This document shows positions 1 to 40,938 of a stretch of 40,938 bases of DNA, one piece after another. The position numbers and the translations under genes were made by a program. The notes beneath the pieces were generated by a model. It was not told where the DNA came from. It saw only the letters and a list, made by a program, of their open reading frames with translations, and ran no database searches. The stretch's first letter is position 1. Each line of letters opens with the position of its first letter. Source of the stretch: a virus; IMG/VR virus record IMGVR_UViG_3300037193_000214, positions 1-40,938 of that record, one strand, 5' to 3'.

Positions 1-92
1 CGTTACTTTTTGTTAACTATATACTCCATACCCTATTGCCTATACCAGTTGGGTCAGGTACAACTTGGGTAATGAAATATGGAGTTAGGCAG

Positions 93-317
93 ATGCGTAC
101 AGCAGCACAACGTATGGGTGACCGTAAGCGTTCTCACCGGGCCAAGGCTAAGCGGGAGCAGAAGGTTGCAGCACAAATGTACCTGACTTACGTGGAGCTT
201 ACCAAATGCGGGCTCAATATGAACGGGTATCGTTCGGCGCTTACGATGACAGCGACGATGGCGCGTAAGCATCTTAACTTTGTTCTCAGCGGCGAATATG
301 CCGACTTTACGGAGTAG
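93..317 (+). CDS. Small basic protein of unknown function
   Basis: A 74-residue protein that I do not recognise. The first third is very rich in Arg and Lys (residues about 3-25), the rest is mixed with Met/Thr-rich stretches, so nucleic-acid or ribosome contact is possible but not shown. The start at 93 is chosen because GGAG at 81-84 lies 8 bases upstream; in-frame starts at 36 and 72 lack this. It is the first complete gene of the rightward early block and is followed after 4 bases by the next gene. Confidence 0.6.
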   Translation: MRTAAQRMGDRKRSHRAKAKREQKVAAQMYLTYVELTKCGLNMNGYRSALTMTATMARKHLNFVLSGEYADFTE

Positions 318-321
318 GAAC

Positions 322-483
322 ATGATTAGACATTTCCCTACACTACAGGCGGCGATTAGCGCGCTTACCCAAACGGGTTTTGTTGAAGTCGGTATTGTCG
401 TTTATATGAACGGTTCGGCCATGGCGACGATACATCCGGTGTTGGGGTCGTCTATCGTCATGGTTGCATATTCGGAACGGTGA
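322..483 (+). CDS. Hypothetical 53-residue protein
   Basis: Unrecognised small protein. ATG at 322 is preceded by GGAGTAGGAA, a good ribosome binding site that overlaps the stop of the gene before it. The sequence is mostly hydrophobic and beta-like without a clear membrane segment. It is part of a chain of tiny early genes spaced by a few bases, so it is probably co-transcribed with its neighbours. Confidence 0.55.
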   Translation: MIRHFPTLQAAISALTQTGFVEVGIVVYMNGSAMATIHPVLGSSIVMVAYSER

Positions 484-487
484 AGTC

Positions 488-694
488 ATGGCGACGGACC
501 AAGAAATTAATGACTGCTTGGCTAAGTATCTAGCCGGTGCGTTGGAGCGCGAGGGCCTGCCGTTGGTCGGTAGGTATACCTTTACCATAAAGGGCAGTAT
601 CGCGATTAGCGTTTCCGCCGATGGCAAGAACAAACTATACTGGCTTGAAAGCGAGTATGAGACGCGGCAAATCGATACTGACAAGAGGGTGTGA
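488..694 (+). CDS. Hypothetical 68-residue protein
   Basis: Unrecognised. The ATG at 488 follows GGTGAAGTC; the upstream in-frame TTG at 464 would overlap the previous gene and has no ribosome binding site. The N-terminal half looks helical and acidic (ATDQEINDCLAKYLAGALE), the C-terminal half beta-like. It ends 1 base before the next start. Confidence 0.55.
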   Translation: MATDQEINDCLAKYLAGALEREGLPLVGRYTFTIKGSIAISVSADGKNKLYWLESEYETRQIDTDKRV

Positions 695-695
695 T

Positions 696-890
696 ATGTA
701 TTACCTACGTCTCAAAGACGTGTACAAGATAGTCATACTAAAGGACAACGGCTTTGAAGTCGTGAACTTCCACAACATGGCGAACGCTAATCGACATTAT
801 GAGCGTTTGCGGGAGGATAAGACGGTTATCGCCCTGTTCTTTTATGGGATGAATGATAGCCTATTGACCTGTACCAACGTGAGGGTGTGA
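696..890 (+). CDS. Hypothetical 64-residue protein
   Basis: Unrecognised small protein starting MYYLRLKDVYKIVIL. The start is the ATG at 696, with GAGGG just upstream inside the previous gene's end. The stop overlaps the ATG of the following gene (TGATG at 888-892), which suggests translational coupling. Confidence 0.6.
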   Translation: MYYLRLKDVYKIVILKDNGFEVVNFHNMANANRHYERLREDKTVIALFFYGMNDSLLTCTNVRV

Positions 891-1420
891 TGGGTTTCCA
901 AGAACAAGAGGAAGCAGGCATGCAACCCGACCCCGAGTTTAAGGCATGGTTCGCAACCGAGTGGAAGCGGCTGATTGAGGCCGTCGAAGTGCCGGGGATG
1001 AAATATGCCTCTTGGGACCGGAAAGCGGCCTATATCGCATGGGTACTGTTGAACGATCAAACCACGTCCAACGAAAGCGTGTATTACCTGCTTGGGCTAC
1101 CCGATCCCGAGGCAGTGCCACCACAACCACCTAAGCCTATTGAATGGGACAAGGTGCCTGCTGTGCCCGGCGACTACAAGCCACCAACATGGGTCACCGG
1201 GCTTGAGGCACAGGCACTAGCCGCATATGGAGCGGCAGCGCTGGACGATTTGCGCGCCACTGTGGGCAAGATGACCCCTGAGGCTCGGCAGGCATGGCTT
1301 GAAGGTGACTGGCGCGATCCACTGACCGGGACGCAATGGGACGTTAACCATGACGAAACCGACGCTTGCCCGGATTATCCCGAGGGGGTAGTATCGGGCT
1401 TTGATAGCGCGAAGTGGTGA
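890..1420 (+). CDS. Hypothetical 176-residue protein with Pro-rich linker
   Basis: Unrecognised protein with three visible parts: an N-terminal helical, Trp-containing segment (about residues 15-65), a proline-rich linker (around residues 72-85, EAVPPQPPKPIEW) and a C-terminal acidic segment. The start at 890 overlaps the upstream stop as TGATG with GAGGG at 881-885; an internal ATG at 920 also has a good site (GAGGAAG) and is a real alternative. No catalytic motif is apparent. Confidence 0.6.
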   Translation: MGFQEQEEAGMQPDPEFKAWFATEWKRLIEAVEVPGMKYASWDRKAAYIAWVLLNDQTTSNESVYYLLGLPDPEAVPPQPPKPIEWDKVPAVPGDYKPPTWVTGLEAQALAAYGAAALDDLRATVGKMTPEARQAWLEGDWRDPLTGTQWDVNHDETDACPDYPEGVVSGFDSAKW

Positions 1421-1424
1421 TAAA

Positions 1425-1682
1425 ATGAATGGGTATAAGGCGACGTATGATCGCGGCGACGGCCATAAAATGGCTGTTACGGTCATCGGTGTGAACAATG
1501 ATGGGGTAGTATTCATCAACAATGCCAATGGTGGCAAGTTTGGTGTTGATCACCCTAACTACTTCACTGCTGAGCCTTACCTTGACAGCATGCTTGAACT
1601 GTCGCTGTCAGTAGATAACCTTATACGGGAAATCCAATCTATTCAAACCTATGGGTTGAGGCTTAACGATGGAAAGCGCTAG
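1425..1682 (+). CDS. Hypothetical 85-residue protein
   Basis: Unrecognised. The N-terminal half looks like a small beta barrel (MNGYKATYDRGDGHKMAVTV), the C-terminal half is helical. The ATG at 1425 follows the previous stop by 4 bases. Its end overlaps the next gene by 14 bases. Confidence 0.55.
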   Translation: MNGYKATYDRGDGHKMAVTVIGVNNDGVVFINNANGGKFGVDHPNYFTAEPYLDSMLELSLSVDNLIREIQSIQTYGLRLNDGKR

Positions 1683-2028
1683 ACCATACGCAGGCGTCGA
1701 TACTCGGTATGTCTACGGCGCGCGGTGTACATGGCACGGGCCAATCTCTGCTATTGGTAGGCGTCCGATTACGACACTACAGCCCAAGGGTAACTATCAA
1801 ACGCATAGCATGCCTTGTTGCCCACATTGCAGCGGCGTACTATTCGAGTACGAGACTAAAGCCGAATGGGACGCAGCGGTTGCCAAGTACGACCTTGTTA
1901 AGCCCGGCTATACCGAGTTTACCGAATGGCTCGGAACCTATGGCCGATGCTGGCCGGACCTAACGGCGGCTCAAGCTGCCTATAAAGAAGCAACAGGAAA
2001 GGATTTTAGCCTTGCATCCACTACGTGA
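1669..2028 (+). CDS. Small protein with CxxC zinc-ribbon-like motif
   Basis: A 119-residue protein with CTWHGP near residues 20-25 and PCCPHCSG near residues 49-56, which together can supply a four-ligand zinc site. The C-terminal half is helical and rich in Glu, Tyr and Ala. Zinc binding is inferred from spacing only; no enzymatic motif is seen. It overlaps both its neighbours, which fits a compact early operon. Confidence 0.6.
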   Translation: MESARPYAGVDTRYVYGARCTWHGPISAIGRRPITTLQPKGNYQTHSMPCCPHCSGVLFEYETKAEWDAAVAKYDLVKPGYTEFTEWLGTYGRCWPDLTAAQAAYKEATGKDFSLASTT

Positions 2029-2572
2029 AGTAATCGACCTTGGAACGCCAACGCTCGCCCAGATTAGGACGCATGAAGGCGTTGTATGGGCTGGCCTTGA
2101 CCTGTTGGTCAACGTTTGTCACGGCAATAGCTTTAATCGCGGTTGGTGGCATGACCCGATTACCGGCCTGTCTCTGTTGCCGGGTGAAGCCTCATGGAAC
2201 GAACTGTTACCTGCCCCGGTACATGAAGCCGAGGTTATCAAGGCTTGGTTCCCCTACGTCATCGGCACCAAGATTGCCCTAATTCATTCCGAGGTATCGG
2301 AAGGGTTGGAAGCATACCGAACCGACGCCATGGATGACAAGATACCGTTCCCCGGCATCACTGCCGAAATGGGTGATGCGGTTATTCGCATTGCCGATCT
2401 GCTGGGGGCGTTGCGCTGGTATCAGGAACGGTATGGCCCGTTCCCCGCCCTCGGGGAAATTACAAACCCCTATGACCTCGGGGCCGCGATCCTGACCAAG
2501 CTGCCGGTCAATGTAGGCAGACAGGATCACGACATATCGGCCCGAGCTAAGCCGGGCGGTAAGAAATTCTAA
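2012..2572 (+). CDS. MazG-like nucleotide pyrophosphohydrolase
   Basis: A 186-residue protein of the MazG/all-alpha NTP pyrophosphohydrolase type, which hydrolyses (d)NTPs to monophosphate plus PPi and in phages may clean modified nucleotides or blunt ppGpp signalling. The metal-binding pattern is visible as IHSEVSEGLEAYR (paired Glu) followed about 25 residues later by EMGDAVIRIADLLG (Glu...Asp). The TTG start at 2012 is chosen because AGGAAAGG lies about 10 bases upstream and no in-frame ATG exists before the catalytic helix; it overlaps the gene upstream. An N-terminal extension of about 80 residues precedes the domain. It is the last gene before the promoter at 2592. Confidence 0.75.
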   Translation: MHPLREVIDLGTPTLAQIRTHEGVVWAGLDLLVNVCHGNSFNRGWWHDPITGLSLLPGEASWNELLPAPVHEAEVIKAWFPYVIGTKIALIHSEVSEGLEAYRTDAMDDKIPFPGITAEMGDAVIRIADLLGALRWYQERYGPFPALGEITNPYDLGAAILTKLPVNVGRQDHDISARAKPGGKKF

Positions 2573-2591
2573 ACTATACGTCCGATACCTG

Positions 2592-2620
2592 TTGACACGG
2601 ATAAGCCCCGGCCTTATGGT
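2592..2620 (+). promoter_or_regulatory. Sigma70-like promoter with hairpin over the -10
   Basis: TTGACA (2592-2597), 17-base spacer, TATGGT (2615-2620). The spacer and the bases after it also form an 8-bp stem (CCCCGGCC / GGTCGGGG, one G-U pair) whose loop contains part of the -10, so the element could also act as a terminator or operator for the upstream genes. The first gene downstream starts at 2648. Confidence 0.6.
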
Positions 2621-2647
2621 CGGGGTAGATCAATTGGAGTTATCGAC

Positions 2648-2908
2648 ATGGCTAATCCCAAATTCGAGAACGTGACGCAGATGGAAAACGTTGCGGCTGG
2701 TGAAGCCGATAACGAGTGTAACATGCGTCTTGTTGCTCTTGGCTTTCGCAATAACTGGTTGCGGGTGTCGTGTGTGCCGTCGAAAATTGCGGATAGCGGC
2801 GATTACTCTTTTGTCTGGTTTCAGGATACCGGACGTTCGCAACTCCCAATCACTCGGGAAGCCGCACAACACCTTATCGATATCGAATGGGGTAAGTGCG
2901 ATGCGTGA
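2648..2908 (+). CDS. Hypothetical 86-residue protein
   Basis: Unrecognised; first gene after the promoter at 2592. GGAG at 2636-2639 precedes the ATG. The middle of the protein has several aromatic residues in a beta-like stretch (SGDYSFVWFQDTGRSQLPI) and the end is helical. The stop overlaps the start of the next gene. Confidence 0.6.
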   Translation: MANPKFENVTQMENVAAGEADNECNMRLVALGFRNNWLRVSCVPSKIADSGDYSFVWFQDTGRSQLPITREAAQHLIDIEWGKCDA

Positions 2909-2999
2909 CAAGTTCGGTCGGCCCCTGCCCAAGCTCAATACCCATCCGAAAGCTATTGCCCGGCTCAATGAAGCCGTACGAAAGGCTATGACGAAATGA
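2901..2999 (+). CDS. Very small basic protein (32 residues)
   Basis: A 32-residue basic peptide (MRDKFGRPLPKLNTHPKAIA then a helix ending in KAMTK). Its ATG overlaps the end of the upstream gene and its TGA overlaps the ATG of the next gene (ATGA at 2996), so it fills the gap in a chain of coupled genes. It could be a real microprotein or merely a coupling leader. Confidence 0.45.
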   Translation: MRDKFGRPLPKLNTHPKAIARLNEAVRKAMTK

Positions 3000-3295
3000 G
3001 CCAGCATGTAACTAAGGATAAGCTTGACGCGTTCGCCAATGCGGTTACCAAAGCGGCCCATGAACACCTTGGCGCTAACGGGGTCATATCTATTGCCATT
3101 GGCTTGGATTACGAAACCTATAGCTTTGCCCGCATGGAAAAGATGCGGGATAGTTTAGACATGGGTTTTATACACCCTACGTCAACACTTACCTACTTTG
3201 ACGATTTTGTTGCGGTGGTTGAAGCGGACGAATGGGGCGAATTTGTCAAAGAATTGCGCAAGCCCCGCGCTAAACTCCCGAGGTTTCCGCGATGA
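2996..3295 (+). CDS. Hypothetical 99-residue protein
   Basis: Unrecognised. It starts at an ATGA overlap with the preceding ORF and ends at an ATGA overlap with the next, so translation is probably coupled. Helical N-terminus, acidic middle, basic C-terminal tail (LRKPRAKLPRFPR). Confidence 0.6.
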   Translation: MSQHVTKDKLDAFANAVTKAAHEHLGANGVISIAIGLDYETYSFARMEKMRDSLDMGFIHPTSTLTYFDDFVAVVEADEWGEFVKELRKPRAKLPRFPR

Positions 3296-3525
3296 TCAGT
3301 GAGCTAGACATACGCAAGATCAACGGACGCGGTGAACCGGATTACTGCGTACCGTTCTATACCGCCCCGAACGGTAAGGCTGTGGCGTTGAGAGAGTTTC
3401 ATGGCAACAGTGAACCTCAGCGGTTTACCCTTGAGGGCGCACGGCGGGAAATTATGCTTGTTCGTAAGGGCGTACGCTGGTGGAACTTCCCGGCCAACTG
3501 CATTGTGAGGGTTTACCTTAAATGA
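3292..3525 (+). CDS. Hypothetical 77-residue protein
   Basis: Unrecognised, beta-rich with basic residues toward the end. It begins and ends with ATGA overlaps in the same coupled set of early genes. Confidence 0.6.
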   Translation: MISELDIRKINGRGEPDYCVPFYTAPNGKAVALREFHGNSEPQRFTLEGARREIMLVRKGVRWWNFPANCIVRVYLK

Positions 3526-3773
3526 TGCTCCACTACAAATGGGCGACGACAATAAGGCAACACCAGCCTATGACGGTTGAGGCAGCAGTAAACTTCGCCC
3601 TGTCTGATCCTGACCCACAAGCGCGGGCCGCTGCCACGATAGAGATTGTGGGCAGATTGTTAACCGTGCTACATCGCAAGGGTGTATTGCTCCCCAGCGA
3701 ATTGGTAGAGGTTTTGGGGAAACACGATTTCGAGGAATACTATGCCAAAGCGGAAACACCGACGCGGGAATAA
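3522..3773 (+). CDS. Hypothetical 83-residue helical protein
   Basis: Unrecognised, predicted mostly helical (for example AAATIEIVGRLLTVLHRKGV). ATGA overlap with the upstream gene; the end overlaps the next gene by 32 bases, whose ribosome binding site lies inside it. Confidence 0.6.
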   Translation: MMLHYKWATTIRQHQPMTVEAAVNFALSDPDPQARAAATIEIVGRLLTVLHRKGVLLPSELVEVLGKHDFEEYYAKAETPTRE

Positions 3774-4092
3774 GCCCCGGTTTAGCGTTACGGGTCGCAT
3801 CGCCAATACGCAACCCGAGATTATTGACCTGCGACATAGGCCGTTTGAAACAGCGGTGAAATTGATTGGGGTTGACTTCGGAGCAACTGAGGCGCGAGTT
3901 GTCGCATGGGTTGCCGGGCGACGGGGCGGCAAGACTGACTACCAGCGGCAGCTAGCCTATCGCCATCCGGGCAAGAGCGAGGTTTGGCGACTTGCTGGGC
4001 CTGATGCGGTCCTTGAGCCCCTTGGCGCTGGGCTGTCCCGTATCCTGTCCCGAGGCGCTGCCCAGCCCGTGCGCTACCCATGGGGCGGCTGA
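3742..4092 (+). CDS. Basic protein with a family A polymerase motif A-like string
   Basis: A 116-residue basic protein (Arg/Lys/Pro-rich N-terminus) that I cannot assign. GAGGAA 6 bases upstream of the ATG supports the start. Residues about 43-59 read GVDFGATEARVVAWVAG: the spacing Asp45, Phe46, Glu50, Arg52, Ala55 matches motif A of family A DNA polymerases (D-Y/F-S-x-x-E-x-R-x-x-A). Nothing else of a polymerase is present and the C-terminus is Gly/Arg-rich. An RNase H/actin-like beta hairpin (VDFG) is another reading. Function unknown. Confidence 0.6.
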   Translation: MPKRKHRRGNKPRFSVTGRIANTQPEIIDLRHRPFETAVKLIGVDFGATEARVVAWVAGRRGGKTDYQRQLAYRHPGKSEVWRLAGPDAVLEPLGAGLSRILSRGAAQPVRYPWGG

Positions 4093-4103
4093 GGGGGTTG
4101 CCG

Positions 4104-4493
4104 GTGCCTATCACTACGCCGTCCCGCTGGGTGGATATCCCCGAGCTTAGGGAGGAATGCGCCGAACTACTAGCGCAGGGTATGAATAGTGGTTATATTG
4201 CCGATACCTTGAATGCCAAGTATGGCGCGCAGATGCGCAAGCTTGGGTATTCACCCCTTAACCGAAATATGATCATCGGTGAAAAACACCGTGAGCGGAT
4301 CAAGGCGCGACGGCTGAACGGAACGGTCGTACCACGGCGGAAAGGTAAGCGCGTCTATTTGGTGAAGGCGGAACCGGCTAAACCCACGTTGCCTGCGTGG
4401 ATGCAAAAACCGCTGTACGATGGTATACGGATCAAGCCGCGCAATGAGCGCGAGGCGCAGACGGTAGATGAGGAATTTGAAGAATGGCCCTAA
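4104..4493 (+). CDS. GcrA-like DNA-binding protein
   Basis: A 129-residue protein resembling the GcrA cell-cycle regulator family of Alphaproteobacteria, which binds sigma70 holoenzyme and promoters carrying methylated GANTC. Visible similarity is the N-terminal helix-turn-helix pattern: a Trp followed by ELREECAELLAQGMNSGYIA, then NRNMIIGEKHRERI, which parallels the family's TRNAVIGKvHRLgl signature. The C-terminal half is basic then acidic. The GTG at 4104 has GAGGGGG 6 bases upstream; an ATG at 4080 is an alternative. It probably redirects host or phage transcription. Family assignment rests on motif recognition, not on a search. Confidence 0.6.
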   Translation: MPITTPSRWVDIPELREECAELLAQGMNSGYIADTLNAKYGAQMRKLGYSPLNRNMIIGEKHRERIKARRLNGTVVPRRKGKRVYLVKAEPAKPTLPAWMQKPLYDGIRIKPRNEREAQTVDEEFEEWP

Positions 4494-4765
4494 CCAAACG
4501 ACAGCACCGGTTCGGCGCTCCGCTCACTGTTGCGTGTGGGCACTGCTTCCATAAGCAAGCGCCGGTTATTGTGCCGGTGGATAGCTGGCTGTACTATGAA
4601 GGCGGGCCGGGTTGTACACCAATGATCTTTACCGTGTCGTGTCATGGCGATACGATCAATCTCGGCATTGAAGATGTAGCCGGGTTTGAAGAAACCATGA
4701 CTAAACTTGCTATCGAGGGCGAACCGTTTGTTGTGTTCGCTGGCGCGGTTAATGGGGGTGGCTAA
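4484..4765 (+). CDS. Small protein with CxHC-type motif
   Basis: A 93-residue protein with CGHCFHK near residues 18-24, a possible metal site, followed by a beta-rich body (VDSWLYYEGGPGCTPMIFTV). GAGGAA lies 9 bases before the ATG; the start overlaps the end of the GcrA-like gene and the stop overlaps the next start. No known family recognised. Confidence 0.6.
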   Translation: MALTKRQHRFGAPLTVACGHCFHKQAPVIVPVDSWLYYEGGPGCTPMIFTVSCHGDTINLGIEDVAGFEETMTKLAIEGEPFVVFAGAVNGGG

Positions 4766-5052
4766 TGTTGACGCCCAGCCCAATCCAACGGTTTAACGTA
4801 GAGCCCATGCACCCGCATTTCGTGCCCGAAGTCGAGGCCGAGATTGAGGGCGGACATTTGGTCGTCACGGTTGATGACAACCCGGTTGAGGGAGTGTTGG
4901 GTTTCAGTGTACCGGATGGGTACGTTAAGCGCATCGCCACCAAGGATGAAATTGACCGGATTGCGAAGCGCGACGACGATAACCTGTTAGCGCGAGTATG
5001 TCGGGACGGCATTAGGGTCAAAGGTGTGGTCCGCGTGTTCGTTAGGACCTGA
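4765..5052 (+). CDS. Hypothetical 95-residue acidic protein
   Basis: Unrecognised. TAATG overlap with the upstream gene. The middle is acidic and beta-like (EVEAEIEGGHLVVTVDDN) and the end helical to beta. Last gene of its transcriptional block before the promoter at 5076. Confidence 0.6.
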   Translation: MLTPSPIQRFNVEPMHPHFVPEVEAEIEGGHLVVTVDDNPVEGVLGFSVPDGYVKRIATKDEIDRIAKRDDDNLLARVCRDGIRVKGVVRVFVRT

Positions 5053-5075
5053 TTAACCATAAAAATCGGGTATGC

Positions 5076-5115
5076 TTGACTTTCTCCCGAGGGTCCGGTA
5101 GGGTCATTGCACCCT
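5076..5115 (+). promoter_or_regulatory. Sigma70-like promoter with downstream inverted repeat
   Basis: TTGACT (5076-5081), 17-base spacer, TAGGGT (5099-5104). AGGGT / ACCCT arms (5100-5115) form a short inverted repeat across the expected start point, a possible operator. The next gene starts at 5136 behind AAGGAAGCGGTGA. Confidence 0.55.
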
Positions 5116-5135
5116 AAACCCAAAGGAAGCGGTGA

Positions 5136-5465
5136 ATGTCTGATATTTTTGAGGGGTACAACCCAAGCGGCTTTGTGGCGTATGCTCGCCTAACTGGCGG
5201 TCCCGGCCCTAATGACAAGGGCTACACGTACACAATTATGGTCCCTGTTTCTCATCGGGATTTTGAACGGCTGAGCGACAAGGATTTCCGTTCCAAGTAT
5301 GGTTACGGCAGCGTTTGCCGTACGGTAGCCGAGGCACGTAACCGCGTACAGGCTGACAAAGATATGTGCGGTTCTACAACGGACGCAAGCGGGCTTATCT
5401 CTTGGGGCAAATCATCGCCTCGGGAATACGCCATTTACGAAATCGTCGCTACGCGTGTAGAGTAG
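5136..5465 (+). CDS. Hypothetical 109-residue protein
   Basis: Unrecognised, first gene after the promoter at 5076, with a strong AAGGAAG site. It looks like an alpha/beta protein with several Tyr and Gly residues. A hairpin follows its stop at 5472. Confidence 0.6.
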   Translation: MSDIFEGYNPSGFVAYARLTGGPGPNDKGYTYTIMVPVSHRDFERLSDKDFRSKYGYGSVCRTVAEARNRVQADKDMCGSTTDASGLISWGKSSPREYAIYEIVATRVE

Positions 5466-5471
5466 TCAGCG

Positions 5472-5500
5472 GGTCGGGGCAACCCCGACCTAACTTTATT
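5472..5500 (+). terminator. Stem-loop, possible weak terminator
   Basis: Perfect 8-bp stem GGTCGGGG / CCCCGACC (5472-5479 and 5483-5490) with a CAA loop, followed by TAACTTTATT. The T-rich stretch is short, so partial termination or an mRNA stability structure are both possible. It separates two small early genes. Confidence 0.5.
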
Positions 5501-5511
5501 GGAGCGGTGAA

Positions 5512-5739
5512 ATGTCTAGACGTAATCAGCGGTTTAAGCCCCTTAAGTTCGTGGTGAACGCCACTAACACGGCATGGGTGGCCGAACCACACCACAAGAC
5601 TTACGTTATCGCCAAGGGTGAAAATGGGTATATCGTAATTGGCACGTTCAATATGGATGGTGTTTACTCATTCATTTCAGATGCCAAATCAGTTTGCCAA
5701 CTCGATTGGGAAGCTCGGGTAAAGGAATGGCTAGCGTGA
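5512..5739 (+). CDS. Hypothetical 75-residue protein
   Basis: Unrecognised. The start is preceded by TTGGAGCGGTGAA. Basic N-terminus, beta-rich middle, helical acidic end. The stop overlaps the next gene's start (TGATG at 5737-5741). Confidence 0.6.
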   Translation: MSRRNQRFKPLKFVVNATNTAWVAEPHHKTYVIAKGENGYIVIGTFNMDGVYSFISDAKSVCQLDWEARVKEWLA

Positions 5740-5969
5740 TGGGCTCGTATGAGTATGGTGCCGATGTCGGGGATACCGACCTTATTTCATGGGCCATTTG
5801 GCGGCATGAATATTGGTTCCTGTGGTGGCGCTGGTCTATATGGCGTTGGAACGTCCAGTACTATCAGCCCGGCAAACTACAGCCTTACGCGACCTTTACC
5901 GGGGCGCGGAATGACAAGGCTATAACCCAAAAGATTGTTGAGCGTCTTGTGTCAATGGGGCCTAAGTAA
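5739..5969 (+). CDS. Tryptophan-rich small protein
   Basis: A 76-residue protein whose residues about 17-36 (WAIWRHEYWFLWWRWSIWRW) hold eight Trp among twenty residues, interspersed with Arg. Such amphipathic Trp/Arg clusters favour membrane interfaces, so a membrane-active or membrane-associated role is an inference. The ATG at 5739 overlaps the upstream stop as TGATG; the ATG at 5727 is an alternative. The stop overlaps the start of the Spo11-like gene (TAATG), so the two are probably translated together. Confidence 0.6.
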   Translation: MGSYEYGADVGDTDLISWAIWRHEYWFLWWRWSIWRWNVQYYQPGKLQPYATFTGARNDKAITQKIVERLVSMGPK

Positions 5970-6976
5970 TGGCTAGAGAAAAATTCATCGAACAGGCGTT
6001 CCGAACCAAATCGGTTGCCCTGATCAATCACGCCAACGCAATCCTGAACGCCAACGTCAAGGCCGGGTACACCATGACCTTGCGCCAACTCTATTACCAG
6101 TTGGTACAGGCCGGTATCATCGAAAACAACAAGAACAGCTATGAGCGCCTTGGTTCCCTCATGAACGATGCGCGCCGGGCTGGCCTTGTTGATTGGGCGG
6201 CTATCGAGGATCGGGGGCGTAACCTCAACCGGTGGGACTTGTTCAAAGACCCTAACGACTTCCTCAATAGGATGATCAGGTATTATCTTGAGGATTTATG
6301 GCGCGACCAAGACACCTATGTTGAAACGTGGATTGAGAAAGACGCCCTGATTGGCGTTCTTGAGCGTCCCTGTGGGCATTACCTCGTGCCGTACTTCGCC
6401 TGCCGTGGCTACCCGTCAACCTCGGAACTGTACAGCGCTGCTAAGCGCTTTGACCGGAAGGCCGGGGCGGGTAAGCGTGGTGTGATCCTGTATTTAGGTG
6501 ACCATGATCCTGCCGGGGTGGATATTCCGAGGGCGAACCAAGAGAACCTTGACTTGTTCTGCCGTCGCTCGAATATTGAGCTAAAGCGTATCGCCCTGAA
6601 CATGGACCAGATTGACGACCTTGGTATTGTGTCGGACCAAACTACCAAGGCAGGCGATAGTAAGTCGTTTGGTTATGAACAGGATTACGGTACGGACACC
6701 TGCTGGGAACTTGATGCCCTTACCAATCAGTTTATTGATGAACTGGTTCGGAGCGAGATTGTCAAGCTCATGTCCGACGCGGACCTGTTTGAACAGCGGC
6801 GCGCGGAAATGGACGCTAACGAACAACTCTTGCGCGATGTTGCGGAAAACTATCCGGACGTACGGAAGTATCTACAACACCGGGATACCAACGTCGATAT
6901 TATCGAGGGCGATTGGTCCCCCGACGATCTTATCAATGAAATTGAGGAACGGGAACAAGATGGCACCGAGGATTAA
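5969..6976 (+). CDS. Spo11/topoisomerase VI subunit A-like protein
   Basis: A 335-residue protein with both modules of the Spo11/Topo VI-A family, which cut DNA through a tyrosyl-phosphodiester. Near the N-terminus TLRQLYYQL (residues 37-45) matches the R-x-x-Y-Y winged-helix motif; Tyr43 is the expected nucleophile. The Toprim fold follows: WIEKDALIGVLE with Glu123, CRGYPSTSEL, and ILYLGDHDPAGVDI with Asp178 and Asp180, the metal ligands. An acidic C-terminal tail of about 100 residues is additional. No GHKL ATPase (Topo VI-B) is visible in the window, so it resembles lone A subunits such as Topo mini-A. Neighbours: Trp-rich protein upstream, VRR-NUC nuclease downstream. Relaxation, cleavage to start recombination, or non-catalytic DNA binding are all open. 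Confidence 0.75.
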   Translation: MAREKFIEQAFRTKSVALINHANAILNANVKAGYTMTLRQLYYQLVQAGIIENNKNSYERLGSLMNDARRAGLVDWAAIEDRGRNLNRWDLFKDPNDFLNRMIRYYLEDLWRDQDTYVETWIEKDALIGVLERPCGHYLVPYFACRGYPSTSELYSAAKRFDRKAGAGKRGVILYLGDHDPAGVDIPRANQENLDLFCRRSNIELKRIALNMDQIDDLGIVSDQTTKAGDSKSFGYEQDYGTDTCWELDALTNQFIDELVRSEIVKLMSDADLFEQRRAEMDANEQLLRDVAENYPDVRKYLQHRDTNVDIIEGDWSPDDLINEIEEREQDGTED

Positions 6977-7157
6977 CACACCCGAATACACCCTGTTAAC
7001 CAAGGTGCGGGATACGCTGCATATCTTGCCCACGGAACTTAACAGCATCGCTTTGGCGGCGGCGCTCGGTGAGGGTTTCGTTAGGTATGATGGCGAATAC
7101 ATTGTGCTAACTGACGCCGGATTTGATAGGATCGACCAAATCGAGGATAGGGGTTAG
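6960..7157 (+). CDS. Hypothetical 65-residue protein
   Basis: Unrecognised, overlapping the last 17 bases of the Spo11-like gene, with AGGAAC as ribosome binding site. The sequence reads like a small winged-helix fold: helices then a beta hairpin (VRYDGEYIVLTDAGFDRI). A DNA-binding role is only a guess. Confidence 0.6.
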   Translation: MAPRINTPEYTLLTKVRDTLHILPTELNSIALAAALGEGFVRYDGEYIVLTDAGFDRIDQIEDRG

Positions 7158-7159
7158 CT

Positions 7160-7711
7160 ATGGGCTATTACGGTAACGTGCCGAAGGTGGGGGAAAAGAC
7201 CCGCCTTACAAAAGATGAACTTGTTACTATGCTCAATCGCGAGATTGAGTTCGGGGGTGATCGGTACGCGACCCAAGAACGGCGTATTGCTGAACTTCAA
7301 AAGTGGCGTACCGAGTTGCAAGAGACTAACAACCGCATGCTTGAACGGGCGCGAGCGGCTGACCGCGACCGAACGGATATGGCGGCGATGTTGGAAACGG
7401 CCCTTGATGAGCTTGCCGAGGTTAAGGGCGAACGCGAGCGCGATATCATCCTACACCTTGAGCAGCAGACTTGGGCCCGTATCGAGTTGAACAAGGCTAC
7501 CGAGGCGCGTGACTATTGGATACGCGAGGCGACAACTTGGGCTAAAACATTTGCCAAACTACGGCAGAACGTCGAACGGTATGAAGCTCAAATGAACGTT
7601 TGGGTTGATAACATGAAGGCGTTCGCAAGAGGCGGTATCATTATCGATCTTATCGTGTGCGGTCTTGCCTTTCTGGTAATCGCGGGCGTCGTGCCCCCGG
7701 TGTTTCGATGA
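7160..7711 (+). CDS. Coiled-coil protein with C-terminal membrane anchor
   Basis: A 183-residue protein: long charged helices with heptad character (about residues 17-145, rich in Glu, Arg, Leu) followed by one hydrophobic segment near the C-terminus (GGIIIDLIVCGLAFLVIAGV) and a short tail. The topology suggests a tail-anchored inner-membrane protein with a cytoplasmic coiled coil. It lies between the Spo11-like and VRR-NUC genes; the stop overlaps the VRR-NUC start. Role unknown: membrane tethering of the replication or recombination machinery, or superinfection exclusion, are possibilities. Confidence 0.65.
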   Translation: MGYYGNVPKVGEKTRLTKDELVTMLNREIEFGGDRYATQERRIAELQKWRTELQETNNRMLERARAADRDRTDMAAMLETALDELAEVKGERERDIILHLEQQTWARIELNKATEARDYWIREATTWAKTFAKLRQNVERYEAQMNVWVDNMKAFARGGIIIDLIVCGLAFLVIAGVVPPVFR

Positions 7712-8196
7712 AACCAGAACAACTAGCCGGGGAAAGCGAGCATTCGCACCAAGTTGCCTTGTTCGCATGGGCGGCGCTCAATGTGGGCAATGATCCCCGG
7801 CTATCGCTCATGTTCGCCATCCCCAACGGGGGCGGGCGCGGTAACGACCGGCGCACGGCGATGATACGCGGCGCGGCGCTCAAAGCTGAGGGCGTAAAGC
7901 CCGGCGTGGTTGATATATTCTTGCCGGTCCCTGCCCCTACTGATCATCGCGACAAGGCATATCATTACCTTGCTCAGCACTGGTATCACGGCCTGTTCAT
8001 CGAAATGAAGAAGCCAGCGGCTAAACTCAAGCGCGGGCCGAATGGTCCCGGCCCATGGGATTACGGCGGCGTTGATCCTGACCAAAAAGTGTTCCTAGAC
8101 GCCATGGTTGAACAAGGTTACAAATGTGTTGTCTGTTACTCGTGGATTGAGGCAGCAAATCAAATCAAACTTTACCTAACCGGGAGCGGACTATGA
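7708..8196 (+). CDS. VRR-NUC domain nuclease
   Basis: A 162-residue single-domain protein of the VRR-NUC (PD-(D/E)xK) type, a family that includes phage and FAN1-type structure-specific nucleases. Visible landmarks: ESEHSHQVALFAWA with the N-terminal Glu, FAIPNGGGRG, then GVKPGVVDIFLPV (catalytic Asp) and GLFIEMKKP (catalytic E-x-K), and a C-terminal helix-strand (VFLDAMVEQGYKCVVCYSW). Length is typical for stand-alone VRR-NUC. It overlaps genes on both sides (ATGA-type) and is likely a partner in replication-intermediate or junction processing with the Spo11-like protein two genes upstream. Confidence 0.8.
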   Translation: MKPEQLAGESEHSHQVALFAWAALNVGNDPRLSLMFAIPNGGGRGNDRRTAMIRGAALKAEGVKPGVVDIFLPVPAPTDHRDKAYHYLAQHWYHGLFIEMKKPAAKLKRGPNGPGPWDYGGVDPDQKVFLDAMVEQGYKCVVCYSWIEAANQIKLYLTGSGL

Positions 8197-8684
8197 GCGA
8201 CGAAAAAGTTGAACGCCTTACTAACAAGGGTATCGTGTCGGCATTGGCTGCCCTTACTGGTCAATTCGGTAAGGAAGAACCTGATATGAAGGTTCTAAGT
8301 GAAAGCCTTACCATTCTTGTCGGTGGTGCGCTTATCGATCTGCGTACCATCGCCAACGCCGTCGAAAAGCTGTCTAATTTTAAGCTGGAACGCGTTGGCG
8401 ATATCGTGCTGGGTACTACCGAGCATATCGAAGGGCTGGACCTTACCCCCGAAGAAATCGAAACCATCGAAGCGTTGCGGCGCGGCGATATCCGCACGGT
8501 ATCCACCAGCGACCCGGATGCGCGCGAACGCCGGGCTATCCAACTTTATCGGAACCATGTTGCGCGGGAACGCGAACGCGGCGTTACATTGGACCTTGTG
8601 CCATGGGCTCAGATGCCCGAAAATCACAAGAACCTGTGGCGGCATGAAGCGGAACTTGACCCCAGTAACACGGTCGAAACTTAA
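8193..8684 (+). CDS. Hypothetical 163-residue helical protein
   Basis: Unrecognised, mostly helical and acidic. GGGAGCGGA precedes the ATG, which overlaps the VRR-NUC stop. The segment LTPEEIETIEALRRGDIRTV resembles a short helix-turn-helix but is not convincing. Last gene before the promoter at 8688. Confidence 0.6.
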   Translation: MSDEKVERLTNKGIVSALAALTGQFGKEEPDMKVLSESLTILVGGALIDLRTIANAVEKLSNFKLERVGDIVLGTTEHIEGLDLTPEEIETIEALRRGDIRTVSTSDPDARERRAIQLYRNHVARERERGVTLDLVPWAQMPENHKNLWRHEAELDPSNTVET

Positions 8685-8687
8685 GGG

Positions 8688-8726
8688 TTGACACTCTAAA
8701 CCGCATGCCCTATAACTGTTGCAACA
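8688..8726 (+). promoter_or_regulatory. Strong consensus sigma70 promoter with palindrome
   Basis: TTGACA (8688-8693), 17-base spacer, TATAAC (8711-8716): the best promoter match in the window. The perfect palindrome TGTTGCAACA (8717-8726) covers the expected transcription start, a typical operator position. The gene downstream starts at 8743. Confidence 0.75.
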
Positions 8727-8742
8727 AAACGGAGATAGACCC

Positions 8743-8991
8743 ATGCGTAACGGTTCGGTTCACGGCACGACACTTACTAACGGCAAGTTCAATTCGCGGG
8801 CGGTAATCGCCTTCCACCTTGCTTCGGCCACGTCTTGCCTCAATCATTGCACGAAGGGCCTTGCTGGCGTCCTTTACCGGACCCATCACGAAAAGCAGTG
8901 CATGCGCAACGCCATTGCCGCTGCGCGGGCCGCTCGCTTGTCCTGCGGCATTTACAAGCCCGGTGACTTCCACCCCGCGCGTCTCGTATAA
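8743..8991 (+). CDS. Hypothetical 82-residue protein behind strong promoter
   Basis: Unrecognised. GGAG at 8731 precedes the ATG. Composition is basic with four Cys and several His residues (CLNHC, HHEKQC), conceivably a metal site. An antisense ORF covers the same bases, but promoter and ribosome binding site favour this strand. Followed by a structured non-coding stretch. Confidence 0.5.
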   Translation: MRNGSVHGTTLTNGKFNSRAVIAFHLASATSCLNHCTKGLAGVLYRTHHEKQCMRNAIAAARAARLSCGIYKPGDFHPARLV

Positions 8992-9144
8992 GGATTGTGG
9001 GCAAGCCGGAAGTTGGTTACTGTCGTCATGTTGGCGACTAGGAAGGGCTCATAACCCAAATCCGAATGGCGCTACCGGGTAAGCAGCGAAACCATTCCGA
9101 ACCTGCTTACCCGGAACTAATTCAAGCGGTGAAAGGACTACCAA
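8992..9144 (+). other. Structured non-coding region, candidate RNA
   Basis: 153 bases without a convincing gene. Pairings seen: GGATT..GGG (8992-9001) with CCC..AATCC (9055-9063), enclosing a 6-bp hairpin GTCGTC/GGCGAC and the 13-mer GGGCTCATAACCC, which equals an initiator-tRNA anticodon arm. Then a perfect 12-bp stem CCGGGTAAGCAG / CTGCTTACCCGG (9075-9086, 9103-9114). There is no canonical T arm, so it is not called a tRNA. It may be a 5' leader, small RNA or protein-binding site; the ribosome binding site of the next gene lies just after it. Confidence 0.4.
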
Positions 9145-9411
9145 ATGGCGATTAATCGCGAAACTTATATGCAATTGTTTGATGCCCACGTAAGGGATAT
9201 CAACACGAATGGCGAGGCTATCGAGGCTAGCCATGTTGAGATTGCTCAACTGGAAATCCAGTTGGAAGCGGAAAAGAACCGGCTGACTGCCCTACGCGAA
9301 AGCCGTAGGTCGCAGTTTATCCAACTTAAGGGCGTGCGCGAGATTATTCGCAAGCTTGAGGATACCGAGCGGGCGGCGTTGCGCGCGATTGAGGATGAGG
9401 CGACGGAATGA
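9145..9411 (+). CDS. Small coiled-coil protein
   Basis: An 88-residue, almost entirely helical protein with a heptad pattern from about residue 28 to the end (VEIAQLEIQLEAEKNRLTAL). AAAGG lies 8 bases before the ATG. Unrecognised; the stop overlaps the next start (ATGA). Confidence 0.65.
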   Translation: MAINRETYMQLFDAHVRDINTNGEAIEASHVEIAQLEIQLEAEKNRLTALRESRRSQFIQLKGVREIIRKLEDTERAALRAIEDEATE

Positions 9412-9659
9412 CCTTCAAGCCGCACAACCACTTGCTCCACGTTGGTAGCTGGCCCAGTTCGCCCCTGCGGCAGTTTCGGGCGTTGTCTCTGTCCGGTAAC
9501 AACTATGTTGCGCTAAACTTTGCGCAGCAGGACGTATCTGACCGGATCATTCACGGCAATATCAAGAACCTGTACTGGTTCCTTGACTGTTGTCAGGTCA
9601 AGTTTGACCTGTCCGCCAAGGTTCATACCATGTTTGTTGGCGGGGGCCTAATCCATTGA
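9408..9659 (+). CDS. Hypothetical 83-residue protein
   Basis: Unrecognised alpha/beta protein with ATGA coupling to the coiled-coil gene upstream. Contains SLSGNNYVALNFAQQ and a Cys pair (FLDCCQ). Confidence 0.6.
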   Translation: MTFKPHNHLLHVGSWPSSPLRQFRALSLSGNNYVALNFAQQDVSDRIIHGNIKNLYWFLDCCQVKFDLSAKVHTMFVGGGLIH

Positions 9660-9661
9660 GC

Positions 9662-10015
9662 ATGTCCTATGCCGAATACCGGGACAATGCCATTCGCTGG
9701 TATCAGCTTGGCGGGCCCAAATATGTTAGGCGTTCGGTAATTAACAATACCGGATTGTCCCGGCAGGTTCGCCGCGCCCATGAACGGGAATTTGACAAGG
9801 TGCCTTTGTCCGAGCGGCTATTAGCTCGCCTGTCAACCCTTTACTCCGGTCAAGGACTATTCATGCAACGCGGACGGCCACTCTTTGCGGGTTGGCCTAA
9901 CGAGGTAAGGATACCAACCCGTGACTATAACAAACGTTATGCGTCCCTGTTCCCGGTGCTACCGGATGCGACAGACGATCAAGGACGGAATGGGCCGGGT
10001 ATTTCAGCGAGCTAG
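9662..10015 (+). CDS. Hypothetical 117-residue basic protein
   Basis: Unrecognised, basic, with many Arg and aromatic residues (YVRRSVINNTGLSRQVRRAH). The ATG at 9662 is favoured over the TTG at 9656; the ribosome binding site is weak, so coupling to the preceding gene is likely. Confidence 0.55.
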   Translation: MSYAEYRDNAIRWYQLGGPKYVRRSVINNTGLSRQVRRAHEREFDKVPLSERLLARLSTLYSGQGLFMQRGRPLFAGWPNEVRIPTRDYNKRYASLFPVLPDATDDQGRNGPGISAS

Positions 10016-10253
10016 CACTCATACTGAGTATACCCTTGACTATGGTGCTGTTGTCACTGTTGCCAATGAAACCCATAAGGTTGTTGGTGTGGTGCGGCAG
10101 GCATGGGGTACGCCGGATTTATACGGGCGCGAGGTATACGCGGCAGGCGGGCGATTGATTGATGTTGAAACAACCAAGACGCTTGCCAAGTTCACCCGGT
10201 CGCGGCGTGTCTACATTCCGGGCCAAATGGGTAACACGTCGCCTACAACCTAA
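9990..10253 (+). CDS. Hypothetical 87-residue beta-rich protein
   Basis: Unrecognised small beta protein (VVTVANETHKVVGVVRQAWG). AAGGA at 9981-9985 precedes the ATG at 9990; an ATG at 9966 is in frame. It overlaps the preceding gene by 26 bases. Confidence 0.55.
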   Translation: MGRVFQRASTHTEYTLDYGAVVTVANETHKVVGVVRQAWGTPDLYGREVYAAGGRLIDVETTKTLAKFTRSRRVYIPGQMGNTSPTT

Positions 10254-10452
10254 ACCCTACCATCCCGGCAAGTGGCAGGACGAATGGACGCCCCAGCACG
10301 GCAAGATGCTGACCCATATCGGGCTCGCCATTAAAGCCGGGTGCGAAGTCTCGGTAACGTTTCGTAAACCTACCGAAGCGGATAACATTGCGGACGCGGC
10401 AGAAATAGGCGAGGTTTCCATAACAGGGATCATCCCAGCGAGGAAACGATAG
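10207..10452 (+). CDS. Hypothetical protein, start uncertain
   Basis: Unrecognised, about 81 residues if the GTG at 10207 is used; ATGs at 10162 and 10306 are alternatives and none has a good ribosome binding site. The conserved-looking part is YHPGKWQDEWTPQHGKMLTH followed by a beta-rich end. It overlaps the preceding gene for any start before 10253. Confidence 0.45.
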   Translation: MSTFRAKWVTRRLQPKPYHPGKWQDEWTPQHGKMLTHIGLAIKAGCEVSVTFRKPTEADNIADAAEIGEVSITGIIPARKR

Positions 10453-10653
10453 ATGAATATGACTTGGATTATTACCGCTGCCTTTATCGTGGTTGCTTCC
10501 GTAATGGCCGTAACGATGCTGGAAAGCTATGCTAACCGGGTGACACAAGAAGCTCGATCTTGCGGCGATTTTGACAGCATCATGGGGCCGCTGCTCGATA
10601 ATGCGGGCATGACGTACCCCGAGGGCCACGCCTGCGCAAAGTACATTGACTGA
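10453..10653 (+). CDS. Small single-pass membrane protein
   Basis: A 66-residue protein with one N-terminal hydrophobic helix (MTWIITAAFIVVASVMAVTM) and a short soluble part with two Cys. GAGGAAAC precedes the ATG. Topology suggests an inner-membrane protein with a small periplasmic or cytoplasmic tail. It is the last gene before the late region; function unknown. Confidence 0.6.
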   Translation: MNMTWIITAAFIVVASVMAVTMLESYANRVTQEARSCGDFDSIMGPLLDNAGMTYPEGHACAKYID

Positions 10654-10675
10654 CGCCCCGACCCGTGCCTATGGT
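10646..10675 (+). promoter_or_regulatory. Promoter-like sequence at early/late junction
   Basis: TTGACT (10646-10651), 18-base spacer, TATGGT (10670-10675), the same -10 as at 2615. It overlaps the end of the small membrane protein gene and lies about 80 bases before the first late gene. Between them are GCGGG/CCCGC arms and ACCTG-TGGG-CAGGT (10735-10748), the latter containing one copy of the octamer TGTGGGCA. Confidence 0.5.
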
Positions 10676-10754
10676 GGCGCATCCTTAATGCGACGTGCGG
10701 GGCTAACCCGCCGCAACGGCTCCCGAATAGCCGCACCTGTGGGCAGGTTGGAAT

Positions 10755-12011
10755 ATGGTCAAGCGGTCATCGTACCGTCTAGGGCGTCGGCTCAAGTCAG
10801 GCCGTAAGGCTCGCCTAGATTACATCACCTACCTAAACTCTGATGGTATGCCTACGCGTCAGCGCGAGGCGGTAGACCCTGATGCCCCTGTGTTGCGCCG
10901 GTTGGCTGCTCGAATGGCGTTGGGTGGTCTTGTGTCAGCGGTTGTAAAGGTTGAACAGTTCCTTGCGTTTACCGGGGCGCTGGGTGGCGAGTTTCGCGCT
11001 AACATATTTCCGCCTGTTACTATTGTCGCGGATATCATGGCCGGGGGAGCCATGGCGGCTAAGTTGGGCGGTATCCCCAAGCAGATTAAAGCCCGCATGG
11101 ATGCTGGCGGCGCTATGCTCGCGGACATTGCTGGGCTTGCGCAAATCGAGCTTATGGCGACGATGGCGGGCGGTGGTGCCATGCGCGCGGAGCTTGGCCC
11201 TAAAGAATTGGGCGCGGTTATGTCTGGCGGCGGCACCATGTCCATGTCGGGTGCTTTGCGTCGGCGGCTAAGGGCTACCATGGCGCTTGGTGGTGATGTT
11301 ACCGCTGACCTTGTTCGCACTGTCCATATTGGGGCGGACATGTCTGGGGGCGGTGCTGCGGAAGCCGGAATAGCTCAGCCCCCGGCAGGGCTTAGTTTTG
11401 TTGGTGCTGGCGCTATAGCGGGGGGTAGCGGTGACGTAAGTGTTAGCGCTCACGCTAACACTCAAGTTGGTGATTTGCTGGTAGTGGTTATTGCTAGTAA
11501 CGGCACTGCGGCTAACACACCTTCTGGGTGGAGCCAACCAACAAGTACGGGCATAAGTAATACTCCCGGGCATATCCGATATAAAACTCGTGTAGCTACC
11601 GAGGCCGGTTCTGGTGGTACAAATACAGTCTTGTTGGCCGATGCTGGCACCTATCAGATAGCACAAATTCTTACCCTTCGTAATGCGGGTGCATTGCGGG
11701 ATGGTGGCCGGGATTTCGCGGCAGGTGCGGGGACTACCTTCCCTCTAACTAGTTATACTCCCGCGACGACTTTGGGTGAGCTTGCTGTAACGGCATACGC
11801 TAGTCCAAATAACACAGGCACAATAAGCCTTACCGCTAATGCTAACTATGATAATGAGACTATAACAGGTCAATTGACCAACGCGTCATTGTCTTTGGCC
11901 GTAGCAGTTAGCAAAGCTAATAGCACTGGTAGCTTCGCAGCACCAAGCGCTTCCTGTGTTAACAGCGTTTCTAATCGGCTTTACGAAAGCGTACTTGTTG
12001 CTGCCCCATAA
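10755..12011 (+). CDS. Repeat-rich putative adhesin / tail-associated protein
   Basis: A 418-residue protein. After a basic N-terminus, residues about 45-205 are some eight repeats of roughly 20 residues with the core M-x-G-G-G/A-x-M-x-A (for example TMAGGGAMRAELG, VMSGGGTMSM). From about 210 a Thr/Ser/Asn-rich beta domain follows (VGDLLVVVIASNG, then PSGWSQPT). Both repeat and C-terminal domain recur at the C-terminus of the tail tip protein at 31156-35349, so this is probably a receptor-binding or adhesion protein of the virion. It opens the late region behind the promoter at 10646. The location far from the tail genes is odd. Confidence 0.55.
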   Translation: MVKRSSYRLGRRLKSGRKARLDYITYLNSDGMPTRQREAVDPDAPVLRRLAARMALGGLVSAVVKVEQFLAFTGALGGEFRANIFPPVTIVADIMAGGAMAAKLGGIPKQIKARMDAGGAMLADIAGLAQIELMATMAGGGAMRAELGPKELGAVMSGGGTMSMSGALRRRLRATMALGGDVTADLVRTVHIGADMSGGGAAEAGIAQPPAGLSFVGAGAIAGGSGDVSVSAHANTQVGDLLVVVIASNGTAANTPSGWSQPTSTGISNTPGHIRYKTRVATEAGSGGTNTVLLADAGTYQIAQILTLRNAGALRDGGRDFAAGAGTTFPLTSYTPATTLGELAVTAYASPNNTGTISLTANANYDNETITGQLTNASLSLAVAVSKANSTGSFAAPSASCVNSVSNRLYESVLVAAP

Positions 12012-12037
12012 CACCTAAAACCAACGGAGAGACTATC

Positions 12038-12433
12038 ATGGCTTCTGAACTTTCTAACTACCTTGCCAACGCCATCCTCAACTATCTGGACGGTGATGCG
12101 ATGCCCACGGCACCGACTGACGTTTATGTTGCTCTGTTCAACGGCGACCCTACCGCGTCCGGCTCGGGTGGCACCGAAGTTACCACCACTATCCGCGTTG
12201 CGGGCCGTTTGGCCGTAACTTGGAGTGCGGTTGCTTCGCGGGCTTGCTCCAACTCTGCTGATATCGACTTCGGTACGGCGGCGGGCGGTGCAACGGTTAC
12301 ACATGCGGCCCTGTTTGACGCGGCGAGCGCGGGCAATATGCTTGCATGGTCCGCGCTCGATACAACCCGCGTGGTTGTGGCCGGTGACCCGGTGGTCATT
12401 CCGACCGGGGACTTGTCGGTCAACTTTAATTAA
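12038..12433 (+). CDS. Conserved small tail-type phage protein
   Basis: A 131-residue protein of a type common beside phage tail-fibre genes: helical N-terminus, then VALFNGDPTASGSGGTEV, an AGR-AVT strand and a beta-rich jelly-roll-like body ending in a Asp/Leu/Ser/Val strand. Similar proteins are annotated as minor tail or Gp80-like tail proteins; that label is from memory of the pattern. GGAGAG precedes the ATG. It pairs with the adhesin-like gene immediately upstream. Confidence 0.55.
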   Translation: MASELSNYLANAILNYLDGDAMPTAPTDVYVALFNGDPTASGSGGTEVTTTIRVAGRLAVTWSAVASRACSNSADIDFGTAAGGATVTHAALFDAASAGNMLAWSALDTTRVVVAGDPVVIPTGDLSVNFN

Positions 12434-12434
12434 C

Positions 12435-12482
12435 GGTATTTCGCCAATACCTGTTGACGTATCCCGCAAGGGGTGATTAGTT
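12435..12482 (+). promoter_or_regulatory. Possible promoter with adjacent inverted repeat
   Basis: GGTATT / AATACC (12435-12440, 12446-12451) is a 6-bp inverted repeat directly before TTGACG (12454-12459); 17 bases on stands TTAGTT (12477-12482), a poor -10. The 12 bases ATACCTGTTGAC (12447-12458) are identical to 2585-2596 at the promoter there, in the same register. Confidence 0.4.
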
Positions 12483-12508
12483 GGGGTCAGCTTAACGGCT
12501 GGCCCCAA
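12481..12508 (+). terminator. Strong stem-loop before the 12536 gene
   Basis: An 11-bp stem, TTGGGGTCAGC / GCTGGCCCCAA (one U-G pair), with a 6-base loop. Only ACTCTTT follows, so termination may be partial; it may instead be the 5' leader of the next mRNA. Its arms resemble those of the terminator at 13187 (GGGGTCA / TGGCCCC), so the two hairpins bracket one gene. Confidence 0.45.
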
Positions 12509-12535
12509 ACTCTTTGCGAAAGGATGCAAAACCAA

Positions 12536-13150
12536 ATGGCCAAGTTTGCACTGACTGCTTCCATGACTACCCTGCTCGCCGGTATCGCTGCCGGTACGAC
12601 TACCCACGTCGCTAAGTCGGCTGATGTGGATGCCCTCGCCAAGGAAGGCTATCTCGAAGTCAATCCGGCCATGCTGGACGCCAATGGCAATGCCGCTGTT
12701 CGCCTGACCGAGAAGGGCACCGCTTCCGTCCCCACTTCCGGCGCTGGTTCCGATACCCCGGCACCCGAAACCAAGCCCGTTCTTTTCGCCATCGCGGCCA
12801 ATGTCGAACTGCCCGCGATCCAGCGTAGCGGCAACACCAAGCCGCGTCCGAGCAAGTACCCGCTCAAGGATATTCCGCTGGGCGGCGCTATCTTCATTCC
12901 CGCCGAGGAAGGCAAGGACGCCAAGAAAATGTCCAAGCAGTTCGGCAGCATGGTCGCGGACTTCAACAAGGACAATACCGACAAGTACCTGACGACCCGG
13001 TATGTTCCGGACGGCAAGGCCAGCGGTTTTGCCCTGCCGGACAACCCCGACGCGTTCGCCGGCAAGGCCGGTATCGGCATCTACTCGCGCCCGGTCTCCG
13101 AACGCAAGGAACGCAAGAAGGCCGCACCCGCTACCGGCGCTGCTGCTTAA
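12536..13150 (+). CDS. Abundant-type phage protein of unknown function
   Basis: A 204-residue protein. N-terminal part (about 1-50) looks like a small alpha/beta unit; a Pro/Thr/Ala-rich linker follows; the second half (PLKDIPLGGAIFIPAEEGKD, then KYLTTRYV and GIGIYSRP) matches a small domain seen in many phage proteins, where a Y-P-x-x-x-x-x-G-x-x-F motif precedes F-x-T-R. Codon choice is strongly biased (nearly all Lys AAG, mostly C-ending codons), like the capsid gene, implying high expression. It is flanked by a promoter-like sequence and hairpins, so it looks independently expressed. ATG 12524 is an alternative start. Confidence 0.6.
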   Translation: MAKFALTASMTTLLAGIAAGTTTHVAKSADVDALAKEGYLEVNPAMLDANGNAAVRLTEKGTASVPTSGAGSDTPAPETKPVLFAIAANVELPAIQRSGNTKPRPSKYPLKDIPLGGAIFIPAEEGKDAKKMSKQFGSMVADFNKDNTDKYLTTRYVPDGKASGFALPDNPDAFAGKAGIGIYSRPVSERKERKKAAPATGAAA

Positions 13151-13186
13151 TTCTAGTCGGGGCGTAAGCCCTGCCTAGTGGCCCGA

Positions 13187-13223
13187 GGGGTCAACCGTTA
13201 GCGCGGTTGGCCCCTTTGCTTTT
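13187..13223 (+). terminator. Intrinsic terminator
   Basis: An 11-bp stem GGGGTCAACCG / CGGTTGGCCCC (13187-13197, 13204-13214, one U-G pair), 6-base loop, then TTTGCTTTT. A small GGGC-GTAA-GCCC hairpin with a GNRA-type loop precedes it at 13160-13171. It ends transcription of the 12536-13150 gene and separates it from the lysis cassette. Confidence 0.75.
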
Positions 13224-13275
13224 CCCGGCTTGCCGGTGTATCGTCACCCGGAAATCAACCCATGGTGACGCTCAA

Positions 13276-14271
13276 ATGAAGCTCAATGCCGCATTACTTT
13301 CCACGGTAGCACATCCCGGCCACAAGCCCGAGAACATCAATTCTATCATTGTTGCCCTTGATCAGTTTGGGGCGGCACTTGGGTTGGATCAGCCCCAGCG
13401 GTTCACACAGTACGGAGCGCAGATTGCGCACGAAAGTGGCGGCTTTAAGTATGACGCCGAAGTGTGGGGACGTGACGGCGGTACGGCAGCACAGAAACGT
13501 TATGATACGCGTACCGATCTGGGCAACACTCCCGAAGCTGACGGGGACGGGTACAAGTACCGGGGCCGCACTGGTATTCAGATTACCGGCAAGGATAACT
13601 ATCGCCAGTTCCGCGACTGGTGCCGAACCAAGGGGTTTAATCCGCCTGACTTTGTTGCTGACCCCGATTTGGTCAATACTGACCCATGGGAAGGGTTGGC
13701 CCCGCTTTGGTATTGGGACACGCGTAACCTAAACCAGTACGCCGATAGCGGCGATATCGAAATGATTACCAAGCGGATCAATGGCGGACGTAACGGACTT
13801 GACGACCGTATTGAGAAGTACGAAACGCTTGGTATGGCCGTGCTTGGGTACGATGCTCACAGTAAGGACGCCATTAAGGCATTCCAAACGCTCGCCCAGA
13901 AGGAAGGCCATATCCCGCCCGGCGAGGATCAGATTGACGGCGATATCGGGCCTAAGACCCGCGCGGCCATCCACATATACCTTGCCAAGCGCGGCAGCAC
14001 CCCGCCTGCCGAAGTCAAGGCAGCGCCGGTTACCGAGCCCGTACCTGTCGCCCCACAAGGCGCGGAAAAGGTCAATATGGGTCGCGCGGCGGGCACCATC
14101 GCCGCAACCGCTGCGGCAGCTAGCCCGTTTGTTCCTGACGATAACGTAATCCGGCTGGTGCTTATGGGCATTACCGTAGTCGCGGTTATCGTGCTGGTTT
14201 GGAAGGCCGAACTTATCGCCGCTCGCGTCCGGACGGCTATCCGTGCCTTCGGGCTGGGGAGTGCTGATTGA
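13276..14271 (+). CDS. Endolysin, GH19-like with PG-binding domain and C-terminal membrane helix
   Basis: A 331-residue peptidoglycan hydrolase. N-terminal half is a chitinase/lysozyme-like (GH19-type) domain: AQIAHESGGFKYDAEVW (catalytic Glu), then YKYRGRTGIQITGKDNYRQF and a Trp-rich middle. Residues about 195-230 form a peptidoglycan-binding_1-like module (AIKAFQTLAQKEG, IDGDIGPKTRAAI). A Pro/Ala linker leads to one hydrophobic helix (VIRLVLMGITVVAVIVLVWK), so the enzyme seems membrane-anchored at its C-terminus, unusual for an endolysin. The mini-ORF ATG-GTG-ACG-CTC-AAA-TGA (13262-13279) overlaps the ATG and may couple translation. First gene of the lysis cassette. Confidence 0.8.
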   Translation: MKLNAALLSTVAHPGHKPENINSIIVALDQFGAALGLDQPQRFTQYGAQIAHESGGFKYDAEVWGRDGGTAAQKRYDTRTDLGNTPEADGDGYKYRGRTGIQITGKDNYRQFRDWCRTKGFNPPDFVADPDLVNTDPWEGLAPLWYWDTRNLNQYADSGDIEMITKRINGGRNGLDDRIEKYETLGMAVLGYDAHSKDAIKAFQTLAQKEGHIPPGEDQIDGDIGPKTRAAIHIYLAKRGSTPPAEVKAAPVTEPVPVAPQGAEKVNMGRAAGTIAATAAAASPFVPDDNVIRLVLMGITVVAVIVLVWKAELIAARVRTAIRAFGLGSAD

Positions 14272-14573
14272 TGGACATTATCAGGCTCATATCCGATTTT
14301 TGGTGGCTCGCTCCCCTTGCGGGGGCGGGCCTAGTGGCCTACAAGTTTCTTGGGTGGCGGGGGTTGCTCGCCGTGGTCACTCTCGGGGCTGCTGGGGGCC
14401 TCTACACCAAGGGGAAGCGCGACGAACGGGCCGCACTGGAACGCAAGAGCCAGCAAGACCGTTTGGAAGCTATCGAGGATCGAAAGGACGTTGACGATGC
14501 GGTACGGCAAGGTGGTCCTGACGCTGCTCGCGATTACCTTCGTGGCAGGTTGCACGACGACAACCCCCGGTAA
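14271..14573 (+). CDS. i-spanin / holin-like membrane protein
   Basis: A 100-residue protein with two hydrophobic segments near the N-terminus (WWLAPLAGAGLVAYKFL and GLLAVVTLGAAGGLY) and a charged helical remainder (KRDERAALERKSQQDRLEAI). An o-spanin gene is embedded out of frame in its 3' part, the classic Rz/Rz1 arrangement, so the i-spanin role is favoured; a class II holin is the alternative. TGATG overlap with the endolysin. Confidence 0.65.
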   Translation: MDIIRLISDFWWLAPLAGAGLVAYKFLGWRGLLAVVTLGAAGGLYTKGKRDERAALERKSQQDRLEAIEDRKDVDDAVRQGGPDAARDYLRGRLHDDNPR

Positions 14574-14706
14574 CTTCTGTGACGTGTCCCGGTCGTTTAT
14601 CCCCGTGATGACGGCTAATGACGTTGAGGTCATTTCGGATGGGCTGGCTACCGAGATAGCCGGGCACGAGAAGTATGGGGAAAGGGCTTGCGGATGGAAG
14701 CGGTAA
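14497..14706 (+). CDS. o-spanin lipoprotein (Rz1-like)
   Basis: A 69-residue protein with a lipoprotein signal: MRYGKVVLTLLAITFVAGC, lipobox VAGC, so lipidation at Cys19 and outer-membrane location are expected. It starts inside the preceding gene in another frame (AAAGGA before the ATG) and ends beyond it. With the i-spanin it should bridge the periplasm and fuse the membranes at lysis. It has more residues after the lipobox than minimal Rz1 proteins and two further Cys. Confidence 0.75.
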   Translation: MRYGKVVLTLLAITFVAGCTTTTPGNFCDVSRSFIPVMTANDVEVISDGLATEIAGHEKYGERACGWKR

Positions 14707-15191
14707 TGTTCGGCCAAGAACCAGACAGATCGCCCTCGCCATCCCATTTCGAAGGATATATAGGCACCGGGGTATGGGTCAAAGTCGCCGGGCATTTTGG
14801 TCCCCGCCTTGCAGAATGGGCGGGGTCTTTCTATATGCTTATTCTCGGGCTGGTATACTTGTCCATCCCGACGCTTTTTGACCAACCCCTTTACGTATAC
14901 TTTAAGGCCGTGTTCGGTACACAAATCCTGCCGGGTGTAGCGCTATTCCTGTTTGGGGTCTTAGGGCTCATTGGCCTAGCGGTCAACGGTATGCGCAAAG
15001 AGGTTACGCCGTGGATCAGATATTCCCGCGCGATGGTTGGGATGCTGCTTTTCACGGGAATGTCAACCTGCTTTTTCCTGTCAGGCATTTTTTCTGAGTG
15101 GGTAGTATGGTATCCGGTTGCCGCCGTGGTCGAACTGGTTAATATGTTCCGAACCAGTAGAGACGCGGGCGAAAGCCATGGAAAACTCTGA
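14694..15191 (+). CDS. Four-helix membrane protein, holin candidate
   Basis: A 165-residue integral membrane protein with about four hydrophobic segments (FYMLILGLVYLSIPTLF; ILPGVALFLFGVLGLIGLAV; MVGMLLFTGMSTCFFLSGIF; VVWYPVAAVVELVNMF). AAAGGG lies 7 bases before the ATG at 14694; the ATG at 14706 overlaps the o-spanin stop and is an alternative. Position in the lysis cassette makes a holin or lysis regulator the best guess. Confidence 0.6.
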   Translation: MEAVMFGQEPDRSPSPSHFEGYIGTGVWVKVAGHFGPRLAEWAGSFYMLILGLVYLSIPTLFDQPLYVYFKAVFGTQILPGVALFLFGVLGLIGLAVNGMRKEVTPWIRYSRAMVGMLLFTGMSTCFFLSGIFSEWVVWYPVAAVVELVNMFRTSRDAGESHGKL

Positions 15192-15516
15192 CGTCAATAT
15201 CGCGCTTGCCCAAGCCGTTGAACTACCCGACTTCTCGGGGTTGCCCGGTTATGCTCAAGGCATCCTTTACGCAGTGCTAGCCGTAGGGCTGGCACTGTCC
15301 GTTATCATACCCCGCTTTGGCTTCCTGTTTGGTAAGGAAGCTGCTAAAGGGGCAACCGCCCCTAACGCCACGGTTGCTGCCGTGGTTGTAGACCCTACCG
15401 CACTTAACAGGCACTCGGATGCAATCATTAAGCTTGCTGAGGAAATGGGGGAACTCAAGGTAGAGTTGCGGATCGTGCGGGAAGTCGGGCTCAAGCTACG
15501 CCGGGACCATAATTAA
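15178..15516 (+). CDS. Single-pass membrane protein of the lysis region
   Basis: A 112-residue protein with one hydrophobic helix (GILYAVLAVGLALSVIIP) and a helical, charged C-terminus (AIIKLAEEMGELKVELRIV). It overlaps the preceding membrane protein gene. Topology would suit a class III holin, antiholin or extra spanin component; not decided by sequence alone. Confidence 0.55.
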   Translation: MENSDVNIALAQAVELPDFSGLPGYAQGILYAVLAVGLALSVIIPRFGFLFGKEAAKGATAPNATVAAVVVDPTALNRHSDAIIKLAEEMGELKVELRIVREVGLKLRRDHN

Positions 15517-15533
15517 CCGGCTTGACCGCATTG

Positions 15534-15559
15534 TGTGGGCAACGGTATGTTTGCCCACA
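15534..15559 (+). repeat. Perfect inverted repeat around the small terminase start
   Basis: TGTGGGCAA (15534-15542) and TTGCCCACA (15551-15559) are exact reverse complements with an 8-base loop that contains the ATG at 15547. Each arm holds one copy of the over-represented octamer TGTGGGCA. As RNA it would hide the start codon in a hairpin loop; as DNA it could be a terminase or regulator binding site. Confidence 0.6.
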
Positions 15560-16059
15560 TGGATCAGCAGGTACAAACCCCTTGGCAGCGGTATACGGAC
15601 CCGGCGCGTAAGAAGCGTTATGCGGCGCTAGCTCGCGTTCGTCCCGCCACGGATGAGGGGCGTTTTGAAGCGGCCTGCCTAACCTTCCCCGACCAAGAGG
15701 ATGATAACCTTGCCCGTATGGCGGCAACGGAATATCAGTTCGACCGGGTTGTTATCGAGGAAACCGCCCGGCTTGAGCGCGAGGAACCGGAAAGCGATCT
15801 ACCGTCGAAAGCCCAGCAAGCCAGAGATATTTATAACCTTGCCATGGGGGCCAAGTCGGTAGACGACAAGCTTAAGGCCCATAAGCTATACGCCGAAATT
15901 ATGGGGCATGTGGTAAAGCCCGGTGAAGCTGGCGGTAACAACGTCTACGTTGACAACCGGCGCGTTATGATCATGCCACCTGCCCCCGTTTCGGTTGATG
16001 AATGGGAAACCGGTGCGGTTGAGGTTCAAGCGCAGTTGGTTGGTAATGCTACACGTTAA
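15547..16059 (+). CDS. Putative small terminase subunit
   Basis: A 170-residue protein directly upstream of, and overlapping, the large terminase gene, the usual place for TerS. It has an N-terminal segment rich in Arg/Tyr/Ala (YTDPARKKRYAALARV), a central helical stretch (DDKLKAHKLYAEIMGHVV) and a beta-like C-terminus; TerS proteins recognise pac/cos DNA and form rings. Assignment is by position and helical character. The start is uncertain: GTG 15535, ATG 15547 and ATG 15559 are in frame, and the inverted repeat covers all three. Confidence 0.55.
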   Translation: MFAHMDQQVQTPWQRYTDPARKKRYAALARVRPATDEGRFEAACLTFPDQEDDNLARMAATEYQFDRVVIEETARLEREEPESDLPSKAQQARDIYNLAMGAKSVDDKLKAHKLYAEIMGHVVKPGEAGGNNVYVDNRRVMIMPPAPVSVDEWETGAVEVQAQLVGNATR

Positions 16060-17629
16060 GCCTGAAAACGTTGCTTGGCGTCCCCTCCCCGGTAGTCAGA
16101 CACTAGCCCTTACCGCCCCGGTACAATCCTTGTTGCTAACAGGGGGCCGGGGTTACGGTAAGACCGAGGCGCAGCTTATGCGCTTTCGCTCCCGCGTTGG
16201 TATGGGCTACGGCTCACACTGGCGCGGTATCATATTTGACCGGGAGTATAAGAACCTTGACGATTTGGTTGTCAAGTCAAAACGTCTTTTTAATGACCTA
16301 GATAACGGTCATGTACGTTGGTTATCATCAAACTCGGATTTCAAATGGGTTTGGGATACCGGTGAGGAATTGTTGTTTCGTGCTGCCGCCGACGAAAAAG
16401 ATTATTGGGATTATCACGGCCACGAATACCCGTTCATTGGGTTTAACGAACTAACCAAGTATCCCAATCCTAAGCTCTATCGTATGCTCATGTCAACTAA
16501 TCGGTCTGGTTTCAGTCCGCTTGAGCATACCCCGCGTGTTAAAACCGAGCATGAGGCCAACCGACTTACCTTCATTCATAGACGTGTGTTTGAGCCGGGT
16601 GACTTTGCCACACCTGACGGCAGGCCGTTACCTGAAATTCCCCTTGAAGTAGTGTCAACTACCAACCCATACGGCCCCGGCCATAATTGGGTTAAGATGG
16701 AGTTTATTGACCCGGCCCCATACGGTAAGATTATCCGTAAGGTTACGCGTATCTTTAATCCGCGTACCCAACAAGAAGAAGATATTACCCGCACTCACGT
16801 ATCGCTATTTGGTACGTTCCGTGAAAACCCGTACTTGTCGCCGCAGTATATTGCCGCGCTATATGAGGAAACTGACGAAAACATTCTTAAGGCGTGGTTG
16901 TCCGGTGATTGGGATATCGTGGCCGGTGGTGCTTTCGATGATCTGTGGAAAAAGCCGATCATTATCAAGCCGCGCTTCCGTATCCCCCGTGGTTGGTATG
17001 TTGACCGGGCGCTAGATTGGGGCTCAAGCCACCCGTTTAGTGTGGGCTGGTTCGCAGAAGCCAACGGCGAGGAAGTCATGTTGCCTAACGGGGATACGTG
17101 GTGCCCACAACCCGGCTCGATTATCCAGCTTGGCGAACTGTACGGGTCCGAAAAGATCGGGACCAACAAGGGCGTTAAGAAGGGTGCTAAAGCTATAGCC
17201 CAAGAGATACGCGAATATGAGGCTGAGCTAAGGTTAGGCGGTTGGGTGCAAGGGACAATCCATGATGGCCCAGCCGATAACCAGATACGTAATGTTATCG
17301 AGAGTGATAAAGACACAATCGAAAAGACGTTTGCGGACAACAAGGTTACTTGGGAAAGTTCGGATAAGTCGCCGGGTAGTCGTATTAACGGTTTGCAGTT
17401 GTTCCGCGATAGACTAACCGCGTCTATCCGGGGTGAAGGTTCTGGCTTTTATTTTATGGACAATTGCCGCGCCAGTATAGCCACTATCCCTGTCTTGCCT
17501 CGTGATGAGAAGAAACCGGATGATGTTGACACTAGCGCAGAGGATCACGCTTGGGATATGGTGCGCTATCGCGTCCTTAAGGGCAACCTGCGCGGCGCAA
17601 CCGTGATCAAGGTCAACTTCCCGAGGTAA
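16046..17629 (+). CDS. Large terminase subunit
   Basis: A 527-residue DNA packaging motor protein. ATPase: Walker A TGGRGYGKTEA near residues 32-42; Walker B region YPFIGFNELTKY, where Asn stands in place of the usual Asp before the catalytic Glu; coupling segment VVSTTNPYG. RNase H-like nuclease: DWGSSHPFSVGW, IHDGPADNQI and SAEDHAWDMVRYRVL supply the acidic residues. It cuts concatemers and translocates DNA into the procapsid through the portal encoded next. The start overlaps the end of the small subunit gene; the upstream in-frame ATG at 15995 is less likely. Confidence 0.9.
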   Translation: MLHVKPENVAWRPLPGSQTLALTAPVQSLLLTGGRGYGKTEAQLMRFRSRVGMGYGSHWRGIIFDREYKNLDDLVVKSKRLFNDLDNGHVRWLSSNSDFKWVWDTGEELLFRAAADEKDYWDYHGHEYPFIGFNELTKYPNPKLYRMLMSTNRSGFSPLEHTPRVKTEHEANRLTFIHRRVFEPGDFATPDGRPLPEIPLEVVSTTNPYGPGHNWVKMEFIDPAPYGKIIRKVTRIFNPRTQQEEDITRTHVSLFGTFRENPYLSPQYIAALYEETDENILKAWLSGDWDIVAGGAFDDLWKKPIIIKPRFRIPRGWYVDRALDWGSSHPFSVGWFAEANGEEVMLPNGDTWCPQPGSIIQLGELYGSEKIGTNKGVKKGAKAIAQEIREYEAELRLGGWVQGTIHDGPADNQIRNVIESDKDTIEKTFADNKVTWESSDKSPGSRINGLQLFRDRLTASIRGEGSGFYFMDNCRASIATIPVLPRDEKKPDDVDTSAEDHAWDMVRYRVLKGNLRGATVIKVNFPR

Positions 17630-17632
17630 TCC

Positions 17633-19234
17633 ATGGCTACCCGTCGCCGCATGCCAGCAAAAGACCCGAGCCCGGCCATTCGGCGCGCCAAGGTGGAGAC
17701 GCCCCCAATCGCGGCAGCACGGGTTGATTACGTGCGCCCGGAACTTACGGCGATGCTTCCGCAATATACCTTGGTGGATGACTGTGTAGACGGGTCTATT
17801 GCAGTTAAGGCTAAGGGCACTATCTACTTGCCCCAACCCAACGCGGCGGATACATCACTCGAAAACCGACTACGGTATGACGCGTACCGTACGCGAGCGG
17901 TGTTCTATAACGTCAGCAAGCGAACCTTGGCCGGGATGGTGGGTGAGGTTTTCGCGGTTGACCCGCAGATACAAGTTCCGGACGTACTTGACCCGGTGGT
18001 CAAGGATGCCAACGGTAACGGCGTTACGCTTACCCAACTTGCCCAAACCGGACTTGAAACTACACTCAAGAAAGGGCGCGCTGGACTGTTCACCGACTAT
18101 CCGAAAACTGACGGGCCTGTCACGCGCAAGCAGCAGCTTGACGGGGTAGTACGCCCAACAATAAACCTATACCAACCCGAAGCTGTTATCAATTGGCGTA
18201 CCAAGAACATCGGTAGCCGCACCGTGCTTTCACTTGTGGTATTGCGCGAGACATACGAAAAGTATGACGATGGTTTCGCGGTAGAACTCGATACCCAATT
18301 CCGTGTCTTGCGGCTGGGTGACGACAACGTGTACAGACAGGAAATCTGGCGCGGCGCTGATGGTGCATGGGCTCCCGTTGCTGAGCTTGGTAGCACTCCG
18401 ACCAAGGGCGACGGACAACCCCTAAAGGAGATACCCTTTACGTTCATCGGGGCGGTTGACAACTCATCGACCGTCGATGATGCCCCCATGTTCGACTTGT
18501 GCGACCTAAACCTTGCGCACTACCGCAATAGCGCTGACTATGAAGAAAGCGTCTACCTTTGTGGGCAGGCTACCCCGGTCTTGTCGGGGCTTGATCAGCG
18601 CTGGGTTGATGAAGTGCTTAAAGGCCGGGTTGAACTCGGCTCGCGTGCGGCTATACCGCTTCCTCCGAATGCATCCGCTAACCTTTTGCAGATGGAAGAA
18701 CGTAGCGCCGGTTTCGAGGCGATGGAGCATAAAGAGCGTCAGATGGTGGCGCTCGGTGCCAAGCTGGTTGAACAGAAGTCTGTCCAGCGTACGGCCACGG
18801 AAGCTGACCTTGACGAAGCGGGCGAAAGCAGCGCCCTAATTACCATCACCAAGAACGTTTCGGCGGCATTCCGTTACGCGCTCGAATGGGCCGCTATCTT
18901 TCAGGGTACTACTACATTGATTGAAGATGCCGGTACGGCGGCAGATGAAAGCAAGGCCCTGTCATTCAACCTAAACACTGATTTCAAGCTTGCATCGGCT
19001 TCAACCGAGGAAGTCAATGCGGCTATCACGGCTTGGCAGAAGGAAGCGATTAGCTGGCGTGAAATGCGCGCCGTGCTTAAGGATGCTGGTCTAGCAACCC
19101 TTAACGACGAAGCGGCACTTGCCGAGCTACGTCAGTCGCGCATGGATGACGGCGAAAGCACCGAACTTGGGCCGGATGGCAAGCCCCTGCAAAAGCAGGG
19201 CGGCAACTTGCCCGGCGCGGTGGATAACGAGTAA
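17633..19234 (+). CDS. Portal protein
   Basis: A 533-residue protein of the DUF4055-like portal group, forming the dodecameric ring at the capsid vertex. It follows the large terminase by 3 bases and precedes the Mu F-like gene, the normal place. Recognisable stretches include YRTRAVFYNVSKRTLAGMVG near the N-terminus, the stem/clip region with YEKYDDGF, and the long helical KEIP-to-LVEQKSVQRTATEAD segment. The C-terminal tail is acidic and Gly-rich. TAATG overlap with the next gene. Confidence 0.85.
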   Translation: MATRRRMPAKDPSPAIRRAKVETPPIAAARVDYVRPELTAMLPQYTLVDDCVDGSIAVKAKGTIYLPQPNAADTSLENRLRYDAYRTRAVFYNVSKRTLAGMVGEVFAVDPQIQVPDVLDPVVKDANGNGVTLTQLAQTGLETTLKKGRAGLFTDYPKTDGPVTRKQQLDGVVRPTINLYQPEAVINWRTKNIGSRTVLSLVVLRETYEKYDDGFAVELDTQFRVLRLGDDNVYRQEIWRGADGAWAPVAELGSTPTKGDGQPLKEIPFTFIGAVDNSSTVDDAPMFDLCDLNLAHYRNSADYEESVYLCGQATPVLSGLDQRWVDEVLKGRVELGSRAAIPLPPNASANLLQMEERSAGFEAMEHKERQMVALGAKLVEQKSVQRTATEADLDEAGESSALITITKNVSAAFRYALEWAAIFQGTTTLIEDAGTAADESKALSFNLNTDFKLASASTEEVNAAITAWQKEAISWREMRAVLKDAGLATLNDEAALAELRQSRMDDGESTELGPDGKPLQKQGGNLPGAVDNE

Positions 19235-20217
19235 TGGCCGAACCACTTGACGCCTTTGTACGCCATCAAGTCTATGTTGAGGGCTACAAGAATGGCGAGA
19301 CAGCTAGCGTAGACGCAACGGTTGATGAGATATCAGCCGTTGTGCTTTTGCTGGCTAACAAGCTCGGGGTTGATAACCTTGGTGAGCTTACCAAGCGTCA
19401 GTTGCAATCTTTCGTCACTGATGTAAAGACCAAGGTCAAAGACATATTCAACGCTGCCGCTGACGTTACCATGAACAATATCGGACAGTTTTTGTCTGCT
19501 GATGTTTCGGTTACTGGTCAGATGCTCGAAACTACATCCGGCAAATCTATTGGGTACGGTGCGATTAACCTGCCGTGGAGTGCGGTGGCAGACACCCCGA
19601 TTGCCAATATTGGTATTGAACCAAACGCGTTGGTATCCGCCACCCTCGCCGCAATCCTAGCAGAGATAACCGCCAAGATTAAAGCGGGCTATGCGGACAG
19701 CCAAGACTTGCGCGACTTCACCCGCGCCATTGTGGGCACAGCATCGCTCAACCACAAAGACGGCTTGGCGATCAAGCTTCGACGTAGATGGGCCACGGCA
19801 ATTCAGACTATCATTCAGCATGTTACCAGCACGGTTGCGTTTCGGCTGCAATCATTGGCGTCGAATACCTATACTTGGTGTTCTATACTGGATAGTCGAA
19901 CCTCGGAGATTTGCCGGGAGCGTAACGGGCAGGTTTATGAATACCGGAATGGTCCGCGACCCCCAGCACATTGGAACTGTCGTTCGTTCACCCTGCCAGT
20001 TACCATCGTGGCGCTTGAGGAAATGCCCACGTTCTATACTTGGATTAGTCGCCAACCGGCGCGCATTCAGGATGATGTTCTTGGTCCGACCCGAGGGCGA
20101 GAACTCCGCAAGGGTACGGTTAGGGCTGACGATTTACCGGGGTTTGACCGTACCCGCCCATTGACGGTTAACGAGTACGCCGGTAAGCTCGAACAAATTT
20201 TAAGCGAGGTAGCATAA
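19234..20217 (+). CDS. Mu F / SPP1 gp7-like head morphogenesis protein
   Basis: A 327-residue minor head protein. The family signature lies near residues 210-250: WCSILDSRTSEICRERNGQV followed by PPAHWNCRSF, the Cys/His pattern of phage Mu F-like proteins. These bind portal and are carried into procapsids in small numbers. N-terminal two thirds are helical. The order portal, F-like protein, scaffold and capsid is canonical. Confidence 0.85.
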   Translation: MAEPLDAFVRHQVYVEGYKNGETASVDATVDEISAVVLLLANKLGVDNLGELTKRQLQSFVTDVKTKVKDIFNAAADVTMNNIGQFLSADVSVTGQMLETTSGKSIGYGAINLPWSAVADTPIANIGIEPNALVSATLAAILAEITAKIKAGYADSQDLRDFTRAIVGTASLNHKDGLAIKLRRRWATAIQTIIQHVTSTVAFRLQSLASNTYTWCSILDSRTSEICRERNGQVYEYRNGPRPPAHWNCRSFTLPVTIVALEEMPTFYTWISRQPARIQDDVLGPTRGRELRKGTVRADDLPGFDRTRPLTVNEYAGKLEQILSEVA

Positions 20218-20218
20218 A

Positions 20219-20950
20219 GTGTTGAAATCCAAGATCACCAAGGCCGAATATGACGCCCTGTCGGACGCCTTGAAAGCGGTGTATAAGCTTGAGGGTGATA
20301 CTGCCCTGTTGCAATCGGACGATGCTGCTGAACTACGCGCGGCTAAGGACCGGGAAGCGCAGCGGGCACGAGAAGCAGAAGCCGAGCGCGACCGGCTCAA
20401 GCAGGAAAAAGCGACGGCGGAAGCCGCAGCGGCGGCGGCAGCGGAGGACGCCGCACGGGAGAAGGCTAAGAAGGCAGGCGACATTACCGCGCTCGAAACT
20501 TCTTGGCAGGGAAAAGTTGACGCGGAGAAGCAACGCGGCGATAAGCTGGAAAACCAGCTTAAGACCCTGCTTGTCAACAACGAGGCGATCAAGCTGGCAA
20601 GCGAAATCTCGGTATCTCCCAGCCTGCTTATCCCCATCATCGAAAGGCGTTTGCAGGCTGATTTGACCGGCGAGAAGCCCATTACGCGGGTGTTGGACGT
20701 CAATGGCGCACCTTCGGCCTTCAATCTTGACGACCTCAAGAAAGAACTTGTTGCAAACAAGGAATTTGCCGCTATTATCAAGGGATCGAATGCGTCGGGT
20801 GGCGGTGCCAACGGCAACAATTCGGGCGGCGGTGCCGCTGGCAAGAAAATCAAAGACATGACCGAGGCCGAAAAGGTCGCTTTCCACCGGGCTAATCCTG
20901 CTGCCTATAAGGAGCAGGCGCGGTCGGAAGGACTTCCCGTTTTCGGCTAA
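20219..20950 (+). CDS. Scaffolding protein
   Basis: A 243-residue protein with a highly charged, Ala/Glu/Arg coiled-coil N-terminal half (about residues 38-110), a helical middle (LLVNNEAIKLASEISVSPSL) and a Gly/Asn-rich linker before a short C-terminal helix that probably touches the capsid protein. The GTG start has GAGGT 8 bases upstream. Position directly before the major capsid gene and composition support the scaffold role. Confidence 0.8.
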   Translation: MLKSKITKAEYDALSDALKAVYKLEGDTALLQSDDAAELRAAKDREAQRAREAEAERDRLKQEKATAEAAAAAAAEDAAREKAKKAGDITALETSWQGKVDAEKQRGDKLENQLKTLLVNNEAIKLASEISVSPSLLIPIIERRLQADLTGEKPITRVLDVNGAPSAFNLDDLKKELVANKEFAAIIKGSNASGGGANGNNSGGGAAGKKIKDMTEAEKVAFHRANPAAYKEQARSEGLPVFG

Positions 20951-20980
20951 ACCGCAAACACCGCAAGGGACACCCTTACC

Positions 20981-22012
20981 ATGGCAACTACCCGCCTTTC
21001 CGATGCGGTCGTATACGATGTGTACGGCTCGTATCAGTCGATCAACAACCCGGAAAAGACGGCTCTTTTTCAGAGCGGTATCGTAGCCACTTCCGAAGTC
21101 CTTAACGGCATTGCCCGTGAAGGCGGCAAGTTCGGTAACGTACCGTTCTGGCAGGATTTGGACCCGGACGTTGAGCCGAACTATTCCAATGACGATCCGA
21201 GCGATCACGCTGTCCCGAACAAGATCGGCAGCGATGAAATGGTTTATCGCAAGGCATGGCTCAATCAGGGCTATTCCGACATGGACCTCGTGCAGGAACT
21301 CGCCGGTTCTTCGCCCATGGAACACATTCGCGACCGTTTCGGTGTATACTGGACGCGCCAGCTTCAACGCCGCGTTATCGCGCAGGCTGTCGGCATCATG
21401 AACGACAACATTGCCAATGACGGCAGTGACATGGTGGTTGATATTTCCGGCCTTGCCGGTGATGACGCCGTGTTTGGTTCGGACGCGTTTGTTGACGCGG
21501 CCTACACCGCTGGCGACAACGCTGACATGTTCGTCGGTATCGCCGTGCATTCGTCCATCATGGCCCGAATGGTCAAGAATGATGAAATCGTCTATATCCC
21601 GGACAGCGAAGGCGGGCTTACCATCCCGACCTACAAGGGCCGGGTTGTTATCACCGATGATAACATGCCGGTTTCGTCCGGGGTCTATACGTCCATTCTC
21701 TTTGGTCGCGGCGCATTCGGTTACGGCGGTCTTGAAGGCCATGCCTTCGCTTACGGCACGGGTGTTCCTCGTGTCCCGTTCGAAGTCGAGCGGACGCCCA
21801 CGGCGGGCAATGGTGGCGGGCAAGAAACTATCTGGGAGCGGCGTACTTGGCTGCTTCACCCGTTCGGTTTCTCGTGGGTTGAAGCGGGCGCGGCTCTTGC
21901 CGAGTTTTCCCCGACGCTGGCTGATTTGCGGCTTGCCGCGCATTGGGACCGTGTTGTGTTCCGCAAGCAGGCCCCGTTCGCCTTTATCAAGTCGCGCGCC
22001 AACCCTGCCTAA
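20981..22012 (+). CDS. Major capsid protein
   Basis: A 343-residue protein, expected to have the HK97 fold: N-terminal ATTRLSDAVVYDVYGSY, a spine-helix-like region (MDLVQELAGSSPMEHIRDRF), an A domain with NMPVSSGVYTSILFGRGAF and a C-terminal strand region. Codon use is strongly biased to C-ending codons as expected for the most abundant protein. AAGGGA precedes the ATG, and a strong intrinsic terminator follows at 22044, consistent with a boosted capsid transcript. No protease gene is seen, so no large N-terminal delta domain is expected. Confidence 0.85.
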   Translation: MATTRLSDAVVYDVYGSYQSINNPEKTALFQSGIVATSEVLNGIAREGGKFGNVPFWQDLDPDVEPNYSNDDPSDHAVPNKIGSDEMVYRKAWLNQGYSDMDLVQELAGSSPMEHIRDRFGVYWTRQLQRRVIAQAVGIMNDNIANDGSDMVVDISGLAGDDAVFGSDAFVDAAYTAGDNADMFVGIAVHSSIMARMVKNDEIVYIPDSEGGLTIPTYKGRVVITDDNMPVSSGVYTSILFGRGAFGYGGLEGHAFAYGTGVPRVPFEVERTPTAGNGGGQETIWERRTWLLHPFGFSWVEAGAALAEFSPTLADLRLAAHWDRVVFRKQAPFAFIKSRANPA

Positions 22013-22043
22013 TTCGGGTTGGTTTTACGGCTAGGTCTAAACG

Positions 22044-22073
22044 GACCCGTCGCTAATGGCGGCGGGTCTTTTT
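22044..22073 (+). terminator. Intrinsic terminator after capsid gene
   Basis: A 10-bp stem GACCCGTCGC / GCGGCGGGTC (22044-22053, 22059-22068, one U-G pair), 5-base loop TAATG, then TTTTT. It should limit read-through from the capsid gene into the neck genes. No promoter was recognised just after it, so downstream genes presumably rely on partial read-through. Confidence 0.8.
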
Positions 22074-22095
22074 GCAGGGAAAAGGAACCAAAACC

Positions 22096-22446
22096 ATGAC
22101 TAAGCGAATGTTGAACCGCAAGAGCGACCTGCGTAAGGTGCGCGCGGTGCTGACCGAAAACACCATCGCGGCCCCGGCTATGACCCCAAGCGCGGGTGCG
22201 CTTGCAGGCGGGACGCAGAATGTCGCCCATGCTGGTGTAACGTTCGCGTTTACCAACCCTGTGGGCAATGCGCGTTACTCGGTTGCCTCGGGTGCATTGC
22301 CTGCGGGTATGTCGCTTGATGCCGCAACCGGCGTTCTCTCGGGTACGCCAACCGTTGTCGGTGCTAACTCGTTTTCTATTCGGGGTACGGATGACTTTGG
22401 TAACACTAAGGTCAATGCCTATACCTTGACAGTCGCGGCCCCGTAA
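22096..22446 (+). CDS. Ig-like (He_PIG type) putative capsid decoration protein
   Basis: A 116-residue protein: a basic N-terminal helix (about 1-25), then one Ig/cadherin-like domain with the putative-Ig signature SGALPAGMSLDAATGVLSGT followed by GTDDFGN. Such domains on phage heads bind weakly to carbohydrates or the host surface. Position right after the capsid gene suggests head decoration. AAAGGA precedes the ATG. Confidence 0.65.
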   Translation: MTKRMLNRKSDLRKVRAVLTENTIAAPAMTPSAGALAGGTQNVAHAGVTFAFTNPVGNARYSVASGALPAGMSLDAATGVLSGTPTVVGANSFSIRGTDDFGNTKVNAYTLTVAAP

Positions 22447-22482
22447 AACTCGGGTACGCATAAACCAGAAAGGAACAGTAAC

Positions 22483-22842
22483 ATGTTCAAACTTGAAGAA
22501 CGCAAGAAGGCCCGCGAACACCGCAACGCGGTCAATGCGGGTGAAGTCCGCGATACCGTCATGACCCATGGCACCGCCGAAAACGGCGACGTTATCGGGG
22601 ATGACGGCAAGCCGGTGCCCGGCACTGCGGCCAAGGGTGCAAGGGCACCCGAGGAACGCGATGAAGGCAATGGCGGCGCTGAAAACGCTACCGACTACAC
22701 CAAGTTCAAGACCCATGCGGACCTTGACGCCGAGCTTGGCAAACTCAACCTGTCTGCCGCGCCGGAAGGCTGGGAAAGCCTTAAGGTTGAAGAAAAGCAG
22801 GCCAAGCTTGCCGAACTGGCTAAGCCTGCTGGCGGCTGGTAA
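22483..22842 (+). CDS. Hypothetical 119-residue acidic protein
   Basis: Unrecognised. Low-complexity charged N-terminal part rich in Glu, Gly and Asp, then a short C-terminal helical unit (HADLDAELGKLNLSAAPEGW, ending in KPAGGW). AAAGGAA before the ATG. Between decoration and connector genes it may be a head or connector accessory. Confidence 0.6.
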   Translation: MFKLEERKKAREHRNAVNAGEVRDTVMTHGTAENGDVIGDDGKPVPGTAAKGARAPEERDEGNGGAENATDYTKFKTHADLDAELGKLNLSAAPEGWESLKVEEKQAKLAELAKPAGGW

Positions 22843-22854
22843 CAGGGGTACACC

Positions 22855-23373
22855 ATGGCCTTGATTGTCGAGGACGGCACTATTGTTGCTGACGCAAATA
22901 CCTTTATCAACCGTGAGGCAGCTATCGCTTACGCGGCTGAGCGTGGTATTACGCTGGCTAACGATGAAACCACCGATGCCAAGATTATCAAGGCCATGGA
23001 TTACCTTGCCCTTTACGATCAGGCGTGGAAGGGTGAGCAGGTTGAATATGGTGTACAAACGCTGGCATGGCCGCGTAAGTACGTTTACATAGGTAATTCC
23101 ACAACGGTATTCCCGAGCGATCAAATTCCCGGCCAACTGGTGCGGGCTCAAGCCGAGCTTGTCTTGCAGGTTAATGCCGGGGTTAATCTGTTGCCCACGT
23201 TGAGCGGTGACACTGCTTTCGTGACGCGCGAAAAGGTTGACGTGATCGAGACTGAATATTCGGAAGCTATGGCCCTTAAACTAGCCGGGCTACTTCCTGA
23301 CATGCCCTTGGTTGACGCGCTGTTGTCCCCGCTCTTTGCGGTGTCTAACCGGCTGCGCACTGTGAGGATTTGA
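22855..23373 (+). CDS. Head-tail connector (adaptor, DnaT-like fold)
   Basis: A 172-residue protein resembling the phage head-tail adaptors often labelled DnaT-like: VADANTFINREAAIAYAAER at the N-terminus, a KAMDYLALY helix, and WPRKYVYI followed by IPGQLVRAQAELVLQV. It is expected to bind the bottom of the portal. TGATG overlap with the next gene. Confidence 0.7.
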   Translation: MALIVEDGTIVADANTFINREAAIAYAAERGITLANDETTDAKIIKAMDYLALYDQAWKGEQVEYGVQTLAWPRKYVYIGNSTTVFPSDQIPGQLVRAQAELVLQVNAGVNLLPTLSGDTAFVTREKVDVIETEYSEAMALKLAGLLPDMPLVDALLSPLFAVSNRLRTVRI

Positions 23374-23768
23374 TGGGCGTCTATGATCGCCAGATTGCCA
23401 CCGCTGCCCGGCTGATCGAGGCCAAGGGGCAGCTTTGCACATGGCGCGAGCCGGGGACCCCTACGGGCTCGCCTGCGGCCCCCACGCCCGGTGTACCGAG
23501 CGATCACGCGGTACGGATTGTGTTCCTATCCAACAACAAGAATGAGGGGCTTGCCGGACTTCTTTCTATGATACCGGGAACCGAAGTTCCTAGCGGTGGT
23601 ATGCGTGGATTGATGGCGGCTGTTCCCTTTACGCCGTCCCTGCTTGGTAGGGTTGCAAGAGCCCCGGTCTTTGCCGAGCCCGCTTTGTCCCTCATTGATG
23701 ATAAGGGCGTTGACGTATTGAACATAAATGGGGAAATCATTCTGTACTATCTGAGGTTCGCGCGGTAA
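23373..23768 (+). CDS. Head closure / neck protein
   Basis: A 131-residue beta-rich protein (YDRQIATAARLIEAKGQLCT at the N-terminus, a long loop of Pro/Gly, then paired strands ending VLNINGEIILYYLRFAR). Size and position between the adaptor and tail terminator fit a stopper (gp16/FII-like). No motif is decisive. Confidence 0.6.
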   Translation: MGVYDRQIATAARLIEAKGQLCTWREPGTPTGSPAAPTPGVPSDHAVRIVFLSNNKNEGLAGLLSMIPGTEVPSGGMRGLMAAVPFTPSLLGRVARAPVFAEPALSLIDDKGVDVLNINGEIILYYLRFAR

Positions 23769-24212
23769 ATGGCCCTTACCTTTGACGAAGCTTATACCAC
23801 GATAACCGACCGGTTCATTTCAGAATGGGCCGCTGGCGCACCGGCTATTGTGGGCATGGTTCCCGAGTTGCGGTTTGAGGATGTGGAACGTAAGGACGTG
23901 CCAACCGCGACGTTTGGTCGTTTCGTCATGAACCAAGTTTCCGGACCCCAAGCATCCATCCGTAATGGTGAGTTTGGGCAACGGTATGTCAATAACGGTA
24001 TCATTATTGTACAGTTGTTAATAAGACGTGTCGATATAACCGATGGCGCTATAGCGCGTAAGTTGTCGCAACTGGTTGTTGATATCTTTCGTGATCCGGC
24101 CTTTCCGGGGTGTTTCATTTTCCAGAACACCCGTGTACAAAGGCTTGAGCCGGAACCATCCTTCTTGCGCCGGAATATAGTCACTGAATACCAGTTTGAC
24201 GAACTAAACTGA
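23769..24212 (+). CDS. Tail terminator protein
   Basis: A 147-residue alpha/beta protein: helical TFDEAYTTITDRFISEW, then strands with VPTATFGRFVMNQV, GIIIVQLLIRR, the helix ARKLSQLVVDIFRD and FLRRNIVTEYQFDELN. This helix-strand order and length match phage tail terminators (lambda gpU-like, DUF4128-like). It directly precedes the tail tube gene. Confidence 0.7.
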   Translation: MALTFDEAYTTITDRFISEWAAGAPAIVGMVPELRFEDVERKDVPTATFGRFVMNQVSGPQASIRNGEFGQRYVNNGIIIVQLLIRRVDITDGAIARKLSQLVVDIFRDPAFPGCFIFQNTRVQRLEPEPSFLRRNIVTEYQFDELN

Positions 24213-24224
24213 AAGGGAACGGCA

Positions 24225-26141
24225 ATGGCCGACAATTGCGAACCGCGTAAAATCGACAGTAACCGCGTCGGCCTGTCTTTCGCCGAAACCATTTGCGGGC
24301 GGCTTCCGACAATCGAGGATGACGGCTTTCTGCCCACATGGTATGAACTTGAGCCCAACTCTTACGCCGATATGGGTGGGGCCGTAACGACTACGGCGCG
24401 CAAGCCGATCAATGCTAGCCGCCAGAGTAAGAAAGGTGTTATCACCGATCTTAATGCGGGCGGCGGCTTCAATGAGGATTTCACTAAGTCCAACTTTAAT
24501 CGGCGTTTGCAAGGCTTCCTTTTTGCGGATATGCGCGAGAAGGTTACAACCAAGCCGATGAACTCGGATGCCACGGTTATTACTGCGGCGGTTGCGTCTA
24601 ATGATACCTACACGGCTGCGTCCGGCCTGTCCAAGTTCCGGGTTGGTATGCTGGTTCTCGTTACCGGGTTTGCTACGGCGGCTAATAACGGTGTCAAACG
24701 GATCACGGCGGTTACCGACACGGCTATCACGGTTGCCGAAGCGCTCACCGACGAAAGCCCGACTGACGAAGTCGTTATCCGTGCGGTTGGTTGGCAGATG
24801 GCTACCAGCGGGACCAATGTAACCCTATCCGGTTCGCTCGGTCAGTTGGTCCTTACCGCTGCGGCCCCCGTTGCGGCAAGCGGTACGATTACCCTTGATG
24901 ATCTGCCCAGTGCTGGCGACGAGGTCAGCATTGGCGGGGTGCTGTATACCTTCGCTGTCGCCGTTGTTGACCCGTATGACGTGCTTATTGGTGCGGACGA
25001 TGATGCGACGGCGGCGAACCTCGCCGCATCGATCAATGGCGATGTGCTGGGCACCCCAGCTAACCCGCTGGTGTCTGCGTCGGCAGCGCTCAACGTTGTC
25101 ACCGTTACCGCGCTTATCAAGGGCACGGCAGGCAACGCCATCGCACTTACCGAGGCCGGGGACTTCACCCTGTCCGGCGCAACGCTGGCGGGCGGTACGG
25201 GGTATAGCTTCCATGAAACCGGCCTCATCGTCGGTGAATGGCTCTACCTTGGTTCCGACACCGCTTCTCAGCGGTTCGCCAATAATACCGGGTACGCCCG
25301 TATCTCGTTTATCTCGGATCAGCTTATCCGGTTCGACAAAACCACTTGGGCACCTGCTGCCGAAACGGGCACTGGCAAGGATATCCAAATCTACGTTGGC
25401 GACACGATCAAAAACGAGAAAGACCCGGACCTTATCATTACTCGGTACTATGAGTTCGAACGGACGCTGGGCAGTGATGGTGACGGTATTCAAACCGAGT
25501 ATCTTACTCGCGCCGTAGCTAACGAATTTACGTTGAACATTCCTCTCCCCGAGGGTGAGGAAGCCAAACTAAACGCGGACGTTACTTTCGTGGCGGGTGA
25601 TGCCGAACAGCGCACCGGCCTTGAAGGTCGCAAGGCGGGCACGTTCATCGCGGCTCCCGGCGAGGATGCTATAAACACGGCCAATAATATCCTGCGGATG
25701 CGGTTGGCTGTTATCGACCCGGCTACCTCGCGCCCGTCGCCCCTGTTCGCCTATATCGTGGAAGGCAATCTTTCAATCAACAACAATGTGACCCCGGTCA
25801 AAGCTGTGGGCACTCTGGGTTCGATTGACGTTAACGTTGGCGACTTCGACGTTGGCGGCGAGTTGACCGCGATTTTCAGTACGGTTCTTGCTACGCGAGC
25901 CGTTCGCAACAATGCTGACGTTACGTTTGACCTGATCGCGGCGGCGGGTAATGCCGGGTTTGTCTATGACATTCCCCTGTTGTCGCTTGGCGGCGGCAAT
26001 CTTGAGGTTGAGCCGGGGGTTGAGGTTCGCGTTCCGCTTGAGCTTAACGGCGCGGAAAACCCGAACGAATATACCATGCTCTATACAAGCTGGGCGTACC
26101 TGCCCACACTTGCTATGCCGGTGGCGAATACCGAGTATTGA
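24225..26141 (+). CDS. Major tail tube protein with inserted domains
   Basis: A 638-residue protein, much larger than a basic tube protein. N-terminal part (about 1-185) and C-terminal part (about 345-638, with YYEFERTLGSDGDGIQTEY and PVKAVGTLGSIDVNVGDFDV) resemble the major tail protein family of alphaproteobacterial siphophages. Between about 205 and 320 lies an inserted beta domain of the type IGG-LYTF ... ATAANLAASIN ... GTAGNAIALTE, common in phage surface proteins and probably displayed outside the tube. A strong terminator follows the stop. Confidence 0.75.
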   Translation: MADNCEPRKIDSNRVGLSFAETICGRLPTIEDDGFLPTWYELEPNSYADMGGAVTTTARKPINASRQSKKGVITDLNAGGGFNEDFTKSNFNRRLQGFLFADMREKVTTKPMNSDATVITAAVASNDTYTAASGLSKFRVGMLVLVTGFATAANNGVKRITAVTDTAITVAEALTDESPTDEVVIRAVGWQMATSGTNVTLSGSLGQLVLTAAAPVAASGTITLDDLPSAGDEVSIGGVLYTFAVAVVDPYDVLIGADDDATAANLAASINGDVLGTPANPLVSASAALNVVTVTALIKGTAGNAIALTEAGDFTLSGATLAGGTGYSFHETGLIVGEWLYLGSDTASQRFANNTGYARISFISDQLIRFDKTTWAPAAETGTGKDIQIYVGDTIKNEKDPDLIITRYYEFERTLGSDGDGIQTEYLTRAVANEFTLNIPLPEGEEAKLNADVTFVAGDAEQRTGLEGRKAGTFIAAPGEDAINTANNILRMRLAVIDPATSRPSPLFAYIVEGNLSINNNVTPVKAVGTLGSIDVNVGDFDVGGELTAIFSTVLATRAVRNNADVTFDLIAAAGNAGFVYDIPLLSLGGGNLEVEPGVEVRVPLELNGAENPNEYTMLYTSWAYLPTLAMPVANTEY

Positions 26142-26169
26142 TTTCCTCCCGAGACTAGACTACAAACTT

Positions 26170-26202
26170 GGGGCTTGCCAGATTTTCGGCAGGCCCCTTT
26201 TT
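26170..26202 (+). terminator. Intrinsic terminator after tail tube gene
   Basis: A 10-bp stem GGGGCTTGCC / GGCAGGCCCC (26170-26179, 26188-26197, one U-G pair), 8-base loop, then TTTTT. It would keep the tail tube gene product high relative to the downstream chaperones. Confidence 0.8.
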
Positions 26203-26222
26203 CATTGGAGCGCACCCGCGAA

Positions 26223-26705
26223 ATGTCACTCAGGTCAACTTTCAAAACCAATAACGAACTTGAACGGCAGGGCCGTTGGTTCGATATCGTCAGTGTACGC
26301 AATGCTAACGGCACGGTGCCGGGCTTCAAGATGGCGCGTATGCACAAGAACAATCCGGAATACCTCGCGGCGATGGAACGCATTGCCAAGGATTTGCGGC
26401 AGGCCATCGACCTTGACGTTATGACCGAGGAAGTCGCCAGCCCGATCATGCGCGGCGTATTTGTCGAAACCATTCTGCTCGATTGGCGCAACGTTTTCGA
26501 TGTTGTCGAAGGCGGCAGCACGGAAGTTGAAGTGCCCTTTGACAAGGCAGCGGCGGACAAACTCATGTCGGAACTTCCGGACCTATACTTGATGCTTGTC
26601 GAGGAAGCCAAGAAACTGGGCAACTACCGTGATGCCGAGGTTTCCGCCGTGTCAAAAAAGTCCTTGCCGCCGTCAAAGAAGCCTTTGGGCAGCGACGCCC
26701 CCTAA
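26223..26705 (+). CDS. Tail assembly chaperone, short form (gpG-like)
   Basis: A 160-residue protein translated in zero frame. It is helical and acidic (MERIAKDLRQAIDLDVMTEE, then WRNVFDVVEGG) and sits between the tail tube and tape measure genes, the place of lambda G. Near its 3' end the frame reads TCA AAA AAG TCC, an A AAA AAG slippery site, from which a -1 shift opens a long continuing frame to 27010. The start at 26223 has GGAG upstream; an upstream in-frame ATG-less extension into the terminator is excluded. Confidence 0.8.
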   Translation: MSLRSTFKTNNELERQGRWFDIVSVRNANGTVPGFKMARMHKNNPEYLAAMERIAKDLRQAIDLDVMTEEVASPIMRGVFVETILLDWRNVFDVVEGGSTEVEVPFDKAAADKLMSELPDLYLMLVEEAKKLGNYRDAEVSAVSKKSLPPSKKPLGSDAP

Positions 26706-26713
26706 CGGCGGCA
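26654..26713 (+). promoter_or_regulatory. Programmed -1 ribosomal frameshift site
   Basis: Slippery heptamer A AAA AAG (26654-26660) in the correct zero-frame phase. Four bases later begins an 8-bp stem TGCCGCCG / CGGCGGCA (26665-26672, 26706-26713); an alternative 7-bp pairing CTTGCCG / CGGCAAG (26663-26669, 26717-26723) exists. Both could stimulate frameshifting. The same heptamer drives dnaX frameshifting in E. coli. Confidence 0.85.
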
Positions 26714-27010
26714 TTACGGCAAGCTCAGCTAGCGGGCGATACCGAGTTTATCAAGACTTACGGTGTCGCCCCGGTTGAATTGCCAGAGGCGTTTATGATT
26801 TACGCAAACGCGTACATCATACTCGATACAGAACGTAGCTACCATGATTATATACCATGGAGCGCTTGCGTTAAGTACGGGGCATACTACAGTTTTACGC
26901 GGGATCAAATCGACTGGTTAATTGAGATAGTTCGGGCAGTCGATAACAGCATACTAGAGGAAAGGGCTAAACGAAGTGGCAACCCTAACCGATCTAGCAC
27001 GGCGGCTTAA
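26660..27010 (+). CDS. Tail assembly chaperone, frameshift extension (gpT-like part)
   Basis: The -1 frame from the slippery site stays open for 116 codons, giving a GT-type fusion of about 262 residues (146 zero-frame plus 116). The extension is coherent: AAVKEAFGQRRPLTAALRQA, then LPEAFMIYANAYIILDTERS, and ends in a basic tail. It has no convincing start of its own (only a TTG near 26780), which supports expression by frameshifting. The short form and the fusion together bind the tape measure protein before tube assembly. Confidence 0.8.
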   Translation, partial: VLAAVKEAFGQRRPLTAALRQAQLAGDTEFIKTYGVAPVELPEAFMIYANAYIILDTERSYHDYIPWSACVKYGAYYSFTRDQIDWLIEIVRAVDNSILEERAKRSGNPNRSSTAA

Positions 27011-27395
27011 CGCGTATGCTGACAACCTTGACGATGTACTATACGACCGGATCGCGCGGACTGCTCTAGCGGTGGTCCGCGCCCTCGTTTCCAGCACCCC
27101 GGCAGACACGTCTAAGGCCCTGTCCAATTGGCGGGTAGGGCAGGGGGCGGCAGGTGCCATAGCGCCCTATTTCCCCGGCGAAGGGGGCTCCACCCGAGGC
27201 TCTAGCGGGGACGCGGCCATAGCCGCCGCTGAGGAAGCAATCAAGGCAGCGAGGGGCGCTAACAAGCTGGTCATTTTCAATAGCGTCCCGTATATTCGGC
27301 GCTTGAATGAGGGCAGTTCGCTGCAAGCGCCAGCCGGGTTTATCGAGGCGGCTTTATTGCAGGGACGACTAGAGGCTAAAGCCGCTAAACAATAA
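26976..27395 (+). CDS. HK97 gp10-like tail/neck protein
   Basis: A 139-residue protein resembling the HK97-gp10 group: helical DLARRLNAYADNLDDVLYDR, the TPADTSKALSNWRVG motif and FNSVPYIRRLNEGSSLQAP near the end. The GTG start has GAGGAAAGGG about 8 bases upstream. It overlaps the frameshift extension by 35 bases. These genes usually lie before the tail tube; here it stands between chaperones and tape measure. Confidence 0.7.
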   Translation: MATLTDLARRLNAYADNLDDVLYDRIARTALAVVRALVSSTPADTSKALSNWRVGQGAAGAIAPYFPGEGGSTRGSSGDAAIAAAEEAIKAARGANKLVIFNSVPYIRRLNEGSSLQAPAGFIEAALLQGRLEAKAAKQ

Positions 27396-27406
27396 GGCTT
27401 ACCGCG

Positions 27407-29308
27407 ATGGAAGAAAGCGTAAAGATCGAGCTTACCGGACGTATAGACGGTAAGATTGCGACTTCCATCCGCGACATAGCCCGCGCCGCTATCGAGGCGG
27501 ACAGTTCCCTAGACTTGTTGCGGCAGGCATTGCGCGAAGTAAGCTCAGGTGCCGCGCTAAAGTCTATTGCATCGGATGCAAGGACTATACGCAATGAGAT
27601 ACGCCAAACGCAGGGCGCTGTCAATGCCCTTGGCGGTGCGGTCAACGGCGTAGCTAACGATTTCGATCGGGCGGCGGGTTCGGCGCGTAAGTTCAATGAT
27701 GAAGCACGTAAGGGCGCGGCTTCTGTCAATGGCGTCAAGACTGCGGCTAGCGGACTGCGGTCATCGCTCGCCCCACTTGTGGGCACGTTTAGCGCTATCT
27801 TTGCCGTTGGGCAGTATATAAGGGCTCAAGACGCCCTTACCAATATGCAGAACCAAATCCGTTCACTTACGGCGGATGTTGAGCGACAGATTGCAATACA
27901 AGATGCTTTGTTTGAAATGGCTAACCGTACCCGTTCGGGTATCGAAAGCACAACCGGGGCATTCGTTCGTTTCAGCAAGGCTATGCAGGGCGCTTCTGAC
28001 CCAGAAGTGTTGCGGTTTGTTGAGACGCTTAATAAGGCCCTTATTACGGCGGGGCGTACGTCAGCCGAAGTAAGTTCTATCGTTACTCAGCTAGGTCAGG
28101 CGCTTACTAGCGGGCGGCTTATGGGCGACGAATTTAGGTCGCTGTCTGAGAACCTGCCACGCGAGGCGCTACAAGCCATCGCGGATCAACTTGACGTTGA
28201 CGTTAGCAAGCTCAAAGAACTTTCATCGCAAGGTGTTATCACCACCGACGTTTTGCGTAAGGCTTTCGCGGGCATGGCTGACCAGATTGATGAGGCATTT
28301 GCACGGTCGGTGCCCACAATTGGGCAGGCGCTTACGGTTCTCAATAACCAGTTCATCAAGTTTACTGACGACACAACCGGAGCGGCTGGTTTCCTTGCCG
28401 ATGCTATTATCGCGGTGGCAGATAACCTGAACATCGTTATCCCGGTTATCGCGGCGTTTGGTGCGGCTTGGGCGCTGGTGGGTATTGCCAATATCATCAC
28501 GCAGTTTGCTAGCCTTACTGCTGCCCTAATTGCTATGCTCCCGGTAATTGCGGCTAACGCCGTAGCGGTGGCGGTGGCTGTTGCCCCATGGATTGCGTTG
28601 GCGGCTGCTGTTGCCCTTGTCGCTGGTGGTATACTTTTGGCTACCGGCCAATGGGACAACTTTGTTAGCTGGATTGATGAGGCATTGCGCCCGGTTACCG
28701 AAATGGCTGAAAAGGTTGGCTTACTCGGGGGTGAACTTGCCAAGGGTGCGGCCCCGGCTGACGCGCTGGCTAGTAGTTTCGGCGGCGTTACCACGGAAGC
28801 GCGTAGCGCAGGTAGCGCCATGACCGAAATGGGCGATAAGACGGCAGCGGCATCCAACAAGATGGTCAAAGCCAACCAAGCGGCAGTAGATAGCTTCTGG
28901 CGGTTGTTCCACGCGGCGAAAGCTGCGTCTAGCGCTGCCAATGACAGTAACTACCAGAAGTTACAGCAAGCCGGGGGTACGGTAGGGTCGTTCACAGCGG
29001 TTCCATCGGCCCCGGCTGCGGGCTCTAGTGGCTCTAGCATTGTTACCCTCCCAAAGATGAAGGAAGGCGGGTCGATGATGGTGGGTGGAACAAGTCGCGG
29101 GGTTGACCGAAACCTTGTGGCATTCCGTGCCAACCGTGGCGAACGTGTTGACGTACTCACAAAGGCCCAACAGCGCCGGGAGAACCGGCAGAATAATGCA
29201 GGCAACAACGCGCCTGTCTTTAACTTCAACATCACCACGCCGGATGCTGACAGCTTCCGGCTGTCGCGTAACCAGATTGCTAGCGATACGTTCGCGGCGT
29301 TGGGGTAA
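27407..29308 (+). CDS. Tape measure protein
   Basis: A 633-residue protein. The N-terminal 110 residues are Ala-rich helices; residues about 130-300 carry the common tape measure domain (VRFSKAMQGASDPEVLRFVE, LGQALTSGRLMGDEFRSLSE, SQGVITTDVLRKAFAG). Two to three hydrophobic helices follow (about 325-410), then a Gly/Ala-rich region and MVGGTSRGVDRN. Length of the tape measure sets tail length; at roughly 0.15 nm per residue it predicts a tail near 95 nm, short for a siphovirus. That estimate is inference. Confidence 0.9.
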   Translation: MEESVKIELTGRIDGKIATSIRDIARAAIEADSSLDLLRQALREVSSGAALKSIASDARTIRNEIRQTQGAVNALGGAVNGVANDFDRAAGSARKFNDEARKGAASVNGVKTAASGLRSSLAPLVGTFSAIFAVGQYIRAQDALTNMQNQIRSLTADVERQIAIQDALFEMANRTRSGIESTTGAFVRFSKAMQGASDPEVLRFVETLNKALITAGRTSAEVSSIVTQLGQALTSGRLMGDEFRSLSENLPREALQAIADQLDVDVSKLKELSSQGVITTDVLRKAFAGMADQIDEAFARSVPTIGQALTVLNNQFIKFTDDTTGAAGFLADAIIAVADNLNIVIPVIAAFGAAWALVGIANIITQFASLTAALIAMLPVIAANAVAVAVAVAPWIALAAAVALVAGGILLATGQWDNFVSWIDEALRPVTEMAEKVGLLGGELAKGAAPADALASSFGGVTTEARSAGSAMTEMGDKTAAASNKMVKANQAAVDSFWRLFHAAKAASSAANDSNYQKLQQAGGTVGSFTAVPSAPAAGSSGSSIVTLPKMKEGGSMMVGGTSRGVDRNLVAFRANRGERVDVLTKAQQRRENRQNNAGNNAPVFNFNITTPDADSFRLSRNQIASDTFAALG

Positions 29309-29311
29309 ACC

Positions 29312-29902
29312 ATGGCCGATATTTTTGACGATGTACGGTTGCCCGAGGATATCGAGCGCGGGGCGCTTGGTGGCCCTACGTTTGATACAACTGTCATTAT
29401 CCTAGCGTCCGGCAAGGAACAGCGTAATCAAGAATGGGAACTTGTTCGCGGTTCCTATAACATCGGGTATGGCATCCAGAAGCGCGAAGATATGGAAGCG
29501 GTTTACGCGTTCTTCCATGCCCGGCGAGGGCGCGCACGTGGCTTCCGGTTCCGCGACTGGCTGGACTTCAAAGTTACGGCTCAGCCTGTGGGCACGGTTG
29601 TTGGTGATCCTTTGCAGCGGCAGCTTGTCCGGTTGTATGACGACCCAATCAATCCATACCTACGCATTATCACGCATCCGGTAGCTAGTACGCTTAAGGT
29701 CTACGTAAACTCAGTACTTACTACTGCCTACACGTTAGAGGATGGCGGACGGCTTGTGTTCTTGTCTGACCCCGGCGTTGACGTAGTCGCCTCGTTTGAA
29801 TTTGACATACCTGTCAGGTTTGACGTTGATGCGCTAAACGTGATGCTCAACACCTATCAAGAGGGTACTATTCCCTCAATTCAGATTGTTGAGTTGGTCT
29901 AA
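29312..29902 (+). CDS. Distal tail protein, DUF2460 / GTA-type
   Basis: A 196-residue protein of the DUF2460 group, the distal tail protein of alphaproteobacterial gene transfer agents and related siphophages. Landmarks: DVRLPEDIERGALGGPTFDT, the R-x-x-YNIGYGI segment, FFHARRGRARGFRFRDW and FEFDIPVRFD near the end. It connects the tube to the baseplate hub. TAATG overlap with the next gene. Confidence 0.85.
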   Translation: MADIFDDVRLPEDIERGALGGPTFDTTVIILASGKEQRNQEWELVRGSYNIGYGIQKREDMEAVYAFFHARRGRARGFRFRDWLDFKVTAQPVGTVVGDPLQRQLVRLYDDPINPYLRIITHPVASTLKVYVNSVLTTAYTLEDGGRLVFLSDPGVDVVASFEFDIPVRFDVDALNVMLNTYQEGTIPSIQIVELV

Positions 29903-30735
29903 TGAAGAATATCACGCCTGAAATGGCGGAACTGATCGCGTCTAACGTGACGACGCTTTGTCGTCTATGGACTATTGAGCGGCGGGATGGCACCGTATTC
30001 CGTTTTACGGATCATGATAAAGATGTTCCGTTTGAGGGTGACGTTTACTACGCCGATAATTCCTTTATGGCGACGGCGGTACAATCACGGCTCAATGCAA
30101 CGGCTTCTGACGTTGATGTATCCGTATTGCTGGCTCCCGGTTCAATCGAGTACATGGATGTTATCACCGGCCTTTACGATAGCGCCCCGGTAACACTAAA
30201 GATCATTTCCTACGCCAACCTTGACGCGGGATCGATCCTGATATTTGAGGGGCAGGTGTCAGCGGCAACCGTACCTAACCAGCAAACGGCATTGTTGTCG
30301 TTAGCGGGTAGTTTGAGGCTTATTTCCAAGGCCCTCACCGAGCGCTATTCTGCTACCTGCCGGGCGATGTTTGGGGATGCACGGTGCAAATTCAACCTTG
30401 CCACGGTTACGGCTCCATTCGAGGTTACAGCAGTCGGCGGGGCTCAGGTCTTTACCAGCGCCGATCTAGTCGCCGCATCCCTTAACCTGTATCGACTTGG
30501 CACGGTCGTATGGTTGACCGGCCCCAATGTAGGCAACAGGGTAGAGGTAGCAGGCAACAATGCCGGGGTTGTTAGCTTGCTATTTAAGCCACCTTATCAA
30601 ATTCAGGTCGGAGATACTGGTAATATAATTCGGGGGTGTAGCAAGACTATTGCAGCATGCACCGGGTACGCTAATGTCCCTAACTATCGTGGCGAACCAT
30701 ACGTGCCCGGTGATGACGGCTTGGGGGTTGTCTAA
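29902..30735 (+). CDS. Tail hub protein, DUF2163 / phage BR0599 type
   Basis: A 277-residue protein matching the DUF2163/BR0599 family: WTIERRDGTVFRFTDHDKDV near the N-terminus, RYSATCRAMFGDARCKF in the middle and RGCSKTIAACTGYANVPNYR with GEPYVPG at the end. The two Cys pairs correspond to the iron-sulfur-binding cysteines of lambda gpL-like hub proteins, so a 4Fe-4S cluster is plausible. It follows DUF2460 as in gene transfer agents. Confidence 0.85.
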   Translation: MKNITPEMAELIASNVTTLCRLWTIERRDGTVFRFTDHDKDVPFEGDVYYADNSFMATAVQSRLNATASDVDVSVLLAPGSIEYMDVITGLYDSAPVTLKIISYANLDAGSILIFEGQVSAATVPNQQTALLSLAGSLRLISKALTERYSATCRAMFGDARCKFNLATVTAPFEVTAVGGAQVFTSADLVAASLNLYRLGTVVWLTGPNVGNRVEVAGNNAGVVSLLFKPPYQIQVGDTGNIIRGCSKTIAACTGYANVPNYRGEPYVPGDDGLGVV

Positions 30736-31154
30736 TGGTATTCAAGCGCCGTGATCTGCAAGATTACCATCCCAGTAAAAAACGTATGCCTGATGGTGGC
30801 ACCGGGTATCATATTGGCAACGGTATGTACTTGGCAAAACCTAACTACAGGTGGGACCCAAGCCTAAAAGGTTACGTTCGCAAGGAACAACAGTCATTCT
30901 ATGACGTGTTCAACCCGCCCACGGTAGAACACACAACGCCGGTTGAACAACCACAAGTACCAGAAAACCCCGGCGTTAGAAAAGAGGCTTTCTCTACTTA
31001 CGGCGTGACCATACCAATCTCAACCGGTCGGCGGGCGGTGGCTGGTAACATTATCGACGCGAGCGATCTTGTGCCTAGGCTGGTCGGCGGGTCAACTACT
31101 GTGGTAACATACACAGTACCAATTACCACTCGTACTGCGGTAGGACCGGTATAA
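30735..31154 (+). CDS. Small tail tip-associated protein, possible split hub N-terminus
   Basis: A 139-residue protein. The C-terminal third contains STYGVTIPISTGRRAVAGNI, which resembles the Y-G-x-x-I-P-x-x-x-G-x-x-x-x-x-G-N-I segment at the start of large tail tip proteins in related phages. The next gene begins one base after the stop with the part that normally follows this segment, so the two may be halves of one ancestral gene. No NlpC/P60 peptidase gene, usual at this position in gene transfer agent-type tails, is present. Confidence 0.6.
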   Translation: MVFKRRDLQDYHPSKKRMPDGGTGYHIGNGMYLAKPNYRWDPSLKGYVRKEQQSFYDVFNPPTVEHTTPVEQPQVPENPGVRKEAFSTYGVTIPISTGRRAVAGNIIDASDLVPRLVGGSTTVVTYTVPITTRTAVGPV

Positions 31155-31155
31155 G

Positions 31156-34100
31156 ATGGCCTCAGCGCTTGAAAAGATTATGTGGAATAAACTCGAAAAT
31201 ATCGAGTACGCATGGCCGCTTATATCTGGTTATAAACCGCCGATTGATATCGGGACCGAAGAAAAACAGATAACCCAAGTTGACCCCGGCGAATGGGTTT
31301 ACTTTGGTGACTTTGTTGTTTCTCTTGGTCAACGGGTCGCACCGCCCGGCGTTGACGTGTTTGTCAACAGAATTTGGGCCAACAACGAGTTGATCTTTGA
31401 TCGGAGTGAAAGCTTTGCTAAGCCCGGCACGGCATTTTCATTTTACTCTGGTTCCGAAACCCAAGGCGAAGTCTACCGGGGCATGTCGTACCGGGGGCTC
31501 ATGACCTTGGTGTTCCGCGACTTCAATGTGAAGGATTACGGGAACCGTATCCCGGCCATTACTGCCGAGCTTATCGACGGTGAGGCAAACGACGCCTCGC
31601 GCAATATCGCCGGTACGGTCGTATCGTGGTATACCGCCACATCACCTGTGGGCGAACTACACCACGGCACCGACACACTAATCCGGTGCTGGTTTAATAC
31701 AACCTATAGCAACACGTTCCTCATGGAACGTATCAGGTTGTCAACCAAGACCCAAAGCGCGCTCAAGTTCTTTGATTTCGGTCATAGCACCTATGGTGTG
31801 AATATCACTGACCCGGATGTGTTGCGCGACACGCAAGTTACCTTCTTGCCCGAAATCAATATGGCAGTTGGGCAGGCCGGTGCAACCGCGACCATCAAGC
31901 GACTGCATGACACTAATGATACCACCGTCCATACACTACATACCCATACTGGACTAGCGGCTTGGCAAGGGTGTATTGCGTTTAAGGTTTCGGGTGGTGC
32001 CTACACTGACTGGTTTGTTATCGGCGGGTCCGATGTTGACAACCACCTTGACATTGTTGCAATCAAGTCGAGCATGTTGCAAGTGGCATGGTCGGACTTT
32101 GCGGTTGATCCTGTCAGGTGCCTAACGGTTGGCAAGGCCCAGACCGGGTCAACTGACGTATACGTAACAACCGACAGCGAGATAGAGCGGCTTAGTGTCG
32201 GACTTTCGGGCACGGCGGGCGGTTTCATGTCTACCGTGGCCCGAGCCACGTTCTACAGCGCAGGCGGCGGCGAGACGATCCGGCAATGCTGGTATGATCC
32301 GAGGGCCGATAGGCTCTATGTGCTGTCCATTGAGGCCGGGAGCGCCGTTATGCGGGCGCTGGACGCCGCTGGGGCCGTTGTATGGACCTCTGGCCCCTTC
32401 GACGCGCCCCCGGCCACGTCGCTGCGCACTAGGACGCAGGAAAGCACATCCAATCCGACCAACGGAAGTCTTGTGCTTAAGCAGAACGGCGCACCGGCTG
32501 GCGCAACCGATACCGTTACGTTTGTTGACCTTGCTACGGGCTTCACGTCCGATATGGTCATACCCAACAATGGGGCCACATCTGATGACACGGCTCCGTT
32601 GTTCTGGGACAGCGTCAGTCAGGTCATTTACGCTAACACGCCGTACTATGTTTCTATCGGCGTTTTCCCCGATCCCGAGGATGACCCCGGTCGATACACT
32701 GCGGCTACGGTGATGCGGGCCTATGCAGTGTTTGCCGGTTACGATGACGCGGACGTGTTTACTAGTGGCATGGATGACATGTACGTTGACGGCTACGTCA
32801 TCGGCGCGGACAAAAGCTTGGGACAACTGGCTAGTGAGGTTGGTCAGCTTTACGGGTTCAACTGGATTGAGAACGCCGGACAAATCACGTTCAAGGCAAA
32901 CTACGACGCGGGCGAGCTTCAAATTGACGCCACCGTTGGGCAAGACAGGCTAGCCCGACTTAACGAGGGGTCCAGCAACTATTTTGCCGTCATGCGCGAT
33001 AGCGATCAGCGTTACCCGGCTATCCTGTCCCTAACCTACTTCGATGGGGAAAACGACTACAAGCGCGGTTTCCAGATTGTCAGCCGCAATGGCGATCCTG
33101 TGGGCACTACTGATAGTGACCAGTCTTTGCACTTGTCCTTGCCCCTTACCATTACAGGCGATTACGCACTTGAGTTGCTGTATGCGGCCTTGTATAGGGC
33201 ATGGGCAAAGAACGGTTATAGCCTTCGCTTGCCTTCGGACTTTCTTGCCCTTGACGCTGGCGACGCAATAGAATTTACGGCGTACAATACCACGTTTCAA
33301 GCTGTCGTAACGCAAGCTCGTATCAACGCAGACAATACGTTGACCCTGTCGTTACAGGAAGCGGCAACAAGCACGTATCCTGTGCAAGTCGAAACACAAC
33401 CTACGGTGGTAGCCCCTACCAAGGCGGCTATGCCGGTGCGAACTGTTTTGCTCGATATCCCGAGCCGTAATGAAGGTCAGAACGCAGGTAATTTACTTAA
33501 CCTGTTGGTCCTGATGGCGGGCTATGCCCCGGATCGTTTCAATGGCGCGGTCCTTGAAATGACTGATGCCAGCAACCCAACCGAATGGAAAACCGAGGCG
33601 GTAGTCTCGCGTAGCCAAGAGGCTTATATCGGTACGTTGACAACAGGGTTGGAAACGTGGCCGTGGCCGTTTGAAACGGATACGTTGAATAGCATTTATG
33701 TCCGGCTCGATACTATCCCGGTTGATTACATGGTCAACGCGGACGAAGCGGAACTTGATGACGGAGCTAACCTTATAGCCGTTGGTGAAGGGTCTGAGGT
33801 TGAGCTTATTCAGTTCGGTAACGTGGAATTTGTTGGCGGTACGACTTGGCGACTGTACAACCTGCGCCGTGGTCGGTATGGAACCGAAGTGTTCCAAGAC
33901 CTACGCATGTTTGGTACGCCGGTTTCGTTCCTTGATAACGCCGTCATGGTTCAGTACGACTATGACGAATACAAGGGCGATGTGCAATTCCTGTACCGTG
34001 CGCACTCACCCACCCAACCCATGTGGCAGGTGGATACACAGCGATATGTGCCGATGGCGCATAGCCGTAAACCGTATGCCCCCATTCAGATTACGGCATC

Positions 34101-35349
34101 CCGTGACACCGAAACTGACGATATCACTATAACATGGACAAGGCGGGCTCGCTTCGAAAACTCACCGCCAGATGACCTGTCAGCACCCGGCGCATTGGAC
34201 GAACTGACGGAAGCATACGAGGTTCATATACCCAGTCTAGTCACCGATGCGGCTGATCGTATCTTACCAGTAGCTACCAATACCGCCACTTACACGATCA
34301 ATGACCAATTCAATGATGGACGCAGCGGCGAAGAAACCGAATTACCACTTAGTGTTTATCAATCTAGTATCGAGACTATCGGTATTGGCTTCACCAGCCC
34401 GCTAACCGTTCCTATTTACCCTGCCGGTACTGCGCGTATAAGTGCGCGTATGGACGTTGGGGGATTGATGGAAACCAACGTTATTCTTGAGGCTATCCCT
34501 GATATTAATTTGGCTGCTACCTTCGAAGGTGGCGGCGAAATGACCGTTGACACCATACCAATGCCGGTTCGTATGGCAGCGGTTATAGCCGGTGAAGGTG
34601 GAATGACTGCCCACATTGGCGAGCCGCAATATATCGGCGCGGTGATGGATGGTGGCGGGGCCATGACGACTGATGTTGCCGAACCGTCTACGGCCATCAC
34701 CGTTGTAAGCTCTACTACGGCCAATACCGGGGCCACCAACGCGGTTACCATCACCATCAATACGCCTAGCGGGTTGGCTGTTGGTGATCTACTCATCTTG
34801 GCGCATGCCAACGGCAACGCCAGTCTGACGGTCGCACCGACTGGGTTTACCCAAGCGGTTGCTGCCACCGGTAGCCGTGCCCGTAATCGAATTTATTATC
34901 GCGTAGTGGACGGAACCGAGGCGGCTGATTACAGCCTGACTTGTGCGTCGGCTTGTGGGCAGGTTGCGACGATGTTGCATATCACCGGTGCGGACCCAAC
35001 CAGCCCGATTGATGTAACCGGCATCGCTGAGAACACGTCCGCGCTTACGTCAATTTCTTTCGCCGGGCTTACTCCAACGGTGGCGGATGGTCTTTACATC
35101 GCTGCATATGCAAGCTGTCAGGCTGGTGGTGGTGCTGGCGTTGCTGGCTCGACATACAGCGAAAGTGGCGTTGGCATGACGGAAGAAAGCGAGCAAACAA
35201 GCAATGGTGCTACGGGCAATCTCCAAGTTGGTGAAGGTGTGTACACACATGCTCTAGTCGGGTCCGGGGCGACGGGTGCAAGCACCTTCTCCAACTCGAT
35301 CAGCGCCCAGCGCGGTCTAGCAGCACTGGTCATCAAACCGGCCCCTTGA
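31156..35349 (+). CDS. Tail tip / host specificity protein
   Basis: A 1397-residue protein. Residues about 45-200 are the hub segment (VFVNRIWANNELIFDRSESF); about 200-480 look like repeated beta sheets, propeller-like; about 540-770 match the Phage-tail_3-type region (DKSLGQLASEVGQLYGFNWI, TYFDGENDYKRGFQIVSRNG); about 900 onward includes NLRRGRYGTEVF and a fibronectin-like strand region. From about 1080 come four M-x-GGG-x-M repeats and, after 1170, a beta domain (VGDLLILAHANGNASLTV) similar to the C-terminus of the 10755-12011 protein: likely the receptor-binding end. It is the last rightward gene. Confidence 0.85.
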   Translation: MASALEKIMWNKLENIEYAWPLISGYKPPIDIGTEEKQITQVDPGEWVYFGDFVVSLGQRVAPPGVDVFVNRIWANNELIFDRSESFAKPGTAFSFYSGSETQGEVYRGMSYRGLMTLVFRDFNVKDYGNRIPAITAELIDGEANDASRNIAGTVVSWYTATSPVGELHHGTDTLIRCWFNTTYSNTFLMERIRLSTKTQSALKFFDFGHSTYGVNITDPDVLRDTQVTFLPEINMAVGQAGATATIKRLHDTNDTTVHTLHTHTGLAAWQGCIAFKVSGGAYTDWFVIGGSDVDNHLDIVAIKSSMLQVAWSDFAVDPVRCLTVGKAQTGSTDVYVTTDSEIERLSVGLSGTAGGFMSTVARATFYSAGGGETIRQCWYDPRADRLYVLSIEAGSAVMRALDAAGAVVWTSGPFDAPPATSLRTRTQESTSNPTNGSLVLKQNGAPAGATDTVTFVDLATGFTSDMVIPNNGATSDDTAPLFWDSVSQVIYANTPYYVSIGVFPDPEDDPGRYTAATVMRAYAVFAGYDDADVFTSGMDDMYVDGYVIGADKSLGQLASEVGQLYGFNWIENAGQITFKANYDAGELQIDATVGQDRLARLNEGSSNYFAVMRDSDQRYPAILSLTYFDGENDYKRGFQIVSRNGDPVGTTDSDQSLHLSLPLTITGDYALELLYAALYRAWAKNGYSLRLPSDFLALDAGDAIEFTAYNTTFQAVVTQARINADNTLTLSLQEAATSTYPVQVETQPTVVAPTKAAMPVRTVLLDIPSRNEGQNAGNLLNLLVLMAGYAPDRFNGAVLEMTDASNPTEWKTEAVVSRSQEAYIGTLTTGLETWPWPFETDTLNSIYVRLDTIPVDYMVNADEAELDDGANLIAVGEGSEVELIQFGNVEFVGGTTWRLYNLRRGRYGTEVFQDLRMFGTPVSFLDNAVMVQYDYDEYKGDVQFLYRAHSPTQPMWQVDTQRYVPMAHSRKPYAPIQITASRDTETDDITITWTRRARFENSPPDDLSAPGALDELTEAYEVHIPSLVTDAADRILPVATNTATYTINDQFNDGRSGEETELPLSVYQSSIETIGIGFTSPLTVPIYPAGTARISARMDVGGLMETNVILEAIPDINLAATFEGGGEMTVDTIPMPVRMAAVIAGEGGMTAHIGEPQYIGAVMDGGGAMTTDVAEPSTAITVVSSTTANTGATNAVTITINTPSGLAVGDLLILAHANGNASLTVAPTGFTQAVAATGSRARNRIYYRVVDGTEAADYSLTCASACGQVATMLHITGADPTSPIDVTGIAENTSALTSISFAGLTPTVADGLYIAAYASCQAGGGAGVAGSTYSESGVGMTEESEQTSNGATGNLQVGEGVYTHALVGSGATGASTFSNSISAQRGLAALVIKPAP

Positions 35350-35374
35350 CCCGGCCTCGCGGCTGGGCTAGGGT
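35346..35374 (+). promoter_or_regulatory. Promoter-like sequence at the end of the tail gene
   Basis: TTGACC (35346-35351), 17-base spacer, TAGGGT (35369-35374), the same -10 as at 5099. It overlaps the stop of the tail tip gene and points to a region without rightward genes, so it may drive a short RNA ending at the hairpin at 35402, or be fortuitous. Confidence 0.4.
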
Positions 35375-35401
35375 GGTCAGGTCAACGGCATTCCTGCCAG
35401 T

Positions 35402-35439
35402 AAACCCCTGCCTTTCCCTCACCGGATCGGCGGGGGTTT
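35402..35439. terminator. Hairpin between convergent operons
   Basis: An 11-bp stem AAACCCCTGCC / GGCGGGGGTTT (one U-G pair) with a 16-base loop. A-runs on one side and T-runs on the other make it look bidirectional. It ends the rightward late operon and may protect it from the leftward one. Confidence 0.6.
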
Positions 35440-35664
35440 GCATTTGAGAAGGTCCGGCAAGCCGGGGAAACTTTTAGGTATCGGTTCCTAGGCCCCCAAT
35501 CGGTAAAGGTTTGTTAACCTTAGCTAGATAAAACTGTTCTTATAAAACCCGTTTAGAAGCCCGTACAGCGGGTTTAGGGCATCTAGGCTATGTGCCCCCG
35601 GAAAGTTTCGTTTCGCCGTTTTATCAATATATTCCTATGAACAATGTCGTGCAGTTGTTCATTG
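35440..35664. other. AT-richer intergenic region with several small repeats
   Basis: Together with the hairpin this makes a 315-base stretch without a gene. Seen: direct repeat ATCGGT, a 6-bp hairpin AAGGTT-TGTT-AACCTT (35506-35521), arms AAACCCG / CGGGTTT (35545-35551, 35569-35575) that on the minus strand are followed by T residues and may terminate the polymerase transcript, and AACAATG / CATTGTT (35640-35646, 35660-35666) across the polymerase stop. Its lower GC content and place beside the polymerase gene leave an origin function possible, but no iterons are evident. Confidence 0.4.
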
Positions 35665-37716
35665 TTATGCACAATCACCCCAAGTAGCACCTTCGGTAGC
35701 ATCCACCTTAATCGGCACCCGCATCCGGGTTGTGGTTTCCATGGTGTGCTTAATGAACGCGAACGCCTCTCGCATCTGTGGGCTATCGTCGCGTACTGAC
35801 CAATCAAGTTCATCGTGCACGGTAAGCCGGGGAACGCCCGTGTAATCGAACACACCGCTATTCCAGCAAGCCAGCATTCCGGCCTTCATGATATCGGGCT
35901 CGGAGCCTTGGAATTTATAGTTCACTGCTCGGTAAAGGTAAGCAAGTTGGATAAAAGAGCCATATGTGTTCAACGCGCGTTCATATGTTAGCGGGGGTGC
36001 ATTCCGGTCTTTATTATACCCGCGCGGCTCCCAAAGGTTGAACCTTACCCGCCTGCCCCGAAGCGTGGTTATGTAGCCGTACTGTTCCGCCTCTGCGGCG
36101 ATAGTCTGCATGGTCGGTTTAACGTATGGCGCACCCGTATAGTATGCGTCAAAGAACGCATTTACTTCCGCGTCTGACATGCCCTTAAGATACTTGTAGA
36201 CCATCGTCTCCTTGCCCACACCGTATAGCAGGGAAAAGTTGACGTTCTTAATGGGTCGGCGCTTAACCGCGATTACTTCCTCATCCGTGGTTGACCAGCC
36301 CATAAGAGGCGCAACCTCGTTATACACCTTGCGGTGGTAGTCCATGTCTGGGTCATTGATATAGGACTGGCGTAAAGCTTCTGCCCCGCCTTGCGGCCCG
36401 CGCGGATCGTCAACGGCGTAATGCGCTAGGATGCGGTAATGGATTTGTGAGTAGTCATGTTTGCGCCAGCCGTGATGACCCGGATCAGGTATGAACAGCT
36501 TGCGCACACGCTTACCAAGGCTGGTGCGGCTTGGTATGTTTTGTAAATTAGGGTCGGATGAAGAGAACCGGCCAAGAAAGGTTCCGTTAGTTTCGCCACG
36601 TAATGGATGGAATAATGGGTATAGATACCCGTTAACGTTCTTGTCGAGAATGTAGCTCTTAACGAACGTACCGTTTATCTTCTCATGCTCGCGTATGGCT
36701 AGGATATCTTCGGCAACCGGGTGTTGCAAAACCTCTAGCCATTCTTTCGTTACCGATGGGTTGCCCGCTTTAGTTCTCGGGTAGGTGATACCAATGTGAT
36801 CAAATAGCTTACCTAGCTGACGACTGTCCGCGCTATCGTCGCCCCTAGTGTTAGCCAGTCTGTACCCGTATTCGTGTTCAATCTTTGCGTATAGGGCATT
36901 AATGTCGCCCTCAAGCTCACGGGTGAACGCTTCCGCGCGGGCAACGTCAGTGTATGTACCGGCCTTACGCATAGCGATGAGCATTGGTATAATGCCATGC
37001 TCTAGATCGTATATATCGCCAAGCCGTTCGGCGGCGATCAAGGGCCATTGCTTTTCGATGATGCGTAACGGTTGATCCGCGTCACCCTCACCGTAGAAGC
37101 CGACCAGTCGGGGCGGGGTGCGGTATATTTCGCCGCGCCACTTGGAAGGGGCTGGCTTATAAGCCGCCATGATCCAATCTTTAAGCCATTCGGTTTTCTT
37201 GCCCTCGCCTAGGTACTTGTGGGCCAGTGTTTCAAGGCTGACAGACACGGCGTTGTTGTCTAGGATAGCTTCGGCGAATTGGACGTCATGGAATGGGCCG
37301 CGAACGGTAACGCCTTCCTCATCCATCCAACCGATATCGTACATTATATTCGCGCCAACCTTTGGCAGGCTCGGGTTACCTAGCCAATGTTGCGCAAAAC
37401 TGAGACATTGGCGCACGTCCATATTGTCATGCCCCTCAACCTCATGCCTCATTGGGAAGTACCACTTGCCCCGGTTGCCCTGCCGATCTATGGCGGCTAG
37501 CGAATAGCCGACGATGTGGCCCTTATGCCGAGCCCAGCCCGGCCCAGCCTGCATAAGTTCCGGGTCTTTGGTTTCAACGTCAAAAGACAATCCTACCGCT
37601 GCGGACAGGTTGGGAAATTCGGTTGGGGGCTTCCATCCGGTATCAGGAACCGGGGGCAGCGCATGAATATGCGCCGCCTTTTTAGTTACCAGTTCAAGCC
37701 CGTCAAAAAGCCCCAT
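35665..37716 (-). CDS. Family A DNA polymerase with 3'-5' exonuclease
   Basis: A 683-residue replicative polymerase of the Pol I family. Proofreading domain: SFDVETK (Asp46, Glu48), GANIMYDIGW (Asn123, Asp127) and FYGEGD (Tyr208, Asp212), all intact. Polymerase: motif A DYSQIHYR (421-428), motif B R-x3-K490-x3-F494-x3-Y498-G, and motif C VHDEL (His634-Glu636). Position 426, the Glu that forms the steric gate with the O-helix Tyr in E. coli Pol I, is His here. Phe494 suggests discrimination against dideoxy substrates. There is no 5'-3' exonuclease domain. Last gene of the leftward replication operon. Confidence 0.92.
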   Translation of the reverse strand: MGLFDGLELVTKKAAHIHALPPVPDTGWKPPTEFPNLSAAVGLSFDVETKDPELMQAGPGWARHKGHIVGYSLAAIDRQGNRGKWYFPMRHEVEGHDNMDVRQCLSFAQHWLGNPSLPKVGANIMYDIGWMDEEGVTVRGPFHDVQFAEAILDNNAVSVSLETLAHKYLGEGKKTEWLKDWIMAAYKPAPSKWRGEIYRTPPRLVGFYGEGDADQPLRIIEKQWPLIAAERLGDIYDLEHGIIPMLIAMRKAGTYTDVARAEAFTRELEGDINALYAKIEHEYGYRLANTRGDDSADSRQLGKLFDHIGITYPRTKAGNPSVTKEWLEVLQHPVAEDILAIREHEKINGTFVKSYILDKNVNGYLYPLFHPLRGETNGTFLGRFSSSDPNLQNIPSRTSLGKRVRKLFIPDPGHHGWRKHDYSQIHYRILAHYAVDDPRGPQGGAEALRQSYINDPDMDYHRKVYNEVAPLMGWSTTDEEVIAVKRRPIKNVNFSLLYGVGKETMVYKYLKGMSDAEVNAFFDAYYTGAPYVKPTMQTIAAEAEQYGYITTLRGRRVRFNLWEPRGYNKDRNAPPLTYERALNTYGSFIQLAYLYRAVNYKFQGSEPDIMKAGMLACWNSGVFDYTGVPRLTVHDELDWSVRDDSPQMREAFAFIKHTMETTTRMRVPIKVDATEGATWGDCA

Positions 37717-37720
37717 AACC

Positions 37721-39127
37721 CTACTCGCCTACATCTTTCAGATTGTTGGCCCATTCGCTCGGGACAAACCCATTGGTAATGGCAGCGTTTTCCTGCCCAC
37801 TGGTAAGGGGAATGCCAGTGTCTTGGTCGGTGAAAATATAGGCTTCTTCCACCGGGCTAGGAACTTCCTCAACAGGCACGCCCTGCCGCTCGCTTTCGTA
37901 TTCAGGATCACCGGCAAGGCCCCCTGCGGGGATGCCATTCCAGCCCTGTGACGCGGCTGCGGGCTGCTGCATGGCCCAGCTACCGTCCGCCGCTGCCTGT
38001 GGCGTTGCCCAGCCGCCCTGCGGTGCCTCGGGGGCCGCTTCCGAGCCCCAGCCACCATTTGTGGGCACTTCCGGTTCCTCAAGCGGAGCCAGCCCGGCAA
38101 TGACACCGCGCACCTTGTCCCCATAGAATACGAAAGTTGGCCCACCTTGAAAAGACCCGATGGTAAATCTAGGTGCCATGGTTTCGACGGACAGCAAGCG
38201 CTTAGCGTCGATATCGAGTGTAATAGCGATTTCCGGCACTTCAAGTGATGCGCCCAGCCGCCTATCGGGGTTGGTACGAACAAGGCCAGGGCGAATAATC
38301 AGGCGGTTGTTCCCCTCGGTGAATGGGGCCAGCGCCTTGGCCGTGTTCCAGAGTTTAGCCGGTGTTTCCATCGGTTCAGTAGGTACGTTGATAAGCTGGT
38401 AGAATGTTGCGTTTACCGCATCCGGCCATGTGTCTGCCGGGTAGGTGGCAGTACGTAGCCAAGACCCATCGGCAAAGTGAACAGTAAAGGTTGTCCAGTC
38501 GTGGTTTACGCCCATGCCCACGGGTGGCTTACCAGCCTTCACCAGTGCAGTAACGAACTGCTTGGGTAGGATAAGACCGGGCGGGGTCATATTGCCGTGA
38601 TGGGCTTCCACAATGGTTACGCTATCGGTAGCCATGACACTGCTGTTCTCGGTAAGTCGGATAGCCGAGTAAAGCACCTTGTCCCCGGTTTCGGTGGTGA
38701 TCCTTCCGGCGATTTCGAGCGCCTTAACAAATCCCTCGCCATCGGTAAATCGGGCTTGGTTCATGTCCGGTTGTGTTGGGATGACTTGGTCATTCTCAAG
38801 CGCTGGAACAAGCGCTTGATACTTACCCGAGTTGATTTCAAACGCGCCGTTCTCGCGCTGGGTAAGGACAAAGTTCTTGTCCGTATTTTCCAGCGCTTCG
38901 GCCAAAAGCTTGGCATGCGGGTATCCGGCGATGCCTTCTGGGATGGGATGACCTGCCGCGACCACACCGTCAAAGCCGATGGCTTGCCCCATGTTCATCC
39001 ATACATGGTGCGTTTGGGGCATAGATGTGGTAGTAGGGGTTTTCAAAACCCCAATGAAGTTTAGGGCGCTGATAAGCCCTGCTGCGGTTTCATTCTTAGC
39101 CGTCGCCCGGCCTCTACGTGGTGCCAT
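37721..39127 (-). CDS. Sliding-clamp-like protein with Trp/Gly-rich tail
   Basis: A 468-residue protein whose first about 360 residues resemble a DnaN-type clamp in three parts: HAKLLAEALENTDKNFVLTQ with SGKYQALVPAL; GDKVLYSAIRLTENSSVMAT, LPKQFVTALVKAG and HFADGSWLRTATYPADTWPD; then RLLSVETMAPRFTIG. The ATD and Y/F-P-D landmarks are typical. The tail (about 362 on) is disordered, with Trp every 10-13 residues in Gly/Ala/Gln/Pro sequence and a short acidic end, possibly a protein-binding arm. The ATG at 39127 has AAGGAA upstream; a GTG at 39145 overlaps the helicase stop. Placement between helicase and polymerase supports a processivity role. Homology is inferred by eye. Confidence 0.5.
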   Translation of the reverse strand: MAPRRGRATAKNETAAGLISALNFIGVLKTPTTTSMPQTHHVWMNMGQAIGFDGVVAAGHPIPEGIAGYPHAKLLAEALENTDKNFVLTQRENGAFEINSGKYQALVPALENDQVIPTQPDMNQARFTDGEGFVKALEIAGRITTETGDKVLYSAIRLTENSSVMATDSVTIVEAHHGNMTPPGLILPKQFVTALVKAGKPPVGMGVNHDWTTFTVHFADGSWLRTATYPADTWPDAVNATFYQLINVPTEPMETPAKLWNTAKALAPFTEGNNRLIIRPGLVRTNPDRRLGASLEVPEIAITLDIDAKRLLSVETMAPRFTIGSFQGGPTFVFYGDKVRGVIAGLAPLEEPEVPTNGGWGSEAAPEAPQGGWATPQAAADGSWAMQQPAAASQGWNGIPAGGLAGDPEYESERQGVPVEEVPSPVEEAYIFTDQDTGIPLTSGQENAAITNGFVPSEWANNLKDVGE

Positions 39128-39141
39128 TTTCAAGTTTCCTT

Positions 39142-40833
39142 TCACTCGTATTCGTAATTAGTCACTTCGGGTATAGGCTCTTTATTAACCCATACTCGTA
39201 TGCGTTTAGGTTCCTTTAGAAGTTTACCGAGTTCCGCTTTAAGTGCCCCATCTACCTTGTCCGGCACGCCCCAATCCGGGCGTTTTGTCCTAGCGTACCA
39301 CCATTCTTTTGCTTGGTGCAACAGCCAGCCTTTTTGCTCAAGGTGTATATAATCCGAGTACCTTTTCTTTGGGGTCACGTAATAGTCAACACGTAAGTAC
39401 GGTAATCCGGATGCACCGATTTGTTTTGAGTAGAACGTGTTTTGCACGTCGAACCACTGGAAATCGTCAACACCGTTGGCAACAAGTTCGCGGACGCTCG
39501 CCATGGCTGAGAACTTGACCGAAAAGTCAAATTCAGCCCCGCAATTATCGCAGTGCTTTACCAGTGTATGATTATAGGCACCGCACCCTTTGTACCCCGG
39601 TTTAAGCCGTTCGGTTTCGCATATCTTGACCGGTGCATCACCCCCGCCCATACCCTTAGCCTTGGGTATTACAGGGTCATTGATGGGACCAAGTTGGGCC
39701 GTGTTCGCCGCGAAATCCAAAACCAAGCAGTTTTGCTTACGGCTGTTAGCGATTGAGGCTAACCGACCTTCGCTAGTGTTAAGGTCAAAAAAGCCGCCTG
39801 TTGCCCACAACGGGCGAGTGCCCCGGCCAAGCATCTGGACCCATAGGCTTGATGACATGGTAGGGCGCAACACAATAATCATGTCTAGCGCCGGGTGGTC
39901 AAAGCCGGTGGTTAAGATATTGTTGCCGACAATACAGCGGTACTCGCCGCGCTTGTATGCCTCAATGCGCCGGGTGCGCTCTTTACCTTCAATACCCCGA
40001 TGAACAACCGTGGTTGGTATGCCCATAGCGTTCAGGATTTCACACACATGGTCTGCGTGTTCAACGCCAGCGGCAAAGACCATCCAACTATATCGGTTCT
40101 GGCCGTAGTGACACGCCTCGCGTAGAGCCCGTACCGTAATGTCGTACTGGTCAACAGCCTTTTGCATTTCACCCGGCTTATAGTCGCCGTTCGAAATACC
40201 AACCCCAGACATGTCTAGGGTTGTTTCGGTTGGCCGGGGGATTGGTTTAACCAAGTAGCCTTGTTCAAAGAACCAGTTGAACGGCTCCACCCCAGTCATG
40301 TCAACAATGGTATCGCTGAATACCGCGCCGTCCGTTATCTTACCTTGCCCGGTGCGCCATGGGGTTGCGGTAAGGGCTATGACCCGCAAGTAAGGGTTAA
40401 CCTTGCGCAACGCGTCAAGGTAGTCAAAGTACATGGTGTCTGAGTTGGGGTTGAGTAGGTGCCCCTCATCGACTAGGCAAAGGTCAACATGTCCGAACTG
40501 TTCGGGTATCTTATGCATGGAAGCAATGCCGCCGTACGTTATCGGCATGTTGAACTGCTTCTGATTTAGTCCAGCCGAGTAAATCCCGACAGGTGCTTGC
40601 GGCCACGCCTCTTGCAGCTTGTCTAGGTTTTGCTTGATAAGTTCCTTGACGTGAACAAGCATCTGTATCCGCGCATTCGGCTTAATCTCGAACGCTTTTT
40701 GCGCAACGCCCGCGATAACGTGCGATTTGCCGGTGCCTGTGGGCATGGCAACAACTCCACCCAATGACGTGCTGTTAGCCAGCCAGTCAAAGGAGCGATT
40801 GATAGCGAACGATTGGTAATCCCGGCTTGCCAT
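39142..40833 (-). CDS. SF2 DNA helicase with zinc finger
   Basis: A 563-residue DEAD/DEAH-type (SF2) helicase. Motif I AMPTGTGKS (residues 29-37), motif II VDEGH (121-125), motif III LTATPW (154-159), motif V TTGFDHP and motif VI QMLGRGTRP are all present. After the two RecA-like domains comes a C-x11-C-x10-C-x2-C zinc site (CETERL ... KHCDNCG), then about 140 residues of alpha/beta accessory domain with many aromatic residues. It likely unwinds DNA at forks or repairs replication intermediates; similar proteins are encoded next to phage Pol I genes. Four bases separate it from the upstream partial gene. Confidence 0.88.
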   Translation of the reverse strand: MASRDYQSFAINRSFDWLANSTSLGGVVAMPTGTGKSHVIAGVAQKAFEIKPNARIQMLVHVKELIKQNLDKLQEAWPQAPVGIYSAGLNQKQFNMPITYGGIASMHKIPEQFGHVDLCLVDEGHLLNPNSDTMYFDYLDALRKVNPYLRVIALTATPWRTGQGKITDGAVFSDTIVDMTGVEPFNWFFEQGYLVKPIPRPTETTLDMSGVGISNGDYKPGEMQKAVDQYDITVRALREACHYGQNRYSWMVFAAGVEHADHVCEILNAMGIPTTVVHRGIEGKERTRRIEAYKRGEYRCIVGNNILTTGFDHPALDMIIVLRPTMSSSLWVQMLGRGTRPLWATGGFFDLNTSEGRLASIANSRKQNCLVLDFAANTAQLGPINDPVIPKAKGMGGGDAPVKICETERLKPGYKGCGAYNHTLVKHCDNCGAEFDFSVKFSAMASVRELVANGVDDFQWFDVQNTFYSKQIGASGLPYLRVDYYVTPKKRYSDYIHLEQKGWLLHQAKEWWYARTKRPDWGVPDKVDGALKAELGKLLKEPKRIRVWVNKEPIPEVTNYEYE

Positions 40834-40836
40834 GAT

Positions 40837-40938
40837 TTACCCGCGACCTACTGGAGACCAGCTAGGGCAACCGGTCTTGATTACCTCTTTTGGTAGGGGT
40901 CCCTTGGTTTCGCTATAAAGCCCGCACCACCATTGCCC
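40837..40938 (-). CDS. Partial gene, C-terminal end with Cys motif
   Basis: Only the last 33 residues are in the window; the gene continues beyond the right edge. The visible end contains WWCGLYSETKG and KTGCPSWSP, two Cys in a pattern like small phage zinc-binding proteins that end C-P-x-W/F. The TAA lies 3 bases before the helicase ATG, so it belongs to the same leftward operon. Confidence 0.55.
   Translation of the reverse strand, partial: GQWWCGLYSETKGPLPKEVIKTGCPSWSPVGRG

Follow-up and report, generated by a model that had tools for sequence, protein, structure and literature searches.

A Topo Mini-A protein in a phage genome record: conserved active site, missing B subunit and likely DNA cleavage in replication or recombination

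Identity and probable activity of the phage protein

The virus record analysed here (40,938 bases; the window, i.e., the whole stretch of DNA under study, covers all of the record) contains a gene for a protein that, judged from its sequence, is an ordinary and correctly recognised member of the already described and widespread Topo Mini-A family. The protein (Mini-A in the following) is probably, with a likelihood of roughly 60%, a homodimeric, Mg-dependent tyrosine DNA-cleaving enzyme that acts on phage DNA in replication or recombination without ATP-driven strand passage. Two copies would dimerise via their Toprim domains, and in the presence of Mg2+ each Tyr43 would attack one strand and become linked to its 5' end, such that a reversible nick or a double-strand break would arise, again without strand passage driven by ATP. 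The target would be the phage's own replicating DNA, where Mini-A, acting among the replication and recombination genes of the phage, could either start recombination-dependent replication or relax or resolve intermediates.

Organization of the record and of the gene region

Terminase, portal, capsid, tape-measure and tail genes are situated on the plus strand of the record, and genes for DNA polymerase A, a processivity factor and a helicase on the minus strand (35,665-40,833). The terminase, portal, capsid and tail genes in the window, together with the viral nature of the record, place Mini-A on a virus, i.e., on a mobile element. The TAATG at the junction with the small upstream ORF suggests that this ORF and Mini-A form one transcription unit (Table 1). 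Since Mini-A overlaps small ORFs at either end, it sits in a tightly packed plus-strand block of small genes, and its placement in an early operon, as proposed in the earlier note, is plausible from the gene order. The downstream ORF of 65 aa has no match in PHROGs. The VRR-NUC-like ORF, which belongs to this block, was listed with a start at 7657, the ATG at 7709 being likelier; it has no Pfam match, and its designation as a nuclease rests on the motif. Between these two ORFs lies a further plus-strand ORF (7160-7711), coiled-coil-like with a hydrophobic C-terminal segment, which PADLOC matches weakly with JetA/JetC (E=0.0002-0.004), probably through chance similarity of coiled coils.

Table 1. 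Features of the Mini-A gene and its surroundings (feature, position in the window, strand, description or basis)
Mini-A gene	5969..6976	+	335 aa, ATG start
RQLYY, codons 39-43, with invariant Arg39 and Tyr43 (Tyr43 aligned with the topo VI-A nucleophile)	6083..6097	+	translation, profile alignment, family alignment
Toprim Glu123 codon	6335..6337	+	translation, profile alignment, family alignment
Toprim D178-H179-D180 codons	6500..6508	+	translation, profile alignment, family alignment
WELDAL, codons 246-251, with Glu247 and Asp249 invariant within the phage clade	6704..6721	+	family alignment
Small ORF upstream of Mini-A	5694..5969	+	stop codon overlaps the Mini-A start (TAATG)
Small ORF downstream, 65 aa	6960..7157	+	begins within the Mini-A gene (17-base overlap)
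VRR-NUC-like nuclease ORF	7709..8196	+	motif; phrog_824; short match to phrog_5702 'Holliday junction resolvase'

Family membership and distribution

The protein matches phrog_6247 'DNA topoisomerase' over residues 3-299 (E=1e-92), and a tblastn search with it reached 76 phage records, with a best identity of 46%. The homologue of Pseudomonas phage NP1, which serves as an example of Mini-A in a review (PMC7614492), shows 42% identity over residues 33-295 (E=7e-53), and archaeal plasmid genes annotated as 'Topo Mini-A' match at E=2e-19; both homologies bear out the earlier note, which took the protein for a free-standing relative of Spo11/Topo VI-A of the Mini-A type. Single-protein searches of Pfam, NCBIfam and the PDB sequences gave nothing significant, and a match from a PDB profile search was discarded as a chance hit.

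A profile scan of IMG/VR yielded at least 560 stretches with Mini-A relatives, and genome contigs a further 183, spread over many bacterial phyla (two archaeal MAGs are among the 80 genome-contig matches listed). Relatives also occur on small plasmids, e.g., of 8.8 kb in an archaeon and of 15 kb in Paenibacillus, and both the hosts and the replication modules are very diverse. The family goes back to Takahashi et al. (2020, NAR Genom Bioinform lqz021; here cited via PMC8185306, PMC7614492, PMC8084294 and PMC11302465), and reviews place Mini-A among the type IIB relatives carried by mobile elements, with unknown function (PMC8185306, PMC8084294, PMC11302465). In the papers covered by this analysis, which do not include the founding paper lqz021, no report of a function or activity of Mini-A was found. 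Given that the family has been on record since 2020 and is common, the interest assigned to the gene at first was overstated.

Distant relatives (23-32% identity) are found on 33 Streptomyces/Kitasatospora plasmids among the matches listed (e.g., NZ_CP107846.1, 10833-11600). Their mean fractional distance from the replicon end is 0.16, compared with an expected 0.25 (p=1e-4, uncorrected for kinship and record topology), so that they lie unusually close to it, and 24 of the 33 read toward the nearer end; the topology was seen for one record, which is linear.

Conserved residues and the C-terminus

Among 172 aligned relatives, R39, Q40, Y43, N53, Y58, G72, W76, D81, R84, E123, K124, G147, S150, D178, D180, P181, G183, Q214, K227, D230, Y236, E247 and D249 are invariant, whereas Y42 is found in 163 of them. 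The translation has R39-Q-L-Y42-Y43, E123, D178 and D180 where they had first been read, and the invariance of Y43, E123, D178 and D180 as well as the strength of the phrog_6247 match lift these motif residues beyond chance. Mini-A thus possesses a Topo VI-A-like catalytic tyrosine and a complete Toprim acidic set. R39, Y43, E123, K124, D178, D180, K227, D230 and E247 are also kept in distant archaeal and Streptomyces relatives; D249 is replaced by Glu in a distant Streptomyces relative.

Concerning the C-terminus, the earlier note described an acidic non-core extension of about 100 residues, which shrinks to about 35 extra residues (about 300-335). Residues 236-251, inside the supposed extension, hold the invariant Y236, E247 and D249; the family profile reaches to about residue 299 and the structure model of the window protein is confident to about residue 300, and a family member of only 300 residues (L002) is modelled confidently to its end. 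The window copy is further peculiar in possessing VSDQT at residues 221-225 (6629-6643) instead of P-P-P-N-P, which is present in about 160 of the 172 relatives (P at 221 in 161 of 172) and adjoins the invariant K227 and D230. Compared with the Mini-A of phage NP1, the window protein has a homologous core with the same catalytic residues, is likewise phage-borne and without a B subunit, and differs in its extra tail and in this replaced motif.

Similarity to the A subunit of topoisomerase VI

A profile comparison (hhalign) with 22 archaeal topo VI-A sequences gave p=5.9e-4 and paired R39 with R104, Y43 with Y108, E123 with E204 and D178-D180 with D256-D258, such that Tyr43 falls on the topo VI-A nucleophile, as had been proposed. 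The true score was 35.7; the reversed profile scored 18.1, and 39 of 40 column shuffles stayed at or below 22.4. One shuffle, however, reached 33.6, close to the true score, which counts against the comparison. Mini-A has about 65 fewer residues ahead of the tyrosine than topo VI-A, and in being smaller than topo VI-A and devoid of a B subunit, the protein agrees with the Mini-A type.

By spacing, the equivalents in Methanosarcina mazei topo VI are Y106, R102 and E202/D254/D256, R102 contributing one half of the clasp by which cleavage is held in check (PMC13040014); by analogy, we infer that R39 may play this clasp part. An equation of E247 with the clasp residue Glu342 of topo VI-A was set aside as a guess, as the hhalign alignment with topo VI-A ends before E247. 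Four archaeal genomes contain, in addition to the normal topo VI-A, a further divergent match to topo VI-A/Spo11-Toprim (87-93 bits; G079:C8:29756, G069:C1:29416, G059:C1:1825348 and G089:C200:1411), possibly topo VIII or a different type IIB paralogue.

The AlphaFold model of the window protein (pLDDT 91.4) displays alternating strands and helices in Toprim order at residues 116-207, preceded by helices, one of which bears Y43. In Foldseek searches this model found no significant match in the PDB and one short viral fragment of poor geometry, which was rejected. The model of L002 (pLDDT 95.5) has, among 350,542 chains, a sole PDB match with E <= 0.001, namely 9o7o_A, the A subunit of M. mazei topo VI in a cleavage-prone mutant complex (E=9.6e-4, probability 0.97, 321 columns); RecR, also a Toprim protein, appears lower in the list. 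The rmsd of 20 A over these 321 columns means that the match supports a similarity of the single domains and not of their arrangement. Since the order of secondary structures and the high pLDDT agree between both models, the winged helix plus Toprim fold of the Spo11/Topo VI-A superfamily is predicted for the window protein through that of L002. The fold comparison proposed at the outset thus succeeded for a relative, but not for the window protein's own model.

Absence of a B subunit and comparison with known systems

PF09239 (Topo-VIb_trans) and PF02518 (HATPase_c) match nowhere in the 40,938-base record, in line with the earlier statement that the window contains no GHKL ATPase, and the 50 related virus records searched, which include ten GenBank phage records, are free of both as well. 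The same searches recovered topo VI-B in four archaea and HATPase_c in 14 of 14 control genomes, and found no topo VI-B in ten bacterial control genomes, which makes a B subunit supplied by the host unlikely. The missing B subunit is therefore a trait of the family, and the suggestion that a topo VI-B-like gene might lie in a missing part of the genome receives no support from the 50 related records. A topoisomerase VI holoenzyme, composed as A2B2 with a GHKL ATPase B subunit, is accordingly not encoded here, despite the alignment of tyrosine and Toprim residues with topo VI-A and the fold match of L002. Topo VIII, likewise a type IIB relative on mobile elements, has a B-type ATPase part, whereas none was found for Mini-A.

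These results bear on whether Mini-A is a true topoisomerase, an enzyme that relaxes or decatenates phage DNA by cutting and resealing it in a controlled manner and that either needs no ATP or relies on an ATPase partner so far overlooked. The complete conservation of the catalytic set, the name 'DNA topoisomerase' carried by PHROGs and many phage records, and the reported ability of the related topo VIII of Microscilla marina to relax DNA without ATP (PMC7614492) speak for it; we nevertheless consider it unlikely, given the consistent lack of a GHKL ATPase, the improbability of a host-supplied B subunit, and the shorter stretch before the tyrosine, by which most of the region bearing the DNA latch (residues 44-67, PMC13040014) would be missing.

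Cleavage without ATP-driven strand passage is the preferred reading, for which Spo11 offers a works-like model (topo VI-A-type tyrosine cleavage without full strand passage), Spo11 itself standing outside the direct comparison. Spo11 acts with B-like partners in meiosis, whereas none were found for Mini-A. That Mini-A is the Spo11 counterpart of bacterial viruses, whose ATP-independent, protein-linked breaks start recombination-dependent replication in many tailed phages, is a doubtful extension of this reading.

Attack nucleases of the JetD/MksG (Wadjet) style, which would cut host or competing DNA, are also Toprim relatives of topo VI-A (PMC10123090), and some similarity to them exists: for two Mini-A family members there is a weak match to DUF2399 (best E=0.00016), and in an hhalign comparison with DUF2399 proteins the Toprim part alone aligns (p=3e-4), whereas another JetD-like set remained unmatched. 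MksG is, however, devoid of a catalytic tyrosine at the 5Y-CAP position (PMC10123090), which Mini-A has kept in 172 of 172 relatives. The Wadjet nuclease has no winged-helix tyrosine and works with SMC-like proteins, whereas no PADLOC model matches the Mini-A protein. As Mini-A moreover has replication and nucleotide genes for neighbours in characterised phages, an attack function appears quite improbable. An identification of E247-x-D249 with the conserved acidic pair of JetD/MksG was likewise dropped as a guess, these residues being left unaligned by the JetD-like sets in hhalign.

Common in phages, with an invariant active site and consistently without an ATPase partner, Mini-A is suited as a simple one-protein system for the role of the topo VI-A/Spo11 module without a B subunit. 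The question of this role applies to the whole family and is not specific to the window copy, and beyond the uncultured phage of the window, Mini-A is carried by isolated phages whose hosts are kept in the laboratory, such as NP1 and PaMx25 on Pseudomonas.

Gene neighbourhood in related loci

A search of 174 Mini-A loci, which fall into about 130 independent groups, revealed no conserved partner gene. The commonest type of same-strand neighbour is a VRR-NUC-like nuclease, represented in the window by the ORF at 7709-8196 and present in 11 of the 130 groups, a count without a background rate that does not imply enrichment. A minus-strand neighbour cluster of 17 groups was rejected, as it most likely represents the antisense frame of Mini-A itself, the ORF caller having kept the wrong frame. 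In PaMx25, a Sak4-like annealing protein lies on one side of Mini-A and, separated from it by one small gene, a ligase on the other, with a Cas4-type exonuclease nearby. In Brevundimonas phage Delta and in Chivirus SPN19, Mini-A adjoins a thymidylate synthase gene. The neighbours in characterised phages fit a general role in replication or recombination; as no neighbour is conserved enough, the context does not single out one biological role.

As a further rival reading, Mini-A could serve phage or plasmid replication as an initiator nickase or resolvase that works at specific sites (an origin, or the ends of concatemers or genomes). Such a role would suit the relatives on small plasmids and the position of the distant actinomycete relatives toward replicon ends; the lack of a conserved partner gene nearby and the great diversity of hosts and replication modules render it very improbable.

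In Roseobacter phage RDJL Phi 1, the Mini-A match (8001-8821) takes two tblastn pieces, of which the annotated gene (208 aa) spans only the second, such that the Mini-A gene of this phage may be frameshifted or missequenced.
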